From: Paludibacteraceae bacterium
Lineage (GTDB): Bacteria; Bacteroidota; Bacteroidia; Bacteroidales; Paludibacteraceae
Assembly: GCA_017559385.1 (NCBI GenBank)
Contig: JAFYSK010000034.1
Span: 22,246 to 86,245 of the forward strand
Length of the DNA stretch: 64,000 bases
Reading direction: 5' to 3'
Shown: piece after piece, positions 1-64,000 of the stretch
Layout: the number at the start of each line of letters is the position of its first letter
Position numbering within the stretch: the first letter of the stretch is position 1
The notes under the pieces: generated by a model
What the model was told of the DNA's origin: nothing
Seen by the model: the letters and a program-made list of their open reading frames with translations, nothing else
Databases searched by the model: none
Made by a program: the position numbers and the translations under genes

Positions 1-627
1 CATATTTGGAGCTTTGTGGGTACCATTCTCTAAGATACTGTTGTACAAATCGTCCACCAAATCCGCAATCTCAGGGGTTGAACCCGAAGTGATCTTCTTG
101 ATCTTTGTCAAGGTGTTTACTTTATCACCTGGATTAATGCGCTCTGGCGAGTAACCGCAGTAGAAGTCCTCGTTAAACTTCATACCGCTAAACTTCTCCA
201 ATACGGGTACGCAATCTTCCTCTGTGCAACCAGGGTAAACGGTTGACTCGTATATCACGATATCGCCCTTTTGTAAGGTCTTGCCGATGGTCTCACTCGC
301 TTTCAATAGCGGAGTTAAATCAGGATTGTTAAAACGATCAATAGGAGTAGGTACGGTCACAATGTAAATGTTAGCTTGCTTGAGCTCCTCCATGTTGCTT
401 GTGAATGTCAAACCAATCTGCTTGGTGCCCTCATATGCATCACGAGCTTGTTTCATGCCTACAAGATCTGCTTCTAAGGTGTGATCCTCGCCGCGGTTCA
501 ACTCATCTACGCGTGCTTGATAGATGTCAAAACCAATTACACGATACTTCTTTCCAAATTCAATAGCTAGTGGCAATCCCACATAACCCAAACCGATAAC
601 GGCAATTGTTCTTTCGTTTAGTTTCAT
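1..627 (-). CDS. UDP-sugar 6-dehydrogenase (WbpA/TviB type), C-terminus cut off by window edge
   Basis: The gene reads leftward from the ATG at 625-627 and is still open at base 1, so only the first 209 codons are present. The product starts MKLNERTIAVIGLGYVGLPL, an N-terminal Rossmann NAD-binding fold with GxGxxG. It continues with VPTPID and ESTVYPGCTEE, which are hallmarks of the UDP-glucose/GDP-mannose dehydrogenase family. YSPERINPGD is typical of the branch oxidising UDP-N-acetylhexosamines to uronic acids for capsule or O-antigen. The catalytic cysteine lies beyond the window. It is transcribed divergently from the DUF2723 gene. The family is certain; the exact sugar substrate is inferred. 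Confidence 0.9.
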   Translation of the reverse strand, partial: MKLNERTIAVIGLGYVGLPLAIEFGKKYRVIGFDIYQARVDELNRGEDHTLEADLVGMKQARDAYEGTKQIGLTFTSNMEELKQANIYIVTVPTPIDRFNNPDLTPLLKASETIGKTLQKGDIVIYESTVYPGCTEEDCVPVLEKFSGMKFNEDFYCGYSPERINPGDKVNTLTKIKKITSGSTPEIADLVDDLYNSILENGTHKAPNM

Positions 628-671
628 ATATTTGTGTTATTTCTGTAATTCCATATATCACATTAAGCGCG

Positions 672-702
672 CAAAGGTACTACTTTTTTTTGACCTGTGC
701 AA
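672..702 (-). promoter_or_regulatory. Promoter of the nucleotide-sugar dehydrogenase
   Basis: Reading leftward, TTG at 702-700 is followed after exactly 20 bp by TACCTTTG at 679-672, matching the Bacteroidetes -33/-7 consensus. An A-tract lies in the spacer. The transcript would start near 665 and have a leader of about 40 nt. Confidence 0.8.
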
Positions 703-763
703 GTAAATATAAAAATATTTATTTTTAATGTTTTTTTATCATCTTATTTTAATTGTGCACTTA

Positions 764-829
764 CGCACTATTATCGCACTATTGCCGCACAATAATCGCA
801 CAATAATCGCACTATTGTCGCACTTTTGC
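764..829. repeat. Six direct 11-bp repeats, CGCACTATTAT/CGCACAATAAT type
   Basis: Units of exactly 11 bp start at 764, 775, 786, 797, 808 and 819. Each begins CGCAC and is followed by TATT or AATAAT. The array sits between two divergent promoters. An inverted copy of the core (CGCACAATA on the minus strand) lies at 974-982 in the leader of the rightward gene. The 11-bp period puts every unit on nearly the same face of the helix. The rest of the 405-bp gap 628-1032 holds the two promoters and no gene. Confidence 0.8.
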
Positions 830-927
830 TATATATTTGCGCTCTGTTAGTCGGAATTGTTCTGCGCTAACACCTCTTGCTACCGCTGCAGATCAATAAA
901 TTATTTTATAATTTTTTGCTTCTGCTA

Positions 928-958
928 TTGTGAGTTCCATAAAAAAATCGTACCTTTG
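928..958 (+). promoter_or_regulatory. Promoter of the DUF2723 gene
   Basis: TTG at 928-930, 20 bp, then TACCTTTG at 951-958. Transcription would start near 965, leaving a leader of about 68 nt that contains the imperfect palindrome GCGCATATTGTGCG (969-982). Confidence 0.8.
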
Positions 959-1032
959 CACCTTAATTGCGCATATTGTGCGTTTGTCAACAATATTGCA
1001 TCAACTTGTACAACATTGAACAATAAATTTAT

Positions 1033-4000
1033 ATGAAAAATTTTAAACTTTGGAACGTATTGCTAGGCTGGATAGTTTTTGCTATCGCTGCGGCAACGTA
1101 TCTTCTTACAATGGAGCCTACAGCTTCCTTCTGGGACTGTGGTGAGTTTATCGCTAGTGCATTCAAATTAGATGTGGGACACCCACCTGGAGCACCTTTC
1201 TTTATGTTGATGGGACGTTTCTTCTCTCTGTTTGCTGCGGATGCTACCCAAGTAGCTATGTGCGTTAACGCTTTGTCTGCATTGGCTTCTGCCTTTACTA
1301 TTTTGTTCCTTTTTTGGACAATCACTGCCTTGGCTCGCAAACTTGTACAGCCGAATACTTTGGCCCAAGGAATAGCCTTGCTGGGTGCTGGAGCGGTCGG
1401 CGCATTGGCATATACATTCTCTGATACATTCTGGTTCTCAGCAGTTGAAGGAGAGGTGTATGCTTCGTCCTCATTGTTTACTGCTGTGGTTTTCTGGCTC
1501 ATTCTCAAGTGGGATGAGCATGCTGATGAGGAAGGGTCCGATAAATGGCTTATCGTTATCGCATATCTCATGGGATTGAGTATTGGTGTGCACTTGCTTA
1601 ACCTATTAACCATTCCTGCTATCGTTTTGGTTTACTACTTCCGCCGCCACCAATTCTCTTGGAAAGGTATCACTACGGCTTTCCTTGCTTCTGTGGGTAT
1701 CTTGGCTGTTATCTTGTATGGCATCATCCCTGGTGTGCCAACTATTGCTGGTTGGTTTGAACTGCTGTTTACCAATGGGTTAGGTATGCCATTCAATACT
1801 GGATTAGCTATCTATCTAATCTTGATGGCTATTGCACTTGTATGGGCCGTTTGGGAAAGCTATTGTGTGATTGACAAGAACGAGACAATCAATACCCGTA
1901 CCATCATCTCTTTCGTTACAGCTATGGCGTTTTCGGGTGTTCCTTTCATTAAGGAAAGTGCTATGCTAGGATTGCTTCTTATTGTGGTAATGTTAGTGCT
2001 CCTCTTTTGGAAAAAAGATGTTATTTCAGCGCGTTGGCTCAATACTATTTCCATGATGGTAACTGTTATCATTATCGGTTACATGAGCTATGCTGCCATC
2101 GTTATTCGTTCCAATGCGGATACTCCTATGGATCAAAACTCGCCAGATAATGTCTTCTCACTAAAGTATTACCTCAATCGCGAGCAGTATGGTGACACAC
2201 CATTGCTATACGGACAAACATACAACGCACCTGTTGAGCTCGTTGTCAAGGGCGATATTTGCGAGCCTGTTACCAAAGGTGAAAAAGCACAATATGCACC
2301 TGCTCCAAAAATAGATGGTGAGAAAGATCACTACCAGAAAATTGACGGACATGCAGGCTATGAGTATATGAGCGAATTCAAAATGCTTTTCCCTCGTATG
2401 CACTCGTCAAATCCTAACCACGTTAGCGCGTACAAGGAGTGGGCTGATATCAAAGGAAAAAAGGTTAAATACAAATATTGCGGACAAACCAAAGTGGACT
2501 ATTGTCCTACTTTTGCTGAGAATATGAAGTTCTTCTTCCGTTATCAAGTCAATTTCATGTACTGGCGTTACTTCATGTGGAACTTCGCTGGTCGACAAAA
2601 CGACATCCAATCTTATGGTGATATTACTAAAGGTAACTGGTTGACTGGTATCTCATTCATTGATAATGCATTGCTTGGAGATCAGTCTAAACTGCCAACC
2701 GAACTGCGTGAGAATAAGGGACATAATGTTTATTATATGCTACCTTTGTTGCTGGGTATAATTGGTATATTCTGGCAGATTGGCAAGCGTAATAATACTG
2801 ATGACAAGAAACAAGGAATGCGTTCGTTTGCCATCACATTTTTGCTCTTCTTCTTGACTGGTCTCGCTATCGTTGTTTATCTCAACCAAACTCCTTACCA
2901 ACCACGCGAGCGCGACTATGCTTATGCAGGTTCTTTCTATGCATTCTGTATTTGGATTGGATTAGGTGTTTTAGGTATTACACAAGCTATCAATTCACTA
3001 CTTAAGTCTAATAAAATGAAGACATTAGTAGCTGCCTTGATTGTGTTGGTTTGCCTTGGCGTTCCTGCTCAAATGGCTGCACAAAACTGGGATGACCATG
3101 ATCGTTCTGACCGTTATGTGGCAAGAGATTTTGGCGCAAATTATCTCAGATCATGTGATAAGGAAGCTATTATATTCTGCAATGGTGACAATGATACTTT
3201 CCCTCTTTGGTATAATATTGAGGTGGAGGGTGAACGCAGCGATGTCCGTGCTTGCAACCTCTCATACCTGCAAACAGATTGGTATATAGATCAGATGAAA
3301 CGTCCTTATTACGAATCTCCAGCACTTCCTATCTCATGGGAATACAAAGATTATATGCCTGGTAAGAATGAGTATGTGCGTGTGGATACTCGTAACACTA
3401 CTCCGTTGGAGGTGAAACGCGCTTTCCAATTCTTGCATTCTGAAGACAAACGTACTAAACTTGATGGTGATAATTATATCCCTTCTAACCAATTGTATAT
3501 CAAGTCACCTGATGGTGAAAAGGTCATGTTCAAGAAGGCTTCCCACTTTACTCGTTCAGAGTTGATGGTGATGGAAATGTTGTCTACCAATCAGTGGAAA
3601 CGTCCTATGTATTTTGCTGTTACTATCGGCAATGATTATCACCTAGGTCTCGATCCTTATCTCGAACTTACTGGTATGGCTTACCGCATTACACCAGAAC
3701 GTAGCGAAGATGGTCGTCCACGCGTTAATACTGCTGAAATGTACGAGAATATGATGCATCAATTCCGTTTCGGCAATGTCAACCAACCGGGTATCTATCT
3801 TGACGAGAATACCCTCCGTATGTGTCGAACACACCGTATGATGTTTGCACAACTCGCGGAAGCTCTCTATATGGAAGGATGGCAAACAGAGGATACACTT
3901 GTGCGTAAGGAGAAGCATGCTAAGGCATTACAAGTGCTTGATTATGCAGATGAGATGTTGCCTGCTTGCAATGTTTCATATGACCATACTTCTGTCTCTA

Positions 4001-4254
4001 TGGCTGCACTCTATTACGAGTTGGATCAACCAGAAAAGGCCAATACCATTATGCAAGCTATGGCCGATAATGCCATCGAGTATATTCAATGGGGGGCTTC
4101 ACTTGATAGTCAGCGTCGTAGTTCTGCACAATCTACCATCAATAATTACATAGCTATATTTGACTATGTGATGCGCAACTTTATGCGATTTGAACAAAAA
4201 GAATTGTTCAATCAATACTTTGATATATATAAAAGTCTTGGACTAAATGAGTAA
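1033..4254 (+). CDS. DUF2723 (GT117/TMEM260-like) polytopic membrane glycosyltransferase
   Basis: A 1073-residue protein. The first membrane helix (about residues 7-26) is followed by the family signature FWDCGEF (33-39) and HPPGAP (50-55), with the acidic residues expected of a GT-C-type active site. About ten more hydrophobic segments follow up to about residue 670. A long soluble C-terminal part with TPR-like helices ends the protein. DUF2723 proteins are conserved in Bacteroidetes; the animal relative TMEM260 is a protein O-mannosyltransferase using dolichol-phosphate-mannose. A polyprenol-phosphate mannose synthase lies 3 kb away (6899-7639), which fits a donor-transferase pair, but the acceptor is not known from sequence. 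Confidence 0.85.
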   Translation: MKNFKLWNVLLGWIVFAIAAATYLLTMEPTASFWDCGEFIASAFKLDVGHPPGAPFFMLMGRFFSLFAADATQVAMCVNALSALASAFTILFLFWTITALARKLVQPNTLAQGIALLGAGAVGALAYTFSDTFWFSAVEGEVYASSSLFTAVVFWLILKWDEHADEEGSDKWLIVIAYLMGLSIGVHLLNLLTIPAIVLVYYFRRHQFSWKGITTAFLASVGILAVILYGIIPGVPTIAGWFELLFTNGLGMPFNTGLAIYLILMAIALVWAVWESYCVIDKNETINTRTIISFVTAMAFSGVPFIKESAMLGLLLIVVMLVLLFWKKDVISARWLNTISMMVTVIIIGYMSYAAIVIRSNADTPMDQNSPDNVFSLKYYLNREQYGDTPLLYGQTYNAPVELVVKGDICEPVTKGEKAQYAPAPKIDGEKDHYQKIDGHAGYEYMSEFKMLFPRMHSSNPNHVSAYKEWADIKGKKVKYKYCGQTKVDYCPTFAENMKFFFRYQVNFMYWRYFMWNFAGRQNDIQSYGDITKGNWLTGISFIDNALLGDQSKLPTELRENKGHNVYYMLPLLLGIIGIFWQIGKRNNTDDKKQGMRSFAITFLLFFLTGLAIVVYLNQTPYQPRERDYAYAGSFYAFCIWIGLGVLGITQAINSLLKSNKMKTLVAALIVLVCLGVPAQMAAQNWDDHDRSDRYVARDFGANYLRSCDKEAIIFCNGDNDTFPLWYNIEVEGERSDVRACNLSYLQTDWYIDQMKRPYYESPALPISWEYKDYMPGKNEYVRVDTRNTTPLEVKRAFQFLHSEDKRTKLDGDNYIPSNQLYIKSPDGEKVMFKKASHFTRSELMVMEMLSTNQWKRPMYFAVTIGNDYHLGLDPYLELTGMAYRITPERSEDGRPRVNTAEMYENMMHQFRFGNVNQPGIYLDENTLRMCRTHRMMFAQLAEALYMEGWQTEDTLVRKEKHAKALQVLDYADEMLPACNVSYDHTSVSMAALYYELDQPEKANTIMQAMADNAIEYIQWGASLDSQRRSSAQSTINNYIAIFDYVMRNFMRFEQKELFNQYFDIYKSLGLNE

Positions 4255-4293
4255 TCTAAACTTTTAATTTGGTATTGCTAATACAAATTCAAT

Positions 4294-5625
4294 ATGTCAG
4301 AAATGAATAATATTCCAGTTTTGCTGCTAACTGGGTATCTAGGCAGCGGCAAAACTACACTTCTCAATCGTATCCTCTTGAACCGTAAGGGGATACGATT
4401 TGCTGTTATAGTTAATGATATAGGTGAGGTCAATATTGATGCAGATCTTATTCAGAAGGGTGGAGTAGTGGCGCAGTCCGACGACAATCTTATTGCGCTT
4501 CAAAATGGTTGTATCTGTTGCTCACTCAAGATGGATTTAGTAGAGCAGCTCCGTGACCTTTGTACGGCTACCATCGAAACTACTGAAACTCTTAATACTT
4601 TTGAAACGTCACAATCGCGCTTCGACTATATCGTTATTGAAGCTTCTGGTATTTGTGAACCTGCGCCAATAGCCCAGACAATCTGCTCGTACAATAGTCT
4701 CATTGCCTCATCGTCTCATTCCCTCTCTCCTAAATTGGATGCTGTTGTGACGGTAGTAGATGCTTTGCGTCTACGCGATGAGTTCTTGTCTAGCCTTTCA
4801 CCTCTAGCCTCATCGCCTAATAACTTTATTGCTCCAAGTGACGATCTTGCTTCGCTTGTTATTGAGCAAATAGAGTTTTGCAATCTTATATTATTAAATA
4901 AGGTGTCAGAAGTGTCGCTTGAGGAGCGTGAGCATATCCGTATGATTCTTCGTGCTATACAGCCTAAGGCTAAGATTATTGATTGCGATTATTGTGTGGT
5001 ACCATTTGGGGAGATACTTGATACCGAACTTTTTGATTTTGATGACGTAGCTACCTCTGCTACATGGATTCAAAAAGTAGAAGCTGATGTTGAAGACACT
5101 TCAGAATTGCATCATCACCATCATGAACATCACCACGATCATGACGAACATTGTCATGAACATGAACATAATTATGAGTGTGATGACCCACATTGCCATT
5201 GTCATCACCACCATCATGAGTGCGACGATCCACATTGTCATTGCCATAATCATGGTGATGAATATGGTATTACCACTTTTGTCTATTATCGTCGTCGTCC
5301 GTTTGATTTGGGACGATTTGATGAGTTTGTGGCACGTCATTGGGATAAGAATATTATTCGTTGCAAGGGAATGTGCTACTTTCAAGATGAGTACGATATG
5401 TGCTATCTCTTTGAACAGGCTGGCAGGCAGTTTAACCTAAAGCAGGCAGGAAATTTTTATGCTACTATGCCTCAGGAAGAGCTCATGCAGCTCATGGCAC
5501 GTGATCCAATGCTGCAACGCGATTGGGATGAGCAATATGGTGATCGAATGCAGAAACTGGTCTTCATAGGGCAACATTTAGATCAACAAGCGATATGTAG
5601 TGCTTTGGACGAATGTTTAATCTAA
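4294..5625 (+). CDS. CobW/P47K-family GTPase metallochaperone with large His-rich insert
   Basis: Residues 14-21 are the Walker A motif GYLGSGKT, and C73-I-C75-C76 is the CxCC metal-binding motif of COG0523 GTPases. The CobW C-terminal domain (from about residue 325) is present. Between the GTPase and C-terminal domains, about residues 272-320 are dominated by His, Cys and Asp, including two copies of ECDDPHCHCH. This is an expanded metal-binding linker. COG0523 proteins deliver Zn, Co or Fe to client enzymes; the His density favours zinc or nickel storage. The guanine-specificity motif reads NKVS rather than NKxD. The stretch at 4807-4822 carries an 8-bp-type repeat found elsewhere in the window, encoding the Ser/Pro-rich LASSPNN. 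Confidence 0.88.
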   Translation: MSEMNNIPVLLLTGYLGSGKTTLLNRILLNRKGIRFAVIVNDIGEVNIDADLIQKGGVVAQSDDNLIALQNGCICCSLKMDLVEQLRDLCTATIETTETLNTFETSQSRFDYIVIEASGICEPAPIAQTICSYNSLIASSSHSLSPKLDAVVTVVDALRLRDEFLSSLSPLASSPNNFIAPSDDLASLVIEQIEFCNLILLNKVSEVSLEEREHIRMILRAIQPKAKIIDCDYCVVPFGEILDTELFDFDDVATSATWIQKVEADVEDTSELHHHHHEHHHDHDEHCHEHEHNYECDDPHCHCHHHHHECDDPHCHCHNHGDEYGITTFVYYRRRPFDLGRFDEFVARHWDKNIIRCKGMCYFQDEYDMCYLFEQAGRQFNLKQAGNFYATMPQEELMQLMARDPMLQRDWDEQYGDRMQKLVFIGQHLDQQAICSALDECLI

Positions 5626-5631
5626 GATATA

Positions 5632-5663
5632 AAAAAATGTCGAGTTGTCACTCGACATTTTTT
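5632..5663. terminator. Bidirectional intrinsic terminator
   Basis: AAAAAATGTCGAGT (5632-5645) pairs perfectly with its complement at 5650-5663 across a TGTC loop, giving an A-run/U-run terminator on both strands. It lies between the convergent CobW and M23 peptidase genes. Confidence 0.9.
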
Positions 5664-5679
5664 CTTTTTTATTCTGTGA

Positions 5680-6894
5680 TTAGAATTTCAGTTTAGCTTT
5701 GTATCCTTCAACTATCGTGTTGAAGGTATCTTTGAGTTGAGCAGGAATAGGTTCCGCTGGAGGCGAATCCATCTTTAGAGGGTCGATAGGTGTGCCGTTT
5801 TTCCATACGCGGAAGTCTAGGTGAGGACCAGTACTGGTACCTGTACTACCTACGTAACCGATGACTTGTCCTTGTTTGACATGTTGTCCTACTTTGAGGC
5901 CGTCAGCAAATTTAGAAAGGTGAAGATATGCTGTAGTATATGTAGCATTGTGCTTGATTTTCACAGTGTTACCACCTCCGCCTCGGTATTCGCGTTGTAG
6001 TACCACACCATCACCGATCGTCATGACAGGTGTTCCCATTGGTGCGGCATAATCTACGCCAGTGTGTGGTTTGTATACCTTATGAACAGGGTGTAAGCGT
6101 TTGTGGGTAAAACCAGATGATATACGTTTGTAGCTTAGCGGCGCTTTCAAGAAGGCTTTGCGCATGCTGTTACCTTTGCTGTCGTAGTAGTTACGTGTGT
6201 TCTCTAACTCGAACCAGTAAGCTTCTTGCCACTCTCTGCCATGGTAGAATTGTGCAGCATAGATACGACCAATACCTATACATGTGGTATCAACGTATTG
6301 TTCGTCATAATAAACGCGTATAGAGTCGCCTTGTTGTAGACCAAAGAAGTCAATTGTCCATGCGTAGATCTCACTGAGTTCTAGCGCGAGTTCTATAGGT
6401 AGATTATTGCCCACCATCGCGTTCCATAGACTAGATTCGATAACTGCCTGTGCTGAACGTTCTTTGTGGATAATCTCCTTGATTTGTCTTTCTACATGAA
6501 TAGAATCAGCAAAGTGAAGAATAACTGCTTCACGGATGCTGGCTTGGTAGATGTAGTATTGTAGTTTTTCTACGCCAGTTGTATCTTTTTGATAGAAGGC
6601 ATAGTAAGTCTTACCTGAGCGTATGGTGCGTACATCAAAAGCGCTACTAGGTAGTAGTGTAATTTGGTTGATTTGTTTTTGAGTAGCACCTAACTTATTA
6701 AGCATACCACCTAATGTCTCTCCGTTTTTTACTACGAAAGTATCAATGCGGAAAGAATCAACAAGTAAGCCAAACTCGGTGCGAATGACTACTTCCTTTT
6801 CGGTAGCTTGATCGTTGGTTGTTTCTCCTTTTTTGCAAGCTACCATGCCTACTAGGCATAGGAGTGCTATGATGATTAGTTGGTTAAATTTCAC
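5680..6894 (-). CDS. M23 peptidase lipoprotein with an altered zinc-site motif
   Basis: A 404-residue protein with a lipoprotein signal ending at C20 (LVGMVAC, then KK), so it probably sits in the outer or inner membrane facing the periplasm. The middle region (about 60-250) resembles the linker domains of MepM-type endopeptidases. The C-terminal M23 domain has PHTGVDYAAP (about 277) supplying the H and D ligands. The usual GPHLHYE motif reads GPHLDFR (about 357), so the histidine that normally binds zinc is replaced by aspartate. It may be an active variant or a degenerate amidase activator. The stop codon is 17 bp from the terminator shared with CobW. The mannose synthase gene lies 4 bp upstream, so the two are co-transcribed. 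Confidence 0.85.
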   Translation of the reverse strand: MKFNQLIIIALLCLVGMVACKKGETTNDQATEKEVVIRTEFGLLVDSFRIDTFVVKNGETLGGMLNKLGATQKQINQITLLPSSAFDVRTIRSGKTYYAFYQKDTTGVEKLQYYIYQASIREAVILHFADSIHVERQIKEIIHKERSAQAVIESSLWNAMVGNNLPIELALELSEIYAWTIDFFGLQQGDSIRVYYDEQYVDTTCIGIGRIYAAQFYHGREWQEAYWFELENTRNYYDSKGNSMRKAFLKAPLSYKRISSGFTHKRLHPVHKVYKPHTGVDYAAPMGTPVMTIGDGVVLQREYRGGGGNTVKIKHNATYTTAYLHLSKFADGLKVGQHVKQGQVIGYVGSTGTSTGPHLDFRVWKNGTPIDPLKMDSPPAEPIPAQLKDTFNTIVEGYKAKLKF

Positions 6895-6898
6895 AATA

Positions 6899-7639
6899 TT
6901 AGTCTTTCTTTTGTGGATATTTGCGGAAGATGGAGCTGAGTTTCAGGCGGATGACACCTAGTAATGCTTCAGAGAAGATGCCTCCAGACATTTTGCTAGT
7001 TCCTAGTACGCGGTTGATAAAGATGATAGGCACCTCTTGAATCTTAAAACCACATTTGTGAGCGGTGTATTTCATCTCAATTTGGAAGGCATATCCTTTG
7101 AAACGAATCTTGTCCAATTCGATGGTTTCCAGTACTTGACGACGATAACATTTGAATCCAGCAGTGGTATCGTGAATCTTTACACCTAACACAAAACGCA
7201 CATACTTGCTAGCAAAATATGACATAAGAACTCGTCCCATAGGCCAGTTGACAACGTTTACGCCGCTTACATATCGGCTACCGATGGCTACGTCTGCACC
7301 TTCAGCAGAGCATGCGTTGTAAAGTTTTAGTAGGTCTTCTGGGTTGTGCGAGAAGTCTGCGTCCATCTCGAAAATGTAATCGTACTTGTGTTCAATAGCC
7401 CATTTGAAGCCTGTTATATAGGCTGTTCCTAGACCCTGTTTACCTTCACGCTCGATGATGTGCAACTTGCCTGTATATTTATTGCCCATCAAATCTTTTA
7501 CGATGTTGGCTGTACCATCTGGTGAACCGTCATCAATGATGAGTACGTGAAAATCGAGTGGCAAATTCATCACGGTGGTGATGATGGCTTCGATGTTTTC
7601 TTTTTCGTTGTAGGTAGGGATGATTACTAGTTTATCCAT
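6899..7639 (-). CDS. Polyprenol-phosphate mannose synthase (DPM1-like GT2)
   Basis: A 246-residue GT-A-fold family 2 glycosyltransferase. IPTYNEKENIEAII opens the nucleotide-binding region, IIDDGSPDGT and FEMDADFSHNPED supply the metal-binding aspartates, and TAGFKCYRR is typical of the dolichol-phosphate mannosyltransferase branch. No C-terminal membrane helices are seen, as in the soluble-type enzymes. It would make polyprenyl-phosphate-mannose on the cytoplasmic side. The DUF2723 protein nearby is a plausible user of that donor. It is in a leftward operon between YycJ (11 bp upstream) and the M23 lipoprotein. Confidence 0.88.
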   Translation of the reverse strand: MDKLVIIPTYNEKENIEAIITTVMNLPLDFHVLIIDDGSPDGTANIVKDLMGNKYTGKLHIIEREGKQGLGTAYITGFKWAIEHKYDYIFEMDADFSHNPEDLLKLYNACSAEGADVAIGSRYVSGVNVVNWPMGRVLMSYFASKYVRFVLGVKIHDTTAGFKCYRRQVLETIELDKIRFKGYAFQIEMKYTAHKCGFKIQEVPIIFINRVLGTSKMSGGIFSEALLGVIRLKLSSIFRKYPQKKD

Positions 7640-7650
7640 AGTATGTAAAC

Positions 7651-8484
7651 TTATTTCTGCTTTATTATTTGATCGTTTAGTATGTATATAGGGCTAGCCT
7701 TGGTACGATCTAGCGGGGTTACGAATACGTCCTCTCCAGGCATGATTCCCTCCTCTAGCAGTATATCTTTGATAGTATTGAGAGCCAGATCTGGGTCATT
7801 GTTCTCGTGGCTCAAGTGGCAGAGGAATACATTACGCATGTCCGTATGCCAATTCTTGGCCAATAATTGGCCACAAATTATATTACTCTGATGACCCTTA
7901 GGTGATAGAATGCGCTCTTTTAGATAGGTTGGATATGGGCCATTCAATAGCATTTGCTCATCGTGGTTAGCTTCGATGATCACGTGGTTGGCTGTGCTTA
8001 AATACATCTCCATTGTAGCATTTGGTTGTCCGCAGTCGGTGACGATGAGGATGCGTTGTCCCATGAAATCAATGACATATCCCACGCATTCTGTTGAGTC
8101 ATGTGAAACACCGAAGGTGTTGATACGCATACCATTGAGCTCCCATTCTACACCTTTCTCGAAATATCGTTGTGAGGTGCGTAGTTTCTCTCTAACTCCA
8201 TAATTGCGATCGATGCCGTTGTGTATGTCGCGTGTAGAGTAGATCGGTAGGTGTACTCGTTCACCTAATGTGCCTACGGCACGTATATGGTCCGCATGGT
8301 CATGTGTAACTAGCACGCCCATGATATTGCCATAGTCAAGACCCATTTCACGAAGGTCTCGTTGGATAGTGCGTGCAGATATACCAGCATCAATGAGGAT
8401 ACCCCATTTTGAGGTGCCAAGGAAGTAACAGTTGCCGCTACTACCGCTAGCAAAACTTCTGAATATGAGCTGGTTGTCTGTCAT
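7651..8484 (-). CDS. YycJ/WalJ-type metallo-beta-lactamase-fold hydrolase
   Basis: A 277-residue protein starting with FRSFASGSSGNCYF, the typical YycJ N-terminus. THDHADH (about residues 60-66) is the HxHxDH dinuclear metal motif, and later His and Asp residues of the fold (VSHDS, VTDCG, CHLSHEN) are present. The family is linked to DNA repair and cell-wall-related phenotypes in Gram-positives; its substrate is unsettled. It is first in a leftward operon with the mannose synthase and M23 lipoprotein genes. Confidence 0.85.
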   Translation of the reverse strand: MTDNQLIFRSFASGSSGNCYFLGTSKWGILIDAGISARTIQRDLREMGLDYGNIMGVLVTHDHADHIRAVGTLGERVHLPIYSTRDIHNGIDRNYGVREKLRTSQRYFEKGVEWELNGMRINTFGVSHDSTECVGYVIDFMGQRILIVTDCGQPNATMEMYLSTANHVIIEANHDEQMLLNGPYPTYLKERILSPKGHQSNIICGQLLAKNWHTDMRNVFLCHLSHENNDPDLALNTIKDILLEEGIMPGEDVFVTPLDRTKASPIYILNDQIIKQK

Positions 8485-8535
8485 TGTTAATTGTACTTAA
8501 CTCGCGTATCGACATAGATACGCAAAATACCGCTG

Positions 8536-8566
8536 CAAAAGTACAAAAAAAAATTGATATATGCAA
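8536..8566 (-). promoter_or_regulatory. Promoter of the yycJ operon
   Basis: Reading leftward, TTG at 566-564 (within TTGCATATATC), 20 bp, then TACTTTTG at 8543-8536. The leader is about 45 nt. Confidence 0.8.
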
Positions 8567-8670
8567 GTAAAAAAAAAGAAACTTTATTTTTCTTGTGAAT
8601 CGCCTTCTAGATTCATCTATTTTTTCGCTCCTCATTCCTCTTCTCTTTCCTCCTTGTCTTGCCCGATACC

Positions 8671-8725
8671 ACTCCGTTATCACTCCGAAGGAACTCCGAA
8701 AGAACTCCGAAAGAACTCCTCTCAA
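8671..8725. repeat. Five 11-bp tandem repeats, ACTCCGAAAGA type
   Basis: Units start at 8671, 8682, 8693, 8704 and 8715; the first and last are degenerate. The array lies about 105 bp upstream of the yycJ promoter and just beyond the terminator of the T9SS operon. The 371-bp gap 8485-8855 contains this array, the promoter and the terminator, and no gene. Confidence 0.8.
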
Positions 8726-8754
8726 AAAAACTCCCACCTCAGAGGTGAGAGTTT
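8724..8754 (-). terminator. Intrinsic terminator of the T9SS/companion operon
   Basis: On the minus strand AAACTCTCACCTC (8754-8742) pairs with GAGGTGGGAGTTT (8740-8728), with one mismatch, and is followed by a run of seven T (to 8724). It lies about 100 bp after the stop of the small companion gene. Confidence 0.85.
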
Positions 8755-8855
8755 AACGTTATATCAAAGACATACGAACGTCTTTCCAAATGTACTATAA
8801 ATCTCTTACAAGACGACGTGTGTTCAAAAGTCAAAAACCTTTCCTTAGTATACGA

Positions 8856-9329
8856 CTAATTATTATTCACACATGTTTTTTGTCTCTTCTTGTAGTGTCG
8901 ATAGGCTGAAATCAAGCCTAGTATTAGTATAAATACTACTACGTCCCAACTCATCTCTAGTGGAGTCGGTACACCCGGACCTCCTGGACGACCTTTACCT
9001 ACACTATAATTAGCGGATTCTTCATTGTTGGGATTTAGGTAATTAAATTCTTCATCAGCCAGGCCTGGTCTAAGACCACCACCTATGTTAGTTATGCGTT
9101 GTGTGGTTATCCTACCGGTGTATTTACCAACTACTTTATAATCCTCGCTATACTCATCGTTTTGATTTGATGTAGTAGGATTGATTTTATATTCTCGCAT
9201 GGGTGCAATAGACCGCATAGGTAGTGTATGTGGATTGTGCGAACCTATAGGATAGGTCGTGGAGAGTTTCGCAAAAGCAGGGGCAATCAGCAGAATAAAT
9301 GCCATAATGGTAACGTATATCTTTTTCAT
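8856..9329 (-). CDS. Small exported protein with C-terminal PGGP-helix-basic tail (T9SS companion)
   Basis: I do not recognise a named family. The 157 residues begin with a clear signal peptide (1-20, cut after APAFA), then a polar region. The end has a three-part tail: PGGPGVP (115-121), a hydrophobic helix (about 128-143) and the basic cluster RHYKKRQK (144-151). That order of short motif, membrane helix and positive residues is the layout of sortase/exosortase-type sorting signals. It also fits a simple C-terminal anchor. The gene follows the giant T9SS gene by 9 bp and is certainly co-transcribed. A similar small protein lies beside the second T9SS giant (41627-42025). Function unknown. 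Confidence 0.7.
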   Translation of the reverse strand: MKKIYVTIMAFILLIAPAFAKLSTTYPIGSHNPHTLPMRSIAPMREYKINPTTSNQNDEYSEDYKVVGKYTGRITTQRITNIGGGLRPGLADEEFNYLNPNNEESANYSVGKGRPGGPGVPTPLEMSWDVVVFILILGLISAYRHYKKRQKTCVNNN

Positions 9330-9338
9330 CTTTCTCTT

Positions 9339-12300
9339 TTAGTCCTGTTTTACAAATTTATATACATCATCATTAACGCGCACTACGTATACTCCTGTTC
9401 CCAAATGTTGGATAGGTAAAGTAGTTTGATTGTCAAAATGTTTATTCATCACTTCTTGTCCGTTGACATGATATACTACGGCATGTTGATTTGGCGTACC
9501 TGTGGCAATGCAGATATAGTTGTTAGTAATCCAAATGCTACCATTAGATATATTCTCGGTATCTGTCGTTACACCATTTTCATCAGGTGCTGTGTTGGGA
9601 AGCTCCGGATTTATTAATACTTGAAATCGCATATCATTAACCGACTTAGCAGGAGCCTGGAAGGTATATTCGCCCTCTTCTGCTAAAGCGATAATGCTAT
9701 CTGTTGCTAGATCTTTGATATACAGATCTTCGCCAATTAGCGATGTGAAACGTAAGGTGTAGGTCGTATCAGGACCTGCACAGAAGCCAATGTACATGCT
9801 GTCAATCTGATTAGATGCCGAGATCTCCATACTACCGCATGGCTCGTTGGTGTAGATGTTTACTTGTCCACTAGCATTCATGTTTAATCCATCATAACCG
9901 TTGTCATAGCCTGAAGTACAACGCATGTCTTGCAAGATGTACATACGATCCGAACCGCTGTTCTTGCCGTATGCTTGTATGCGGATACGACGTTGTAGGT
10001 GATCAGAAACGCCCTCCCGTCCTGGCATAGTCATAGGTTTGTTACCTGGAGTAGCGGTGTTCCAAACAAGTCGCTCGTAATCCAAATGGAGCTGGCATCC
10101 AGCCTCATTAGCCACTACATATACGCCTTGCATTGGAGCAATGGTTGTTGGGTCGTTGTTCGCATTTATGTTCTCAGCACTCAGCACGGGTATAGCAGTG
10201 TATTGGCCCGGTGCTTGAGTTGTAGTCAATACTCCGTTAGCCTCGTCGAAGGCACCTTGCCACTCATTCCACGAACCTGTATTGAATAGGTAGAAGGTCT
10301 TGAGCATATTGCCTGTAAAATCGTCTGCGGTAAATTTAGCAATATTGATAGGTGCTAAATAACTGTTGGTGAAGATGTTATCGCCCCAACCTGCATATTC
10401 TAAGGCTATATCTTGACTCTGATTGATTGGTGTAGTAGTCCATGTGTAAATAGGATGCCCCTCTTGTGTGATAGTATAACCCACAAATGGTTGCAATTCT
10501 ACTGTTCCTTCAGGTTGTTGCCATGAAGGTAATTGCATCCAACCCCATTGATCCGACCATTGGTATAGCCATGTCTCGCCCTTCTTCACTTCTACCTTTG
10601 TGCCCTTTCCTGGTGCACCTACATATTGCCATAGGCGATCGTTATCGGTGGCTTCTGCCATCTCGCTTGGCTGGCTTTTGGTGTGATAATCCACAGTCAC
10701 TATAGGCATATCTTCCTCCTTTACACTTGGATGAATACGTAGATAGCCTGCACCTTGTGGCTTGGTGTCTTGATGTATGGTTGAGTAGTTTTGAACGACG
10801 ACGCTAGAACCATCTTCTTTTTCGCCTATGATGCTATTGCTACCGATAGTAAGACCTCCTTCGTGGGTGATGGTCAATTGGCTATTATTCTCCAATATGA
10901 GCCCTCCTGCCTGCTGATCTTCGTCTATTTTTGCATTTGAACGAATGACCACTGGGTAATCTTCTAGTGTCGGTGTCGCTTTGATATTCCAGTTGTCTGT
11001 AGTTGACCATTGTTGGTCAAAATTCCCGTCATTATAATTTTCGTCATATACAATAGCTCCATCTACTACTAAATCATATTTGGCCGGTACTGCTATCGAG
11101 TTGTCATCCATTGGTTTACCACGGTTAAGGTTGTTTGATGCATTTGTTGTTTGATTACCATTGGTAAATTCGTATAAACGTCCACCTCCACTAGCAAATG
11201 TCAAAGGTTGTACCGCAGGATTGTGATCCGTGTCCATGGCATCATAATTAGGTAATGAATATACATACAACTTATGCCTAGAACCTGAGACTATAAATAG
11301 GTTACCCGCATAGTCAAATGCCAATCCATCAATAGTTGTGTTAGCATCGCCAATAGGTATCTCAAACATCCAGTCTTGGTTAAATCCAAACCAGGTTTTA
11401 TTATTGTCATTATAGAATAGTTTAAATACGCACACCTTACCCTTGAATCCTACCGCCAACATGGCCTCCGTGCTGTTCAATCCTCCTTTTTCGTATATAG
11501 CAACTTGTCCTGTTGGATAGGTCGTTTCAATCTCCTCATTTGGTTTATGAGGAGCAAGCAACTGACGCATAATCCACATAGGTGTGACTGATAATGCAGA
11601 AAAAGTCTCTTCTTCTACAGTACTCATAGCAAATTGGAAGTGCTTGTTCAATCCTGTACCATATTTTGATTTCTCTACATACCCATCTGGATGTATATGT
11701 GCTAAGAATGCATACTTGTCGATGCCTTGATATCGCTTTTGCGATACCCAAAAGCCGCCACGCGCATTCACCACCATCGTATTATCCGCATCTACCCATG
11801 GGTTAATCATATAGGGTTCGCCCTTTTTCGTTCCAGTTTTAGCAACTGTCTGTGGCTCGGTGCGTGGAGTATAATATTGCTCATATCCATCATATAGGTC
11901 ATCGCCATCCGATTTGATTAGTTTGTATATTGTTCCCGCACCACAGGTGTTGGCGTCTTGATCATTCGCCTTTTTTGCATTACTCATTACATATAATTCA
12001 CCTCCAGGACCAAAGGTCAAAGAGTTGATAGGATGGAGTGGGGATGAATTGAAATTGTCATTTATAGTAGGTATCAAATTCTCTGTTACATTCACCGCAT
12101 TTTCCCAGTCCAAACCATCTTTGGTGGGTTTTAGTTGGTAAATGGCAGATGCTGTACTACTGGTTGATCGGCAATAATATACATAACCATTAGCAGGGTT
12201 TACCGCAATACGGTGCATGTAGTAGTAAGTGAATTCAGTCGTGGGAGTTGGAAAACTAACACCTTTGGGCATGATGCCGTCAGCTATTTTTTTGTAGGTA

Positions 12301-13061
12301 CCCGTAGCAGGATTTGGCTCAAATACAGCGATACCTGCAGGGTGTAGAGAGCTAGATAATTTATCACCACCGTATGCTGGATTGTTAGCGATATATACAC
12401 GACCAAAGTACTCAGACTGTGGGTTGTTATCTATCGCTATACCCTGTGGATTTTGGAAGTGGGCATCTTCCATTAATCGACGTGGCTCACGAACTTGTTC
12501 ATATAGGGCACCCTTATCGTCTGGACCAACTTTATTACTAGTGCCAGCATATGAATTATAGTTATATGCTTTTTCGTTGTTCATTTCATAATCTAAGGCC
12601 GCGGTTGCTGCTGGATTACGACCGATAATTTTATCGTTCTTTAACTCAATAGCCCAAGTCATATTCTTGTAGGCCCTTTTGTTAGTAACATCTACAGGAA
12701 TTTTTGATTTGCTCAAAGAGAATGAGTGTTCGTCTTTATCATTCTTTTGAGTTAGAACATCATTCGGAATTTTATAACGTCCAACTTCTGTTCCTGATTC
12801 ATTGCGATTGTCATCTCCATCTTGGTCGTTGTAGAAAATTAACCATCCCTCTTTTGCTTCTAGATTTGACTTAAAGTAAAAGGTATAAGTTCCTAGAATC
12901 GTTCCCTCTGGTTCTTCGTATTCGTACCTTAATCCATAGGCAAACACACGCAACTGATTCTCATCGTTGGTGTCAGCCTTTGCTTCTTGCACAAACCAAG
13001 TGCCCCATCCACAAAACAGATAGGCGCACAAAAATACCACAATTTGTTCAATTGTTTTCAT
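9339..13061 (-). CDS. Giant T9SS type A cargo protein with propeller-like repeats
   Basis: A 1240-residue secreted protein. The signal peptide is about 1-30. Residues about 190-630 contain repeated NPQGIAID, GIAVFEPN and GLAFDYAGNLFIVSG segments of an NHL/SMP-30-like beta-propeller. Residues about 700-780 look like a beta-solenoid or carbohydrate-binding region (GGLILENNSQLTI). The last 75 residues form a T9SS type A sorting domain ending GTGVYVVRVNDDVYKFVKQD. The protein should cross the outer membrane by T9SS and lose this domain. Substrate or ligand cannot be read from the sequence. It is the first gene of a two-gene operon with the small companion. Confidence 0.85.
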   Translation of the reverse strand: MKTIEQIVVFLCAYLFCGWGTWFVQEAKADTNDENQLRVFAYGLRYEYEEPEGTILGTYTFYFKSNLEAKEGWLIFYNDQDGDDNRNESGTEVGRYKIPNDVLTQKNDKDEHSFSLSKSKIPVDVTNKRAYKNMTWAIELKNDKIIGRNPAATAALDYEMNNEKAYNYNSYAGTSNKVGPDDKGALYEQVREPRRLMEDAHFQNPQGIAIDNNPQSEYFGRVYIANNPAYGGDKLSSSLHPAGIAVFEPNPATGTYKKIADGIMPKGVSFPTPTTEFTYYYMHRIAVNPANGYVYYCRSTSSTASAIYQLKPTKDGLDWENAVNVTENLIPTINDNFNSSPLHPINSLTFGPGGELYVMSNAKKANDQDANTCGAGTIYKLIKSDGDDLYDGYEQYYTPRTEPQTVAKTGTKKGEPYMINPWVDADNTMVVNARGGFWVSQKRYQGIDKYAFLAHIHPDGYVEKSKYGTGLNKHFQFAMSTVEEETFSALSVTPMWIMRQLLAPHKPNEEIETTYPTGQVAIYEKGGLNSTEAMLAVGFKGKVCVFKLFYNDNNKTWFGFNQDWMFEIPIGDANTTIDGLAFDYAGNLFIVSGSRHKLYVYSLPNYDAMDTDHNPAVQPLTFASGGGRLYEFTNGNQTTNASNNLNRGKPMDDNSIAVPAKYDLVVDGAIVYDENYNDGNFDQQWSTTDNWNIKATPTLEDYPVVIRSNAKIDEDQQAGGLILENNSQLTITHEGGLTIGSNSIIGEKEDGSSVVVQNYSTIHQDTKPQGAGYLRIHPSVKEEDMPIVTVDYHTKSQPSEMAEATDNDRLWQYVGAPGKGTKVEVKKGETWLYQWSDQWGWMQLPSWQQPEGTVELQPFVGYTITQEGHPIYTWTTTPINQSQDIALEYAGWGDNIFTNSYLAPINIAKFTADDFTGNMLKTFYLFNTGSWNEWQGAFDEANGVLTTTQAPGQYTAIPVLSAENINANNDPTTIAPMQGVYVVANEAGCQLHLDYERLVWNTATPGNKPMTMPGREGVSDHLQRRIRIQAYGKNSGSDRMYILQDMRCTSGYDNGYDGLNMNASGQVNIYTNEPCGSMEISASNQIDSMYIGFCAGPDTTYTLRFTSLIGEDLYIKDLATDSIIALAEEGEYTFQAPAKSVNDMRFQVLINPELPNTAPDENGVTTDTENISNGSIWITNNYICIATGTPNQHAVVYHVNGQEVMNKHFDNQTTLPIQHLGTGVYVVRVNDDVYKFVKQD

Positions 13062-13099
13062 GGGTATATCTCTTGTTTTATGTTTATGTTTTTAATTTG

Positions 13100-13130
13100 C
13101 AAACGTACCGACACAAAAAAGTGAACTTTA
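13100..13130 (-). promoter_or_regulatory. Possible weak proximal promoter of the T9SS operon
   Basis: TACGTTTG on the minus strand (13107-13100) matches the -7 element, but the position 20 bp upstream reads TAA instead of TTG. It may be a minor start inside the long leader. Confidence 0.35.
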
Positions 13131-13147
13131 CTTATCGCCTGTCCTTT

Positions 13148-13329
13148 GATTAGAGGTTCCGGAAAGACCCTTCCTATAAGAACAAACAAGTAAAACTCAC
13201 GTCGAATATACAAATGCCACCAAACAGAGCAGTCCAATACTGGACGCTCTGTGGCATGATATACATATCCTTACGGGCATCTACTGCCTTCTTGTTTCGG
13301 ATAGGATGAAATTTTCCGGATTTCTAATC
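13148..13329 (-). ncRNA. Large structured RNA element in the T9SS operon leader (candidate leader RNA or 6S-like RNA)
   Basis: Outer arms of 18 bases (13148-13165 and 13312-13329, GATTAGA...TCCGGAAA on each strand) are complementary with about two mismatches. Inner arms around 13170-13190 and 13291-13306 also pair (TCCTAT, ACAAG). The apex (13214-13257) is a strong hairpin: ATGCCAC/GTGGCAT, CAGAGC/GCTCTG, GTCCA/TGGAC, loop ATAC. The 182-nt rod with a central unpaired region resembles 6S RNA in size and shape. A good promoter at 13387-13417 would transcribe it leftward into the T9SS gene, so it is either a 5' leader regulator or a separate RNA. I assign the minus strand on promoter grounds; family identity is not established. 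Confidence 0.55.
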
Positions 13330-13337
13330 ACCAAAAC

Positions 13338-13355
13338 AAGCGTCAATAAACGCTT
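13338..13355 (-). promoter_or_regulatory. Short leader hairpin upstream of the structured element
   Basis: AAGCGT (13338-13343) pairs with ACGCTT (13350-13355) around a 6-nt loop, within the predicted leftward transcript. On the plus strand it is followed by TATTAT, so it could instead end a rightward RNA weakly. Confidence 0.4.
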
Positions 13356-13386
13356 TATTATGTCTGCAAACGTTTGTTATGCGCTG

Positions 13387-13417
13387 CAAATTTAGATATT
13401 TTTTTTGAATTACACAA
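13387..13417 (-). promoter_or_regulatory. Distal promoter of the T9SS operon leader
   Basis: Reading leftward, TTG at 13417-13415, exactly 20 bp, then TAAATTTG at 13394-13387, followed by C. It predicts a start near 13380 and a leader of about 320 nt. The palindrome CAAACGTTTG (13367-13376) lies just inside the transcript and could be an operator. The 430-bp gap 13062-13491 therefore holds two promoters and the structured element but no gene. Confidence 0.75.
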
Positions 13418-13491
13418 ATAAATGTGTAAAAAAAAGCATAATTGTTAAAAAAAAAGGTTAAAATGATAATTTTTTTAGAAAATATGCTTTT

Positions 13492-14082
13492 TCAACCTTT
13501 AATTTTTTGTACAATCTCCTGACAGAGAGTAGTTATAGGGGGCCCTCCGTCATTGTTGATGACGATGTCGGCGCGGCGGATATCTTGCTCGGTATCTTGT
13601 ATGCGCATGCGTGCGCGTACTTTATGTATATCACTTTGATCACGAGCGATGACACGCTCTAAACGAATATCCTCTGGGGCTGTTACTGCCACTACCTTGT
13701 CGCATAGTTGGTCTAGCCCCGCTTGATACAAAATAGCACATTCGATGAAAAATAAGCCCCCCTCCGACTCCCCCCTAAAGGGTGGAGAGGTGAAGCGCTG
13801 GAGTATATCTGCTTTTACAGCAGGATGTACAATGGCATTTAGTTGGGCGAGCAAACTTTTATCAGCAAACACTTGTTTAGCTACTAGGGCAGTTTGATAG
13901 ACTCCATCCTTGTACACATTGGGGCCGAAAAGGTCTGTGATCTGCTCACGCACATGAACATCCTCCATAATTAGACGCTTTGCCTCGCTATCCGTGTCGT
14001 ATACAGAATAACCCATCTGGCGCAATTGATTAGAAATTACGCTTTTGCCACTTCCTATACCTCCTGTTAACCCTATAATCAT
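13492..14082 (-). CDS. coaE: Dephospho-CoA kinase with an in-frame repeat insertion
   Basis: Residues 1-196 carry the P-loop GLTGGIGSGKS at the N-terminus and the CoaE features DTDSEAKRL, HPAV and RIQDTEQDIRRADIVINNDG. It catalyses the last step of CoA synthesis. Between the HPAV helix and the ECAILYQAGLD strand is a stretch reading SPPFRGESEGGLFFI, encoded by the C-rich palindromic segment 13755-13792. That segment looks like a short dispersed repeat captured in frame in a surface loop. It is the last gene of the dxs operon, 1 bp after the MBOAT gene. Confidence 0.95.
   Translation of the reverse strand: MIIGLTGGIGSGKSVISNQLRQMGYSVYDTDSEAKRLIMEDVHVREQITDLFGPNVYKDGVYQTALVAKQVFADKSLLAQLNAIVHPAVKADILQRFTSPPFRGESEGGLFFIECAILYQAGLDQLCDKVVAVTAPEDIRLERVIARDQSDIHKVRARMRIQDTEQDIRRADIVINNDGGPPITTLCQEIVQKIKG
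13755..13792. repeat. C-rich imperfect palindromic repeat inside coaE
   Basis: The plus strand has CCCCCCTCC, then CCCCCCTAAAGGGTGGAGAGG, so CCTCCACCC-like and GGGTGGAGAGG arms face each other. It encodes SPPFRGESEGG in coaE and is compositionally unlike the flanking gene. Confidence 0.6.
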
Positions 14083-14083
14083 A

Positions 14084-15931
14084 CTAGAATTGGAAATATA
14101 TAAATGCTTGCATGTCAGCTGTAACGAACTGGTATACGCCGATAATTGCCACCGCAGTGATAAATATGATCACCCACAATGGTAAAAGAGCAAAATGCAC
14201 GCGATACCAACGTTTCAAACGGACTGGCAGCCAGTGAATAATCATACCCAATGTAAACAATATAACTACATAACGATACTCCCACAAGAAGTTGGGGATG
14301 ATGCTACTATTCCATGCTCCGCCAATTTGGTTAACCATGTTCTTCGCTGTTTCCCAAGCCTCTTGGTTTGCCGTAGCAGGGTCTAGATTGCTGCCTGATC
14401 GGAAGAATAAACGGGTGAAGGTAATAAAGACAAATGTCTGTAGGATAGCCCAACATGTTCCTATTTTGGCACTGAACTTATCAAATATCGAACTAGCATT
14501 TTCTGATTTTTTTGTCAGGGCCTTATAGCACCATCTTAAATATTGAATCGCTGCACCAATCCAGATTGCTAAAATCCATACATAGAATAGGTTGAGTGCT
14601 GGCAATTGGAATGCTTTTTGTGCAACTAACACACCTATAAATATCAAAGTTATTCCACTAAATTTGATGTGCCAATTGGTTTTATTCCAGATCTTATATA
14701 CAATCATTCCTGCGCCATTCAACGCACCCCAGATCACAAAGTTCCAACTTGCGCCGTGCCACAGACCACCCAAGAGCATCGTGATAAATGAGTTGAAGTT
14801 ACCCGCACGGACTTTATCTTTTACTTCTCTACCCAGAATCTTGCGATTACCACCCAATGGTATGTATAAGTAACTTTTCAACCAACGGCTAAGTGACATA
14901 TGCCAGCGGCGCCAGAATTCTTGAGGGTTCTGCGATTTATATGGTGAGTCGAAGTTTTGTGGCAGATAGAATCCCATGAGTAAAGCGATACCAATAGCAA
15001 TATCTGTATAACCAGAAAAATCGGCATACACCTGCAATGAGTAGGCAAATAAGGCAAACAAATTTTCAAATCCTGTAAACAGCAGGGGATTATCAAATAC
15101 ACGATCGATGAGGTTGATGGCTAGATAATCGCTTAAGATAATCTTTTTAATTAGACCATTTAGAATCCAGAATACAGCAAGACCTGCTAAACGTTTGCTG
15201 AGTCTGAATGGTCGATAGAGCTGAGGGATAAACTCGTTTGCACGAACGATAGGACCAGCAACTAATTGTGGAAAGAAACTGACATAAAAGCCAAAATCTA
15301 GCAAGTTTTTAACCGGTTTTACATGTCCGCGATAAACATCAATAGTATATGATATTACCTGGAATATATAAAACGAGATGCCCACTGGTAGAATGATGCT
15401 ATCTACCATGAATCGACCACTTTGGCTGAAGCCATTGCCAATATATGCAAAAAGATCAAATACGGCCAACTCTGTACCTAGGAGATTATTCACCACATTT
15501 GTGAAGAAATACGCATACTTGAAATAACATAGCAGTCCTAGATCAATAATGATGCTCAATGCTAGCCACAATTGGGCTTTTCTCGTACCTTTCTTGTCGG
15601 TCGCCTCTCCATCTGCTTGCCATCTGTTTGCATGTATGCGCTTGGCTATCAACCAATCAGTTAGCGTGATAAACAACAATATCAGCAGGAAGATACCGCT
15701 GGTCTTGTAGTAAAAGAACCAGCTGACTGCCATCAAAAAAATGTTGCGTAAATGAAGCCTGTTCCGAGATGGATTTGATAGTGTATCGCTGCCTTTTCTC
15801 CAAGCACTAGCCTCCATGATGATAGCAAAAACAGCGTAAACCATAGCAAAGAATGCCCAGAAATAAAACTGAGTAAATAGTAATGGACTCTCACTGTTGA
15901 AGGCAAATATATGTTGTAAAAAGGATGTCAT
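14084..15931 (-). CDS. MBOAT-family membrane O-acyltransferase (AlgI/PatA type)
   Basis: A 615-residue polytopic protein with about 11-12 hydrophobic segments. RRWHMSLSRWLKSYLYIPLG and LLGGLWHGASWNFVIWGALN are the AlgI-type MBOAT motifs, the latter with the invariant catalytic histidine (WHG). These proteins move acetyl groups across the inner membrane to modify alginate, peptidoglycan or surface glycans. The SGNH hydrolase gene 3 bp upstream is the expected periplasmic partner that transfers the acetyl group. The modified polymer cannot be told from sequence. Confidence 0.88.
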   Translation of the reverse strand: MTSFLQHIFAFNSESPLLFTQFYFWAFFAMVYAVFAIIMEASAWRKGSDTLSNPSRNRLHLRNIFLMAVSWFFYYKTSGIFLLILLFITLTDWLIAKRIHANRWQADGEATDKKGTRKAQLWLALSIIIDLGLLCYFKYAYFFTNVVNNLLGTELAVFDLFAYIGNGFSQSGRFMVDSIILPVGISFYIFQVISYTIDVYRGHVKPVKNLLDFGFYVSFFPQLVAGPIVRANEFIPQLYRPFRLSKRLAGLAVFWILNGLIKKIILSDYLAINLIDRVFDNPLLFTGFENLFALFAYSLQVYADFSGYTDIAIGIALLMGFYLPQNFDSPYKSQNPQEFWRRWHMSLSRWLKSYLYIPLGGNRKILGREVKDKVRAGNFNSFITMLLGGLWHGASWNFVIWGALNGAGMIVYKIWNKTNWHIKFSGITLIFIGVLVAQKAFQLPALNLFYVWILAIWIGAAIQYLRWCYKALTKKSENASSIFDKFSAKIGTCWAILQTFVFITFTRLFFRSGSNLDPATANQEAWETAKNMVNQIGGAWNSSIIPNFLWEYRYVVILFTLGMIIHWLPVRLKRWYRVHFALLPLWVIIFITAVAIIGVYQFVTADMQAFIYFQF

Positions 15932-15934
15932 CGT

Positions 15935-17458
15935 TTATAGAATCTGTGTAGTGTCAACTGTAGTGGATGTTTGTTGTGTTTGAGTAGTATCGCTAATGAT
16001 TATTGTATCGCCAATGACTACTGAATCTACTAATGTGCTATCTGCTGACTGCTTTGGTAGAGAATCTGGTGTCCATTGGAACCACTCGTGTAGCAGTCTT
16101 GCCACTTTCGTTGCACCCGATTTAGCGAAGTGTACATAGTCATTTGCCGCAAGACCTTGTCTTCTCCATGATACCATGCTACCATGTCCACCCATGGCCT
16201 TGTACATGCTCCAATAGGCAATTTGCTCTTCTTTTGCCATCTGAGCAAGCGCTTCGTCCATCCTTGGTACCATTGGGTAGGTGGTCATTACACCATTGAT
16301 GCGAGTGGACATATCGCTGGGATCGATGAATAAGATGGATGCTTGTGGAGCGCATGCGCGCAAGTAACGAACTTGTTGACGAAGACTCTCAATATAACCA
16401 TTTAGCCCCTTTATTGTCTTCGTATTAGGTATCATGTTGCCGCCATATTGCAGAATGATCAAACGTGTGTTACTTTCGCGGTAGAAATTGCTCAACATCA
16501 GGCTATCTATACGGGTAAATATTGTACCAGAACAACCTCGCATAGGGATATTGTCAACTATGACACCTGTAGGAGTTTCTAGGCTGATACCATAGACATA
16601 GCCTTTCCCTTTGAGATGAATCTTGTATTCTGTAGTACTATCAGGCAGTTGAAAGATACCTGTTCCGCTGACTAGTGAGTCTGTAACTCCCGTCTCAGGC
16701 TTTCGAAAACTTACCGTGATTCCATCTGCTAGGATACGTAATTGGTTATAGTAGTTGTACGATTTTAGCTTTTTGCTAAATGGTGCCGTATTCATGATAA
16801 TGCTCTGACTACCACCTACCAAAGCGTTGTTCAGTGCAGCCGCTTGACCCATAACGCCATAATCATCCCCTTTCATGCGCATTGAACCTGGACCATAACA
16901 CAGATATCGTTTGGGACCTCCCTGAGTTGACTGAACACCTCCGTTTATGGATATCCATTGACGTACACTACTGGTAGGAATGGTCTGGTGCAATGGAATC
17001 AATCCTACACCGCCACCGCCATATTGGGCTTGCCACAACTCGCGCAGAACGTTAGTGATGCGATCTTCTTCTATCTGCGAATCACCATAATGCACAACGC
17101 GTATTTGCATCATGCTAGCACTATCTAAGGCATTGTAAAAAGCGGTTAGGTAATAGTGCGGGTCTAAATCTTGAGGAATGACGATGCTATCTACTCCTGT
17201 CGTATCGGTAGGTAATAAACTATCTGGCAATAGAGATAGGCTATCTGCTAAAACAATGCTATCGTTCTGTTCTGCTAACCATGTTGAATCATTTGCTAGA
17301 GAATCTATCGGAGTATCGCCATCTAATATCTCTGATAATGTGGGCCAACGCAAATTCCATTTGCCGATATGCCATCCTCCAATCGGAGTAAAGAAACAGA
17401 CTATACCTAGCAGGGTAATCGTAACCCAAATACATATTGCGATTTTATGTGGACGCAT
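15935..17458 (-). CDS. SGNH/GDSL hydrolase-family periplasmic acetyltransferase or esterase
   Basis: A 507-residue protein with an N-terminal membrane anchor (about 5-25), a Ser/Asp/Thr-rich low-complexity linker (about 45-95), then the SGNH block I HYGDSQIEEDR with the nucleophilic serine. LQYGGNM supplies the block-III-like Asn, and NDYVHFAKSG supplies the C-terminal Asp and His. The partner MBOAT gene follows by 3 bp. Together they resemble AlgI/AlgX-J or PatA/PatB export-acetylation pairs. The C-terminus is again Asp/Thr-rich, perhaps a flexible tail. Confidence 0.8.
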   Translation of the reverse strand: MRPHKIAICIWVTITLLGIVCFFTPIGGWHIGKWNLRWPTLSEILDGDTPIDSLANDSTWLAEQNDSIVLADSLSLLPDSLLPTDTTGVDSIVIPQDLDPHYYLTAFYNALDSASMMQIRVVHYGDSQIEEDRITNVLRELWQAQYGGGGVGLIPLHQTIPTSSVRQWISINGGVQSTQGGPKRYLCYGPGSMRMKGDDYGVMGQAAALNNALVGGSQSIIMNTAPFSKKLKSYNYYNQLRILADGITVSFRKPETGVTDSLVSGTGIFQLPDSTTEYKIHLKGKGYVYGISLETPTGVIVDNIPMRGCSGTIFTRIDSLMLSNFYRESNTRLIILQYGGNMIPNTKTIKGLNGYIESLRQQVRYLRACAPQASILFIDPSDMSTRINGVMTTYPMVPRMDEALAQMAKEEQIAYWSMYKAMGGHGSMVSWRRQGLAANDYVHFAKSGATKVARLLHEWFQWTPDSLPKQSADSTLVDSVVIGDTIIISDTTQTQQTSTTVDTTQIL

Positions 17459-17481
17459 CTCTAGTTTGTGATTTTATGTTC

Positions 17482-18951
17482 TTATTTTTTCCAAAGTACT
17501 TTCGTGAAGAGCAATAGTACTGTAAAAATTTCCAAACGACCAATCAACATCACAATACTCATCACCCATTTTGCTACTACAGGGAACTCGGCATAGGTCC
17601 CCGATGGACCAAATTGACCAATACTGATACCTACATTACCGATAGCGGATACTGCTGCTCCTATGGATTCGTCAAAATTGACACCGCAGGCACTGAAAGT
17701 AACTACTGTTATCACAATGATAAATACATAGAAAATTAAAAATGCCATGATGTTATTGATCGTTTGTTGTGGAATAACCTTCTCGTTGAGTTTGACGGGT
17801 ATAATGGCATTTGGGTGTATGCGGCGCTGAAACTCCGCTACACCATTCTTCAATATAATGGATAGTCGTACCCACTTAATTCCGCCTGCCGTGCTACCTG
17901 CACAGGCACCTGTGAGCATCAGGAAGAAGATCACTACCCATGCCACTACAGGCCAGTACATATAGTCGGAGATGGTATAACCCGTCGAGGTCATAGCGCT
18001 GATAACAGTGAAAATACTGTCACGAAACGAACGTTCCATATGTATTGCTGTCCATCCTGGTCGAGATACATATAATCCAATAGTCAGCAACAAAGCAAAA
18101 ATAACAACGGCCACAGTGTACCAACGCAGCTCTTCATCTCGGAAGAAATTGCGGGCTTTGCCTCGAACTAAATAGATAAGTATCACAAAGTTAATTCCAG
18201 AAATAAACATGTAGAATGCTACTAAATAGTGTATAGCGGCTGAGTCATAAAACTCTAAACTATTGTTCTTGGTGGAAAAACCGCCTGTGGCAATCGTAGA
18301 AAATGAATGGCATACTGCATCAAAGATAGGCATACCGCATAGCCATAGCCCAAGAATCTCCGTAACTGTCAGCACTACATAAGTTGTCCACATCATTTTG
18401 GCAGTGTCTGAGATACGTGGAGATAGTTTCTCGTAAGTTAATCCTGTTACCTCTGCTGCGTAGAGCTGCATGCCATTCAGTCCGAAGATCGGTAAGATTG
18501 CAATTGATAACACAATAATTCCCATACCTCCAATCCACTGGGTTAGCGAACGCCAGAATAGCAGTCCGTGCGTGATGACATTCAGATCAGGTATAATGGT
18601 AGCACCAGTTGTAGTAAAACCTGACATACTCTCGAACCAAGCATCTGTGAATGTGGGTACTTGCCCGCTGAGATAGTACGGCAATAATCCGAATGCTGAG
18701 AATATGACCCATACCATCGCCACAATGACATATCCCTCTCTTTCGCCCATGCGTGATTCAGCACGGCGACCGATACACAAACCTATCACACCGGCTAATA
18801 GTGTGATGATCGTTGAGATTAGAAAAATGCCTGTATCGGCTTCTTTGTACCATAGGCTTACACACATGGCTATTGCCATGAATATGGCTTCTATCAGTAG
18901 CAGTGCACCCATAGTGCGAAAGACCATTCGTGTGTTGAAGGTGCGTGTCAT
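17482..18951 (-). CDS. trkH: TrkH/KtrB potassium transporter membrane subunit
   Basis: A 489-residue protein with about ten to twelve membrane segments and four filter-like P-loops (ESMSGFTTTGAT, FSTIATGGFS, SAMTSTGYT, AIGNVGISIG). It forms the K+-conducting path of the Trk/Ktr system. The stop of trkA overlaps its start by 4 bp (ATGA), which is translational coupling with its regulatory partner. Confidence 0.93.
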   Translation of the reverse strand: MTRTFNTRMVFRTMGALLLIEAIFMAIAMCVSLWYKEADTGIFLISTIITLLAGVIGLCIGRRAESRMGEREGYVIVAMVWVIFSAFGLLPYYLSGQVPTFTDAWFESMSGFTTTGATIIPDLNVITHGLLFWRSLTQWIGGMGIIVLSIAILPIFGLNGMQLYAAEVTGLTYEKLSPRISDTAKMMWTTYVVLTVTEILGLWLCGMPIFDAVCHSFSTIATGGFSTKNNSLEFYDSAAIHYLVAFYMFISGINFVILIYLVRGKARNFFRDEELRWYTVAVVIFALLLTIGLYVSRPGWTAIHMERSFRDSIFTVISAMTSTGYTISDYMYWPVVAWVVIFFLMLTGACAGSTAGGIKWVRLSIILKNGVAEFQRRIHPNAIIPVKLNEKVIPQQTINNIMAFLIFYVFIIVITVVTFSACGVNFDESIGAAVSAIGNVGISIGQFGPSGTYAEFPVVAKWVMSIVMLIGRLEIFTVLLLFTKVLWKK

Positions 18952-20282
18952 TTGAAGAACTTCTCTAACTGTCTGATTACTTGATTCTTGCAGAATACCA
19001 CAACTTGGTCGCCTTGTATAATTTGGGTGTCACCATTTACGAGTATACCCTCTCCTGCACGTACGATAGCGCCAATGTTGGTATCTGCTGGTAGGTGCAT
19101 ATCTCGGATCTTACCTTTGGTAATCTTGCTGCCTTCTTCTGCCATAAACTCTACAATCTCCGCATCGGCACTTGTTAGGTTGCGAACGTTGAGTACACTG
19201 GCATCAAGAAGCATTTGGTAGATATAAGATGCGGCAATAGTCTTCTTGTTGAGTACAGCGCCGATATCAAGACCCTCTGCCAAACTGATATAATCAATAT
19301 TCTCTACTTCAGCGATGGTTTTTTTTACACCAAAACGCTGTGCTGCCATACAAGCAAAGATGTTGGCTTCACTATTCTCTGTGACTGCTACAAAAGCATC
19401 AGCATCTTCTATTCCCTCATCTTTGAGTACGGCCATGTCGCTACCATCTGCATTAATGATGAGCGCATTGTTAATCTTTTCGCTCAGGTGGAAGCATAAG
19501 TCTCGGTCTGCTTCCAGTATCTTGATGTTCATGTCGTCAGGTAAGTTCTGTACGGTCTTTTGTGCAATCTTAGACCCTCCAAAGAAGACGATGTTGTTAA
19601 TCTCGCGTTTAAATTTGCCTAATTGCTCACGCAGAATCTTTTTGTTCTCCTTGGTACAAACAGCATATACCATATCATTTGCCATTACCTCATCTTGTCC
19701 ACCGGGAATGATAGTCGTTTGCCCGCGTTTAATCGCTACAATACGATATAATCCATGGCTGAAGTAACCTGACAAGAACTTTTTACCCACTACCTCTGCG
19801 CCTTCACGTACCTTTACTACGCATAGTTCTAATGCTCCATCACATAGTGTCATATGGTATCGCATCCAGTTGGTTTTCAGGGATGCAGTAATCTCTTGTG
19901 CTGCTAATAACTCCGGATAGATGAGGTGATTGAGGCCCATCTTCTCAAAAATATGCTTGTTTTCTGGCCTTAGATACTCGTAATTGTCTATTCTGGCCAA
20001 TGTTTTCTTGGCTCCTAGTTCATTGGCTAGTAAGCACGAAGTGATATTTTCTGACTCGGATGGGGTAACGGCTATAAACAAATCTACGTCTTCTACACCA
20101 ATACTTTGGAGATCATGGATGGAGGTAGGGCTACCCACCTTGGTTAATAGATCATAACTGGCATCCAAATCGCCTAGACGATCTTGGCGTTCGTCAATCA
20201 GACTGATTTCCATTTCTTCACGCGATAGTAGTTTGGCCAAGTGCCTGCCTACCGCTCCAGCGCCTGCAATAATGATTCGCAT
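18948..20282 (-). CDS. trkA: TrkA potassium uptake regulatory subunit with two RCK domains
   Basis: A 444-residue cytoplasmic protein with two Rossmann RCK_N domains: MRIIIAGAGAVGRHLAKLL at the N-terminus and NIVFFGGSKIAQKTVQNL at about 230. Each is followed by an RCK_C domain. It binds NAD(H) or ATP and gates TrkH. Its start lies 34 bp inside the 3' end of dxs and its end overlaps trkH by 4 bp, so the three genes are one transcript. Confidence 0.93.
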   Translation of the reverse strand: MRIIIAGAGAVGRHLAKLLSREEMEISLIDERQDRLGDLDASYDLLTKVGSPTSIHDLQSIGVEDVDLFIAVTPSESENITSCLLANELGAKKTLARIDNYEYLRPENKHIFEKMGLNHLIYPELLAAQEITASLKTNWMRYHMTLCDGALELCVVKVREGAEVVGKKFLSGYFSHGLYRIVAIKRGQTTIIPGGQDEVMANDMVYAVCTKENKKILREQLGKFKREINNIVFFGGSKIAQKTVQNLPDDMNIKILEADRDLCFHLSEKINNALIINADGSDMAVLKDEGIEDADAFVAVTENSEANIFACMAAQRFGVKKTIAEVENIDYISLAEGLDIGAVLNKKTIAASYIYQMLLDASVLNVRNLTSADAEIVEFMAEEGSKITKGKIRDMHLPADTNIGAIVRAGEGILVNGDTQIIQGDQVVVFCKNQVIRQLEKFFK

Positions 20283-22174
20283 ATACCTTCTTTATCTAGT
20301 TTTAATAAATGATATAGTTCTTTGGTACTTCCGTGCTCTACAAACTGGTCGTCCACGCCCAAACGGATGACGCGTGTTCGACACGCATGGTCATTCATCC
20401 ACTCTAGTACAGCACTACCTAAACCACCATTGATTACGCCATCTTCTACTGTAACAATGGTTTCAAACTTTTCAGCAATCTCTTTTAATATGTTTTCGTC
20501 TAGTGGTTTTAACCATCTCATGTCGTAATGGGCAAAGGAGTCTTGTGTTTCATCTTTGAGCGTCTCAGTAGCCATCTTTATGGCCTGAGCTACTGTGTTA
20601 CCAATGGCTCCAATACTCAACACCGCCACTTTCTTTCCTTCTGCAAGTCGGATACCTTCACCTATTTTTACATGAGCTGTAAATGGGTATGGAGGTTCGT
20701 TTGTCCTACCCCTAGGGTAACGGATGGATATAGGACCATCGTACTCCTGTGCTATGCTCATCATGTCACGGAGATCGTCAGCGGTCATCGGGGCGCCGAT
20801 GACCATGTTAGGTATTGGGCGTAAGTATGCCAAATCCAAAAGACCATGATGAGTTGCTCCGTCGTTACCTACAATACCCGCACGGTCAATGCAGAAGACC
20901 ACAGGGAGTTTAGGTAATGCTACATCGTGAATAATATTGTCATAGGCTCGTTGCAAAAAGCTTGAGTATATATTGCAATATGGTTTCAATCCAGCTTTTG
21001 CCATGCCAGCGGAGAATGTTACTGCATGTCCCTCTGCGATACCTACATCAAAAACACGCTCAGGAATTTCCTTTTGCATGATATTCATGCTACATCCACT
21101 AGGCATAGCCGGCGTGATACCCACTATGGATTTGTTCGTTTTGGCTAATGCTAGCAGCTGTTCGCCAAACACTTCTTGCCAAAGTGGTTCTTGTTTCTTG
21201 GCGTTAGGATCTTGGTTCCTAGCTCCGGTCTCTACGCAAAACTCACCTGGCGCGTGCCATGTGGTTTGGTCGTTTTCTGCTGGTTCGTATCCTTTACCTT
21301 TCTTGGTGATGATATGTAGTACTTTAGGACCCTTATAATTTTTAATCTCGTTGAATATACGAACCAAATCTTGTACATCATGTCCATCTGCTGGACCAAA
21401 ATAGCGGATATTCAACCCCTGAAAGATATTATTCTCTTGTTTGCTCAATAGCGTCTTGAGGTTATTGGCAAAATGCAATATTTGTCTTTTCCTTTTATCG
21501 TTGATCAAGTGGAGTTTTCTTGCAAAACGGTATAGCCCCCAACGCCATTTGTTGTATCGTTTACTAGTGGTTATATCTACCAAATATTGTGTAAAACCTC
21601 CCTTAATAGGGTCAATGGCCATATTGTTGTCATTGAGTACAATCAGCAGATTATTGCTAGTCATAGAGGTGTTATTGAGCCCTTCGAATGCTAGTCCTCC
21701 AGTCATAGCACCATCGCCAATAATGGCTACAACATGTTTAGGATCCCCTGCGGCTATTGTCTCTCGTTTTATAGTTTCATCGCCTATGGTTATACCCAAG
21801 GCTGCCGAGATACTATTGCTGGCATGACCAGCTATAAATGCATCATATTCACTCTCCGCAGGAGTCGTAAAAGGAGCTAAGCCTTTGAATTGTCTATTGG
21901 TATGGAATCGCTCACGTCTACCAGTTAAAATTTTGTGAGCATATGCTTGATGGCCAACATCCCAAACCAATTGGTCGTTAGGCGTATCAAAAACATAATG
22001 CAGAGCTACAGTTAGTTCCACTGCTCCTAATGATGAACCCAAGTGACCTGGGTTGTGACTTAACTCTTGGATGATAAAGTCACGAATCTCAGCACAAACA
22101 GTAGGCAAACAATCTATAGGTAGTTGCTTGAGATCGCTAGGGTAGTGGATTGTATTTAGATATGTATATTCCAT
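20249..22174 (-). CDS. dxs: 1-deoxy-D-xylulose-5-phosphate synthase
   Basis: A 641-residue thiamine-diphosphate enzyme, the first step of the MEP isoprenoid pathway. It has HNPGHLGSSLGAVELT, GDGAMTGGLAFEGLN (TPP-binding GDG...N), DRAGIVGNDGATHHG and the C-terminal transketolase domain. I start it at the ATG 22174 (MEYTYLNT). The longer open frame begins with TTG at 22234, which is inside the -7 promoter element. The linker at 21186-21226 encodes GARNQDPNAKKQEP, a repeat-derived insertion related to the sequence at 60010-60042. It heads the dxs-trkA-trkH-SGNH-MBOAT-coaE operon. Confidence 0.96.
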   Translation of the reverse strand: MEYTYLNTIHYPSDLKQLPIDCLPTVCAEIRDFIIQELSHNPGHLGSSLGAVELTVALHYVFDTPNDQLVWDVGHQAYAHKILTGRRERFHTNRQFKGLAPFTTPAESEYDAFIAGHASNSISAALGITIGDETIKRETIAAGDPKHVVAIIGDGAMTGGLAFEGLNNTSMTSNNLLIVLNDNNMAIDPIKGGFTQYLVDITTSKRYNKWRWGLYRFARKLHLINDKRKRQILHFANNLKTLLSKQENNIFQGLNIRYFGPADGHDVQDLVRIFNEIKNYKGPKVLHIITKKGKGYEPAENDQTTWHAPGEFCVETGARNQDPNAKKQEPLWQEVFGEQLLALAKTNKSIVGITPAMPSGCSMNIMQKEIPERVFDVGIAEGHAVTFSAGMAKAGLKPYCNIYSSFLQRAYDNIIHDVALPKLPVVFCIDRAGIVGNDGATHHGLLDLAYLRPIPNMVIGAPMTADDLRDMMSIAQEYDGPISIRYPRGRTNEPPYPFTAHVKIGEGIRLAEGKKVAVLSIGAIGNTVAQAIKMATETLKDETQDSFAHYDMRWLKPLDENILKEIAEKFETIVTVEDGVINGGLGSAVLEWMNDHACRTRVIRLGVDDQFVEHGSTKELYHLLKLDKEGICESLLQALER

Positions 22175-22231
22175 TCGGTTATATTTAACGATTTTAGGCA
22201 AGATTATATTTATATAATCTATAATAGCCTG

Positions 22232-22262
22232 CAAAGGTACGACAAAAAAAGCACATTTGCAA
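22232..22262 (-). promoter_or_regulatory. Promoter of the dxs operon
   Basis: TTG at 22262-22260, 20 bp, TACCTTTG at 22239-22232 on the minus strand. The start near 22225 gives a leader of about 50 nt and rules out the longer dxs reading. Confidence 0.85.
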
Positions 22263-22304
22263 GAAAAATAGCGGAAAGTTTGTTTTCTTTGCTATTTTTC
22301 TTGC
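22259..22304 (-). terminator. Intrinsic terminator after the DUF2520 gene
   Basis: GCAAGAAAAATAGC (22259-22272) is perfectly complementary to 22291-22304, with an 18-nt loop and a U-rich descending arm. It lies 30 bp after the DUF2520 stop and abuts the dxs -33 element, so the next promoter starts exactly where this transcript ends. Confidence 0.75.
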
Positions 22305-22333
22305 AGATGCGTCAAATATAAACTCAATCAGCC

Positions 22334-23047
22334 TTATGAAAATCGCTTCTGAATTTGGCTCGAAAGTAACTGGTAGATTTCTTTTACCTCATCATCTAGC
22401 AGCAGTGACATGTGGTGGTTCATCACGTTTTCATCTCCCCTGCGTGCAGGTCCAGTTTGTGCTTCACTGGGTGCAAGTGTATGAATTTTAGCAGCAGTTT
22501 GATCTATCAGTGGTAGTAGCGCCTTAAATGGTATATGTGTACTAGATAGTAAGTCGGCTGCTAGGGTGTACATGAGGTTGGTGAAATTGCATGCATATAC
22601 CCCTGCCACATGCAGACGTTCACGATCGTGCTGCGTAGTTTCATATACATGACTTGTAATGCTTAGTGCTAATGAATAAACCGCACTTATATCATCAATA
22701 CCTTTAGCTTCAAAGAAAATTGGTATCGTAGAGAAGTCTTCAATAATCTGCGACTTACTAAATGTTTGGAACGGATAAAATACGCCTGCATGGGGTTTGT
22801 CTGTACCAAACACCGACATAGGCATACTACCTGATGTGTGGAGATGTAATGATTTTTCTCTGCCAGTTACTTTACTTACAACCTCCGCTAGCGCTTCATC
22901 GCGAACGGAGTAGATATATACATTAGCCGCAGGTAATTGGTCTAATCCTTCGCGGCTACTAACCATTTGACATGCAATGCCTTTTTGGGTGAAAGCGTGA
23001 TGTAGATTAGTGGCTACGTTGCCCTTGCCGATAATGACGATGTTCAT
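22334..23047 (-). CDS. Rossmann-fold DUF2520 protein
   Basis: A 237-residue protein starting MNIVIIGKGNVATNLHHAF, a dinucleotide-binding GxGxxx fold. GVFYPFQTFSK and the helical C-terminal half (HVAGVYACNFTNLM) are typical of the DUF2520 family related to ketopantoate and 6-phosphogluconate dehydrogenases. No substrate is known. It is 12 bp downstream of the M20 peptidase gene and shares its transcript. Confidence 0.85.
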   Translation of the reverse strand: MNIVIIGKGNVATNLHHAFTQKGIACQMVSSREGLDQLPAANVYIYSVRDEALAEVVSKVTGREKSLHLHTSGSMPMSVFGTDKPHAGVFYPFQTFSKSQIIEDFSTIPIFFEAKGIDDISAVYSLALSITSHVYETTQHDRERLHVAGVYACNFTNLMYTLAADLLSSTHIPFKALLPLIDQTAAKIHTLAPSEAQTGPARRGDENVMNHHMSLLLDDEVKEIYQLLSSQIQKRFS

Positions 23048-23059
23048 ACATGAACTATA

Positions 23060-24430
23060 TTATAATGTACTACTTAGAGCCTTGTAAAACTCTGTTACTG
23101 CCACAATACCGCTTTCCCAAACCTCAAGATCCATCGATTCGTTGGGCGAGTGGATAGCGTTCTTCTCCAATCCAAAGCCCATAAGAATAGTTTTTACTCC
23201 GAGAATCTGTTCAAAACTGCTGATGATAGGTATACTTCCTCCTCTTCGAGCTGCCAATGGACGCTTACCAAAGGCTACCTCGAAACCATGTTCGGCAGCT
23301 TTGTAAGCCGGTATGTCGATTGGACATACATAACCTTGCCCACCGTGCATAGGTGTCACCGTCACGCGTACACCTGCTGGTGCGATGCTTTGTATGTAAT
23401 CAGCAAATGCCTGGCTTACCTTCTCGTGATCTTGGTTGGCTACCAATCGGCAACTGACTTTTGCATAAGCTTTGCTTGGTAATACGGTTTTACTGCCTTC
23501 ACCGGTGTAACCGCCCCAAATGCCGCATATGTCAAAAGATGGACGACAAGAATTACGTTCTAGGGTAGAATAACCTGCTTCGCCAAAAGTACAATCTACA
23601 TCGATAGCTTGACAATATGCCTCTTCTGAAAAAGGAATCTGTTTGATCATATCTCGCTCCTCTTGTGGGATAGGCAGTACATCGTCGTAGAAACCTGGTA
23701 TGGTAATCCGTCCATTTGTATCTACCACTTTGGCCAGCATCTCCGTGAGAGCATTGATCGGATTCTTTACCGCACCGCCAAAGTGTCCGCTATGCAAATC
23801 GCGGTTAGGACCTATCACTTCTATCTCCCAATATGCTAAGCCGCGCAGACCAGTGGTGATAGATGGGGTGTCTTTACCTATCATCGATGTGTCGCTCACT
23901 AGGATGATATCGCATGCTAGTAGCTCTTTATGCTCTTTGAGGAATGTGTCTAGACTAGGGCTACCAATCTCTTCTTCGCCCTCAAAAATGAACTTGACAT
24001 TGCAATTCATCAGTCCATGTTTGACAAGATACTCAAATGCTTTGACTTGTATCATAGCCTGTCCTTTGTCATCGTCGGCACCACGTGCATAAAGACGACC
24101 TTCACGGATATCTGGTTCCCATGGATTAGAGTGCCAAAGGTCGAGTGGCTCAGCGGGCATTACATCGTAATGCGAGTATACCAACACGGTAGGTATATTG
24201 TCGTTTTGTGTGCTTGCGGTGTATTCTGCATAGACAAAGGGATGACCCTCTGATGGCATTATTTCTGCTTTTTGTGCACCTGCTTCCAATAAAAGCTCGC
24301 ACCAGCGCTTGGCACAAAGGAGCATGTCCTCTTTGTGAGCGGGTTGGCAACTGACACTAGGTATACGAATCAAACTCGCCCACTCCTCTAAGAAGCGGTC
24401 GCGATTGGCTGCAATATAAGTACGAATCAT
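23060..24430 (-). CDS. M20 family metallopeptidase (dipeptidase)
   Basis: A 456-residue protein, started at the ATG at 24430 (MIRTYIAANRDRF). The longer frame runs back through the inverted-repeat element and is not credible. YSHYDVMPAEP supplies the first zinc His and Asp, ARGADDDKGQ the bridging Asp, and FEGEEEIGS the catalytic Glu. HSGHFGG marks the dimerisation domain, and HSPNE the last zinc His. This is the CNDP/ArgE-like dipeptidase branch, probably for peptide use in the cytoplasm. Confidence 0.9.
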   Translation of the reverse strand: MIRTYIAANRDRFLEEWASLIRIPSVSCQPAHKEDMLLCAKRWCELLLEAGAQKAEIMPSEGHPFVYAEYTASTQNDNIPTVLVYSHYDVMPAEPLDLWHSNPWEPDIREGRLYARGADDDKGQAMIQVKAFEYLVKHGLMNCNVKFIFEGEEEIGSPSLDTFLKEHKELLACDIILVSDTSMIGKDTPSITTGLRGLAYWEIEVIGPNRDLHSGHFGGAVKNPINALTEMLAKVVDTNGRITIPGFYDDVLPIPQEERDMIKQIPFSEEAYCQAIDVDCTFGEAGYSTLERNSCRPSFDICGIWGGYTGEGSKTVLPSKAYAKVSCRLVANQDHEKVSQAFADYIQSIAPAGVRVTVTPMHGGQGYVCPIDIPAYKAAEHGFEVAFGKRPLAARRGGSIPIISSFEQILGVKTILMGFGLEKNAIHSPNESMDLEVWESGIVAVTEFYKALSSTL

Positions 24431-24460
24431 AATGAGTGATATATGTTTTTCAATAAAAAA

Positions 24461-24652
24461 TGTTGCACTGCTATTACGCGAGAAAACTCCTAATAAACAG
24501 GATTTGAGGAGTACAGACCCTTTGTAATCTAACTGCCTCATCGCTACAACCCGAAGGCTGATCTCGGCGGAGAGTATTAGCACGCCATTGGAAAAGCACC
24601 TACCTCGTAAGATAAAATTTGTTGAGTTTTCCGGTCTCTAAGCAGTGCAACA
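24461..24652. repeat. 192-bp element bounded by 12-bp perfect inverted repeats, structured
   Basis: TGTTGCACTGCT (24461-24472) and AGCAGTGCAACA (24641-24652) are perfect inverted ends. A second nested pair, GAAAACTC (24482-24489) and GAGTTTTC (24624-24631), lies inside. On the minus strand the closing stem is followed by TTTTTT, like a terminator. The 9-mer TTTTTCAAT occurs just outside both ends (24446-24454 and 24656-24664), as a target duplication would. It may be a structured RNA gene or a short non-autonomous mobile element. I find no clear promoter on either strand. It fills most of the 309-bp gap 24431-24739, which holds no gene. Confidence 0.6.
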
Positions 24653-24739
24653 ATATTTTTCAATGATCATTAGCGTATAGTTTGATACACAAAATCCGTG
24701 CCAATTTCTAATTGACTAGTCTGCTGATGCTTCCTTATT

Positions 24740-26164
24740 CTAAATTCTCCATGCCAATGTACACACAATACGGTGTGTATTGGTATTGAGTTTGAACGCA
24801 TCTGCTTGATGCTCTGTGGCGTATTGGTTGATTTCTTGCCAACCAAATTGATAGGCCACCTGGGCTACTAAAAAGTGACTCCTATAGCCAATTCCTAAGC
24901 TGGCATATTGGGATGATTGCGTGAATCTGTAGTCCGTATCCGTACGAATAGAATTGTAGTTCAATGCCACTACAGGATCTTCCTTGCTAAACGAAGATTC
25001 ATATACATATCCAGCATTTAGAAACAGGCTATTATTCATATGAACCTCTAATCCTGCTTTCAATGTATGAATATCTTGCATAGGACTAACATTCGCTTCT
25101 TTATCTTTAAAGGCATGAGCATAATCGTACTGCAAAGCCAGCATACCGATGTTTTTCCACTGACCTGCTATGCTGATACTCGTGCGCATAGGCGAAACAT
25201 AAGTTGTACTAATGGATCCACTTGCTGGTGTTAACACCTCGTATGTAGTGCCATTCACAGTGCTATACATATCGCCTTCTGTTTGTTGGGATAGGGTTAA
25301 CTCCGTTGGAGTTTGTACTGACGCTCCTATACGCAGCCATTCCACAGGGCGTGCCAATAGTCCCAAACTAGCACTGACACCTACACCTGATATATGGAAC
25401 ATTGACTTTAATTCTGCCGAATTTTTGCGGTCGGATTCTACTAGAGATACATATTTTGTGTAGTTGATGGTTGGTATGTTCAAACTGGCACCTATATACC
25501 ATTGGTTATTGATGTTACCAGCCCATGACAAGGTATATTGATCAGACGACCCATTCTCGTTTATTTTTAGTTCTCCATCTGTAAACTTGAGTGCTGGTTC
25601 CCACATATCGTTATCGGCTGGATTGATGAGATATCCTTCATATCCTAGAATACTCAACCAACCTATCTCCTTATCATCCCAGGGCAGATTAACCAAATTG
25701 CCTTCAGGTAGTCCATTGGTTTTCGTGCAGATTGTTGGTAGCATACCCGTATTACGTCCACTAACCTGCAAATCACGATTATAATTGTGGATGCGATTCA
25801 TTGTGAACATCAAGTTGCTATAAATCAATCCTTTTTGCTTGTTTGGATCTCCGCTAGACCATATAGCCGAAACTTGTGGTAGGGTAAAACGCGAACGTTG
25901 GTATCCTTGTTTACTCTCGTGCTGTTGAGTATAGTCCCATGTCCCATCTACGCTCACACTAATTTCGCTGCGGCGATACAAGCCCAAGCCTGCTGGGTTA
26001 TCCATGGCCGCACTCGGATCACCTCCAATAGCTGTCATGGCACCACCCATACCCACATATCGAGCCGTACCTATGCAACTGCGTTCGGCAAATCGTTGCA
26101 TATCTTGACCATAAGCAGCCAATAGGCAAAAGGCTAGTAGTAATATGAGGAACTTTCTTTTCAT
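24740..26164 (-). CDS. FadL/OmpP1/TodX-like outer membrane beta-barrel
   Basis: A 474-residue protein with a signal peptide (about 1-20, cut near AAYGQ). The start of the barrel domain (ARYVGMGGAMTAIGGDPSAA and NPAGLGLYRRS) is the N-terminal plug-like signature of the FadL/OMPP1 family. Alternating aromatic beta-strands follow and the protein ends VCTLAWRI. Family members carry hydrophobic compounds across the outer membrane. Its start overlaps the stop of a small lipoprotein gene by 4 bp. Confidence 0.8.
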   Translation of the reverse strand: MKRKFLILLLAFCLLAAYGQDMQRFAERSCIGTARYVGMGGAMTAIGGDPSAAMDNPAGLGLYRRSEISVSVDGTWDYTQQHESKQGYQRSRFTLPQVSAIWSSGDPNKQKGLIYSNLMFTMNRIHNYNRDLQVSGRNTGMLPTICTKTNGLPEGNLVNLPWDDKEIGWLSILGYEGYLINPADNDMWEPALKFTDGELKINENGSSDQYTLSWAGNINNQWYIGASLNIPTINYTKYVSLVESDRKNSAELKSMFHISGVGVSASLGLLARPVEWLRIGASVQTPTELTLSQQTEGDMYSTVNGTTYEVLTPASGSISTTYVSPMRTSISIAGQWKNIGMLALQYDYAHAFKDKEANVSPMQDIHTLKAGLEVHMNNSLFLNAGYVYESSFSKEDPVVALNYNSIRTDTDYRFTQSSQYASLGIGYRSHFLVAQVAYQFGWQEINQYATEHQADAFKLNTNTHRIVCTLAWRI

Positions 26165-26400
26165 GGTTCTATGATGAGCATGCGTACGGTATCGGGATGT
26201 TGCACGGTATCTTCTAAGAAGATAAACTCACGCATATTTCTATCGTATACCGGCTCAGCAGACACAACTGCTGTGTCTGCTTGAGGCCAGTAATATGAAT
26301 CGTCGGTGTAGGTGGGAGGCTTCTGACGCGTCAATCCTGTCAGACGAGTTGAACAAGTCAGACAACCGATGAGTGACAATATCAGAATATAACGTTTCAT
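26161..26400 (-). CDS. Small predicted lipoprotein
   Basis: A 79-residue protein with a short signal sequence and possible lipobox (IGCLTC, then S at 17). The mature part is polar and has no recognised domain. The start ATG overlaps the trpS stop by one base and its end overlaps the porin start by 4 bp. It is therefore between them in one transcript and may work with the porin. Function unknown. Confidence 0.6.
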   Translation of the reverse strand: MKRYILILSLIGCLTCSTRLTGLTRQKPPTYTDDSYYWPQADTAVVSAEPVYDRNMREFIFLEDTVQHPDTVRMLIIEP

Positions 26401-27386
26401 TAGTTACGGAAACCAATGATCTTGCGTACCTCTTGAATGGTCTTTTCTGCGCTAGCGGCAGCAGCTTCTGCACCTTCGCGTGCTACTTTGGTGAGATATT
26501 CGTCGTTGTTTTTGAAGTCGATGATACGCTCACGGATAGGTGCGCAGAAGGCATTGATATCAGCGGCTAGTTGCTTCTTCATATCGCCGTAGCGGATAGC
26601 CATATTGTTGTACTGATCATTGAAATAGTCGTAAGTATCAGGAGTAGAAACAAGTGCCATGAGGGTAAAGAGGTTTTGGATGGCTTCTGGTTTCTCTTGG
26701 TTGAGCATAGTTGGTCCTGAATCAGTGACAGCGCGCATTACTTTCTTCTTGATCGTGGCTTCGTCATCACATAGGTAGATGGCATTGCCTTCGCTCTTGC
26801 CCATCTTACCGCTACCATCTAATCCTGGCACTTTAACTGCTTTATCACTAAAGTGGAAGGATTGTGGCTCCTTGAAATACTCTACATTATATATGCGATT
26901 GAAGCGACGGGCAAACAATCTCGCCATCTCCATGTTTTGCTCTTGATCTTTACCCACAGGCACTTTATCCGCTTTGTGCACCAGGATGTCAGCCGCCATC
27001 AAGGCTGGGTAGGTCAACAAGCCTGCATTCACATTATCTGGTTGTTTACGCGCTTTCTCTTTGAACGATGTAACACGCTCTAACTCGCCTAAATATGCAT
27101 TCATATTTAGGTATAGATATAATTCTAATACTTGCTTCACATCACTCTGTACATAGATAGATGCTTTCTGGGGATCGATACCACATGCCAGGTATTCCGC
27201 CAAGATTGTTTTGACTGATGTACGCAGGTTCTCTGGTGTTGGGTGAGTGGTCAGCGAGTGCCAGTCTGCAATGAAGAACATACAATCATATTCTTCTTGC
27301 ATCTTTACAAAACTCTTAACTGCACCAAAATAATTACCCAAATGCAGGTTTCCTGTTGGGCGAATACCACTAATTACTTTTTCCAT
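26400..27386 (-). CDS. trpS: Tryptophanyl-tRNA synthetase
   Basis: A 328-residue class I synthetase. GNLHLGNY near residue 13 is the HIGH-type motif (reading HLGN), KMGKSEGNAI near 196 is the KMSKS-type motif, and PVGKDQEQNMEMAR is typical of bacterial TrpRS. It charges tRNA-Trp. It is followed without a gap by the lipoprotein and porin genes; the Lrp gene lies 37 bp upstream in the same direction. Confidence 0.96.
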   Translation of the reverse strand: MEKVISGIRPTGNLHLGNYFGAVKSFVKMQEEYDCMFFIADWHSLTTHPTPENLRTSVKTILAEYLACGIDPQKASIYVQSDVKQVLELYLYLNMNAYLGELERVTSFKEKARKQPDNVNAGLLTYPALMAADILVHKADKVPVGKDQEQNMEMARLFARRFNRIYNVEYFKEPQSFHFSDKAVKVPGLDGSGKMGKSEGNAIYLCDDEATIKKKVMRAVTDSGPTMLNQEKPEAIQNLFTLMALVSTPDTYDYFNDQYNNMAIRYGDMKKQLAADINAFCAPIRERIIDFKNNDEYLTKVAREGAEAAAASAEKTIQEVRKIIGFRN

Positions 27387-27423
27387 TATATATTTTTTAT
27401 CTTTTAATTTCTAAACTCATGAT

Positions 27424-27888
27424 TTATCCAATCGGCAATGTCCGATGAATGCGTTGATCCAATGCGGTTAGGGTCTCTGTGTTGGATACACCATGAATAC
27501 CTTGTAACTTGTTACTGAGCAAGTCCATTAGATGCATATCATCGCGTGCGTATAATTTAATCAACATCGAGTAGGTACCCAATGTGAAACGACTCTCTAC
27601 TACTTCTGGTATCTTCTCTAATTCCTCGCTGACTTGGTTGTACATGCTACCTTTCTCAAGGGTCAATCCTACATAAACGCATAGGTTGTAGCCCAATGCC
27701 TTAGGGTTGACTGTATATCCTGATCCGGTGATGATGCCGTTATCAAACATCTTTTGTACGCGTTGATGTACAGCGGCACGGCTAATGCCTACAACTTCTG
27801 CTACATCCTTAAATGGAGTGCGAGCATTTTGGGTGATGACTTGCAAAATCTTACGATCAATTTCATCAATTTTTTCTACAAAGTCCAT
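27424..27888 (-). CDS. Lrp/AsnC family transcriptional regulator
   Basis: A 154-residue protein. The N-terminal helix-turn-helix (IDRKILQVITQNARTPF ... GISRAAVHQRVQKM) is followed by the RAM ligand-binding domain (about 65-150). Such regulators respond to amino acids. The gene is divergent from an O-methyltransferase gene, and their promoters share one palindrome. Autoregulation and control of the neighbour are likely. Confidence 0.9.
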   Translation of the reverse strand: MDFVEKIDEIDRKILQVITQNARTPFKDVAEVVGISRAAVHQRVQKMFDNGIITGSGYTVNPKALGYNLCVYVGLTLEKGSMYNQVSEELEKIPEVVESRFTLGTYSMLIKLYARDDMHLMDLLSNKLQGIHGVSNTETLTALDQRIHRTLPIG

Positions 27889-27940
27889 GGTTTTCTATGA
27901 GTATTTTGTGATTTTAATGTTAATTATGTCATTTTGACCG

Positions 27941-27971
27941 CAAAATTAGTACTTTTTTTGCACATATGCAA
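27941..27971 (-). promoter_or_regulatory. Promoter of the Lrp gene (overlaps the divergent promoter)
   Basis: TTG at 27971-27969, 20 bp, TAATTTTG at 27948-27941 on the minus strand. Its -33 is the right half of the palindrome TTGCACATATGCAA (27958-27971). Confidence 0.85.
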
Positions 27972-27988
27972 GTTTTTTTGTAATTTTG
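27958..27988 (+). promoter_or_regulatory. Promoter of the O-methyltransferase gene (overlaps the divergent promoter)
   Basis: TTG at 27958-27960, 20 bp, TAATTTTG at 27981-27988. The -33 is the left half of the same palindrome used by the leftward promoter, so polymerase cannot occupy both at once. Confidence 0.85.
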
Positions 27989-28008
27989 CAGGCAAAATAG
28001 TATTTTTT

Positions 28009-28644
28009 ATGGACATTTTGGAATATGTTGAACAACATTCTTCGCCCGAAAGCGAAGCATTGCAGCAAATCACGCATACTACTCACATTGAGATGATCAA
28101 TCCCCGCATGATGTCAGGCCATGTCCAGGGACGAGTATTGAGTATGTTCTCCCAGATGATTCAACCTCGTCGTATCCTCGAATTGGGTACTTTTACAGCC
28201 TATTCCACTTTGTGTTTGGCCGAGGGATTGACTCCGGATGGTGTGCTAGTCACCTTAGAGCACAACGACGAACTTGAAGATATGATCCGTCGCAATCTGG
28301 CTCTTTCTCCATATGGAGAAAAGGTGCAACTAGTCATCGCTGATGCAATGCAATGGTTGGCGGCCCAATCTGCTGCTGACTCATACGATCTGGTGTTTAT
28401 CGATGCAGATAAACGCGAGTATTCTGCGTATCTAGATGCTGTCCTTCCTCTGGTGCGCCCGGGTGGTTGGATCCTAGCGGATAATACACTTTGGGATGGT
28501 CATATCATTGAATCTGCCTATGACAAAGATAAGCAGACCATAGCCTTGCGGAATTTCAATGACAAGGTAGCACAAGATCCTCGTCTAGAAAAAGTGATCC
28601 TGCCTATTCGTGATGGCCTGACCATCATCCGTGTTAAACCCTAA
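28009..28644 (+). CDS. Class I SAM-dependent O-methyltransferase (CCoAOMT/COMT type)
   Basis: A 211-residue protein, started at MDILEYVEQ because the longer frame begins upstream of the predicted transcription start (about 27995). RILELGTFTAYSTLCLAEGL is SAM motif I, TLEHNDEL follows, and VFIDADKREYSAYLD and ILADNTLWDG supply the Asp/Asn metal ligands of the caffeoyl-CoA/catechol O-methyltransferase family. The substrate is a catechol-like or other hydroxylated compound, unspecified. The gene is 17 bp upstream of folC. Confidence 0.88.
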   Translation: MDILEYVEQHSSPESEALQQITHTTHIEMINPRMMSGHVQGRVLSMFSQMIQPRRILELGTFTAYSTLCLAEGLTPDGVLVTLEHNDELEDMIRRNLALSPYGEKVQLVIADAMQWLAAQSAADSYDLVFIDADKREYSAYLDAVLPLVRPGGWILADNTLWDGHIIESAYDKDKQTIALRNFNDKVAQDPRLEKVILPIRDGLTIIRVKP

Positions 28645-28661
28645 TATCGTTATCTGTTGTT

Positions 28662-29984
28662 ATGTACACCTCGTATCAGCAAACGCTCGACTATCTCTAT
28701 ACTTCTCAACCTGCTTTTCATCATGTAGGCGCTGCTGCCTATAAGCCCGGCCTGGATAATACGCTGGCTCTCATGCAGCATCTGGGCAACCCACATAACC
28801 AACTGCGAGCAGTTCATATAGCCGGTACTAATGGCAAGGGATCAACCTCTCACCTCATTGCTGCGGCCTTGCAGGCTCAGGGGTATAAGGTGGGTTTGTT
28901 TACATCGCCCCATTTGGTGGATTTCCGCGAGCGTATACGAATCAACGGACAGATGATACCTGAGCAACAGGTCGTAGATTTTGTTGACGACAATCGCCCT
29001 TTCCTTGACCAAATCCGTCCATCTTTTTTCGAGACGACTATGGCACTAGCTTTCTGGTATTTTGTTCAGCAACATGTGGATATAGCCGTGATTGAAGTGG
29101 GCTTAGGCGGACGATTAGATAGCACCAATGTGCTTACACCGCTGCTTAGTGTGATTACTAACATAGGTATTGACCATACCGAATTCCTAGGAGACACCTT
29201 ACCTCAGATTGCGGCCGAGAAGGCGGGCATCATCAAACGCAATGTGCCATGTGTGATAGGTGAAGTCAACGAAGATATTTATCCTGTATTTGAGGAGCGC
29301 GCTCGCGTGTGCAATATTTGGGGCGAAGGTCCTGAGACTACTGACTGCCGTATCTGGTTTGCTAACCAATGTGGCTATATGCGCAAGCGACGTCTCAAGG
29401 AGGCATCACAATGTCAGCTAATGGGTGATTACCAGCAGAATAACTTGCAAACAGCTTTTGTGGCACTACAAGCCCTACGCAATGTATGTGGCATACCACT
29501 CAGTGTCCAGTCTATTGCTGAAGGTTTTGCCCGAGTAGTTGATCTCACGGGCTTGCGTGGTCGCTGGGAGAGATTATCCCTGCAGCCACTTACTATTTGC
29601 GATACAGGGCATAATAGCCACGGCATACGCTATGTGGCCGAGCAACTAACCTATTTGCTAGCTCATCAACGCCAACAGTCTGAATCTGCTACCTTGCATA
29701 TCATTTTAGGTATGGTCAATGATAAGGATATCAACCAAGTTTTGGCGCTTTTGCCCGAGGATGCAACCTACTATTTTACCCAACCTAATACACCGCGTGC
29801 TTTGCCATCTGAGCAACTCTACAACCGCTGGAAAAACTTGCATCCGCATCATAGCTCTTCTGCTTTCTATCTGGCTGCAACGGACGCACTAACGCAGGCT
29901 CAGCATCTAGCCCAGCCTATGGATATCATTTTTATCGGAGGTAGTAATTATTTGGTAGGAGAACTCCTCTCTAATTATCAATAG
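28662..29984 (+). CDS. folC: Folylpolyglutamate / dihydrofolate synthase
   Basis: A 440-residue Mur-ligase-fold enzyme. HIAGTNGKGSTSHLIAAAL is the P-loop, VIEVGLGGRLDSTNVL and NIGIDHTEFLGDT are FolC signatures, and CDTGHNSHGI starts the C-terminal domain (usual form DGAHNPHA; here aspartate-threonine-glycine-histidine). It adds glutamates to folates. The stop is 9 bp from the convergent pspC stop. Confidence 0.93.
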   Translation: MYTSYQQTLDYLYTSQPAFHHVGAAAYKPGLDNTLALMQHLGNPHNQLRAVHIAGTNGKGSTSHLIAAALQAQGYKVGLFTSPHLVDFRERIRINGQMIPEQQVVDFVDDNRPFLDQIRPSFFETTMALAFWYFVQQHVDIAVIEVGLGGRLDSTNVLTPLLSVITNIGIDHTEFLGDTLPQIAAEKAGIIKRNVPCVIGEVNEDIYPVFEERARVCNIWGEGPETTDCRIWFANQCGYMRKRRLKEASQCQLMGDYQQNNLQTAFVALQALRNVCGIPLSVQSIAEGFARVVDLTGLRGRWERLSLQPLTICDTGHNSHGIRYVAEQLTYLLAHQRQQSESATLHIILGMVNDKDINQVLALLPEDATYYFTQPNTPRALPSEQLYNRWKNLHPHHSSSAFYLAATDALTQAQHLAQPMDIIFIGGSNYLVGELLSNYQ

Positions 29985-29999
29985 TTTTCCCAACTATTG
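29979..29999. terminator. Hairpin across the convergent folC/pspC ends
   Basis: CAATAGTT (29979-29986) pairs with AACTATTG (29992-29999). It spans the stop region of both genes and has no clear U-run, so it is only a possible terminator. Confidence 0.35.
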
Positions 30000-30179
30000 T
30001 CTATCTGGTATCATTATCCAGAGGATGATGTATAGCAGGGTGCCAGGAAATGCTACGGTAAATAAAGTTAGAATTAAATATAGTATTCTTACTACGGTAG
30101 GATCTACTTCCATGTATTCTGCTATACCACCACAAACGCCCGCCAATTTGCGGTCTGATGAACGATACAATTTTTTCAT
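29994..30179 (-). CDS. PspC-domain small membrane protein
   Basis: A 61-residue protein, essentially only the PspC domain: KKLYRSSDRKLAGVCGGIAE, EYMEVDPTVVRILYLI, then one long hydrophobic segment and MIPDRQ. PspC proteins sit in the inner membrane and are linked to envelope stress. It lies downstream of the YqaE-type gene, another stress-associated small membrane protein, in the same direction. Confidence 0.88.
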   Translation of the reverse strand: MKKLYRSSDRKLAGVCGGIAEYMEVDPTVVRILYLILTLFTVAFPGTLLYIILWIMIPDRQ

Positions 30180-30217
30180 GTCTAGTTTATAGTTAAATTG
30201 CTAGGTTAATGTATTTT

Positions 30218-30271
30218 AAAACTCCTAAAACCTCTAAAACTCTTAAAACTTCTAAAACCTTTAGAACTCCT
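30218..30271. repeat. Six 9-bp tandem repeats, AAAACTTCT type, between pspC and yqaE-like genes
   Basis: Units AAAACTCCT, AAAACCTCT, AAAACTCTT, AAAACTTCT, AAAACCTTT and AGAACTCCT lie at 30218-30271. The same 9-bp family ends the ygiQ coding sequence and recurs at 63022-63072. Confidence 0.8.
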
Positions 30272-30274
30272 AAC

Positions 30275-30421
30275 CTACTTCAATATCACCAAGGCGCCAA
30301 TAATCCCTGGTACCCAACCGCAGCAAGTCAGCAGTGTAACAATCACTACCGAACCGCACCCTTGATCTATCACTGCCAATGGTGGGCAAAAAATAGCTAA
30401 TAATACTCTGAATAATGACAT
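30275..30421 (-). CDS. YqaE/Pmp3 (UPF0057) family small membrane protein
   Basis: A short gene of 48 codons from the ATG at 30419-30421 to the TAG at 30275-30277. The product begins MSLFRVLLAIFCPPLAVID and continues with GCG and CCGWVPGIIGALVIL. This is the full Pmp3 pattern: two membrane helices joined by a short loop with FCPPLAV and GW.PG. Pmp3 proteins are hydrophobic stress-induced peptides that affect membrane potential in yeast and plants. It lies 17 bp after the phosphoesterase gene and upstream of pspC. Confidence 0.88.
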   Translation of the reverse strand: MSLFRVLLAIFCPPLAVIDQGCGSVVIVTLLTCCGWVPGIIGALVILK

Positions 30422-30438
30422 ATACTTTCAACTCTCAA

Positions 30439-32277
30439 CTACTTCACTCTCACTCTCGTAATTGTTCCTTCGCTACTAGTGAATATACATTCTTTGTTGC
30501 TCAGTGGCAATGGCGTATTCAGTATGGAGTTGCCTATTTTATGGCGCCAAAGCACTTTACCTGTTTTGGCGTTCATGCCTAGTAGCAAACCATTCTTGGT
30601 GCTCACCCATAGTGTGCCATCTTTCTCCAGTGGCATAGCTGGATTATGCTCATATCCGAAGTCTGCATGAGCTGCCCATATGGTCTTGGGTTCTTCTGTT
30701 GAGATAGGCGCGCTTGTACTAATAGCTACCACTGTATCCCACATACACTTCGAATATACTGTTTTCCCGTCTTCGCTCAGGCCTACCGTCTCGCGCACTT
30801 TGTACTTGTTCGTACGCCATACTACTTGACCTGTTTCGGCATCTAGACATGTAAAATAGCGGTCAGGAGCAGTGATGAATATCTTTCCATCTGCGGCCAC
30901 TGGCCATACACTCGCGGGCGACAGTTTAGGGTTACCCTTACCATTGTTCCATTTCCAAACCAGTGATCCGTCCCCTAGGTTCAGTGCATAGAGATTGGTG
31001 TCCCATGCGCCAAAATACAACTTGTTGTTATATACTAGCGGACGAGTAAGAACGTAGTTCTTCAGTTCGTTAAACGACCACTTTACTGCGCCGGTCTTGA
31101 TGTCAAATGCGTACATCTTGCCATCGCCACCGCCTATATAGGCCACACCCTCGTGGATGGTAGCGGCGCCCATCACGGCTTGCTTGGTGGTGTATGTCCA
31201 TATTTTTTTGCCTGTCTTGGCATCTAGGCCGTAAATATTGTAGTTGGCACTACCAAATACCACCACACCATCGCTCACTGCAGGTGAACCTACAATTCGC
31301 ATGCCACTGTCAAACGACCAATGTGTCTCGCCGGTCTTTATATCAAGGCAATATAGTGTTCCCACATCGTCGCCTATGTACAGATTTTTGCCGTCGGTTA
31401 CTGGGGTAGAGTATATACCGCCTTTCAGTTTCTGATGCCAAACGCGTGTTACTTTCGAATATTTTTCATTCACTGCGAAGTTGGGTCGCAGACTCTCATC
31501 GGATGGGCCATACTCTTTTTTCTCAAAGGGCAGACTCAGCCAATGCGTCATGCTCATCTCGCCTGTGCTACTAGATGCGCCCACTGTTCGCTCGTAGATG
31601 CGGATGCTGTCGGTTACACTGATGATGGAATAACCATTGATTGTTTCTTTGCCTCGTAGGTTCGAGCGGTTCAGTACATCGGTGATGCCGTCGCAGTCAA
31701 ATACTAGATTCCTATGGTAATGTCCTCCCATCACACATTGCACATTGTGTTGACGCAGTACGTCGGTCACCTCGTACCAATTGTCCACATCGCCGTTGCG
31801 CAGTGGGTAGTGTGTAAACACAAAGATTGGCGATTCTCCTGCTGCGCTCACGCTATCTAGCTTCTCTTCTAACCAGGCTATATCTTGGGGGGCCACATGT
31901 CCGTCTGCCATACGGATTACTGGGCCCGAATTAAATCCTACGAAGTATGCACCTGCATGCGAGAAAGCAAATCTGCTATCTCCAAACACGCGACTAAAAT
32001 CCATAACGCCCGATTCCGACCATGTAGTCTCATGATTACCTGATGCTGCGTAATATGGTACTTTTAGTTGGTCCAATGCGTCCTTGATCGCTTCCAGCGA
32101 AGCACGATCGCCTGATTCGCTGAGATCTCCGGTCAGGACCACAAACTCTATGTCAGGATGCTGATTGATATCGGCTATCGAGCGTTCCAAGTCTTCCATT
32201 GGTTTTGGGTTGGAACTGCTGATATGGGTGTCGGTCAATAGCGCAAAGCTAAATAGTAGGACGGATAGTATATGCAT
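30439..32277 (-). CDS. Calcineurin-like phosphoesterase fused to a PQQ-type beta-propeller
   Basis: A 612-residue protein, started at the ATG 32277 (MHILSVLL); the longer frame begins with TTG. Residues about 12-230 are a metallophosphoesterase: LLTDTHISS (Asp-x-His), GDLSESGD, GNHET, FTHYPL and GGHYHR. Residues about 270-612 are repeated WxF/W...TG(E/K)..W blades such as LYCLDIKTGETHWSFDSG, a PQQ-like quinoprotein/BamB propeller. The hydrophobic N-terminus runs straight into the first catalytic strand, so export by a cleaved signal peptide is doubtful. A repeat-rich tail (30421-30445) sits at the 3' end. Confidence 0.85.
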   Translation of the reverse strand: MHILSVLLFSFALLTDTHISSSNPKPMEDLERSIADINQHPDIEFVVLTGDLSESGDRASLEAIKDALDQLKVPYYAASGNHETTWSESGVMDFSRVFGDSRFAFSHAGAYFVGFNSGPVIRMADGHVAPQDIAWLEEKLDSVSAAGESPIFVFTHYPLRNGDVDNWYEVTDVLRQHNVQCVMGGHYHRNLVFDCDGITDVLNRSNLRGKETINGYSIISVTDSIRIYERTVGASSSTGEMSMTHWLSLPFEKKEYGPSDESLRPNFAVNEKYSKVTRVWHQKLKGGIYSTPVTDGKNLYIGDDVGTLYCLDIKTGETHWSFDSGMRIVGSPAVSDGVVVFGSANYNIYGLDAKTGKKIWTYTTKQAVMGAATIHEGVAYIGGGDGKMYAFDIKTGAVKWSFNELKNYVLTRPLVYNNKLYFGAWDTNLYALNLGDGSLVWKWNNGKGNPKLSPASVWPVAADGKIFITAPDRYFTCLDAETGQVVWRTNKYKVRETVGLSEDGKTVYSKCMWDTVVAISTSAPISTEEPKTIWAAHADFGYEHNPAMPLEKDGTLWVSTKNGLLLGMNAKTGKVLWRHKIGNSILNTPLPLSNKECIFTSSEGTITRVRVK

Positions 32278-32317
32278 AGTATCGTGTAAATTATGGTTAT
32301 ATATCAAAACCCTTTGC

Positions 32318-34054
32318 TCACTCCAGTTGCAGCTTCATAACTGATCGTAATTCAGCTATATGTGGGTTCATCTGCTCTAATACGCGGTATTTTTCTGCAG
32401 ATGTGTATGCTCGTCGGCTGTGTTGTGAAGTATCTACTTCCACTTGTAGTTTCAGTAGGTCATTCTTCAGTTTGTTTCGTACGATATCCATCACTTTCTT
32501 CCCGAACTTAGCAAATTCTTCTTTTTGCCATGGGTTAGCCACTACAATGCGGCACAACTCTGGGTTGATTAGTTCTGGTATCACTGACGAAAGCATTGCT
32601 TTCAGACGCTCTTCACCAGGGAAGTGTTCTGCCAGACCAACCCACGCGTCACTGAGTTGGTCCTCCGTAAAAGGGGTATTTCTTATTTCTTTGGTCGACT
32701 CAGCAGGCGCTGCTGTGGTCGTTGGCTTTGCTGTGCTAGTGGTGTTGATGCTGATGGTTCCCAGACTGCCTATCGATGGCATGGCCCCCATCTGTGGGAT
32801 TGCCTGTGGCGCAGGCTTGGCTGCAGGCTTGGTTTGTGCTGCAGGTGCGACTTTAGCTTGTGGTGCAGGTGCAGCTTTAGCTTGTGCTACAGGTGCTGGG
32901 GCTGTAGGTCTTGTTGCTCCTGACCCCCTGACCTCCTGACCTCCAGATCCTTCCGCTGGAGCCTCCACTAGGCGGCATAACTTCACCAATGCCAGTTCTA
33001 CGGTCAGACGCTTGTTACGAGCCGTACGATAGTTGATGTCGCATGTGTTGACAATGTCCAGGGCGTTGAATAGCCAGCGTGCAGGGCAGGTAGTTGCCTG
33101 CTGTTGATAGTGCTGACGAATAGCCTCAGAGGTCTCTAGCAACTCAGCGGTAGCTGCATCTTTGCTCACCAATACATCGCGTAGGTGCTGTGCAAAGCCT
33201 GTGATGAAGTTACCTGCATCAAAACCTTTCTGTAGCACCTCGTTCAGCAATAGCAAGGCATTGCTCACGGCGCCTTTCAGTGCGGCATCTACCAGACGGA
33301 AGTAGTATTCCGAATTCAGTACATTCAGTACTTCGATGGTTTGCTCGTAGCTGATTGTTTTACCGCAGAAGGCCACCAATTGGTCAAAGATACTTAGTGC
33401 ATCACGCATACCGCCATCTGCTTTTTGTGCTACTACATTCAGCGCTTCTTCCGCGACGGTGATGCCTTCGTTCTTGGCCACGTATTGTAGGTGGTGGATA
33501 GTGTCTGCCACAGTGATACGCGTAAAGTCATATACTTGACAACGGCTCAAGATGGTAGGTAGGATCTTGTGTCGTTCGGTGGTTGCTAGGATAAAGATGG
33601 CGTATGATGGTGGTTCCTCTAGGGTCTTCAATAGTGCGTTAAACGCGCCTTGAGAAAGCATGTGAACCTCATCGATGATGTATACGCTGTATTTTCCTAT
33701 TTGAGGTGGGATACGTACTTGGTCGATGAGTGAGCGGATATCCTCTACCGAGTTGTTGGATGCAGCATCCAATTCGTGGATGTTGAACGAACGTTGCTCG
33801 TTGAAGGCTACGCATGACTCACATTGGTTACATGCCTCATGCTCTGAAGATGGGTTGAGGCAGTTGATGGTTTTAGCAAAGATACGGGCGCAGGTGGTTT
33901 TACCTACACCGCGAGGTCCGCAGAATAGGTATGCATGGGCCAGACGATTGCTGCGTATGGCATTACGCAGGGTTTGGGTCAATGCTTCTTGACCTACTAC
34001 ACTTTCAAAGGTGGTAGGACGATACTTGCGGGCTGATACGATATATTGATCCAT
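32318..34054 (-). CDS. dnaX: DNA polymerase III subunit gamma/tau
   Basis: A 578-residue clamp-loader ATPase. It has the DnaX N-terminus (SARKYRPTTFESVVGQ), Walker A GPRGVGKTT (about 46-54), four zinc cysteines (CLNPSSEHEACNQCESC), IIDEVHML (Walker B) and TILSRCQ (sensor/arginine finger). Domain III is followed by a long Ala/Pro-rich linker (about 370-445) and a short conserved tail. The linker begins with three 8-bp repeats (32919-32942) encoding GSGGQEVRGSG. It is 41 bp upstream of the phosphoesterase gene, in the same direction. Confidence 0.95.
   Translation of the reverse strand: MDQYIVSARKYRPTTFESVVGQEALTQTLRNAIRSNRLAHAYLFCGPRGVGKTTCARIFAKTINCLNPSSEHEACNQCESCVAFNEQRSFNIHELDAASNNSVEDIRSLIDQVRIPPQIGKYSVYIIDEVHMLSQGAFNALLKTLEEPPSYAIFILATTERHKILPTILSRCQVYDFTRITVADTIHHLQYVAKNEGITVAEEALNVVAQKADGGMRDALSIFDQLVAFCGKTISYEQTIEVLNVLNSEYYFRLVDAALKGAVSNALLLLNEVLQKGFDAGNFITGFAQHLRDVLVSKDAATAELLETSEAIRQHYQQQATTCPARWLFNALDIVNTCDINYRTARNKRLTVELALVKLCRLVEAPAEGSGGQEVRGSGATRPTAPAPVAQAKAAPAPQAKVAPAAQTKPAAKPAPQAIPQMGAMPSIGSLGTISINTTSTAKPTTTAAPAESTKEIRNTPFTEDQLSDAWVGLAEHFPGEERLKAMLSSVIPELINPELCRIVVANPWQKEEFAKFGKKVMDIVRNKLKNDLLKLQVEVDTSQHSRRAYTSAEKYRVLEQMNPHIAELRSVMKLQLE
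32919..32942. repeat. Three 8-bp repeats, CCTGACCT, in the dnaX linker
   Basis: CCTGACCC, CCTGACCT and CCTGACCT in tandem, coding in frame for the glycine-rich start of the tau linker. Confidence 0.65.
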
Positions 34055-34094
34055 ATAGTAGTGCGGCTGAGCCGCGGTTTAAAAAATCCGTGTG

Positions 34095-34125
34095 CAAAAG
34101 TACTAAAATTATCGCATATATGCAA
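34095..34125 (-). promoter_or_regulatory. Promoter of dnaX
   Basis: TTG at 34125-34123 (TTGCATATATGC), 20 bp, TACTTTTG at 34102-34095 on the minus strand. Confidence 0.8.
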
Positions 34126-34202
34126 CCTTTCTGTGTGTTTTTATGTTTTTTTCTATCTTTTGTTCGCTTTCGTGTGTTTTTTGGCATGAGTTTTGCATAT
34201 GT

Positions 34203-34233
34203 TTTCGTAGTTACCTAGAGCCCTGGAACTTTG
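34203..34233 (+). promoter_or_regulatory. Possible promoter of the PepSY-like gene
   Basis: GAACTTTG (34226-34233) differs from TAnnTTTG at one position and has TTT rather than TTG 20 bp upstream. It is the best candidate in front of the gene at 34290, but weak. Confidence 0.35.
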
Positions 34234-34289
34234 ACATCCTACGAGGCTTGGAATATTAAAGTTTACAAACCCTTAAATTAGATGAAACA

Positions 34290-34727
34290 ATGAAAAAAAT
34301 GATGGCCCTAGTGGCAACCTTATTGTTTGTGTTTACGGCTTGTGCTGATGATTATCAGCGTGTAGTACAGTTTCGTTCTTTGCCTGTGTTGGCACAAAGT
34401 TTTATTAAGAAGCATTTTAGTGCAGATGATGTCTCTCGTGTAGTGATGGAGCGCGAGGGCTTGTTCCGCGAGTATTCCGTTTATATGAGAGATGCTACTG
34501 AGCTCGAGTTTAATCATCAGGGCAATCTATTGTCGGTTGACTGCCAATATTCTCCTGTACCAGCCAGTATTATTCCTCAAACTATTGTTGAGTATGTTAA
34601 TTATCATTATCCAGATGATTTTATCACGGAGTATGTTGTCAAGACTCGTCGCTTAGAGATTGGCATGAGCAACGATTTAGAATTGATTTTTGATCTTAGT
34701 GGCAATTTCTTAGGAGTGGACGACTGA
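34290..34727 (+). CDS. PepSY-like (BLIP-fold, DUF2874) secreted protein
   Basis: A 145-residue protein with a signal peptide, possibly a lipoprotein (VFTACAD, Cys at 18). The rest has two repeats of the PepSY-like fold: LPVLAQSFIKKHFSADDVSRV / ELEFNHQGNLLSVDC and IPQTIVEYVNYHYPDDFITE / ELIFDLSGNFLGVD. Such proteins are common in Bacteroidetes and resemble beta-lactamase-inhibitor-like folds; none has an assigned role that I can infer here. It is a single-gene unit with its own terminator. Confidence 0.8.
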   Translation: MKKMMALVATLLFVFTACADDYQRVVQFRSLPVLAQSFIKKHFSADDVSRVVMEREGLFREYSVYMRDATELEFNHQGNLLSVDCQYSPVPASIIPQTIVEYVNYHYPDDFITEYVVKTRRLEIGMSNDLELIFDLSGNFLGVDD

Positions 34728-34765
34728 TTCGGCTAAGTTTTTCATCTTAATGTGTATTACAACTA

Positions 34766-34791
34766 ATGAGGACGCTTCCACGCGTCCTCAT
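34766..34791. terminator. Intrinsic terminator between PepSY-like gene and T9SS gene
   Basis: ATGAGGACGC (34766-34775) pairs perfectly with GCGTCCTCAT (34782-34791), followed by TTT on the plus strand. It ends the rightward PepSY-like transcript and probably the leftward T9SS transcript. Confidence 0.85.
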
Positions 34792-34814
34792 TTTCTTGGT
34801 ATGGTTATTGTTTC

Positions 34815-37800
34815 TTAGTGCACGATTACTTGCGCTTGCTCTATGCTACCGTCTCGTAGTGTCACATCCACGATGTACACGCCTGGGGTGCAAGCTGTGT
34901 GGAGTGTGAGGCTATTGGTGATGAGGCTATTAGGCGATGAGGCGATAGGGCTATTAGGTGATTGGGCGATGAGGCGACCGGTGAGGTCGTAGAGTGTCGC
35001 ACTCTTAATCAAATCGCTTGATGATACCACTACGGTGCTGCGGTCAGGAGCGTATGCCCATACCTTGTTGCCTGTGGTTGATACATTAGGTTGGGTGGTA
35101 GAGGTGGTTACACCATCTGAACCTTGGTAGGTGTCAGGACCTTCGATAGAGTAGCGTTGCTCGTGGTTCTCTGGCATCTCGATGGAGATGATCAAACCGT
35201 TCATAATACGTACTTTTTGACCTGTTTTGTGATCTACAAAGTAGCAGGTGCGTGACCAGTTAGATGTGAAGTAGAATGCTAGTTGCATATACTCTTGACG
35301 CGCATTATCCGCTGCTAGGATAGCCACTGGAATACTGCTGATACCTTGACGTACGTCTGCCATCATTGGCACTTGCTCGGCTACGGTGTACATATTGAGT
35401 GGTGATTTCACTTCGCTAATGTTCTCCACTCCCGTTGAGATAAAGAGTGCATCTTCGCCTACAAGGTAGTAGTCGTTGGCGATAGGGTTGGTCGCCACTA
35501 CTGTACGTGCGTGTGCGTTTTCCATTAGTGCGTATATGGTTAGCATCTCAGTAGCTTGTGCATCTTCGTTCTCTAGACGTTCTGACTCGTATGTTGCCAT
35601 GCGACGAGCAGTGATAGATTGGCTATTTTTTTCATCCTCATCTGCTTGTTCCATAGGATTAACCATGTTGTTGAGTGTCAGGTGCGATGGCTTCAAGTTG
35701 ATAGTCATAAAGGTATTAGCTCCTGTGCTTTCCAATAAGACTGAAGTCATAGGTGGCAGATAGCGGTCTTCTATCATTGTGAGTTGAGTAGCAGAACGCC
35801 ATGCGCTGTTGGCCATTCCCTGGAAGTTACCTGTCCAGCCACTTTCTTTATTATCAACATACAAAGCGTGCATATCAATATACGCCATGGTTGGGTTACC
35901 GAAGAGGAAATATGGGCTAGCAACTGCGTTGGTTAATTCGATAACCATAGGATCATTCTCCTTATCGTGGTCAGAGTCATATGCCAATTTACCACGAACC
36001 TCAGCTGATTCAGGTATTGTCACATATTTTCCACTAACTGCGCCATCTACATAGTAACTATATTGTTCATCTGGTTTTGGCAGACGGATAGTGAGTTCTT
36101 CTTTGTCTTTCCAACCCAAACCATATAATTGGTAACCACTACCTGGAGTGAGGGGCTGTGCCAATGTGTTGGATTTGATAAACTCGGCACTAACTGTTTG
36201 TGCTACTTCACTATTAGGTGTTACTGTTGATACTGTAGTGTTGTAGAATCCCTCCCAGAAGGCGTATGCTGCATCTGCGTGGCGAATACCTTGGAAACCA
36301 CTTACTACGAATGGGTCAGGTTCTGCAATTAGGTTATTTTGGCTTTCGCTATACCAACCAGTATGTGGGATAAACATATCACCAGATACCATTCCCTTGA
36401 GTGGAGCTGACATCATATGCCAAGAACCTGCTGTGATTTGCATATCCACGAATGCTCTCTTATGTTCCAAGAGATGTTGGTTGTGGATACGAGTACCTGG
36501 AGCAAAATAGATACTATTGCAATGATGAGGGTCGTAACCTATCGTCAATTCATAGTGATTATGATCATGCTCTGGAACGATGTATGGATATAGCAGTGAG
36601 TTGTCCAATTTAGGGATAATAACATTGGTCTCGGATATAGGCACAAATCCTTCTACTAGTTCGCCTTCGTCTATTTGGTTGTTGCTGTTGGTGTCTTTCC
36701 AACCTTTCCAGTTTTCGTTCTTACCCCAACCGTTGAAGGAATTTCCTGTAGGTTGCCATACAAGGGTTTGAGGCACGATTTGCAGATTGAGGAATACATA
36801 ACCATAGCGGCAAGTTGCACTTGGGTCAGATTCTGCACTAGTATTAGCATTCTTCATTGTCAAACGAATGGTGTATTCGTTGCCAACTTCTAATGTTGGT
36901 TTTTCTTGATATGGTTTGCCTGATTCTAGGTCAAAATATGTCAAGTTTAGATCATCTAAACGTAATGTAATCTGTCGGGTTTCTAAATCTGCACCATCAG
37001 TCTTTATTTGATTGCTTATTTCTTTAATAGGTATCGTAATCGTTTCGCTACCCTCTAGCACCTTCAGTATTGGTATCTGCACATGTTGTTGAGGCGTTTT
37101 TTCTGCATATGTGATAGGTGCAATATTCATGTAGTGGTCGCCTCCTGCAATAATGGATACTGTTACGCGGTGTGGCTCGTTACAGTCCTTGAGCGTTATT
37201 TCGCTTTCAGGTGTTCCGTCTTTGTCTGTGTCTACTTTTGTTTTTGCTGTTTCAGCAATAGGAAAACACCAATAACGTACGGTGTCGCCGATTGTATTGC
37301 CTTCTTTGTCAAGTCGTGTACCAAGATAGAAGTGTACGGTGGTATCGCATAGTTGCAACCAACCGTTTTCGTAAAGATGCTTAACGATTTCGTAGTTCTC
37401 GTGAGATAGGAAACGGTTTGGTTGGAGTTCTTCAAATGTCTTCGCCGAATAATTAGGGTTGTAGTCACGACTATTTGGGTCGTCTGTGGTATAGCGACGC
37501 ATATCGTACATGATAGCTGAAGTTACTTCATCGTGGGTATAGCCGTACATTTTCTTGAAACCTGCAACAGCAGCTTGCAAACGGGCGTTGTAGTCTGTCA
37601 AAGCTGTTTGGTATTCGTTATCCGTGTTATAATCACTTCTTGAAGGAGCTTTCTCCGATAGCACATCACCTTGTGGATCGCCTATCAACCAATCGGAGAA
37701 AATAGGTGCCGCAATGTTCTCAGTATTGCCTCCTGCACCATCAACGGCCAAATGATTAATTACCGTGGAGGTAAGGAAGTAGAGGTCATTAGGGCAGTTC

Positions 37801-40800
37801 TGGGTAGAGTTGGAGAATATGTACTCTATACCCCCATCGCTATTATTCGCTATCAGTTTATCTCTATCCTGTGAGTGTTTAATTGTCGCCTTGTCGGAAT
37901 TGCGCAGTTTAAATACCGTTTGTTGGGTAGCGTGCAATGGAGTGGTCAAGTTACACTCAGCAGTAGGCAACTCTTCTGAGGTATATGCCATACGCATAAC
38001 GTATTGGTGTTCATCAAAGAGTTTTTGTAATGGAATTTGCTTTCTCTTTTCTTGATCTTGTTCTTCATTTATTTCTTTTTGGGTTGTGCTCTCAACGAGG
38101 TGAACCACATAGAGCAACCATTTTGTTACTCCACTTTGTATAGTGCGGATATATGCTTTGCCATGTTTTTGATTATTCAATACCAAGTCATCCAAAAAAG
38201 CGGATACAGAGGTGTAAATAAGTAGGGTATCTGTTCGGTTTTTGTCTTCCTTTAACAATTCATCATTATATACCTCTGGGTCAAATCCTTTTTCTGGTAT
38301 ATGCACAGAACCGTATGGGTGATCGTGGTTATTGTCGCCATGACCATCATCATAGTCGTGGTAATATGCGGCATCGCCTGTAAGGTTGACAGGGGCACCA
38401 ACAATGACTGTACCATTCGCATCTTTATTTTCGTATGACTCGTTGTAGATTTGGTAGAACATATATCCATCGCTACCTGCGGTGATATTGTTGTAGTCAA
38501 GGCGCAAAACGGCAGCAGCTGTAGTTGTTCCACCCTCTATGCTACGGCATGCCATCTCGCCTTGGTAAGCAGCGATAGGAAGTTGCGAGACGAAGAGTGT
38601 AATATCGTCCACCATAAAGTCGTTACCTTGGTTGGTGGTAGCGAAGTTGTAAATAGATACGCGTGTCTCGTCGTAGCTACTAGCCGATTGGATAGGGAAT
38701 ACGATTTGTTGCCATCCAGAACCTTTGAGCAACTCACCTACGAAATAAACACCTGCGTCGTGCCATTCTGTTTCGCCTATATTCTTACCTTGGATATTAC
38801 AACGGAAGATAGGGTTACCTTCTCCAGACCATCCACTAGGGGCAGGGTTGCAGAACCAAGCAGAGCAATACATCGTCTGACCGGAACATATCTTGGCGTG
38901 GGCAGTAATGCTTGCCACCAATCCAGGCTCCATGGTTCCGTCCACGTAGAGCGATTTACCAGTTCCGCCGTGTGCAGAAGCTCTTGCCCAATCTTTGTTC
39001 ACCGATTCTAGGATGGTGTACTCGCCATAGAATGGGAACGCACCTTGGCTTGCGCCGCGCCTAAAGTTGGTAGCCAAGTCGCCTGCGGTATACACATATC
39101 CGTAGGATGCTTGCTCCCAAGGTAAGTGTCCTGTTGTTTCGTTGAAGTTGATTTCTTCAAGATTCTTGTATTGGGTATTGATGCGTTGTTGGGTGATAAT
39201 GGTCTTGCTGGTAGGACCTTGTCGCTCAATATCCACGAACTCTACCTCAAAGCGAGCAATGAGTAAGGTTTGTTCGTTGTTTGCTACTCCTGCTGGCATT
39301 TCAAGTGTGTACACCTTTGGTTCTTCGTACAAATAATTATCGTTACGCACAATCAGGTAGTCCATCTCGGCACTGTACTGAGGTGTATATTCTTCTCGGT
39401 TGCTTCCGTCTGCATCAGAAACATACCATTTGAGTATGTTGGCATTGTTTCTGTTGTCTATTTGCTTTATATTGCCCGAATTATCTCTGTAGAAATAGCA
39501 TAACTCAGATTCGTGTGAGCGCACTTTGCTATGTCGGTATTCGGTAGAAAGGAGAATCTGCTTACCTGCAGGTGCTTGGTATTTGTATTCCTCCAAGTAC
39601 TCACCTCTTGCACTTCTAGCTGCCAGAGTGTCTGCCATCTCGCTTGCTGGGCGCAAGTGGAAGAGTTGGCGATAAGAGAGGGTTGGCTCTTGAATTGTAT
39701 CAATACGAGTTTGGTTGGTTCTATTGTACACTATTCGATAATCGGTATATGCACTCACATCGCAGGCCATCGTGTGTGCTGCACCACTATTCCAACCCTT
39801 GATAATAGGCATTGGGTTGTAGGGATTACCCTCGTCTAGGATACCGCCATTCGCTTTGTTGATGGCATAGAGACCATAAGAGTAACCTTCTGTGCCAATC
39901 ATGCTACTGCTTTGAGGGGTATTGATAGCAGAGAATGGATTGCCATTGGCTGCACGTGGTGATAGAACCCAATGGGTTGAGTCTTTGTCGTGGGCGTAGT
40001 TGTAGTATGGGTCACCATTAGTCTCATAGTCGTACCAACGCATATATCCCGAGAAACCAGACTCTGGCAGACGGAGTTCTATCTCTTGGTTTGGCAAGTA
40101 GTAGATGGTTCGCTCGGCGGTGTGTACTTGTTGACGACCATCACTACCCAAAGCGTCACCTGATTGTCCTTTGTTTGTAATAAATTGGATACCACCTTCC
40201 ATACCTCGTTGGTGAAGTGGAATCATAAAACTATCCTTGTGCAGGTGAGCATCTTCGCCTGCTGTCTTCTCCATTACAACAACAAGGGTGTCCGAACGCT
40301 TTAAGCCGGTGGTGTTTGGATCTGCTATAATATAGATGTTTCCATTGTTTTGGAACTCTGTTTCATTTAGCTTCAACCAATTCGCTCCACCGAGGAAACG
40401 AGGTGTTTTCTCCCAGGCATCTTCGCCTGTAAAATGTTCATGAAACTTATTCAGTTTGACATGCACAGGTCCGTAGGTACAATTTGTTATTATAGCTTGG
40501 TTATCCACGTTGTAGATTACGCTACCGTGTTGGTGGGTAAGAGTCACATCAAACTGCTTGGTCTCTGTTCCTTCTTTGGAGAAAGTGTAGGTAACAGGGT
40601 TGATGGAGAAAGAGATGGTAGGCAATACCTCATCGTGGTATGCCTTACGCACAACGCGCATCTCTGCTGTTTGTGTCTCGCCACCTCCATAGGTGTATTC
40701 TACGACTATGTTGTCCGCATAGTCAATCCAACGCTCCAAGGTACCCAATTTATCTTTCAATCCCATTGGACTTGCTCCTTCTGGGGTGATAGTGAATTGC

Positions 40801-41630
40801 CATTGACTATCCTGGCTTATAGGGTCGCTAATAGTCATCAAGGTGCGGTTTGCATCTTGATGGGCAACATACTTGCTAATATCTAGGTTAGAAGATTTAT
40901 CTTTGGAACTTGCCCAATAGATGTTTGTTATTTTGATTTGACTTGCATCTACATCGCCTGTGCTGCGGCGGAGCAATGCTTCGTCTTGGCGTGGTACGCA
41001 TTGGTAGTACGACTCGGTAGTAGCTTCAATCTCAAAAGATACGGGACGTGCTTGCGCTGCAGCTTCTGCTTCGTCTTTTGCATAGGTAAACTCAATCTTG
41101 GAAGGTGAGAAGTGTCCTGTAGGTTTGCCTGCACCTTTTTGTTCCCATTTCTCAATGTATATGCTGTTGTTTGTCCAGCTGTGTGAGGTGAAGTATGGTC
41201 CACTACCGCCCCATTCGCTATCAATATACATAGAAATGGTAGTCCACCATGGCTGATAATACAAGGAGAAGTACAAATGACCATGCATATACTGGTTGAC
41301 AACGCTATTTTGGTTGTTGAACGAAAAAGCGGTTGGCTCTTGTGCAAGAATCAACTGAGAGTTACTAGGGTCTGTAAAATTAACAGATAGAAATCGCCTA
41401 GTAGTCAAATCTTGGAGGGTATAGTTGCCATTTTGATCTACACCTAATACCCACAAACAGTCATCTGTAGGATATGGTTGGGTTAAAATACCATTACGAC
41501 TGGCTTCTAGATAATAACGAGCATCATTGGCCAGAAAACTGATAGACACCACATCTCCATTATTGAGATATTGTGCCTGCATACCAGCAAACGAAAATAT
41601 AGCGGATAAAATGATTAGAAGTCGTTTCAT
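34815..41630 (-). CDS. Giant T9SS type A cargo protein, 2271 residues
   Basis: Signal peptide about 1-19 (IFSFAGMQA, then QY). Multiple beta-rich segments follow. Residues about 20-150 resemble a ricin/fascin-like beta-trefoil (YYLEASRNGILTQPYPTDDC). A jelly-roll-like region around 880-1010 (FMVDDITLFVS) fits a carbohydrate-binding or CUB-like module. Residues about 1690-1760 (GSWHMMSAPLKGMVSGDMF) mark the surface domain seen in many Bacteroidales T9SS proteins. The T9SS type A sorting domain is at the C-terminus (ATLYDLTGRLIA ... TPGVYIVDVTLRDG). That domain is interrupted by SPNSPIASSPNSLITNS, encoded by 8-bp repeats. No catalytic motif is evident. Its start overlaps the stop of the small companion gene by 4 bp. 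Confidence 0.85.
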   Translation of the reverse strand: MKRLLIILSAIFSFAGMQAQYLNNGDVVSISFLANDARYYLEASRNGILTQPYPTDDCLWVLGVDQNGNYTLQDLTTRRFLSVNFTDPSNSQLILAQEPTAFSFNNQNSVVNQYMHGHLYFSLYYQPWWTTISMYIDSEWGGSGPYFTSHSWTNNSIYIEKWEQKGAGKPTGHFSPSKIEFTYAKDEAEAAAQARPVSFEIEATTESYYQCVPRQDEALLRRSTGDVDASQIKITNIYWASSKDKSSNLDISKYVAHQDANRTLMTISDPISQDSQWQFTITPEGASPMGLKDKLGTLERWIDYADNIVVEYTYGGGETQTAEMRVVRKAYHDEVLPTISFSINPVTYTFSKEGTETKQFDVTLTHQHGSVIYNVDNQAIITNCTYGPVHVKLNKFHEHFTGEDAWEKTPRFLGGANWLKLNETEFQNNGNIYIIADPNTTGLKRSDTLVVVMEKTAGEDAHLHKDSFMIPLHQRGMEGGIQFITNKGQSGDALGSDGRQQVHTAERTIYYLPNQEIELRLPESGFSGYMRWYDYETNGDPYYNYAHDKDSTHWVLSPRAANGNPFSAINTPQSSSMIGTEGYSYGLYAINKANGGILDEGNPYNPMPIIKGWNSGAAHTMACDVSAYTDYRIVYNRTNQTRIDTIQEPTLSYRQLFHLRPASEMADTLAARSARGEYLEEYKYQAPAGKQILLSTEYRHSKVRSHESELCYFYRDNSGNIKQIDNRNNANILKWYVSDADGSNREEYTPQYSAEMDYLIVRNDNYLYEEPKVYTLEMPAGVANNEQTLLIARFEVEFVDIERQGPTSKTIITQQRINTQYKNLEEINFNETTGHLPWEQASYGYVYTAGDLATNFRRGASQGAFPFYGEYTILESVNKDWARASAHGGTGKSLYVDGTMEPGLVASITAHAKICSGQTMYCSAWFCNPAPSGWSGEGNPIFRCNIQGKNIGETEWHDAGVYFVGELLKGSGWQQIVFPIQSASSYDETRVSIYNFATTNQGNDFMVDDITLFVSQLPIAAYQGEMACRSIEGGTTTAAAVLRLDYNNITAGSDGYMFYQIYNESYENKDANGTVIVGAPVNLTGDAAYYHDYDDGHGDNNHDHPYGSVHIPEKGFDPEVYNDELLKEDKNRTDTLLIYTSVSAFLDDLVLNNQKHGKAYIRTIQSGVTKWLLYVVHLVESTTQKEINEEQDQEKRKQIPLQKLFDEHQYVMRMAYTSEELPTAECNLTTPLHATQQTVFKLRNSDKATIKHSQDRDKLIANNSDGGIEYIFSNSTQNCPNDLYFLTSTVINHLAVDGAGGNTENIAAPIFSDWLIGDPQGDVLSEKAPSRSDYNTDNEYQTALTDYNARLQAAVAGFKKMYGYTHDEVTSAIMYDMRRYTTDDPNSRDYNPNYSAKTFEELQPNRFLSHENYEIVKHLYENGWLQLCDTTVHFYLGTRLDKEGNTIGDTVRYWCFPIAETAKTKVDTDKDGTPESEITLKDCNEPHRVTVSIIAGGDHYMNIAPITYAEKTPQQHVQIPILKVLEGSETITIPIKEISNQIKTDGADLETRQITLRLDDLNLTYFDLESGKPYQEKPTLEVGNEYTIRLTMKNANTSAESDPSATCRYGYVFLNLQIVPQTLVWQPTGNSFNGWGKNENWKGWKDTNSNNQIDEGELVEGFVPISETNVIIPKLDNSLLYPYIVPEHDHNHYELTIGYDPHHCNSIYFAPGTRIHNQHLLEHKRAFVDMQITAGSWHMMSAPLKGMVSGDMFIPHTGWYSESQNNLIAEPDPFVVSGFQGIRHADAAYAFWEGFYNTTVSTVTPNSEVAQTVSAEFIKSNTLAQPLTPGSGYQLYGLGWKDKEELTIRLPKPDEQYSYYVDGAVSGKYVTIPESAEVRGKLAYDSDHDKENDPMVIELTNAVASPYFLFGNPTMAYIDMHALYVDNKESGWTGNFQGMANSAWRSATQLTMIEDRYLPPMTSVLLESTGANTFMTINLKPSHLTLNNMVNPMEQADEDEKNSQSITARRMATYESERLENEDAQATEMLTIYALMENAHARTVVATNPIANDYYLVGEDALFISTGVENISEVKSPLNMYTVAEQVPMMADVRQGISSIPVAILAADNARQEYMQLAFYFTSNWSRTCYFVDHKTGQKVRIMNGLIISIEMPENHEQRYSIEGPDTYQGSDGVTTSTTQPNVSTTGNKVWAYAPDRSTVVVSSSDLIKSATLYDLTGRLIAQSPNSPIASSPNSLITNSLTLHTACTPGVYIVDVTLRDGSIEQAQVIVH
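34912..34975. repeat. Eight 8-bp tandem repeats, GATGAGGC/TATTAGGC, inside the T9SS sorting domain
   Basis: Units of 8 bp (GATGAGGC, TATTAGGC, GATGAGGC, GATAGGGC, TATTAGGT, GATTGGGC, GATGAGGC) run from 34912 to 34975. The 21-mer at 34922-34942 is identical, on the opposite strand, to 58842-58862 inside recR. A 16-bp part also matches 4807-4822 in the CobW gene. Confidence 0.85.
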
Positions 41631-42025
41631 AGTGTATGAGATGTTTTGTGGTTACGGAATAGTTTAACAACGATATACGCAGCAGCCATCACCAAGAGTG
41701 GCAATAGCATATCGCCTGCAGGCACGGAGGCGTCACCTACGGCAGGGCCGCCAGGATTCTCACCGCGGCTGCGGCGTGGGCCTTGTGGTTGTTCGGTGAA
41801 GAGAGTTTGGGATGCAGCCTCAGCTGGGTTGTAGGCTTTGTATGTGTGCCCAGGGGAATAAGTGACCGTTTGAACAACTTCCTTTTGGATAGCAGAGAAA
41901 GACGCGGTCTTAGTTGTGGATAATGAACTCCAACCTCCAGTAGATGGGGTAGCAGAGGCGGCTCCGGTAGTACCAAAGACCTGCATGTTAGCAGTGCTGG
42001 AGATGGTATGTAGTGGTTTCGTCAT
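41627..42025 (-). CDS. Small protein with C-terminal PGGP/VPAGD-helix-basic tail (T9SS companion)
   Basis: No named family recognised. The 132 residues lack an obvious N-terminal signal peptide and are Ser/Thr-rich (about 8-50). They end with PGGP (91-94), VPAGD (101-105), a hydrophobic helix (106-120) and KLFRNHK (121-127). This matches the tail layout of the companion at 8856-9329. It is translationally coupled (4-bp ATGA overlap) to the 2271-residue T9SS protein and is the first gene of that operon. The tail could be a recognition signal for a protease or sortase, or a plain anchor. Function unknown. Confidence 0.65.
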   Translation of the reverse strand: MTKPLHTISSTANMQVFGTTGAASATPSTGGWSSLSTTKTASFSAIQKEVVQTVTYSPGHTYKAYNPAEAASQTLFTEQPQGPRRSRGENPGGPAVGDASVPAGDMLLPLLVMAAAYIVVKLFRNHKTSHTL

Positions 42026-42075
42026 TTATTTTTGTTATTTTTTTTGAAAGATATTCAAAAAAGCAAAACATCATG

Positions 42076-42106
42076 CAAAGATACGAAGAAATTTCCAATT
42101 AAACAA
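42076..42106 (-). promoter_or_regulatory. Promoter of the second T9SS operon
   Basis: TTG at 42106-42104, 20 bp, TATCTTTG at 42083-42076 on the minus strand. The start near 42069 gives a 44-nt leader, in contrast to the 320-nt leader of the first T9SS operon. Confidence 0.8.
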
Positions 42107-42399
42107 ATCTTAGATGTGAAAAAATATAAATATTTTTATTTTGATAAATGGAGCTGACAAAAGTAGGGTGATTATGAGGTGTGAGTGATGAATTTTTACT
42201 AGAATCCCATAGAATGATGGCAGATGTTATACTTCAACGGCGAATGGAGTAAATAAAACAAAAATCATCACTACTGTTTTTCTTTCATAAAATTGCAGAT
42301 TGATAGAGTGTATTAACCAAAATTATTTACTAAAACAGCGAATTATTCTTACGATCTTAACACATGGGTGAGGTGTTTCTTCTAAGGTAATGGGCGATA

Positions 42400-42465
42400 A
42401 ATCACCTAAGAATAACCTATAAATCACCAAAGAATCACCAAAGAATCACTAAAGAATCACTAAAG
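42400..42465. repeat. Six 11-bp tandem repeats, AATCACCAAAG type
   Basis: Units at 42400, 42411, 42422, 42433, 42444 and 42455; the last four differ only at one C/T. The array lies in the 634-bp gap 42026-42659 between two divergent transcripts. Apart from this array and the two promoters, I see nothing recognisable in that gap. Confidence 0.8.
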
Positions 42466-42608
42466 ATTTATAGGGTAATCAAGGGTGTGGTGTGAACCCG
42501 TCATGAACCCGTAAAAGTCAGGTTCTCGATGACAACAGGAATCATTCAAGTTTGCAGTTGCGTAGTTCGCGAATAGGATAGGACAAATGTATAAAATGTT
42601 TACAAAAT

Positions 42609-42639
42609 TTGCATATGTCAAAAAAAAGCAGTACCTTTG
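42609..42639 (+). promoter_or_regulatory. Promoter of the ygiQ-like gene
   Basis: TTG at 42609-42611 (TTGCATATGTC), 20 bp, TACCTTTG at 42632-42639. The start near 42646 places the first usable ATG at 42660. Confidence 0.85.
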
Positions 42640-42659
42640 CACCGCAAAGGTCGAGACAT

Positions 42660-44468
42660 ATGAGCCTAATAACAGATCTCAAAGCATATCTACCTACTAC
42701 CAAAAAAGAAGTACTACTCCGGGGGTGGGACGAGCTAGATGTCATCATTTTTAGTGGTGACGCCTATATCGATCATCCTGCTTTTGGAGCTGCCGTCATC
42801 GGTCGTGTGCTAGAACATGCTGGCTACAAGGTGGCTATCGTTCCTCAACCCGATTGGCGGGGTGATCATCGCGATTTTACCAAACTCGGCAAACCACGAC
42901 TCTTCTTTGCTATCACCGCCGGTAGTATGGACTCCATGGTCAACCACTATACCGCGGCCAAACGACTACGATCCGACGATGCTTACACACCCGGAGGAAA
43001 AGCGGGCATGCGACCTGACTATTGCACCATTACCTATAGCAATATACTAAGACAACTATTCCCCGATAGCCTAATCGTCATCGGTGGAATCGAAGCTTCT
43101 ATGCGACGATTGACACACTATGACTATTGGTCCGACTCGTTGAAACCGAGCATTCTCGTCGATAGCCTTGCCGATCTCCTAGTCTATGGCATGGGCGAAA
43201 AACAGATTCTTGAGATCGCTGACGCTGTAGATCGCGTTGCTGTAGATCGCCCTGCGGGCTTGAAGATCGCTGCGCTTGAAGAGATTCCGCAGATTGCGTA
43301 TATTGAGATGAGAGGCGAAAGGCTAGAGACGAAAGGCGAGAGGATCGTGTTGCGTAGTCACGAAGATGCTGTCAAAAGCAAGCGTGTGCATGCGGAGAAC
43401 TTCCGAATCATCGAGACTGAAAGCAACAAGATCCATGCGGCAACCATCATTCAACGCGTAGGCAACCAATATGTGGTGGTCAATCCGCCCTATCCAACGA
43501 TGAAATCGGAAGAACTTGACGATATCTACGACCTACCTTTCATGTATCATCCACACCCTAAATACAAGGATAAGCACATTCCTGCATACGAGATGATACG
43601 ATTCTCGGTTTGTATGCACCGTGGATGCTTCGGAGGATGTAGCTTCTGCACGATTTCAGCACACCAAGGCAAGCAAATCACTTCACGATCACAAGAGAGC
43701 ATATTGAGGCAAATATCCATACTGAAGGACCTGCCCGACTGGAAAGGGTATCTGAGCGACCTCGGAGGACCTTCGGCTAATATGTACGGTATGCATGGCG
43801 AGGATATATCCCTCTGCGAGCAATGCGCTCGAGCTAGTTGCCTCTTCCCCAAAATATGCAAAAACCTTAACCAGGATTTTGCACCACTCATGCAGATCTA
43901 CCAACGCGTAGATGCATTACCCTACATCAAAAAAGCCTTCGTCGGAAGCGGCGTACGATACGACCTAATGAACGATCAATACGGACGAGAGTTGATCCTC
44001 AACCATGTCTCAGGACGACTCAAAGTCGCACCCGAACATACCGCCACTAACGTGCTGCAAATCATGCGCAAACCTGCATGGGAACAATACGAGAAGTTCT
44101 ACCAATTCTTCACACAAGTCAACAGAGAGGCTGGGCTAAAACAACAAATCATACCATACTTCATCTCCTCCCACCCTGGATGCACCAACGCGGATATGAA
44201 ACACCTGGCCGAGAAATGCAAACAAATGCACTATCGACCTGAACAAGTGCAGGATTTCACTCCTACACCCATGACACTCGCTACCACAATGTTCTACACA
44301 GGACTCAATCCTTACACAATGCAACCTGTATATGTGGCACGAACCAAAGAGGAAAAACAAAAGCAGAATGCCTTCTTCTTTTGGTGGAAACCCACAAAGA
44401 ATGAGGCTAAAAGTTCTAATGGTTATAAAAGTTCTAAAACTTCTAAAGGTTATAAAGGTAAAAGATAA
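42660..44468 (+). CDS. ygiQ: YgiQ-family (UPF0313) radical SAM protein
   Basis: A 602-residue protein, started at MSLITDLKAYLP because the longer frame starts in the -33 element. The N-terminal UPF0313 domain has GDAYIDHPAFGAAVIGRVLE and GGIEASMRRLTHYDYW. The radical SAM cluster motif is CMHRGCFGGCSFC (CxxxCxxC within it). The C-terminal DUF3362 follows (TPTPMTLATTMFYTGLNP). The substrate is unknown. Residues about 195-230 contain repeat-derived sequence (43308-43342, MRGERLETKGER). The last 20 codons are 9-bp repeats giving KSS.NGY.KSS.KTS.KGY. Confidence 0.92.
   Translation: MSLITDLKAYLPTTKKEVLLRGWDELDVIIFSGDAYIDHPAFGAAVIGRVLEHAGYKVAIVPQPDWRGDHRDFTKLGKPRLFFAITAGSMDSMVNHYTAAKRLRSDDAYTPGGKAGMRPDYCTITYSNILRQLFPDSLIVIGGIEASMRRLTHYDYWSDSLKPSILVDSLADLLVYGMGEKQILEIADAVDRVAVDRPAGLKIAALEEIPQIAYIEMRGERLETKGERIVLRSHEDAVKSKRVHAENFRIIETESNKIHAATIIQRVGNQYVVVNPPYPTMKSEELDDIYDLPFMYHPHPKYKDKHIPAYEMIRFSVCMHRGCFGGCSFCTISAHQGKQITSRSQESILRQISILKDLPDWKGYLSDLGGPSANMYGMHGEDISLCEQCARASCLFPKICKNLNQDFAPLMQIYQRVDALPYIKKAFVGSGVRYDLMNDQYGRELILNHVSGRLKVAPEHTATNVLQIMRKPAWEQYEKFYQFFTQVNREAGLKQQIIPYFISSHPGCTNADMKHLAEKCKQMHYRPEQVQDFTPTPMTLATTMFYTGLNPYTMQPVYVARTKEEKQKQNAFFFWWKPTKNEAKSSNGYKSSKTSKGYKGKR
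44409..44465. repeat. Six 9-bp repeats forming the C-terminus of YgiQ
   Basis: AAAAGTTCT, AATGGTTAT, AAAAGTTCT, AAAACTTCT, AAAGGTTAT and AAAGGTAAA are read in frame as tripeptides ending the protein. They are the same family as 30218-30271 and 63022-63072. Confidence 0.8.
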
Positions 44469-44470
44469 AT

Positions 44471-45439
44471 ATGGCAAAGCAGAATTATCATTTTAATCCA
44501 GAAACACTTGCCCTGGAGCAAGTAAAACGTGGATTCAGATACTGGTTGCGTAAGACCGGTAACTACCTACTTGCAGGCATCGTGATAGGTGCGCTGTTCT
44601 TATATCTAATGTCCATCTTTTTCCCTTCTCCTAGAGAAAAACAACTGCAAACGGAAAAGCAAAACATCGAAGCACAATTGCAGGCACTCAGCCAGCAAGT
44701 CGATCAAATGCAACTGGTCATGACCGACCTCCAGCAACGCGACGATAACCTCTATCGCGTGCTCTTTGCCGCAGAACCAATACCGCTGAGCGTGCGTCAA
44801 GGAGCCCAACGCAAAATTGATTACTACGAACAGATATCCAAAATGACTAATAGCCAATTAGCCGCGGATTTAACGATGAAAATCGATATGCTCGCTAAGG
44901 AACTATATGTCCAATCAAAGTCATATGACGACCTGGTCAAGATGGCTAAAACACGAGAAGTTCGCATGGAGAATATTCCTGCCATCCAGCCTATTCTCAA
45001 CAAAGACCTTACACGCATTGCTTCCGGATTCGGAGCGCGTATCGACCCCGTTTATCATGTGGTACGATTCCACCAAGGTATGGACTTTACTGCCTCTACC
45101 GGCACAGATATCTATGCTACAGGTAATGGTACAGTCTCATTCTGTGGATGGCGCCAAGGATATGGTAATACCGTTATCATCAACCATGGATTCGGCTATG
45201 AAACACTATATGCACACTGCAGCGAACTACTCGTGGTAGAAGGACAAAAAGTCCGCCGCTCTGATGTCGTCGCTAAAGTCGGAAATACCGGTAAATCTAC
45301 CGGCCCCCACCTACACTACGAAGTGCGACTCAGAGGTACGCAGGTGGATCCTCGTAACTATTTCTTTATGGATTTGTCGCCAGAAGATTACGACCGCATG
45401 GTTCAACTATCTAACAACTTCGGCCGAGTATTAGATTAA
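44471..45439 (+). CDS. M23 family endopeptidase with canonical zinc site
   Basis: A 322-residue protein with one N-terminal membrane segment (about 33-52), a coiled coil (about 55-105, Gln/Glu-rich) and a C-terminal M23 domain. The zinc site is intact: HQGMDFTA (about 201) and GPHLHYE (about 278). Members of this type cleave peptidoglycan cross-links or activate amidases during growth and division. It starts 3 bp after ygiQ. Its stop codon overlaps the stop of the convergent gene at 45436. Confidence 0.9.
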   Translation: MAKQNYHFNPETLALEQVKRGFRYWLRKTGNYLLAGIVIGALFLYLMSIFFPSPREKQLQTEKQNIEAQLQALSQQVDQMQLVMTDLQQRDDNLYRVLFAAEPIPLSVRQGAQRKIDYYEQISKMTNSQLAADLTMKIDMLAKELYVQSKSYDDLVKMAKTREVRMENIPAIQPILNKDLTRIASGFGARIDPVYHVVRFHQGMDFTASTGTDIYATGNGTVSFCGWRQGYGNTVIINHGFGYETLYAHCSELLVVEGQKVRRSDVVAKVGNTGKSTGPHLHYEVRLRGTQVDPRNYFFMDLSPEDYDRMVQLSNNFGRVLD

Positions 45440-46380
45440 CCCAACAATTCGCTAATCGCTTGTTTGGCGCGTTCGCCTATTACCACCAATCGGTAAACCA
45501 TCAACTCGCGCATATGATTCGCTACATCAAATGGCTTGGCCTTGGTGTGGGACGATAGACGGAAAAAACGATACAATTGCTGTACATAACCGTTGGTAAC
45601 GATATGATGATTAGGCATATCTAGCCCAACTTCGCGTAATGAGTCAACCGATAACTGACTCTGGATAACTCCCTTAAACGCATGATACATATGGCATAAC
45701 GCATATTTGTCACTATCGCATAGTGGCCATAGCTGCATCAAACTACTTACATCATCTCTGTCCTCCTCTGCTACACTCATTAGAGCCTTATCATTCCATG
45801 GCAACAACCAGTTGGAGGCGTCGCTGCGGAAGAATGGAGTAGCGTAGAATTCGCGGAAAATTAAGAAGTTCTGATCCAAATGCATCTTGGCTATATGCTC
45901 CATCTCGCTTTGGCGACTGCGGATAATATCGTAAAACTCGTTGGAATGGCGATCTTTCATCAATGGCATGAGCTCCTGCGTAAGCTGCATATTAAACTGC
46001 TCCATGCGCTTAATCTGAGTCGTGCGAGCAATATTGCAAAGTGCCGTAAAACTGAGCTCCGGAGCAAATGTCAGCACCTCTTGCAAGTCTTCTAATAACG
46101 CTTGGTTATGACGAATCTCACGATCGTACTTCATCATTATCAAGATCACACCCACCACTATTCGCTCGAACATCTCAGGGGCTATACCATCGCAACTAGT
46201 CAGTATGGTCATCAGTTTGTTTTCGTCCCACTCATTCTCCAGTAAGTTTAGCGTCAGTCCCGCCACCGCCATTAATCCATCTTCTAGATTATCAGGGTCT
46301 TGGAGATAGACACGAAAATCAGCCTCGTCTTCGTGAGAGAGGGTATCTAGTAGGCGATATGTATCAAAAATGGAATTCAT
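45436..46380 (-). CDS. Conserved hypothetical protein
   Basis: A 314-residue soluble helical protein started at MNSIFDTYRLLD (46380); the longer frame has no support. I recognise no domain or catalytic motif. The composition is Leu- and Met-rich with acidic N-terminus, suggesting a helical repeat or scaffold. It lies downstream of the GT2 gene in the same direction, separated by 101 bp that contain small inverted words (CACCTCTCGGTG). Confidence 0.7.
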   Translation of the reverse strand: MNSIFDTYRLLDTLSHEDEADFRVYLQDPDNLEDGLMAVAGLTLNLLENEWDENKLMTILTSCDGIAPEMFERIVVGVILIMMKYDREIRHNQALLEDLQEVLTFAPELSFTALCNIARTTQIKRMEQFNMQLTQELMPLMKDRHSNEFYDIIRSRQSEMEHIAKMHLDQNFLIFREFYATPFFRSDASNWLLPWNDKALMSVAEEDRDDVSSLMQLWPLCDSDKYALCHMYHAFKGVIQSQLSVDSLREVGLDMPNHHIVTNGYVQQLYRFFRLSSHTKAKPFDVANHMRELMVYRLVVIGERAKQAISELLG

Positions 46381-46481
46381 CTTCTTTTTGACCACTACGT
46401 TAAGACATTTTATCACCTCTCGGTGAACAAAGTGAGCACCCGGCGCAGCGCTCCCTTAACCACAAACTATCGGTCTTCCTG

Positions 46482-47432
46482 TCAAAGTGTTTCGCGAATC
46501 AGGTAGTTGTTACGCTCCGATGAGTTGCGGATAATCAACTCGCCTAAGAAACCGGCCAAGAACAACATACAGCCCAATACCATCGTCAATATACCTAGGT
46601 GGAAGTATGGCGTGTCAGCTACTAACATGGCTGACGTATGGTGCGCCAATGCATATAATTTCATAGCACCTACTACAATAACTGCGATGAAACCGAGGAT
46701 AAACATGATACTACCAATCAATCCGAAGAAGTGCATAGGCTGCTTGCCAAACTTGTTGAGGAACCACAAAGTCATCAAGTCTAGATAACCGTTGACAAAG
46801 CGGTTAATACCAAACTTACTCTCGCCAAACTCCCGTTTGCGGTGCTGAACTACCTTCTCGCCAATACGGGTGAAACCGGCATTTTTGGCCAAATATGGGA
46901 TGTAACGGTGCATCTCCGAAAATAGTTCAATATTCTTAATCACATCCTGACGATATGCCTTCAAACCACAGTTCATATCGTGCAATTTAATACCTGTGAC
47001 CCAACGGGCTGTGGCATTAAACAACTTACTAGGAATATTTTTCGTCAACTTGTTGTCGTAGCGTTTTTGCTTCCAGCCACTTACCAAGTCATAGTTCTCT
47101 TCGGTTATCATACGATACAACTCCGGAATCTCGTCTGGCGAATCTTGTAAGTCTGCATCCATCGTGATGACTACATCGCCCTTAGCCGCATCAAAACCAC
47201 AATATAGTGCGGCTGATTTGCCGTAATTACGACGGAAACAGATACCATGCACATTGGCATCTGACTCACGAAGTTGCTTGATCACTTGCCATGAAGCATC
47301 TGTCGAACCATCGTTGATGTAAATCACCTCATAACTAAAATTATGCTCGCGCATGACACGGGCAATCCAATCGTGAAGAACTGGCAAACTCTCCGCCTCG
47401 TTGTATAAAGGAACTATTACCGAAATATTCAT
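46482..47432 (-). CDS. GT2 glycosyltransferase with C-terminal membrane anchor (GtrB/ArnC/DPMS type)
   Basis: A 316-residue protein. IVPLYNEAESLPVLHDW, IYINDGSTDASW and TMDADLQDSPDEIP are the GT-A nucleotide- and metal-binding motifs. HDMNCGLKAYRQDV is characteristic of polyprenyl-phosphate glycosyltransferases. Two membrane helices (about 233-257 and 271-295) anchor it. It should add a sugar to undecaprenyl phosphate on the cytoplasmic face. The sugar is not deducible. It is divergent from the Crp/Fnr gene. Confidence 0.88.
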   Translation of the reverse strand: MNISVIVPLYNEAESLPVLHDWIARVMREHNFSYEVIYINDGSTDASWQVIKQLRESDANVHGICFRRNYGKSAALYCGFDAAKGDVVITMDADLQDSPDEIPELYRMITEENYDLVSGWKQKRYDNKLTKNIPSKLFNATARWVTGIKLHDMNCGLKAYRQDVIKNIELFSEMHRYIPYLAKNAGFTRIGEKVVQHRKREFGESKFGINRFVNGYLDLMTLWFLNKFGKQPMHFFGLIGSIMFILGFIAVIVVGAMKLYALAHHTSAMLVADTPYFHLGILTMVLGCMLFLAGFLGELIIRNSSERNNYLIRETL

Positions 47433-47474
47433 ATCTAAAACTTAAAAAAACAATATTGAATGTGTTTTCGGCTG

Positions 47475-47505
47475 CAAAAGTACAAAAAAATATCCATATA
47501 TTCAT
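47475..47505 (-). promoter_or_regulatory. Promoter of the GT2 gene
   Basis: TACTTTTG at 47482-47475 on the minus strand, with ATG instead of TTG 20 bp upstream (47505-47503). Confidence 0.65.
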
Positions 47506-47523
47506 AAAAAAATAACTTTTTTT

Positions 47524-47554
47524 TTGCATGTTTCAACAAAAATGACTATCTTTG
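47524..47554 (+). promoter_or_regulatory. Promoter of the Crp/Fnr-PagL operon
   Basis: TTG at 47524-47526, 20 bp, TATCTTTG at 47547-47554. It places the transcript start near 47561 and rules out the upstream frame extension of the regulator. Confidence 0.8.
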
Positions 47555-47572
47555 CAGAAAAATTTAGTAGAT

Positions 47573-48271
47573 ATGCGTAAGATTCACGATGAGATGGACA
47601 AGATTTGGGAACTAAGTCCGGTCTGGGATTTGTTATCACCAGACCAGAAGATGTATATCGAAGAGCATTCTGAACTCAAGAGATTCCGCAAGAACGAGGT
47701 TATCCATCAGGAAGATGACGAACCTGACTATGTCATGGTCATTGCGTCTGGTACGATTCGTTTAACCAAGGAGGGTGTCGGCCAACGAGTACAGATTATC
47801 CGTCTGCTGAATCGCCGCGATTCGTTTGGCTATCGTAGTGCCGTGGCGGGTGATCGACACTCCTCATGTGCTACTGCTATCGAGCCTACTATGGTATATC
47901 GCGTTGATCGATTTGCCTTCTTAGATGTAATCAAGCAGAATAACGCATTCTGCTTTGGAGTGCTTGAACTAATGTCTAATGACTTGGCTATCTCTGAATC
48001 CAGAACCGTAAACTTGACACAGAAGCATATTCGCGGTCGCTTAGCCGAGAGTTTGTTGACTCTGAAAGATACATATGGCTTGGATGAAGATGGCGTAACT
48101 ATAGCTATGTACATGGCACGAGAGGATTTGGCCAATATGTCTAATATGACCACTTCTAATGCTATTCGTACATTGTCTCAATTTGCTTCAGAAGGTATTG
48201 TCAGTTTGGATGGCCGTAAGATTAAACTGCTGGATGAGCAAGAACTGACGCGTATTAGTCGTTTGGGATGA
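47573..48271 (+). CDS. Crp/Fnr family transcriptional regulator
   Basis: A 232-residue protein (start MRKIHDEMDKIWELSP). The N-terminal cyclic-nucleotide-binding-fold domain (about 25-135) has RFRKNEVIHQEDDEPDYVMV. The Fnr iron-sulfur cysteine cluster is absent. The C-terminal winged helix has MAREDLANMSNMTTSNAIRTL. The ligand is unknown. Its stop overlaps the start of the PagL-like gene by 4 bp, so the regulator and an outer-membrane lipid A enzyme are translated together. Confidence 0.9.
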   Translation: MRKIHDEMDKIWELSPVWDLLSPDQKMYIEEHSELKRFRKNEVIHQEDDEPDYVMVIASGTIRLTKEGVGQRVQIIRLLNRRDSFGYRSAVAGDRHSSCATAIEPTMVYRVDRFAFLDVIKQNNAFCFGVLELMSNDLAISESRTVNLTQKHIRGRLAESLLTLKDTYGLDEDGVTIAMYMAREDLANMSNMTTSNAIRTLSQFASEGIVSLDGRKIKLLDEQELTRISRLG

Positions 48272-49485
48272 TATTCTCACTAATCTTATTGATAAACTCA
48301 GTATCTGTTTCTCTGCAAGGAGGAGCAGTCATGCCTGATGGCAAGGTGGATAAGGTGGTCAGCGCCGATAATCAGGCTACAGGCAAATGGTATGCTCCAG
48401 TATTGGGCGTGGATGTGAATGTGGATTTCGCACCCGATTGGAAAGCCCTCCAACAGTGGAACAATGCTACTATAGGTGTAGGATTGAGCTACTGGAATAT
48501 GGGGCACGAGATGCTCGGACATGCCATCGCACCTTATATATATATGGATATTCCATTGGTTAAACGGCCACGATTTGAACTAGGATTAAGACCCGGTTTA
48601 GGTGCAGCCTTTGTGACGAAGACATATCGCAATACCGTTCCAGATGGACATATGTTTGTAGATGTTGTAGGGGCTAATCAATGTGTCGGCAGCGTAACCA
48701 ATCTTTATTTCCCCGAAGAACTATACATGCATTTCCTCATAGCCAAAGGGTGGAGCATAGGATTAGCTGCTGGTTGGTATCACATCAGCAATGGTAGTAT
48801 TAGACAGCCTAACTCAGGATACAATATCTTTGCAGCTGAACTTGGCGTAAAAAAACGAATGGGGGACGATAACTACCTAACTCGCAATACCGATAAAGTG
48901 ACAAACACTTCTGCCGAGCATAATAGCATGGCAAAAAAATGGTCGGTGGCTGTGGCGGGTACTATGGGAGGAAGGCAGGTGTATTATCGTGATCAACAGA
49001 CATTTATGGTCGTATCAATGCATGCTTCAGCCTATTGGCATGCCCATAATATCTTCCGTCTAGGAGCTGGAGTAGATGTTTTCTACGACGGTGCCTATGT
49101 GCAGCGTGAAACGCATTTTGGCAAAACCAATCTTGCCGCCGCTCAACCAGGCGATTGCTGGCGTCTTGGACTTAGCCTACAACCTGAGTTTGTCGTCGGG
49201 AATTTTACGGCAGGACTGCATTTGGGAGCTTATATGTATGATCCTGTAAAAGAACTAGAGCCTGCCTCCGAAGCCGTAAAAACACCTTCTGGCCGAATTG
49301 ACAAGCCTGTCTTTTACAAATACGACTTGCTGAATGCAGGTAGTGCGGGATATCCTGACGGATGGTTATATACCGAGGTAGTGCTACGCTATCATCTGCC
49401 ATACCATCTGTTTGTTCAGGCGATGATGAAGAGCCATTTGACCAAAGTGGAATTCGTGAGTCTAGGACTAGGATTCTACTATTAA
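48268..49485 (+). CDS. PagL-like lipid A deacylase / acyloxyacyl hydrolase, outer membrane barrel
   Basis: A 405-residue protein with an N-terminal hydrophobic stretch and beta-barrel alternation. WYHISNGSIRQPNSGYN contains the HxSN active-site motif of PagL (His and Ser), and FAAELGVK supplies a nearby Glu. PagL barrels are about 170 residues; here the C-terminal half (about 205-405) forms additional strands ending LGFYY, as in the longer Bacteroidetes relatives. It likely removes an acyl chain from lipid A. Coupled translation with the Crp/Fnr regulator suggests regulated LPS remodelling. Confidence 0.78.
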   Translation: MIFSLILLINSVSVSLQGGAVMPDGKVDKVVSADNQATGKWYAPVLGVDVNVDFAPDWKALQQWNNATIGVGLSYWNMGHEMLGHAIAPYIYMDIPLVKRPRFELGLRPGLGAAFVTKTYRNTVPDGHMFVDVVGANQCVGSVTNLYFPEELYMHFLIAKGWSIGLAAGWYHISNGSIRQPNSGYNIFAAELGVKKRMGDDNYLTRNTDKVTNTSAEHNSMAKKWSVAVAGTMGGRQVYYRDQQTFMVVSMHASAYWHAHNIFRLGAGVDVFYDGAYVQRETHFGKTNLAAAQPGDCWRLGLSLQPEFVVGNFTAGLHLGAYMYDPVKELEPASEAVKTPSGRIDKPVFYKYDLLNAGSAGYPDGWLYTEVVLRYHLPYHLFVQAMMKSHLTKVEFVSLGLGFYY

Positions 49486-49548
49486 ACTAAACGAACGAGT
49501 ATGCTTCACGCTACTAACAACTTTTTTCTACGAAAAATACTGAAAAAT

Positions 49549-49579
49549 TTGTATATGTGAGAAAAAAGCAGTACCTTTG
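49549..49579 (+). promoter_or_regulatory. Promoter of the TPR protein gene
   Basis: TTG at 49549-49551 (TTGTATATGTG), 20 bp, TACCTTTG at 49572-49579. Confidence 0.85.
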
Positions 49580-49625
49580 CGCGGTTAATCGAAAAACTAA
49601 TAGAAATTTATAAAATAACAAGAAT

Positions 49626-50303
49626 ATGGCAAAGAAAAATGTAACCGTAGAGGACCAAAATCTTGAGAATGTACAAGAGGCCCTCAACACCACAACCATG
49701 TGGATTGAGAAAAATCAAAAGAAATTGTTAATCGCTGTGTCTGCAATCATAGTTCTAGTAGTTGCAGTATTGGGCTATAACCAATGTGTGGTTAAACCTA
49801 ATCAAGAGAACATCAACAACGAGAATGCTTTGGCTACAGTTTACTTTATGCAAGGTAACTATGAGGTAGCATTAAATGGTGATTCTGCTAACTGTGTTGG
49901 TTTTAAGGAGATCGCTGATGAATATACTATGTACCAAGGTGGTAAATTGGCTGCTTTGTACACAGGTATCTGCTATTTCCAAATGGGCCAATACGAGAAT
50001 GCTGTTGAATATCTCAAGAAATTTGATGCCAAGGATGTAAATGTTGCTCCTGCCGCTTTGCAAATGCTCGGTGATACTTATGTTCGCCTCGAGGATTACA
50101 ACAATGCTGCTAAGGCTTTTGAAAGTGCAGCTAAGTCTGGCAACAAAGTGATTGCTCCTATGAGCTTGAGAAAACTCGGCTTCGTTTACATCGAACTCGG
50201 TAATAAAGCTGCTGCTAAGAAGGCTTTTGAAACCATCAAGAACGAGTATCCTGCTTCTGCAGAGGCCAGCGATATCGACAAATATATATCTATTGCTGAA
50301 TAA
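49626..50303 (+). CDS. Membrane-anchored tetratricopeptide repeat protein (YfgM-like)
   Basis: A 225-residue protein with one membrane helix (about 35-55) after a 34-residue cytoplasmic N-terminus, then TPR units (AALYTGICYFQMGQYENAVEY, LGDTYVRLEDYNNAAKAFES, LGFVYIELGNKAAAKKAFET). The layout matches YfgM-like ancillary chaperones of the Sec translocon. Function is inferred from architecture only. It leads a rightward run of ribH, lysC and the YitT gene, all with short spacers. Confidence 0.82.
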   Translation: MAKKNVTVEDQNLENVQEALNTTTMWIEKNQKKLLIAVSAIIVLVVAVLGYNQCVVKPNQENINNENALATVYFMQGNYEVALNGDSANCVGFKEIADEYTMYQGGKLAALYTGICYFQMGQYENAVEYLKKFDAKDVNVAPAALQMLGDTYVRLEDYNNAAKAFESAAKSGNKVIAPMSLRKLGFVYIELGNKAAAKKAFETIKNEYPASAEASDIDKYISIAE

Positions 50304-50351
50304 TTTTATCGCTTGAACCGTTAAGTGTTTCAACGAATTTAGTTATAACTT

Positions 50352-50870
50352 ATGACAACTGACTTATCGCAATATAATGCGAATGAATTGCCTAGCGCTG
50401 ACGTGCTTAAACGTCAGCGCTATGCTATTGTAGTGGCAGATTGGAACAGCGATATTACCCACGCTTTAGCGCAAGGAGCTATTGATACACTCATCAAACA
50501 TGGCGTAAAAGAGGATAATATTGATGTGATGCATGTGCCAGGAGCTGTAGAACTTACCTATGGCGCTGCATTGTATGTGTCTGGTCGCAAGGAAGGATTC
50601 TTCCGAAATGTGGATGCCGTGATAGTGATTGGTTGCGTTATACAAGGTGATACTCCGCACTTTGACTATGTATGCCAATCTGTGACACAAGGTGTTGCAA
50701 TGCTCAATGCGCATATGTATCCACATGATACAGGCAACCCTTGCCCAGTGATCTTCTCTGTGTTGACTACACTAAATAAGCAACAAGCTTTAGATCGTGC
50801 AGGAGGGTGCCTAGGTAATAAAGGCGTAGAGGGCGCTATTACCGCTATTAAGATGGCTAACTTGTATTAG
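50352..50870 (+). CDS. ribH: 6,7-dimethyl-8-ribityllumazine synthase
   Basis: A 172-residue protein with [28 protein letters not shown] (substrate loop), [17 protein letters not shown] (phosphate and catalytic His) and VIFSVLTT. It forms the riboflavin precursor in an icosahedral or pentameric assembly. Confidence 0.96.
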
Positions 50871-50885
50871 TATTTATACTCTAGG

Positions 50886-52115
50886 ATGAAAGTCTATAAG
50901 TTTGGTGGAGCATCGGTAAAGAATGCTGAAGGCGTTCGTAATCTCAAGGAGATCGTAGCACATGCAGGCGACGATCTTATGGTCGTGATTTCGGCAATGG
51001 GTAAAACTACCAATGCCCTCGAGCGATTGGTTGAGGCCCTCTCAAAACACGACGAGCAGACCGCTGAAAACGAGTGGTTGGCACTGTTGGATAGCCATGT
51101 GCATACTGCTATGCAACTGGGCTTGAGACCAAACGAGGATATTCGTTTCCCTATGATGCCTGAATATGATCATACATGCTCGTATGACCATAACTACGAC
51201 CAGATAGTCAGCCTCGGTGAAATCATGTCCACACAGATTGTCGCAGTCTTCCTGCTCAAAAGTGGCATACCTACCGAATGGTGGAATATGCCTAAACTGC
51301 TTCGTACTGATGCTACCTATCGCGAGGCACAAGTGGACATGCTAACTTCGGCACAAGTGATTCGTGCTGGTTGGGATCGACCTAATCGTCCTAAAGTTGT
51401 AGTCGCACAAGGTTTTATCGGTGGTACTGCTGATGGATACCGAACTACTTTGGGACGCGAAGGATCGGATTATACTGCTGCCTTGATGGGTAACTTCCTA
51501 GATGCCGAGTCGGTTACTATTTGGAAGGATGTACCTGGTATCCTGAATGCAGACCCACGATTGGTTGCTAATACCGTCAAAATCGACCGATTGACATACT
51601 ACGATGCTGTCGAACTGGCATATAGCGGGGCACAGGTCATACACCCTAAAACTATTCGTCCGCTGGAGAATAAGTCTATACCATTATATGTCAAGCCTTT
51701 TGGTGATTATACCGCGCCAGGCTCTGTCATCGCGGCTGAGGCTGATCCTATCAATGTACCTGTGTATATCTGGCGTACGAACCAAGTGCTGATCACTTTG
51801 CGCGCTAAAGACTTCTCCTTCGTCTTAGAGGAGAGCCTAACACATATATTCAATATTATACACCAAAATCGCTTGAAAGTGTCCCTGATACAATCTAGCG
51901 CGGTTACAATATCTGTCTGCGTGGACAACTCCCGTTTTGTTCAACCTGCTATCGAGCAACTGAAAGAGGCTTACCGCGTGGTTTGGAATAAAGGACTAAG
52001 CCTATTAACCATCCGAGGTACCAGTCACGAGATACTCCAGCGCGAACAAGAAGGCAGAGACATCATGCTCAGCCAAATCACACGACGTACAGCTAAATTG
52101 GTAATCAAAGATTAA
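50886..52115 (+). CDS. lysC: Aspartate kinase
   Basis: A 409-residue amino-acid kinase. KFGGASVKNAEGVRNL is the N-terminal motif, TLGREGSDYTAALMG the nucleotide loop and WKDVPGILNADPR the aspartate-binding region. The C-terminal part is shorter than in LysC of E. coli, with a single clear ACT-like unit (about 290-405). It phosphorylates aspartate for lysine, threonine and methionine. It is 15 bp after ribH. No homoserine dehydrogenase fusion is present. Confidence 0.93.
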   Translation: MKVYKFGGASVKNAEGVRNLKEIVAHAGDDLMVVISAMGKTTNALERLVEALSKHDEQTAENEWLALLDSHVHTAMQLGLRPNEDIRFPMMPEYDHTCSYDHNYDQIVSLGEIMSTQIVAVFLLKSGIPTEWWNMPKLLRTDATYREAQVDMLTSAQVIRAGWDRPNRPKVVVAQGFIGGTADGYRTTLGREGSDYTAALMGNFLDAESVTIWKDVPGILNADPRLVANTVKIDRLTYYDAVELAYSGAQVIHPKTIRPLENKSIPLYVKPFGDYTAPGSVIAAEADPINVPVYIWRTNQVLITLRAKDFSFVLEESLTHIFNIIHQNRLKVSLIQSSAVTISVCVDNSRFVQPAIEQLKEAYRVVWNKGLSLLTIRGTSHEILQREQEGRDIMLSQITRRTAKLVIKD

Positions 52116-52139
52116 GTCATACTTTTAATAATCTAATAT

Positions 52140-53249
52140 ATGAGCACTCTAAAAAACTATTTCACCGCTGAATATTGGAAGGGACTACTTCTAGAATTCG
52201 GTCATGCATTGTGCACCAAAAAGTTTTGGAAAGAGTTTATCGTTCTTAATTTTGGTATCGGAATCGGTGCTGCAGCTGTATACTACTTCCTCATGCCTAG
52301 TCACTTGATTATTGGTACTATCTCTGGTTTGAGTATCGTACTCAATACCTTGTTTGGTGGAACAGCGGATACTTTCTCCTATTGGGTAATGGGTATCAAT
52401 GCCGTATTGCTGATCTTGGCATTCTTGCTCATCGGTAACGAGTTTGGCGTGAAAACTGTCTATACGGCCATGATCTTGGGTCCTTTAACTCAGTTGTGCG
52501 ATCGTATTTATCCATATACCAACTTCACACACCATGTGGTGGAGAATCCTGAGGTCCTATCACAATTACATGCAGGACAAACAGTATTGGATGCCAATGG
52601 CAATCCATATCTGCTGAGTCGTGCGGGCGAATTGCTAGAGCAGGTCAAGGATTCCGTTATGTCTGCCGGATTAGGTATGGGAGATGTTTGGTTTGACCTT
52701 GTTTGCTTCGTGCTCTTGCTATCTGCATGTCAAGCCATCTTGTTCCGCATTAATGCTTCATCAGGCGGTTTGGATATCTTGGCAAAGATTATCAATAAGT
52801 ATATGCACTTCGATATTGGTATGTCTGTGTCAATAGGTGGTGCACTGATATGCTGTACTGCATTTATGATCAACGACTTCCGTATGGTAGTAATCGGTTT
52901 GATCGGTACATGGATCAATGGTGTGGTAGTAAACTACTTTACTGCTACTATGGATCTACGCAAGCGTGTGTGTATTATTACTACTGAATATGAGAAAGTA
53001 CGCAGTTATATCGTCAAGGACTTATTACGTGGTTGCTCCTTGTACCGCGTAGAGGGCGGATATAGCCGTGAAGAATATATCGAAATACAAGCCCTCTTGA
53101 CACAAGAGGAGTTCGCCAATGTCTTGGCCTTTATGCGTGACAATGAGATCAAGGCCTTTACTACAGCAGGCAACTGCTCTGAAGTATATGGTCTGTGGGC
53201 AAAACATCGCAAACGTCGCGGTAAACTGGAAATAGAAGTAGAAGATTAA
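52140..53249 (+). CDS. YitT/DUF161-DUF2179 membrane protein
   Basis: A 369-residue protein with five to six membrane helices in the first 280 residues, including NFGIGIGAAAVYYFLMP and ASSGGLDILAKIINKYMHFD (the YitT signature). A cytoplasmic DUF2179 domain follows (about 280-360, CIITTEYEKVRSYIVKDLLR). The N-terminus and a loop (about 125-165) are longer than in Firmicutes YitT. No transported substrate is established for the family. Confidence 0.88.
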   Translation: MSTLKNYFTAEYWKGLLLEFGHALCTKKFWKEFIVLNFGIGIGAAAVYYFLMPSHLIIGTISGLSIVLNTLFGGTADTFSYWVMGINAVLLILAFLLIGNEFGVKTVYTAMILGPLTQLCDRIYPYTNFTHHVVENPEVLSQLHAGQTVLDANGNPYLLSRAGELLEQVKDSVMSAGLGMGDVWFDLVCFVLLLSACQAILFRINASSGGLDILAKIINKYMHFDIGMSVSIGGALICCTAFMINDFRMVVIGLIGTWINGVVVNYFTATMDLRKRVCIITTEYEKVRSYIVKDLLRGCSLYRVEGGYSREEYIEIQALLTQEEFANVLAFMRDNEIKAFTTAGNCSEVYGLWAKHRKRRGKLEIEVED

Positions 53250-53271
53250 TAACACTAAAATAATACAACAA

Positions 53272-54171
53272 ATGAAACCAACTCTCTTTATTCTCGCAGC
53301 GGGTATGGGTAGCCGCTATGGAGGTCTTAAGCAATTGGACGGTCTAGGTCCTAATGGTGAAACAATCATGGACTATAGCGTGTTTGACGCTATGCGTGCA
53401 GGCTTTGGTAAAGTGGTATTCGTTATCCGCAAGGATTTCGAGGACGACTTCCGCAATGTAGTACTCAGCAAGTATGCTGATCATGTGCCATGCGAAGTTT
53501 GCTTCCAAGGTATTGACAACTTGCCTGAGGGATTTACTCGTAACCCAGAGCGTACCAAACCATGGGGAACCAACCACGCAGTGTTGATGGCTAAGGATCT
53601 TATCAAAGAGCCATTCATGGTAATCAATGCCGACGATTTCTATGGCAAAGAGTCATTCGAGGTAATGGCTAAGTTCTTGTTGGATGTCAATGGCCAAGAG
53701 GGCAAGTACTGCATGGCTGGATATCGCGTGGGTAATACACTTAGCGAGCACGGAACAGTTAGCCGTGGCGTTTGTGCTACCGATAAGATGGGCTTCCTTA
53801 CTGATGTTGTTGAGCGTACTGCTATTGAAAACAAGAATGGCCATGTGGTTTACCAAGACAATGGCGTAGATGTTGAGATCCCATTCGAGACCCCTGTTAG
53901 TATGAACATGTGGGGATTTACTCCTGAGTACTTTACTTATGCTGAGGAGGCTTTCAAAGCATTCTTGACTGAAAACTCTCAAGAGCTTAAAGCAGAGTTC
54001 TATATCCCAACATTGGTTAACGATATGATCAAGTCAGGCAAAGCTACTTGCCAAGTGCTGGATACTACCGCTAAATGGTTTGGTGTTACTTATGCTGACG
54101 ACCGTCAAATGGTTGTAGATAAAATCCAAGCCTTGGTAGATGCAGGCGTTTATCCTAACAAATTGTTTTAA
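53272..54171 (+). CDS. Sugar-phosphate nucleotidyltransferase-like protein
   Basis: A 299-residue protein. FILAAGMGSRYGGLKQLDGL is the nucleotide-binding loop of NTP_transferase enzymes; FMVINADDFYGKESFE carries the metal-binding Asp. WGTNHAVLMAK is the nucleotide-recognition segment. It likely activates a hexose-1-phosphate. The sugar cannot be named. galE follows 41 bp later, suggesting a shared role in UDP-sugar supply. Confidence 0.82.
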   Translation: MKPTLFILAAGMGSRYGGLKQLDGLGPNGETIMDYSVFDAMRAGFGKVVFVIRKDFEDDFRNVVLSKYADHVPCEVCFQGIDNLPEGFTRNPERTKPWGTNHAVLMAKDLIKEPFMVINADDFYGKESFEVMAKFLLDVNGQEGKYCMAGYRVGNTLSEHGTVSRGVCATDKMGFLTDVVERTAIENKNGHVVYQDNGVDVEIPFETPVSMNMWGFTPEYFTYAEEAFKAFLTENSQELKAEFYIPTLVNDMIKSGKATCQVLDTTAKWFGVTYADDRQMVVDKIQALVDAGVYPNKLF

Positions 54172-54212
54172 CTCATCACTCATCACACATAACGTATAAC
54201 TCATAGCTATCA

Positions 54213-55244
54213 ATGGCTCGTATCTTAGTAACAGGCGGAACAGGGTATATCGGTTCACACACAGTGGTTGAACTGATGCAACAAGGTTATGATGTGATAA
54301 TTGTAGATAATCTGAGCAACTCAAATCAAGCTGTCCTCGATGGCATTGCTGCCATCGTGGGCACTTGTCCTGAGTTCGTGCAAGCCGATTGCTGTGATTC
54401 GGCTGCGATGGATGATGTATTTACACGTTATAGCGATATAGTCAGCGTGATTCATTTTGCGGCTAGCAAAGCGGTTAACGAGTCTGTTGAACAACCGCTC
54501 AAATACTATCGCAATAATGTAATGTCCTTAATCACCGTACTAGAGACGATGAGAAAACATGCGATAACGAATATCGTATTCTCTAGTTCTTGTACTGTAT
54601 ATGGTCAGCCAGATGCTCAGTATTTGCCTGTAGACGAGACTGCGCCTCTGCAAAAAGCATTGTCACCTTATGGCAATACCAAGCAGATTAACGAAGATAT
54701 TATTCGGGATACTGTTTATGCCGACAAATCCTTACGTGCAACCATCCTGCGCTATTTCAATCCAATAGGGGCACATCCTTCAGCTTTGATTGGTGAACTG
54801 CCTAATGGTGTGCCACAAAACCTATTGCCTTATGTTACGCAAACAGCTATAGGATTGCGTGCCGAACTGAAGATTTTTGGCAATGACTATAATACCCCAG
54901 ATGGATCTTGTATACGCGATTATATCTATGTCGTTGATCTCGCCAAAGCACATGTAAAAGCCGTTCAAAGAATGCTATCTGGTGATGCGGACGAACCTGT
55001 GGAATTATTCAATTTAGGTACCGGCTGTGGATTGAGCGTGTTGGAAATCGTCAATACCTTTATGCAGGTTACCGGAGTGAAAGTCCCTTATCAAATCGTT
55101 GGTCGCCGCGAGGGCGATATCGAGCAAGTATGGGCCAAGGCCGACAAAGCTAACCATATACTTGGCTGGAAAGCTGACACTCCTATCGAGCAAGTGCTCA
55201 TGAGCGCATGGCAATGGGAGAAGAAACTCCGATCTAATAACTAA
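54213..55244 (+). CDS. galE: UDP-glucose 4-epimerase
   Basis: A 343-residue short-chain dehydrogenase-type epimerase. VTGGTGYIGSHTVVELMQQG is the NAD loop, and SSSCTVYG with SPYGNTKQINEDI gives the catalytic Ser and the YxxxK (YGNTK). RYFNPIGAHPSALIGE is typical of GalE. It interconverts UDP-Glc and UDP-Gal. A clear terminator follows. Confidence 0.95.
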   Translation: MARILVTGGTGYIGSHTVVELMQQGYDVIIVDNLSNSNQAVLDGIAAIVGTCPEFVQADCCDSAAMDDVFTRYSDIVSVIHFAASKAVNESVEQPLKYYRNNVMSLITVLETMRKHAITNIVFSSSCTVYGQPDAQYLPVDETAPLQKALSPYGNTKQINEDIIRDTVYADKSLRATILRYFNPIGAHPSALIGELPNGVPQNLLPYVTQTAIGLRAELKIFGNDYNTPDGSCIRDYIYVVDLAKAHVKAVQRMLSGDADEPVELFNLGTGCGLSVLEIVNTFMQVTGVKVPYQIVGRREGDIEQVWAKADKANHILGWKADTPIEQVLMSAWQWEKKLRSNN

Positions 55245-55290
55245 ATCCCAATATTGAAACATACAAGGTATATACCTTATTATATATAGC

Positions 55291-55313
55291 AATCGCACCT
55301 TGTAGGTGCGATT
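55291..55313 (+). terminator. Intrinsic terminator after galE
   Basis: AATCGCACC (55291-55299) pairs with GGTGCGATT (55305-55313), loop TTGTA, followed by GTTTTTC. A low-complexity repeat of CTAGTT words (55325-55365) follows. Confidence 0.88.
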
Positions 55314-55367
55314 GTTTTTCTTGTTCTACTAGTTATTCTAGTTCTACTAGTTTAGCTAGTCTCTAGT

Positions 55368-55898
55368 TTACTGAAAAAAACTAAAGTGTACGTTGCCATA
55401 TTTGCGCTCTTCCAGAAAATGTGGATGTTCTTTGAAGTTGTTATTCTTCGAGTGCTCTAGCACAAACAATCCATCTTCTTTCAATATCCCTTGCTCAAAA
55501 ACCAAATCGGGTATTGTAGGCAACAACTCTAGATCGTACGGAGGGTCCGCATAAATAAAGTCGTACTGGATATGGCAAGTCTTGACATATTTGAATACAT
55601 CTCCGCGGATAACATGTAGATTCTTTATTCCTAGTTGCTTGCAAGCTGATATGATAAAGTTCTGCTGTGTGTGCGCCATCTCTACCGCCGTTACTTCGCG
55701 GGCACCACGCGAGATAAATTCTATACCTATACCGCCTGTTCCTGCAAACAGGTCTAGCATATCCACATCCTCAAAGTCCATACGATTTGTCAGGAGATTA
55801 AACAAACTCTCTTTCGCAAAATCAGTAGTAGGACGTGCTGTTATATTTTTAGGGGGCATCAATCGACGCCCCCTAAATGTTCCTGAAATAATTCTCAT
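55368..55898 (-). CDS. rsmD: 16S rRNA guanine-N2 methyltransferase RsmD
   Basis: A 176-residue protein. MRIISGTFRGRRLMPPKN is the RsmD N-terminus, DLFAGTGGIGIEFISRGA the SAM motif and YADPPYDLE the catalytic DPPY. It methylates G966-equivalent of 16S rRNA. The gap up to the next gene (55899-55954) has inverted words built from CCTATAACCTATAG. Confidence 0.93.
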   Translation of the reverse strand: MRIISGTFRGRRLMPPKNITARPTTDFAKESLFNLLTNRMDFEDVDMLDLFAGTGGIGIEFISRGAREVTAVEMAHTQQNFIISACKQLGIKNLHVIRGDVFKYVKTCHIQYDFIYADPPYDLELLPTIPDLVFEQGILKEDGLFVLEHSKNNNFKEHPHFLEERKYGNVHFSFFQ

Positions 55899-55954
55899 AT
55901 TTCTTTCCTATAACCTATAGTCCGTAGGACGTCCTATAGCCTATAACCTAAATT

Positions 55955-56722
55955 TTACTCCCAGTTACCAGCGTTGTTGTTAGGAGCCTCAATAGAACCT
56001 ACCTTCAAACCAGGATAGTGCTCAAGCTTTTTCTCTTTGTCGATAAGGTTTGCAAGCTCTTGCTTGTCAAGATCGTGTAGGTAAGTGGTAAATGGAGCAC
56101 GAATCTCAAAGATAGGCACTTTGATACCTTGTGAAGTAGTATAATGGTTGTTTGTTTCTACCTCAAATCTTACATTGTTTGTATGAGGAATGTAAGTAAT
56201 CTCGTGGATAGTCTCGTGTGTATATTTACCTTTGTAGAGCGCTTGAATCATATCTGTCATGATGGTATCACGACGGAATCCTTGCAAACCATTAGCTTTT
56301 ACCTCAGCATCTTTTTCCCAAATATAAGCGTAAAGGTTAGCCAAACTATCTGGACCTTGGAATTTCATCTTGCGTTGAGCTTTGCTACGAGCACGATCAA
56401 GAATCTTAGTGATCTTAGGCTCTGTCAAACCTTTCTCCAATTGTTTCTCTGTCAATGACTTCTCTTTGTAAACCTCTTTCTTTGGAGTTACCTTGAGGAA
56501 GTTGATGAGCGAATCAAGATCTGCTGTAAAGTGGCCTTTGCTCAAACGATATTGAGCCTCAGCATCACGCAGACATACAAGGTTGTTGATTACTTGAGTT
56601 TGACGGTGCATACGGGCCTCCTCAAACTTGATAGGAGTAACAATACTGTTGACGCAAAGATATGCCATCAAGCATACACCGGCACCCAACAAAATGCTAA
56701 TGATAATTTTTGTAGCTTTCAT
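55955..56722 (-). CDS. Conserved membrane-anchored hypothetical protein
   Basis: A 255-residue protein with one N-terminal membrane helix (about 5-27) and a basic, Lys-rich periplasmic or cytoplasmic body. The segment after the helix (RQTQVINNLVCLRDAEAQYR) resembles a pilin-like helix, but there is no prepilin cleavage site. I do not recognise the family; the function is unknown. It is divergent from the RelA homologue and their promoters overlap. Confidence 0.7.
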   Translation of the reverse strand: MKATKIIISILLGAGVCLMAYLCVNSIVTPIKFEEARMHRQTQVINNLVCLRDAEAQYRLSKGHFTADLDSLINFLKVTPKKEVYKEKSLTEKQLEKGLTEPKITKILDRARSKAQRKMKFQGPDSLANLYAYIWEKDAEVKANGLQGFRRDTIMTDMIQALYKGKYTHETIHEITYIPHTNNVRFEVETNNHYTTSQGIKVPIFEIRAPFTTYLHDLDKQELANLIDKEKKLEHYPGLKVGSIEAPNNNAGNWE

Positions 56723-56765
56723 ATTGATTTTTTATTTATTTACGCAGTAAAAATTAAATTTGCTG

Positions 56766-56796
56766 CAAAATTACAATTTCTTTTTCATATATGCAA
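56766..56796 (-). promoter_or_regulatory. Promoter of the hypothetical membrane protein gene
   Basis: TTG at 56796-56794, 20 bp, TAATTTTG at 56773-56766 on the minus strand. It interleaves with the rightward promoter in the same geometry as at 27941-27988. Confidence 0.8.
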
Positions 56797-56813
56797 ATTT
56801 TTTAGTAACTTTG
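56783..56813 (+). promoter_or_regulatory. Promoter of the RelA/SpoT homologue
   Basis: TTT at 56783-56785 (one mismatch to TTG), 20 bp, TAACTTTG at 56806-56813. Transcription from about 56820 excludes any start before the ATG at 56841. Confidence 0.75.
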
Positions 56814-56840
56814 CAGCCGAAAATAGCAATTTTTATTTTA

Positions 56841-58289
56841 ATGGCGGCGGAAGATAGTAATAAAGTCTTATATGACATTCTTATTGAGCGTTTGGAATTG
56901 CTCCGAACCTTGGATAAGGACGGCGATACGGATCGTCGTCGCCATGTGGCACGTGAAACCAAAGAATTGCATGCCCCTTTGGCGCATCGTTTGGGCTTAT
57001 ATACGATAAAAACCGAGATGGAGGACTTTGCGCTGAAATTTATGGATTACAAGCAATACAAGTATATTGCCCATGCGCTCAACGAGAAGAAGGCTCAACG
57101 AGATGCCTATATACTATCTTTTATTACTCCGCTTGAGCAAAAACTCAAGGAACATGGATTCCAATTCACTATTAAAGGACGACCTAAGTCCATTCATAGT
57201 ATCTACAATAAGATGCAAGCTCAGAAATGCGATGTTGATCGTATCTATGATCTATTTGCTATTCGTATCATCCTGGACTCTCCTCTAGAACGAGAGAAAA
57301 TGGATTGCTGGCAGGTTTATTCGATTATTACGGATATGTACAAGCCTAATCCCAAGCGCTTGCGCGATTGGCTTAGTGTCCCTAAGGAGAACGGCTACGA
57401 AAGTTTGCATACCACCGTGTTAGGACCTGAAGATAAGTGGGTTGAGGTGCAGATTCGCACGCGCAGAATGGACGAGGTGGCTGAAAAAGGTGTAGCTGCA
57501 CATTGGTCTTACAAAGGTGTCGATGGCAACCGCCTCAATACGGATAAACAGAGCGTTTATGTCTTCACTCCTACTGGCGATCTAAAGCGTCTGCAGGCAG
57601 GATCGACGGTCTTAGATTTTGCGTTCTCTATTCATAGTGATGTAGGGTGTAAATGTGTCGGTGGACGAATTCGCAATCAGAATGTCAGCATCCGTCAGAA
57701 ACTTCAAAACGGAGATCAAGTTGAGATCATAACTGCTCCTAATCAGAAACCTACTGCTGATTGGCTCAATGTGGTAGTAACTAGCAGAGCCAAAAACAAG
57801 ATTCGTCAAGCACTCAAGGAGGTGGAGTACCGCAATGCTGCAGAGGGACGCGAACTGCTTGAACGTCGTTTCAAGAATTGGAAACTGGATTATACCGAAG
57901 GAGATATCTCACGCCTAGCACTCAAACTTGGTTATAAAATAACCAATGACCTATATCAGTCTATCGCTTTGGGACGTGAGGACTTGTCGCGCATCAAAGA
58001 GGTTTTCCTTATTATGGATGAACCTCGCCAAGACCTACGCGAGCATACACCATATGTACCTAAGGAGCAGCAAGAAGCATTGGCACTAGAGGTGGATATC
58101 AATGTCAAAAGTGTGGAGTATAACCTGGCTACTTGTTGTAATCCTCAACCTGGTGACCCTATCTTTGCTTTTATTAGCATTATGAAAGGTATCCGAATCC
58201 ACCGATTTGATTGCCCTAATGCCGACAATATGCGCGATAAATATCCATATCGTATGCTACCTGCTCGATGGGCCAAAAAGAAGGAATAA
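56841..58289 (+). CDS. RelA/SpoT-homologue (p)ppGpp synthetase lacking HD and ACT domains
   Basis: A 482-residue protein starting MAAEDSNKVLYDILIERL. It enters the family alignment at the very end of the HD hydrolase domain; the HDxxED motif is absent. The synthetase domain is complete: GRPKSIHSIYNKM (about 113), DLFAIRII, PKENGYESLHTTV and VEVQIRT with the catalytic Glu. A TGS domain (about 238-300, VYVFTPTGDLKRL), a helical region and a zinc-finger domain (TCCNPQPGD ... HRFDCPN, about 430-460) follow. The protein stops at RWAKKKE, where the ACT domain should begin. It should make but not degrade (p)ppGpp. Start and end are both supported, so this is not a window artefact. Confidence 0.88.
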   Translation: MAAEDSNKVLYDILIERLELLRTLDKDGDTDRRRHVARETKELHAPLAHRLGLYTIKTEMEDFALKFMDYKQYKYIAHALNEKKAQRDAYILSFITPLEQKLKEHGFQFTIKGRPKSIHSIYNKMQAQKCDVDRIYDLFAIRIILDSPLEREKMDCWQVYSIITDMYKPNPKRLRDWLSVPKENGYESLHTTVLGPEDKWVEVQIRTRRMDEVAEKGVAAHWSYKGVDGNRLNTDKQSVYVFTPTGDLKRLQAGSTVLDFAFSIHSDVGCKCVGGRIRNQNVSIRQKLQNGDQVEIITAPNQKPTADWLNVVVTSRAKNKIRQALKEVEYRNAAEGRELLERRFKNWKLDYTEGDISRLALKLGYKITNDLYQSIALGREDLSRIKEVFLIMDEPRQDLREHTPYVPKEQQEALALEVDINVKSVEYNLATCCNPQPGDPIFAFISIMKGIRIHRFDCPNADNMRDKYPYRMLPARWAKKKE

Positions 58290-58330
58290 AACATTGCAAC
58301 ACAGAGCATGAAACGTGAGTAAAACGAACA

Positions 58331-58969
58331 ATGAATAACTATCCATCCATATTACTTAGTGATGCTGTTGAGCAAATGGCTTCATTACCTGGCGTGGGCC
58401 GCAAGACGGCTTTGCGACTGGTGTTGCATCTCTTGCGTCAGAGTGATAAAGATGTTGATGCATTCACCGGAGCATTGAGCCGACTCAAACAAGAGGTGAA
58501 ATACTGCAAGGTCTGTCATACTATTTCCGATCAAGATATATGCTCAATTTGTCAATCTCATTCGCGCGACAAACATATCGTTTGTGTGGTAGAGAATGTG
58601 CAGGATGTGATGTCTATCGAGAATACCGGGCAATACAACGGACTTTACCATGTTTTGGGAGGTATCATCTCACCTATGGATGGCGTGGGCCCTTCGGATA
58701 TAGAGATTGATTCGCTCATTAAGCGCGTGGAGCAAGATGAAATTCATGAGGTTATACTCGCGCTCCCAACTACGATGGAAGGCGATACCACCAACTTTTA
58801 TATCTATCGCCGTTTGCAAAACATCACCAAAGGTGACAATCCCTCATCGCCTAATAGCCTCAAAATCTCCCAAATAGCTCGAGGCGTAGCCATTGGCAAT
58901 GAGATTGAATATACCGACGAAATTACCTTGGGTAGATCCATTGTTAACAGAATTGAATTTAAATTATAA
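58331..58969 (+). CDS. recR: Recombination protein RecR with in-frame repeat insertion
   Basis: A 212-residue protein. [12 protein letters not shown] is the helix-hairpin-helix, [16 protein letters not shown] the zinc finger and [20 protein letters not shown] the Toprim start. It loads RecA with RecF/RecO. Near residue 172, where RecR normally has a short linker before IARG, the sequence reads NPSSPNSL. It is encoded by the 8-bp-repeat family copy at 58842-58862. Confidence 0.95.
58842..58862. repeat. 8-bp-family repeat copy inside recR
   Basis: The 21 bases are identical to the reverse complement of 34922-34942 in the T9SS gene. They encode the PSSPNSL insertion and keep the reading frame. 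Confidence 0.85.
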
Positions 58970-58972
58970 TAT

Positions 58973-59443
58973 ATGGAACAGAAAGTTATCCGTACACTCA
59001 ATGTGTATTATTATGCTATGATGGCATTGACACTTTTGTCAGGCGCATTGGCATATTTTGCGATCATGAAAGGATATGTGCAACCTATTGATCCAATGAG
59101 CAAATTAGGACAAGTATTACAATACCTTGTAATCTTTGACGCCTTATTGACTATTCCTGCGGGACTATATTGGTGCAAACGTCAATGCAAACAACTATCC
59201 CAACTCCAAAACGAAGAAGAGAAATTACTCGGATACCAGTCTGCTGCTACATGGCGCATAGTGTTGGTTAGCAATACCATGATTTGGGCTATTGCTGCGT
59301 TCTATCTCATCGCCGCTTACCAATCCATGTCCATGTTATGGGTGACGGGAGTATCTGCTATTGGTTGGTATTTTACCAAACCATCCGAACGCAAAATGCA
59401 ACTTGAACTTCAACCACAAGATCCTAATCAAGAAACATATTAA
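58973..59443 (+). CDS. Small polytopic membrane protein, unknown function
   Basis: A 156-residue protein with four hydrophobic helices (about 12-30, 46-64, 97-116, 119-136) and a charged linker between helices 2 and 3 (KRQCKQLSQLQNEEEKLL). No family signature recognised. It starts 3 bp after recR and is co-transcribed with it. Confidence 0.75.
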   Translation: MEQKVIRTLNVYYYAMMALTLLSGALAYFAIMKGYVQPIDPMSKLGQVLQYLVIFDALLTIPAGLYWCKRQCKQLSQLQNEEEKLLGYQSAATWRIVLVSNTMIWAIAAFYLIAAYQSMSMLWVTGVSAIGWYFTKPSERKMQLELQPQDPNQETY

Positions 59444-59485
59444 ACTTATAATCATTTAACCCCTCTGACGGCAAGGAGGAGTCTC

Positions 59486-59562
59486 CCTCGAAAACATCCG
59501 AGAAGCTCGTGGCTTCGAGGATAGAGTGGAGGCATCAAGCGCCTTAACGACGACAATCGTCG
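59486..59562 (+). promoter_or_regulatory. Two hairpins in the leader of the HAD-like gene
   Basis: CCTCGAA (59486-59492) pairs with TTCGAGG (59514-59520), enclosing CGAG/CTCG (59499-59509). CGACGA (59548-59553) pairs with TCGTCG (59557-59562). They lie 30-105 bp before the start codon and after recR-linked genes. They may be a processing or regulatory leader, or dispersed repeats. The whole 148-bp gap 59444-59591 has no gene. Confidence 0.45.
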
Positions 59563-59591
59563 GTCCATGCGCGAGATTGCCGAACACGAAT

Positions 59592-60011
59592 ATGACTATC
59601 GCAGTTGATTTTGATGGCACTATCGTCACTCACGCATACCCTGCTATCGGCAAACCAATTCCATTTGCTATTGATACACTTAAGAAACTCCAGCAAGAAG
59701 ACCATCACCAACTCATCCTTTGGACATGCCGTGAGGGAGAATTGCTGCAAGAGGCAATTGATTATTGTGCTTCACGCGGATTAGAGTTTTACGCTGTAAA
59801 CTCTAATTTTCCTGAGGAAACAGCAGATATTGTTCGCGCTCGTAAACTAGAAGCTGATCTCTTCATCGACGATCGCAATCTTGGGGGTATTCCTGATTGG
59901 GGCGTAATCTATCAAATGATTCATTCTGGCAATCAATTCAAACCAGCACCAACTGGCATGCCTACTGAAGAACCTCAGCGCAAAAAAGGACTCTTTGGTC
60001 TATTTGGATAG
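59592..60011 (+). CDS. HAD-superfamily small phosphatase-like protein
   Basis: A 139-residue protein started at MTIAVDFDGTIV (59592). The open frame can be read 22 codons further upstream, but that part is the hairpin region and unlike the family. AVDFDGTI is HAD motif I (both Asp present), LWTCREGE motif II (Thr) and LFIDDRNLGG motif IV. It is a cap-less HAD protein common in Bacteroides, often annotated as a putative polynucleotide-kinase-like or unknown hydrolase. Confidence 0.82.
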   Translation: MTIAVDFDGTIVTHAYPAIGKPIPFAIDTLKKLQQEDHHQLILWTCREGELLQEAIDYCASRGLEFYAVNSNFPEETADIVRARKLEADLFIDDRNLGGIPDWGVIYQMIHSGNQFKPAPTGMPTEEPQRKKGLFGLFG

Positions 60012-60042
60012 GAACCAAGAACCAGGAATCAGGAACCAAGAC
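60010..60042. repeat. Low-complexity repeat of AGGAACCAAGA words
   Basis: AGGAACCAAGA, ACCAGGAATC and AGGAACCAAGAC in tandem in the 113-bp gap before the GNAT gene. Related to the inserted linker in dxs (21186-21226). Confidence 0.6.
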
Positions 60043-60124
60043 AAATCAGTAGCGACTGAGTAGACGAAAGTAATAAGTCTTTGCTCCTTGCTCCTGAGTC
60101 AAAAATTTTTGCTCATGAATCAAA

Positions 60125-60664
60125 ATGAATCTCAAACTCCGCAAAATAGAACCATCTGATCTTCCATTCCTCTATCAATGGGAGAATGATGCCACCATGT
60201 GGGCTGATTCGGATACACATAATCCGCTATCTCGCCATGATTTGCATCAATACATCGAGAATACCACGGGCGACATCTACCGCGATGGCCAACTGCGCCT
60301 CATCATCGAAGACTCTCAACTCTCAACTTTCAACTCTCAACTTTCAACTCTCAACTCTCAACTCTCAACTGAAATTGTAGGTTGTATCGATCTCTTTGAT
60401 TTTGACGCACGCAACCGCAAGGCTGCTATCGGCATGTATATTGCTCAAGATGCTAGAGGTAAAGGGGTAGGTAAGCAAGCCGTGCAATTATTGTTGGATT
60501 ATGCGTTTGGATACTTGCACCTGCGTATGCTATATGCAATCATCAGTGTGCATAACACAGCGTGCTCACATATCTATGAGCAGATGGGTTTTGCGGCCTC
60601 ATCTGTGCTGCATGACTGGACGTTAGAGGGTGATGCCGTGTTGTGGCAAAAACTGAATAGGTAA
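60125..60664 (+). CDS. GNAT acetyltransferase interrupted by a heptanucleotide tandem repeat
   Basis: A 179-residue protein of the RimJ/RimL-like branch. LRKIEPSDLPFLYQWEND is the N-terminus, GMYIAQDARGKGVGKQAVQL the acetyl-CoA loop (Q/R-x-x-G-x-G), and ISVHNTACSHIYEQMGF the C-terminal signature. Residues about 63-82 are NSQLST repeats encoded by eight 7-bp units (60313-60368), between strands 2 and 3, where the family has a short loop. Because 7 is not a multiple of 3, loss or gain of one unit would truncate the protein. The substrate is unknown. Confidence 0.82.
   Translation: MNLKLRKIEPSDLPFLYQWENDATMWADSDTHNPLSRHDLHQYIENTTGDIYRDGQLRLIIEDSQLSTFNSQLSTLNSQLSTEIVGCIDLFDFDARNRKAAIGMYIAQDARGKGVGKQAVQLLLDYAFGYLHLRMLYAIISVHNTACSHIYEQMGFAASSVLHDWTLEGDAVLWQKLNR
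60313..60368. repeat. Eight 7-bp repeats, CTCTCAA, in the GNAT gene
   Basis: Units start at 60313, 60320, 60327, 60334, 60341, 60348, 60355 and 60362; two read CTTTCAA, the others CTCTCAA. Three units make a 21-bp, 7-residue period (NSQLSTL). Confidence 0.95.
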
Positions 60665-60680
60665 GAAGATCAAGTATTAC

Positions 60681-61463
60681 TTAGTGAGCTACTCCTTGAA
60701 CGTGGGTTTGAAGGATGTTGAGTGAATCAACAAGATGACTACCGCGGAAGCCAGTGATGTCTTCTGCGGTAATTGTTTTGATATAGGCATCTAAGTATTT
60801 GTCGGACATGGCTTTGTAGCTCCAGTGCCATTTCTCTTCGGCGTAACCTGTGCGATTAGGATCTGCGGTGTAAGGTTGGTAGAATCCAAACTTATGTGCG
60901 TTGTCGCAGAGCCATTGATATACGCGTTTGCCTTCGGTAGAACTCCAATATGCTAACTGGCAGCTATTGAGATCAAGTTCGGTTCCCCAGTGATGGCGCG
61001 AAGTTCCAGGCATTGAAGAGTAGCGCATGATAGCGCGGATTTTGTTGACATAGCCTTTGGCGTAGGCGTAGCTGGATGAGTTCCACTTACTATTCCATAT
61101 CCATTTTTGCTCTGTGTAAGTGCGCAATGCAGATGTGATGGTTAATTTAATACCATCTTTGCTAGCAGAGTCGCGCATTGCCAAGAATGCGGCAAAAGGT
61201 ACGCGATGACAATACAAACCTTTGTACTTGCACATATGTGTAGGGATGATGACAAAATTAGTGTCTCCCACAGGGCTGAACATTCCCAATAGCATTTCTT
61301 TGCTGATATTATAGGAACTGTCTGGTGTGGCAATTAGGGTGTCTTCTTGGATAGAATCAGATACAATAATGATATCTGATGTCTGCTCTTGGGTAGGGTG
61401 TGCAAATCCTAGTCCCACGGTAGCCATCAGTACTAGTAAAATCAAAACGTAGTAGAATTTCAT
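60681..61463 (-). CDS. VanY-type D-alanyl-D-alanine carboxypeptidase (M15B)
   Basis: A 260-residue protein with a signal peptide (about 1-21). LTITSALRTYTEQKWIW, GTSRHHWGTELDLN (zinc His and Asp), and EKWHW (catalytic Glu and zinc His) are the M15B motifs. It trims peptidoglycan stem peptides in the periplasm. It is convergent with the GNAT gene and has its own promoter. Confidence 0.9.
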   Translation of the reverse strand: MKFYYVLILLVLMATVGLGFAHPTQEQTSDIIIVSDSIQEDTLIATPDSSYNISKEMLLGMFSPVGDTNFVIIPTHMCKYKGLYCHRVPFAAFLAMRDSASKDGIKLTITSALRTYTEQKWIWNSKWNSSSYAYAKGYVNKIRAIMRYSSMPGTSRHHWGTELDLNSCQLAYWSSTEGKRVYQWLCDNAHKFGFYQPYTADPNRTGYAEEKWHWSYKAMSDKYLDAYIKTITAEDITGFRGSHLVDSLNILQTHVQGVAH

Positions 61464-61497
61464 ATTGAATATCTGTTGTTTGCGCCAAAAACGGCTG

Positions 61498-61528
61498 CAA
61501 AGGTACTACTTTTTTTTGAAACCTACAA
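61498..61528 (-). promoter_or_regulatory. Promoter of the VanY-type gene
   Basis: TTG at 61528-61526, 20 bp, TACCTTTG at 61505-61498 on the minus strand. It lies 18 bp after the terminator of the decarboxylase operon. Confidence 0.85.
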
Positions 61529-61546
61529 ATCTTACTGGTTGAATAT

Positions 61547-61578
61547 AAAAAAAGGCTACCCGACTGGATAGCCTTTTT
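61547..61578 (-). terminator. Intrinsic terminator of the sodium-pump decarboxylase operon
   Basis: AAAAAGGCTA and TAGCCTTTTT arms (61549-61558 and 61569-61578) form a hairpin. On the minus strand it ends in a run of seven T. Confidence 0.9.
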
Positions 61579-61596
61579 CGTATATGTTTCAGATGA

Positions 61597-63021
61597 TTAT
61601 CCGAGCATGGTAAGCAGAATACCTGCAGCAACAGCTGAACCGATCACACCTGCTACGTTAGGACCCATAGCGTGCATGAGGAGGAAGTTGCTAGGATCTG
61701 CTTTTTGACCCTCAGACTGGCTCACACGAGCAGCCATAGGCACAGCAGATACACCTGCAGAACCGATCAGTGGGTTGATCTTCTCTTTAGAGAAGAGGTT
61801 CATGAACTTAGCGAGGAGTACACCACCTGCACTACCCATACCGAACGCAATGATACCCATTGAAAGGATGAGGATAGTCTTCACGTTGAGGAAGGTTGCA
61901 CCAGTAGCAGTAGCACCTACTGAAAGTCCAAGGAAGATAACCACGATGTTCATCAACTCGTTTTGAGCTACCTTGCTCAAACGATCAACTACACCAGACT
62001 CTTTCATCAAGTTACCCAACATCAAGCAGCCGATCAATGGAGCAGCATCTGGCAATACCAATGCGATAACCGCAGTGATGATGATAGGGAAGACGATCTT
62101 CTCTACCTTGCTTACTGAACGCAATTGCTTCATCTTGATCTTACGCTCAGCCTCAGTGGTCAGCGCGCGCATGATAGGTGGTTGGATCACTGGCACGAGA
62201 GCCATATAAGAGTATGCTGCAATAGCGATAGGGCCGAGCAAGTGAGGAGCCAACTTACTAGTCAAGAAGATGGATGTAGGACCGTCAGCACCACCGATGA
62301 TACCGATAGAACCAGCCTCAGCAGGGGTAAAGAATGCACTTGCGCAGAGGAAGGTAATGAAGATACCTACTTGAGCTGCAGCACCTAAGATCAATGATTT
62401 AGGGTTAGCAATCAGCGGACCGAAGTCAGTCATCGCACCTACACCAATGAAGATCAAGCAAGGATACAAACCTGCTTTTACACCGATATAGAGTACGTCA
62501 AGAAGACCTGCATCTTTGAGAATAGCTCCGTAGCTATGGTAAGATGGGTTAGCTATGGTAGCAATACGACTGCTCAAATCTGCTACAGCCACCATACCTT
62601 CTTGGCACTCGGTAAAGAAGATAGGTTTATCTTGTAGGAAACCTTTGATGATATTAGTGGTTTCAATGTTTGTTACTACAGTAGGATCGTAATATAAGAC
62701 TTCTGGTAGTTGTGCTGCATTAATCAGAATACCATCTCGATAGGCCTCTACGATGCTTTTTACTGAATTGATATCAACTGCTGTAGAATCAAAACCTAAA
62801 TTTTTCGCAAGGAAGAGTTCCCAAAGTTCGCTGTGGTACATTCCAGCTCCTGGCAAGTTGGTGAGCAACATACCAAAAGCGATAGGCAATAGGAGCAATG
62901 GCTCGTATTGCTTCTTAATAGCCAAATACAAAAGGAGGAATGAGATAAGGAGCATGACACCTTGTTGCCAGTCCATATTCATAAATCCCATTGTACGGAA
63001 GAATTCTAAAACTTGTTCCAT
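61597..63021 (-). CDS. oadB: Sodium-translocating decarboxylase beta subunit
   Basis: A 474-residue polytopic protein of the OadB/MmdB/GcdB family. GIGAMTDFGPLIANPKSL, GGADGPTSIFLTSKLAPHLL, LLPDAAPLIGCLMLGNL-type segment and SAVPMAARVSQSEG are the family signatures, including the membrane Asp/Ser residues that couple decarboxylation to Na+ export. The N-terminal about 60 residues extend beyond shorter family members. It is the last gene of the operon after the biotin carrier and gamma subunit. Confidence 0.93.
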   Translation of the reverse strand: MEQVLEFFRTMGFMNMDWQQGVMLLISFLLLYLAIKKQYEPLLLLPIAFGMLLTNLPGAGMYHSELWELFLAKNLGFDSTAVDINSVKSIVEAYRDGILINAAQLPEVLYYDPTVVTNIETTNIIKGFLQDKPIFFTECQEGMVAVADLSSRIATIANPSYHSYGAILKDAGLLDVLYIGVKAGLYPCLIFIGVGAMTDFGPLIANPKSLILGAAAQVGIFITFLCASAFFTPAEAGSIGIIGGADGPTSIFLTSKLAPHLLGPIAIAAYSYMALVPVIQPPIMRALTTEAERKIKMKQLRSVSKVEKIVFPIIITAVIALVLPDAAPLIGCLMLGNLMKESGVVDRLSKVAQNELMNIVVIFLGLSVGATATGATFLNVKTILILSMGIIAFGMGSAGGVLLAKFMNLFSKEKINPLIGSAGVSAVPMAARVSQSEGQKADPSNFLLMHAMGPNVAGVIGSAVAAGILLTMLG

Positions 63022-63072
63022 AAATTCTAAATGTTTAAAAGTTCTAAAGTTCTAAAGGTTCCAAACGTTTAG
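63022..63072. repeat. 9-bp-family repeats between oadB and the biotin carrier gene
   Basis: AAATTCTAA, AAAGTTCTA, AAGTTCTA, AAGGTTCCA and AACGTTTAG type units fill most of the 93-bp gap; same family as at 30218-30271 and 44409-44465. Confidence 0.65.
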
Positions 63073-63114
63073 AACAGCCCCTTAGGTGCGATAGAACTTT
63101 CTGAACTATTATTT

Positions 63115-63867
63115 TTAGCCAATTACTACGAGCAAGTCGTCTTGCATTACACTTTGACCAGCAGCCACAGCGATCTTGGTAACGGTACCATCGCAGTCAG
63201 ACAAGATAGGGTTCTCCATCTTCATACTCTCGAGTACGAGCAATGTATCACCTTTCTTAACAGCTTGGCCTTCCTTAACAGCTACAGAGATTACAGAGCC
63301 AGGTAGTGGGCTGTTGATCTTGTTGCCACCTACAGGTGCAACAGCAGGAGCTGGAGCAGGAGCGGCAGCAGGTGCTGGTGCAGGAGCTGGTTTTGGTGCT
63401 GGAGCAGCCACAGGAGCAGGTGCAGGAGCAGCAGCTACGGCAACAGTCTCGATCTCAACGAGCTTGTCGTCTTGCATTACGTTTTGACCAGCAGCTACAA
63501 GTACGTTCTTCACTGTACCTGTGTACTCACTTGCCACTACGTTCTCCATCTTCATAGACTCCATAGTGAGGAGGGTGTCACCCTTCTTGATGCTGTCACC
63601 AGGTTTAACCATCACCTTAACGATGCTACCTGGCAGTGGGCTCTTCACTACAGCAGCGCCAGCTGGCTTAGCAGCTACAGGAGCAGCGGTTGGAGCCGCA
63701 GCAGGAGCAGCAACGCGTGCAGCAGCCACTTTCTTAGACTCTTTCTTCTCGAACTCAACGATAAAAGAAGTACCGTTAACTACGACTTCTGCCACGTTAG
63801 TCTCTATTTCTTTTACGGTTGTGTCATATTTTTGACCACCGATTGTAAAGCTAAATTTCTTTTTCAT
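63115..63867 (-). CDS. Biotin carrier protein with two biotinyl domains
   Basis: A 250-residue protein. An N-terminal decarboxylase-type domain (about 1-50, KKFSFTIGGQKYDTTVKEIE) is followed by an Ala/Pro linker. The first biotinyl domain (about 74-145, PLPGSIVKVMVKPGDSIKKG ... MESMKMEN) is joined by a second Ala/Pro linker to a second biotinyl domain (about 182-250, PLPGSVISVAVKEGQAVKKG ... LESMKMEN). Both have the biotin-accepting lysine. Usual carriers of this size class have one domain. It carries carboxyl groups between the carboxyltransferase and the OadB pump. Confidence 0.92.
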   Translation of the reverse strand: MKKKFSFTIGGQKYDTTVKEIETNVAEVVVNGTSFIVEFEKKESKKVAAARVAAPAAAPTAAPVAAKPAGAAVVKSPLPGSIVKVMVKPGDSIKKGDTLLTMESMKMENVVASEYTGTVKNVLVAAGQNVMQDDKLVEIETVAVAAAPAPAPVAAPAPKPAPAPAPAAAPAPAPAVAPVGGNKINSPLPGSVISVAVKEGQAVKKGDTLLVLESMKMENPILSDCDGTVTKIAVAAGQSVMQDDLLVVIG

Positions 63868-63871
63868 TGTC

Positions 63872-64000
63872 TTAACGATGTAAATTGTTCATGCCGTACA
63901 TCTTGTTGTTCCATTGTGTACGGTGTGGTTGAATAGTAATTTTGGTATCTTCCTCATCGTGTACACCATTATAATAAAGGTGCAACGCGAGCGCAATAGC
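63872..64000 (-). CDS. OadG-like gamma subunit, N-terminus cut off by window edge
   Basis: The frame is open from base 64000 and ends at TAA 63872-63874, giving the last 42 residues: AIALALHLYY, GVHDEEDTKITI and QWNNKMYGMNN. The tail after a membrane helix with DEE and a conserved WxxKxYG is that of the short Na+-pump decarboxylase gamma subunits of Bacteroidetes. The remaining part and the carboxyltransferase subunit should lie to the right. The next gene starts 4 bp after its stop. Confidence 0.75.
   Translation of the reverse strand, partial: AIALALHLYYNGVHDEEDTKITIQPHRTQWNNKMYGMNNLHR

Follow-up and report, generated by a model that had tools for sequence, protein, structure and literature searches.

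Small proteins with a PID-CTERM-like tag encoded beside T9SS-type cargo: probable exosortase substrates in Bacteroidales

RESULTS

Two gene pairs join a small protein to a large partner

The stretch of DNA analysed here (the window; 64,000 nt from a Paludibacteraceae bacterium) contains two gene pairs in which a small protein is encoded directly beside a very large one. The small genes probably specify exosortase substrates that carry a PID-CTERM-like tag and are encoded, as partners, with T9SS-type cargo. This reading draws on a family of tagged proteins, its pairing with T9SS-type genes, the co-occurrence of tag and exosortase, the occasional adjacency of their genes and a set of in-frame fusions.

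Both pairs had been noted in a preliminary description of the window, and their coordinates, gene order and spacing are confirmed exactly. In pair A the cargo gene comes first and the small gene follows after a 9-nt spacer; in pair B the small gene comes first and overlaps the cargo gene by 4 nt (ATGA).

8856..9329, minus strand: small gene A, 157 aa, with a signal-peptide-like N-terminus, a G/P-rich region, a degenerate tag, a helix and a basic end
8859..8969, minus strand: degenerate tag of small protein A, beginning PTPLEMSWDVVVFILILGLISAYRHYKKRQK; missed by tag profiles A4 and A6
9339..13061, minus strand: cargo A, large and secreted, 1240 aa, directly upstream of small gene A
9345..9503, minus strand: T9SS type A-like C-terminal domain of cargo A (TIGR04183, 22.7 bits; cut-off 23)
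34815..41630, minus strand: giant cargo B, 2271 aa, overlapping small gene B by 4 nt
34821..35039, minus strand: T9SS type A C-terminal domain of cargo B (TIGR04183, 24.7 bits; cut-off 23)
41627..42025, minus strand: small gene B, 132 aa, with a C-terminal tag and no signal peptide seen
41630..41722, minus strand: tag of small protein B, beginning PAGDMLLPLLVMAAAYIVVKLFRNHK
42076..42107, minus strand: promoter-like sequence TTTG-N20-TATCTTTG ahead of small gene B, identified by eye

The proposal that the large partners are T9SS cargo stands for cargo B, and cargo A falls just under the cut-off of the same model. Cargo B also has a weak BACON match (18.4 bits; cut-off 25). Small protein B has no N-terminal signal-peptide-like segment, and a stop codon lies immediately 5' of its ATG. 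We take the sequence at 42076..42107 to resemble a Bacteroides-type promoter. Around pair A, a promoter scan returned 10 sites against 14.7 expected from shuffles, which is below shuffle level. Terminator-like sites in the same surroundings number 7, with 3.7 expected.

The conserved element is a C-terminal tag

The conserved part of the family is a tag composed of Pro-(Ile/Val/Leu)-Gly-(Asp/Glu), one helix and a basic end. Of the tail originally described as common to A and B, the hydrophobic C-terminal stretch and the basic end are borne out; PGGP is not retained in the alignments and was rejected as a conserved motif, its presence being incidental. In relatives fetched through an N-terminal motif alone, P-[IVL]-G lies within the last 48 residues of all 34 sequences and is followed by Asp or Glu in 31, against a background of 2 in 292 other ORFs of the same loci, which agrees with the initial view of the tail as sorting-signal-like. 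No LPXTG motif was seen by eye among the aligned family tails. In alignment A1 the proline is present in 29 of 29 sequences and the glycine in at least 90%. L004 (internal stop), L029 (internal stops) and L024 (a fused frame, handled apart) are omitted from loci L001–L033, and A1 additionally omits L019 and L023. The tails for profiles A4 and A6 were extracted with the motif pattern, so their invariant proline is no evidence for the motif and was set aside in favour of the independent count above. L009 is omitted from A4 because an antisense frame had been picked; the tail collection for A6 lacks L038 and L080, and A6 comprises 33 of the 45 collected tails, including L082 and L086, whose ends are shifted.

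A profile built without B recovers small protein B in the window (E 5e-14); the same profile does not detect small protein A there (score -1.8). Full membership of A on the basis of layout alone was rejected, as the tag profiles miss it. Small protein A is instead assigned to the family because two relatives, L208 (tail IPLGLEWDVLFLMILM) and L210 (TPIGDGWDVAVFLLLL), tie it (TPLEMSWDVVVFILIL) to the other members. Judged from these tails, A is a decayed family member whose motif is retained in its relatives.

The genome holds seven such small proteins and not merely the two first noticed, and the two-copy reading was rejected. Six of the seven adjoin an ORF encoding 647–3006 aa, and for four the large neighbour has a T9SS domain match, counting cargo A just under the cut-off. 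L038 and L039 have neighbours without a match to any T9SS model, and no secreted gene is adjacent to L040. In the wider family, a signal-peptide-like segment is absent from B and from the eight other members that precede a giant, and also from L010, L022 and, in this genome, L039. Such an absence is unusual for exosortase substrates. Six in-frame fusions of a tagged protein with the following protein were found; the tagged protein comes first, followed by a giant or a lipoprotein-like protein, and the tag is internal.

The tail might instead be a plain membrane anchor, with the small proteins as single-helix inner-membrane proteins that stay uncut and help one specific cargo through T9SS export, be it as chaperone, docking or timing factor. 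The hydrophobic helix and basic end of the members read are all that an anchor needs, small protein A keeps its helix despite the decayed motif, and class-2 members, B for example, show no signal-peptide-like segment. The conserved Pro-x-Gly, by contrast, is superfluous for an anchor, and we consider this explanation unlikely also in light of the exosortase data below.

Tagged genes adjoin T9SS-type cargo

A neighbour survey began with 78 loci. Of these, 9 were duplicates and 15 were not re-found, owing to contig edges, fused frames and other causes; 50 of the remaining 54 have an upstream ORF. TIGR04183 (T9SS type A) matches 41 of these 50 upstream neighbours; among 52 control ORFs it matches 3 at most. 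Homologues outside the genus thus mostly have a T9SS neighbour, as had been anticipated (41/54 loci, these being the best-scoring loci and not a random draw). The assignment as T9SS cargo is not supported for class-1 giants: where relatives pair a giant with a class-1 small protein, 0 of 34 giants have a recognised T9SS type A domain, their short C-terminus matches no T9SS model, and only the region preceding it aligns with type A domains, at 4% probability. The idea that all giants are proven T9SS cargo was accordingly rejected for this class.

An exosortase is present and co-occurs with the tag

A search for a membrane protease or exosortase-like gene, suggested in the preliminary description, located an exosortase-family gene in the same genome (C10:53856-54428) that scores 70.3–72.5 bits against TIGR04178 (cut-off 23). 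Among same-genus genomes, 57 of 61 contain an exosortase-family gene by this model. The Cys, Asn, Arg and His residues are invariant in 8 of 8 sequences (C99, R140 and H159 form the Cys-Arg-His triad). They are also invariant in 32 of 32 aligned exosortase ORFs, where only the His is independent, the ORFs having been selected by a pattern that itself requires Cys and Arg; L158, which was not re-found, is absent from the alignment. The enzyme stays below the cut-offs of the exosortase X model (NF046081; 85.8 bits, cut-off 170) and the XrtF model (56.3 bits, cut-off 90).

Across 393 Bacteroidales genomes, an exosortase is found in 95 of 103 tag-positive versus 70 of 290 tag-negative genomes (tag E≤1e-4; Fisher p 1e-35). 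Relatedness of the genomes was handled solely by collapse to families, and the association is kept across 120 family labels (both, 46; tag only, 1; enzyme only, 28; neither, 45; p 2e-12). The genus-only tail profile A4 detects 16 of the 393 genomes at E≤0.001 and the broader A6, which includes tails from the very order being surveyed, 127 at E≤0.01. In a survey with the PID-CTERM model, all 48 positive genomes have an exosortase, as do 65 of 248 negative ones. Tags are many and enzymes few (19:2 in G346, 19:1 in G422 and 15:1 in G358). Tag and exosortase genes are neighbours in seven genomes (G241, G223, G722, G523, G566, G496 and G484), and in the last four the matches lie 257–435 nt apart.

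No exosortase was found in 8 of the 103 tag-positive genomes at E≤1e-4, in either tag-positive genome of family f76, or in the tag-positive genomes G018, G032 and G035 (completeness 97% for G035) of the same genus; conversely, 55 of 165 exosortase-positive genomes have no tag at E≤0.01. Tag-positive genomes of this kind are what a plain anchor would allow, but neither the co-occurrence nor the gene adjacency is something an anchor requires.

Shared descent could also produce such a correlation, if exosortase and tags were kept in some lineages for unrelated reasons and the pairing reflected the abundance of T9SS genes. The surveyed genomes are indeed non-independent, many coming from the same families, but the association persists over the family labels and type A domains are far more frequent beside tags than among controls. 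SprA was found in 20 of 21 genomes tested, tag-positive or not, including six that lack both tag and enzyme, so T9SS presence alone does not explain the correlation and was rejected as its cause. Shared descent is, in our estimate, highly improbable.

Comparison with known systems

The statement that no named system has this pairing overlooked two NCBIfam models, PID-CTERM (NF046080) and exosortase X (NF046081). Both are database models, and a literature search found no paper on either or on pairing of a small partner with T9SS cargo. The PID-CTERM model (cut-off 26 bits) matches neither A, B nor anything else in the genome, and 5 of 27 relatives match it weakly (best E 1.7e-4; E 4.6e-4 corresponds to 20 bits). 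The PID-CTERM-type layout, with motif, single helix and basic end at the extreme C-terminus, is seen in B and the family with G replacing D, and in A with helix and basic end and a degenerate motif; an exosortase is encoded in the same genome, as expected for PID-CTERM. By eye, PID-CTERM proteins are likewise small, with an N-terminal hydrophobic segment, a P/G-rich linker, a P-I-D motif, a helix and a basic end, and in most loci read the ORF immediately upstream has a T9SS type A-like end. Here, unlike in PID-CTERM, the motif is P-I-G-D/E and some members precede the giant and are without a signal-peptide-like segment.

Weak matches to the JDVT-CTERM (3/27) and MYXO-CTERM (2/27) models would suit a different enzyme, such as a rhomboid, a sortase or a PorU-type protease, that reads the tag and correlates with the exosortase only indirectly. 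Against this stand the exosortase correlation in two surveys, the direct gene neighbourhoods, and the accession of PID-CTERM, the closest curated tag model, next to that of exosortase X; we regard another enzyme as very unlikely.

The passages of Haft 2006 (PMC1569441) on PEP-CTERM/EpsH describe a comparable motif, helix and basic end, many tags per genome, a proposed Cys-Arg-His triad and discovery by phylogenetic profile; the motif here is not PEP, and the partners are T9SS-type cargo. XrtF of Flavobacterium johnsoniae is likewise a Bacteroidota exosortase (PMC10936215). According to passages of that paper, exosortase-system genes and T9SS genes both have a role in surface colonisation, and the exosortase substrates, expected to be unlike PEP-CTERM, were left to future work.

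DISCUSSION

The initial interpretation stands in its sorting-signal-like tag, exosortase and T9SS neighbours; it gives way on PGGP, on A, whose tag is degenerate, on the class-1 giants and on the lack of a named system. Its further suggestion, that the small protein tethers, presents or matures the giant, may hold. For the tagged small proteins as exosortase substrates, we propose the following. They would number among several to many envelope proteins that carry a PID-CTERM-like tag (P-[IVL]-G/D-x, helix, basic end) at the C-terminus. The tag would retain such a protein in the inner membrane and leave the motif facing the periplasm. We expect the cell's XrtX-like exosortase to cleave close to the motif and hand the N-terminal part to an acceptor, to which we infer it becomes attached. 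Most substrates examined are encoded beside one large secreted protein, usually T9SS cargo, and as the two genes adjoin, their products would be synthesised together. At the cell surface, the processed small protein most likely acts for its own cargo as an anchor or assembly partner.

An analogy may be drawn with PorP/SprF-like proteins, whose proposed role is to serve cargo of type B. These partners are outer-membrane proteins, unlike the small single-helix protein encoded here beside type A-like cargo. Shared with that system, in passages of PMC9143113, is a large T9SS cargo gene adjoining a dedicated partner gene proposed as an anchor.

The tagged partners beside giants, together with the tag–exosortase co-occurrence, suggest that two surface-sorting systems may be coupled. 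It is tentatively conceivable that in many Bacteroidota T9SS and exosortase sorting form a single, coupled pathway of surface assembly, each large T9SS-type cargo being encoded with its own exosortase-processed partner, either in a gene pair or in a polyprotein. In the polyprotein version, a hairpin may form from the tag, a loop in the cytoplasm and a second signal peptide; if the pathway is coupled in this way, each translation event would yield two surface proteins in a fixed ratio.

The tag family provides candidate exosortase substrates in bacteria related to F. johnsoniae, and the gene pairs link two surface-sorting systems physically; passages of two papers that name both T9SS and exosortase, one of them PMC10936215, describe no such pairs. 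If the two systems are indeed coupled, unknown Bacteroidota exosortase substrates would get a name. Many small genes beside T9SS cargo become a testable system, in which one exosortase deletion should change all at once.

Two gene pairs in the window

Each of the two gene pairs lies exactly where the preliminary description placed it, and couples a small protein (A or B) to a large partner, its cargo. The tag of such small proteins is a C-terminal P-[IVL]-G-[DE] motif followed by one helix and a basic end. Gene calls are plain open reading frames (ORFs), in a genome that is 85% complete.

Gene pairs of the window
9339-13061, minus strand: cargo A, 1240 aa, upstream of small protein A
8856-9329, minus strand: small protein A, 157 aa, 9 nt after cargo A
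41627-42025, minus strand: small protein B, 132 aa, stop overlaps the cargo B start by 4 nt
34815-41630, minus strand: cargo B, 2271 aa, downstream of small protein B

In an NCBIfam search, the C-terminus of cargo B matches the T9SS type A C-terminal domain model TIGR04183 (24.7 bits, cut-off 23) and that of cargo A falls just below the cut-off (22.7 bits). The N-terminus of A is signal-peptide-like, with a mean hydropathy of 2.41 over 17 residues; B contains no such segment (mean hydropathy 0.39), and a TAA stands immediately 5' of its ATG. Pfam returned zero matches for A and B, and the sole NCBIfam match for the two was JDVT-CTERM for B (E 0.21).

An 11-bp repeat (AATCACCAAAG, plus strand) is present in about six copies at 42400-42466, in the long gap ahead of B and a divergent gene. 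A 7-bp tandem repeat (8.4 copies with 92% matches) occupies 60312-60370, and one of 11 bp (5.5 copies) occupies 764-824. By eye, a terminator-like hairpin (CTCTCACCTCTGAGGTGGGAG) followed by TTTTTTT lies after A (8724-8751, minus strand); it is absent from the list of the terminator scan. A PepSY-like protein (34290-34727; PF11396, 66 bits) adjoins the end of cargo B on the opposite strand.

The small-protein family and its tag

With B as query, 37 of 61 same-genus genomes were matched, its own included, and 2 of 40 outside the genus, both weakly (E<=0.1 in each case). The members read at their loci span ~100-230 aa, many carry a motif like FQSTSTMQGSGSxY plus GPRR, and the family tag is P-[ILV]-G-[DE]-[AM]-[LV]-LPLLLMAxAY...RRKR. 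The pairing had been noticed twice; the genome holds seven family members. A GTDB contig scan with six close sequences, its search patterns confined to the N-terminal motif, yielded 34 loci, all in assemblies titled Bacteroidales or Paludibacteraceae, with goat, deer and sheep as the source of some. Giant ORFs, 1262 to 3320 aa long (two are cut by the stretch end), precede the small gene in all 34, at a distance of -29 to 71 nt. P-[IVL]-G occurs within the last 48 residues of 34/34 small proteins, 31 of which continue with D or E, versus 2/292 other ORFs of the same loci. This count is a fair test of the tag, because the tails in the genus-only profile (A4) and the broader profile (A6) were themselves cut with the motif pattern.

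A search with a tail profile, as the preliminary description had proposed, succeeded for one small protein and failed for the other: built without B and run on every ORF of the window, the profile recovers B with E 5e-14 and gives A a score of -1.8. As a query, A matched 3 of 4 near genomes. Its best match, in G058 (32% identity, E 1e-8), carries IPLGLEWDVLFLMILMAFVYAIF and the match in G014 carries TPIGDGWDVAVFLLLLCVGYALY; by eye, the ORF ahead of each has a similar C-terminal domain. The TPLEMSWDVVVFILIL of A is an eroded form of the tag kept in its relatives.

The family comprises two arrangements, compared at 30 of 33 genus loci (L004 and L029, with internal stops, one in L004, and L024, a fused frame, were left out). 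The giant is solely downstream in 9/30; all nine small proteins are missing the signal-peptide-like segment, and seven genes overlap the giant by exactly 4 nt. A large ORF lies <=400 nt upstream in 20/30, and 18 of these 20 small proteins have the segment, the others being L010 (neighbour 386 nt off) and L022. L006 is a contig-edge locus. The own-genome locus L039, outside this set, lies after its cargo and also appears signal-less. A and B represent one of each kind: signal-bearing after its cargo, and signal-less before its giant.

T9SS-type neighbours

Outside the genus we sampled 54 distinct loci, the best-scoring of the A4, A6 and PID_CTERM (below) searches, 50 of them with an upstream ORF. 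The suggestion that neighbours would be T9SS cargo mostly holds there: TIGR04183 matches 41/50 upstream C-termini at E<=0.01, against <=3/52 other ORF ends of the same loci, a bound that follows from its absence from the 25 families listed, all of which match three ORFs. Four of the seven own-genome members adjoin an ORF matching at E<=0.01 (neighbour scores: A, 22.7; B, 24.7; L002, 24.0; L003, 27.6 bits). L039 follows a 1521-aa ORF that is similar by eye and has no TIGR04183 match; the ORF downstream of L038 (647 aa, secreted-looking) has none either; and no secreted gene adjoins L040. SprA was found in 20/21 genomes, this one among them.

The giants upstream of the class-1 small genes (L041-L074) speak against a uniform T9SS picture: TIGR04183 matches 0/34 even at E<=1, and when their profile is compared with type A domains the alignment is limited to the region preceding the domain (4% probability). 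These giants end in a short conserved KVLIDGxLYIxKDGxxYDARGxxVK, matched by no T9SS model, which could represent a sorting domain that is either new or truncated.

Relatives beyond the genus

The A4 profile is positive in 16/393 Bacteroidales genomes, its matches including short relatives like SP-PPPPPGG...GGGAPIGEGLLVLATLAAAYGVRKWK directly behind T9SS-type ORFs. A similar tag has the NCBIfam model PID_CTERM (NF046080, 'PID-CTERM protein-sorting domain-containing protein'), whose members resemble the present family in being the same kind of small protein. The model matches 5/27 relatives, weakly, and occurs in 48/296 Bacteroidota genomes (47 above cut-off) and 0/14 control genomes. The earlier remark that no named system with this pairing was known overlooks that models of this kind of tag and enzyme already exist in databases; the P-I-G variant, the T9SS-cargo pairing, the signal-less class and the fusions (below) are undescribed as far as these searches go. 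A literature search found no paper on PID-CTERM, nor on exosortase with XrtX. The available part of PMC10936215 reports a colonisation role for exosortase-system and T9SS genes and defers identification of exosortase substrates to future work.

The exosortase-family enzyme

A membrane enzyme gene had been predicted, and the genome contains an exosortase-family ORF (L205; contig C10, 53856-54428; 190 aa) that matches the general exosortase/archaeosortase signature TIGR04178 above cut-off. Its start coincides with the final base of an ORF judged tsaD-like by eye; the exosortase immediately follows such an ORF in 8/10 same-genus loci inspected. TIGR04178 is present in 57/61 same-genus genomes, 17/40 other Bacteroidales and 3/14 control genomes, all archaea. 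The genome's own enzyme stays below the cut-offs for XrtX (85.8 bits against 170) and XrtF (56.3 against 90), which points to a subfamily separate from but related to these. The ORF beside one PID-CTERM gene (L109) is exosortase X by NCBIfam (186 bits, cut-off 170) and adjoins an ORF with a below-cut-off match to XrtX-associated protein. Cys99, Asn137, Arg140 and His159 are invariant in 8/8 and in 32/32 aligned exosortases, although 30 of the latter ORFs were chosen by a pattern demanding Cys and Arg, leaving only His independent there. For EpsH, the portion of PMC1569441 consulted proposes a Cys-Arg-His triad, with which the conserved Cys, Arg and His here agree.

Tag and exosortase co-occur. 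Among 393 Bacteroidales genomes, 165 have the enzyme and 127 the A6 tag at E<=0.01. Counts of both/tag only/enzyme only/neither are 110/17/55/211 at this threshold and, at E<=1e-4, 95/8/70/220; Fisher p is about 1e-35 or lower in both cases. The genomes are related, and A6 itself includes tails taken from several Bacteroidales genomes. Kinship was controlled coarsely by collapse to 120 family labels (f1-f120), giving 46/1/28/45 (p 2e-12). Six of the 8 tag-only genomes at E<=1e-4 (G073, G402, G194, G282, G449, G260) share a label with an enzyme-bearing genome; the remaining two are f76. For PID-CTERM in the 296 Bacteroidota genomes the counts are 48/0/65/183 (p 4e-24). Strict dependence is disfavoured because, of the four same-genus genomes missing TIGR04178 (G012, G018, G032, G035), the last three have tag matches and G035 is 97% complete.

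Tag matches can far outnumber enzymes (19:1 in G422, 19:2 in G346, 15:1 in G358). Tag and enzyme are neighbours in at least seven genomes among the matches listed: the genes adjoin in G722, a 68-aa PLDGG protein overlaps the enzyme ORF in G241, a 64-aa PIDGG protein lies 85 nt upstream in G223, and match positions are 257-435 nt apart in G523, G566, G496 and G484.

In-frame fusions

Six ORFs, each complete within the retrieved sequence, encode the tag protein as an in-frame fusion ahead of another protein.

Fusion ORFs
L215: 296-6031
L216: 190-6798
L211: 370-2295
L212: 413-2323
L213: 678-2915
L214: 798-2696

In those of G305 (1911 aa) and G043 (2202 aa), a tag protein is connected through a basic loop to a giant of the class-1 type, beginning with its signal peptide. 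Those of G346 (three ORFs, 636-745 aa) and G161 (632 aa) contain a signal peptide, about 30-40 residues, the tag, a basic loop and LGMTSC, LAFTGC or LIGTTGC, which we take to be lipoprotein-like signals (lipobox). One of them resembles Fimbrillin-like proteins weakly (19 bits, cut-off 27). Of three stand-alone tag genes inspected in G346, two lie directly downstream of an ORF with a type A-like end, by eye. The fusions support a functional link between tag protein and fused partner, and a tag topology with the N-side outside and the basic end inside; each ORF possibly gives two secreted products.

Proposed mechanism

To the tag, enzyme gene, co-occurrence, gene pairing and fusions, which are directly seen here, Haft's exosortase model, as presented in the portion of PMC1569441 consulted, would add three steps: the tag would retain the small protein in the inner membrane, exosortase would cut near P-I-G/D, and the N-terminal part would then be handed on. 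In the signal-less class-2 proteins, B among them, it is possible that a short N-tail is pulled through the membrane by the reversed anchor. By further analogy with PorP-like proteins, proposed in the available part of PMC9143113 to serve type B cargo, the matured small protein would probably serve its own cargo at the surface.
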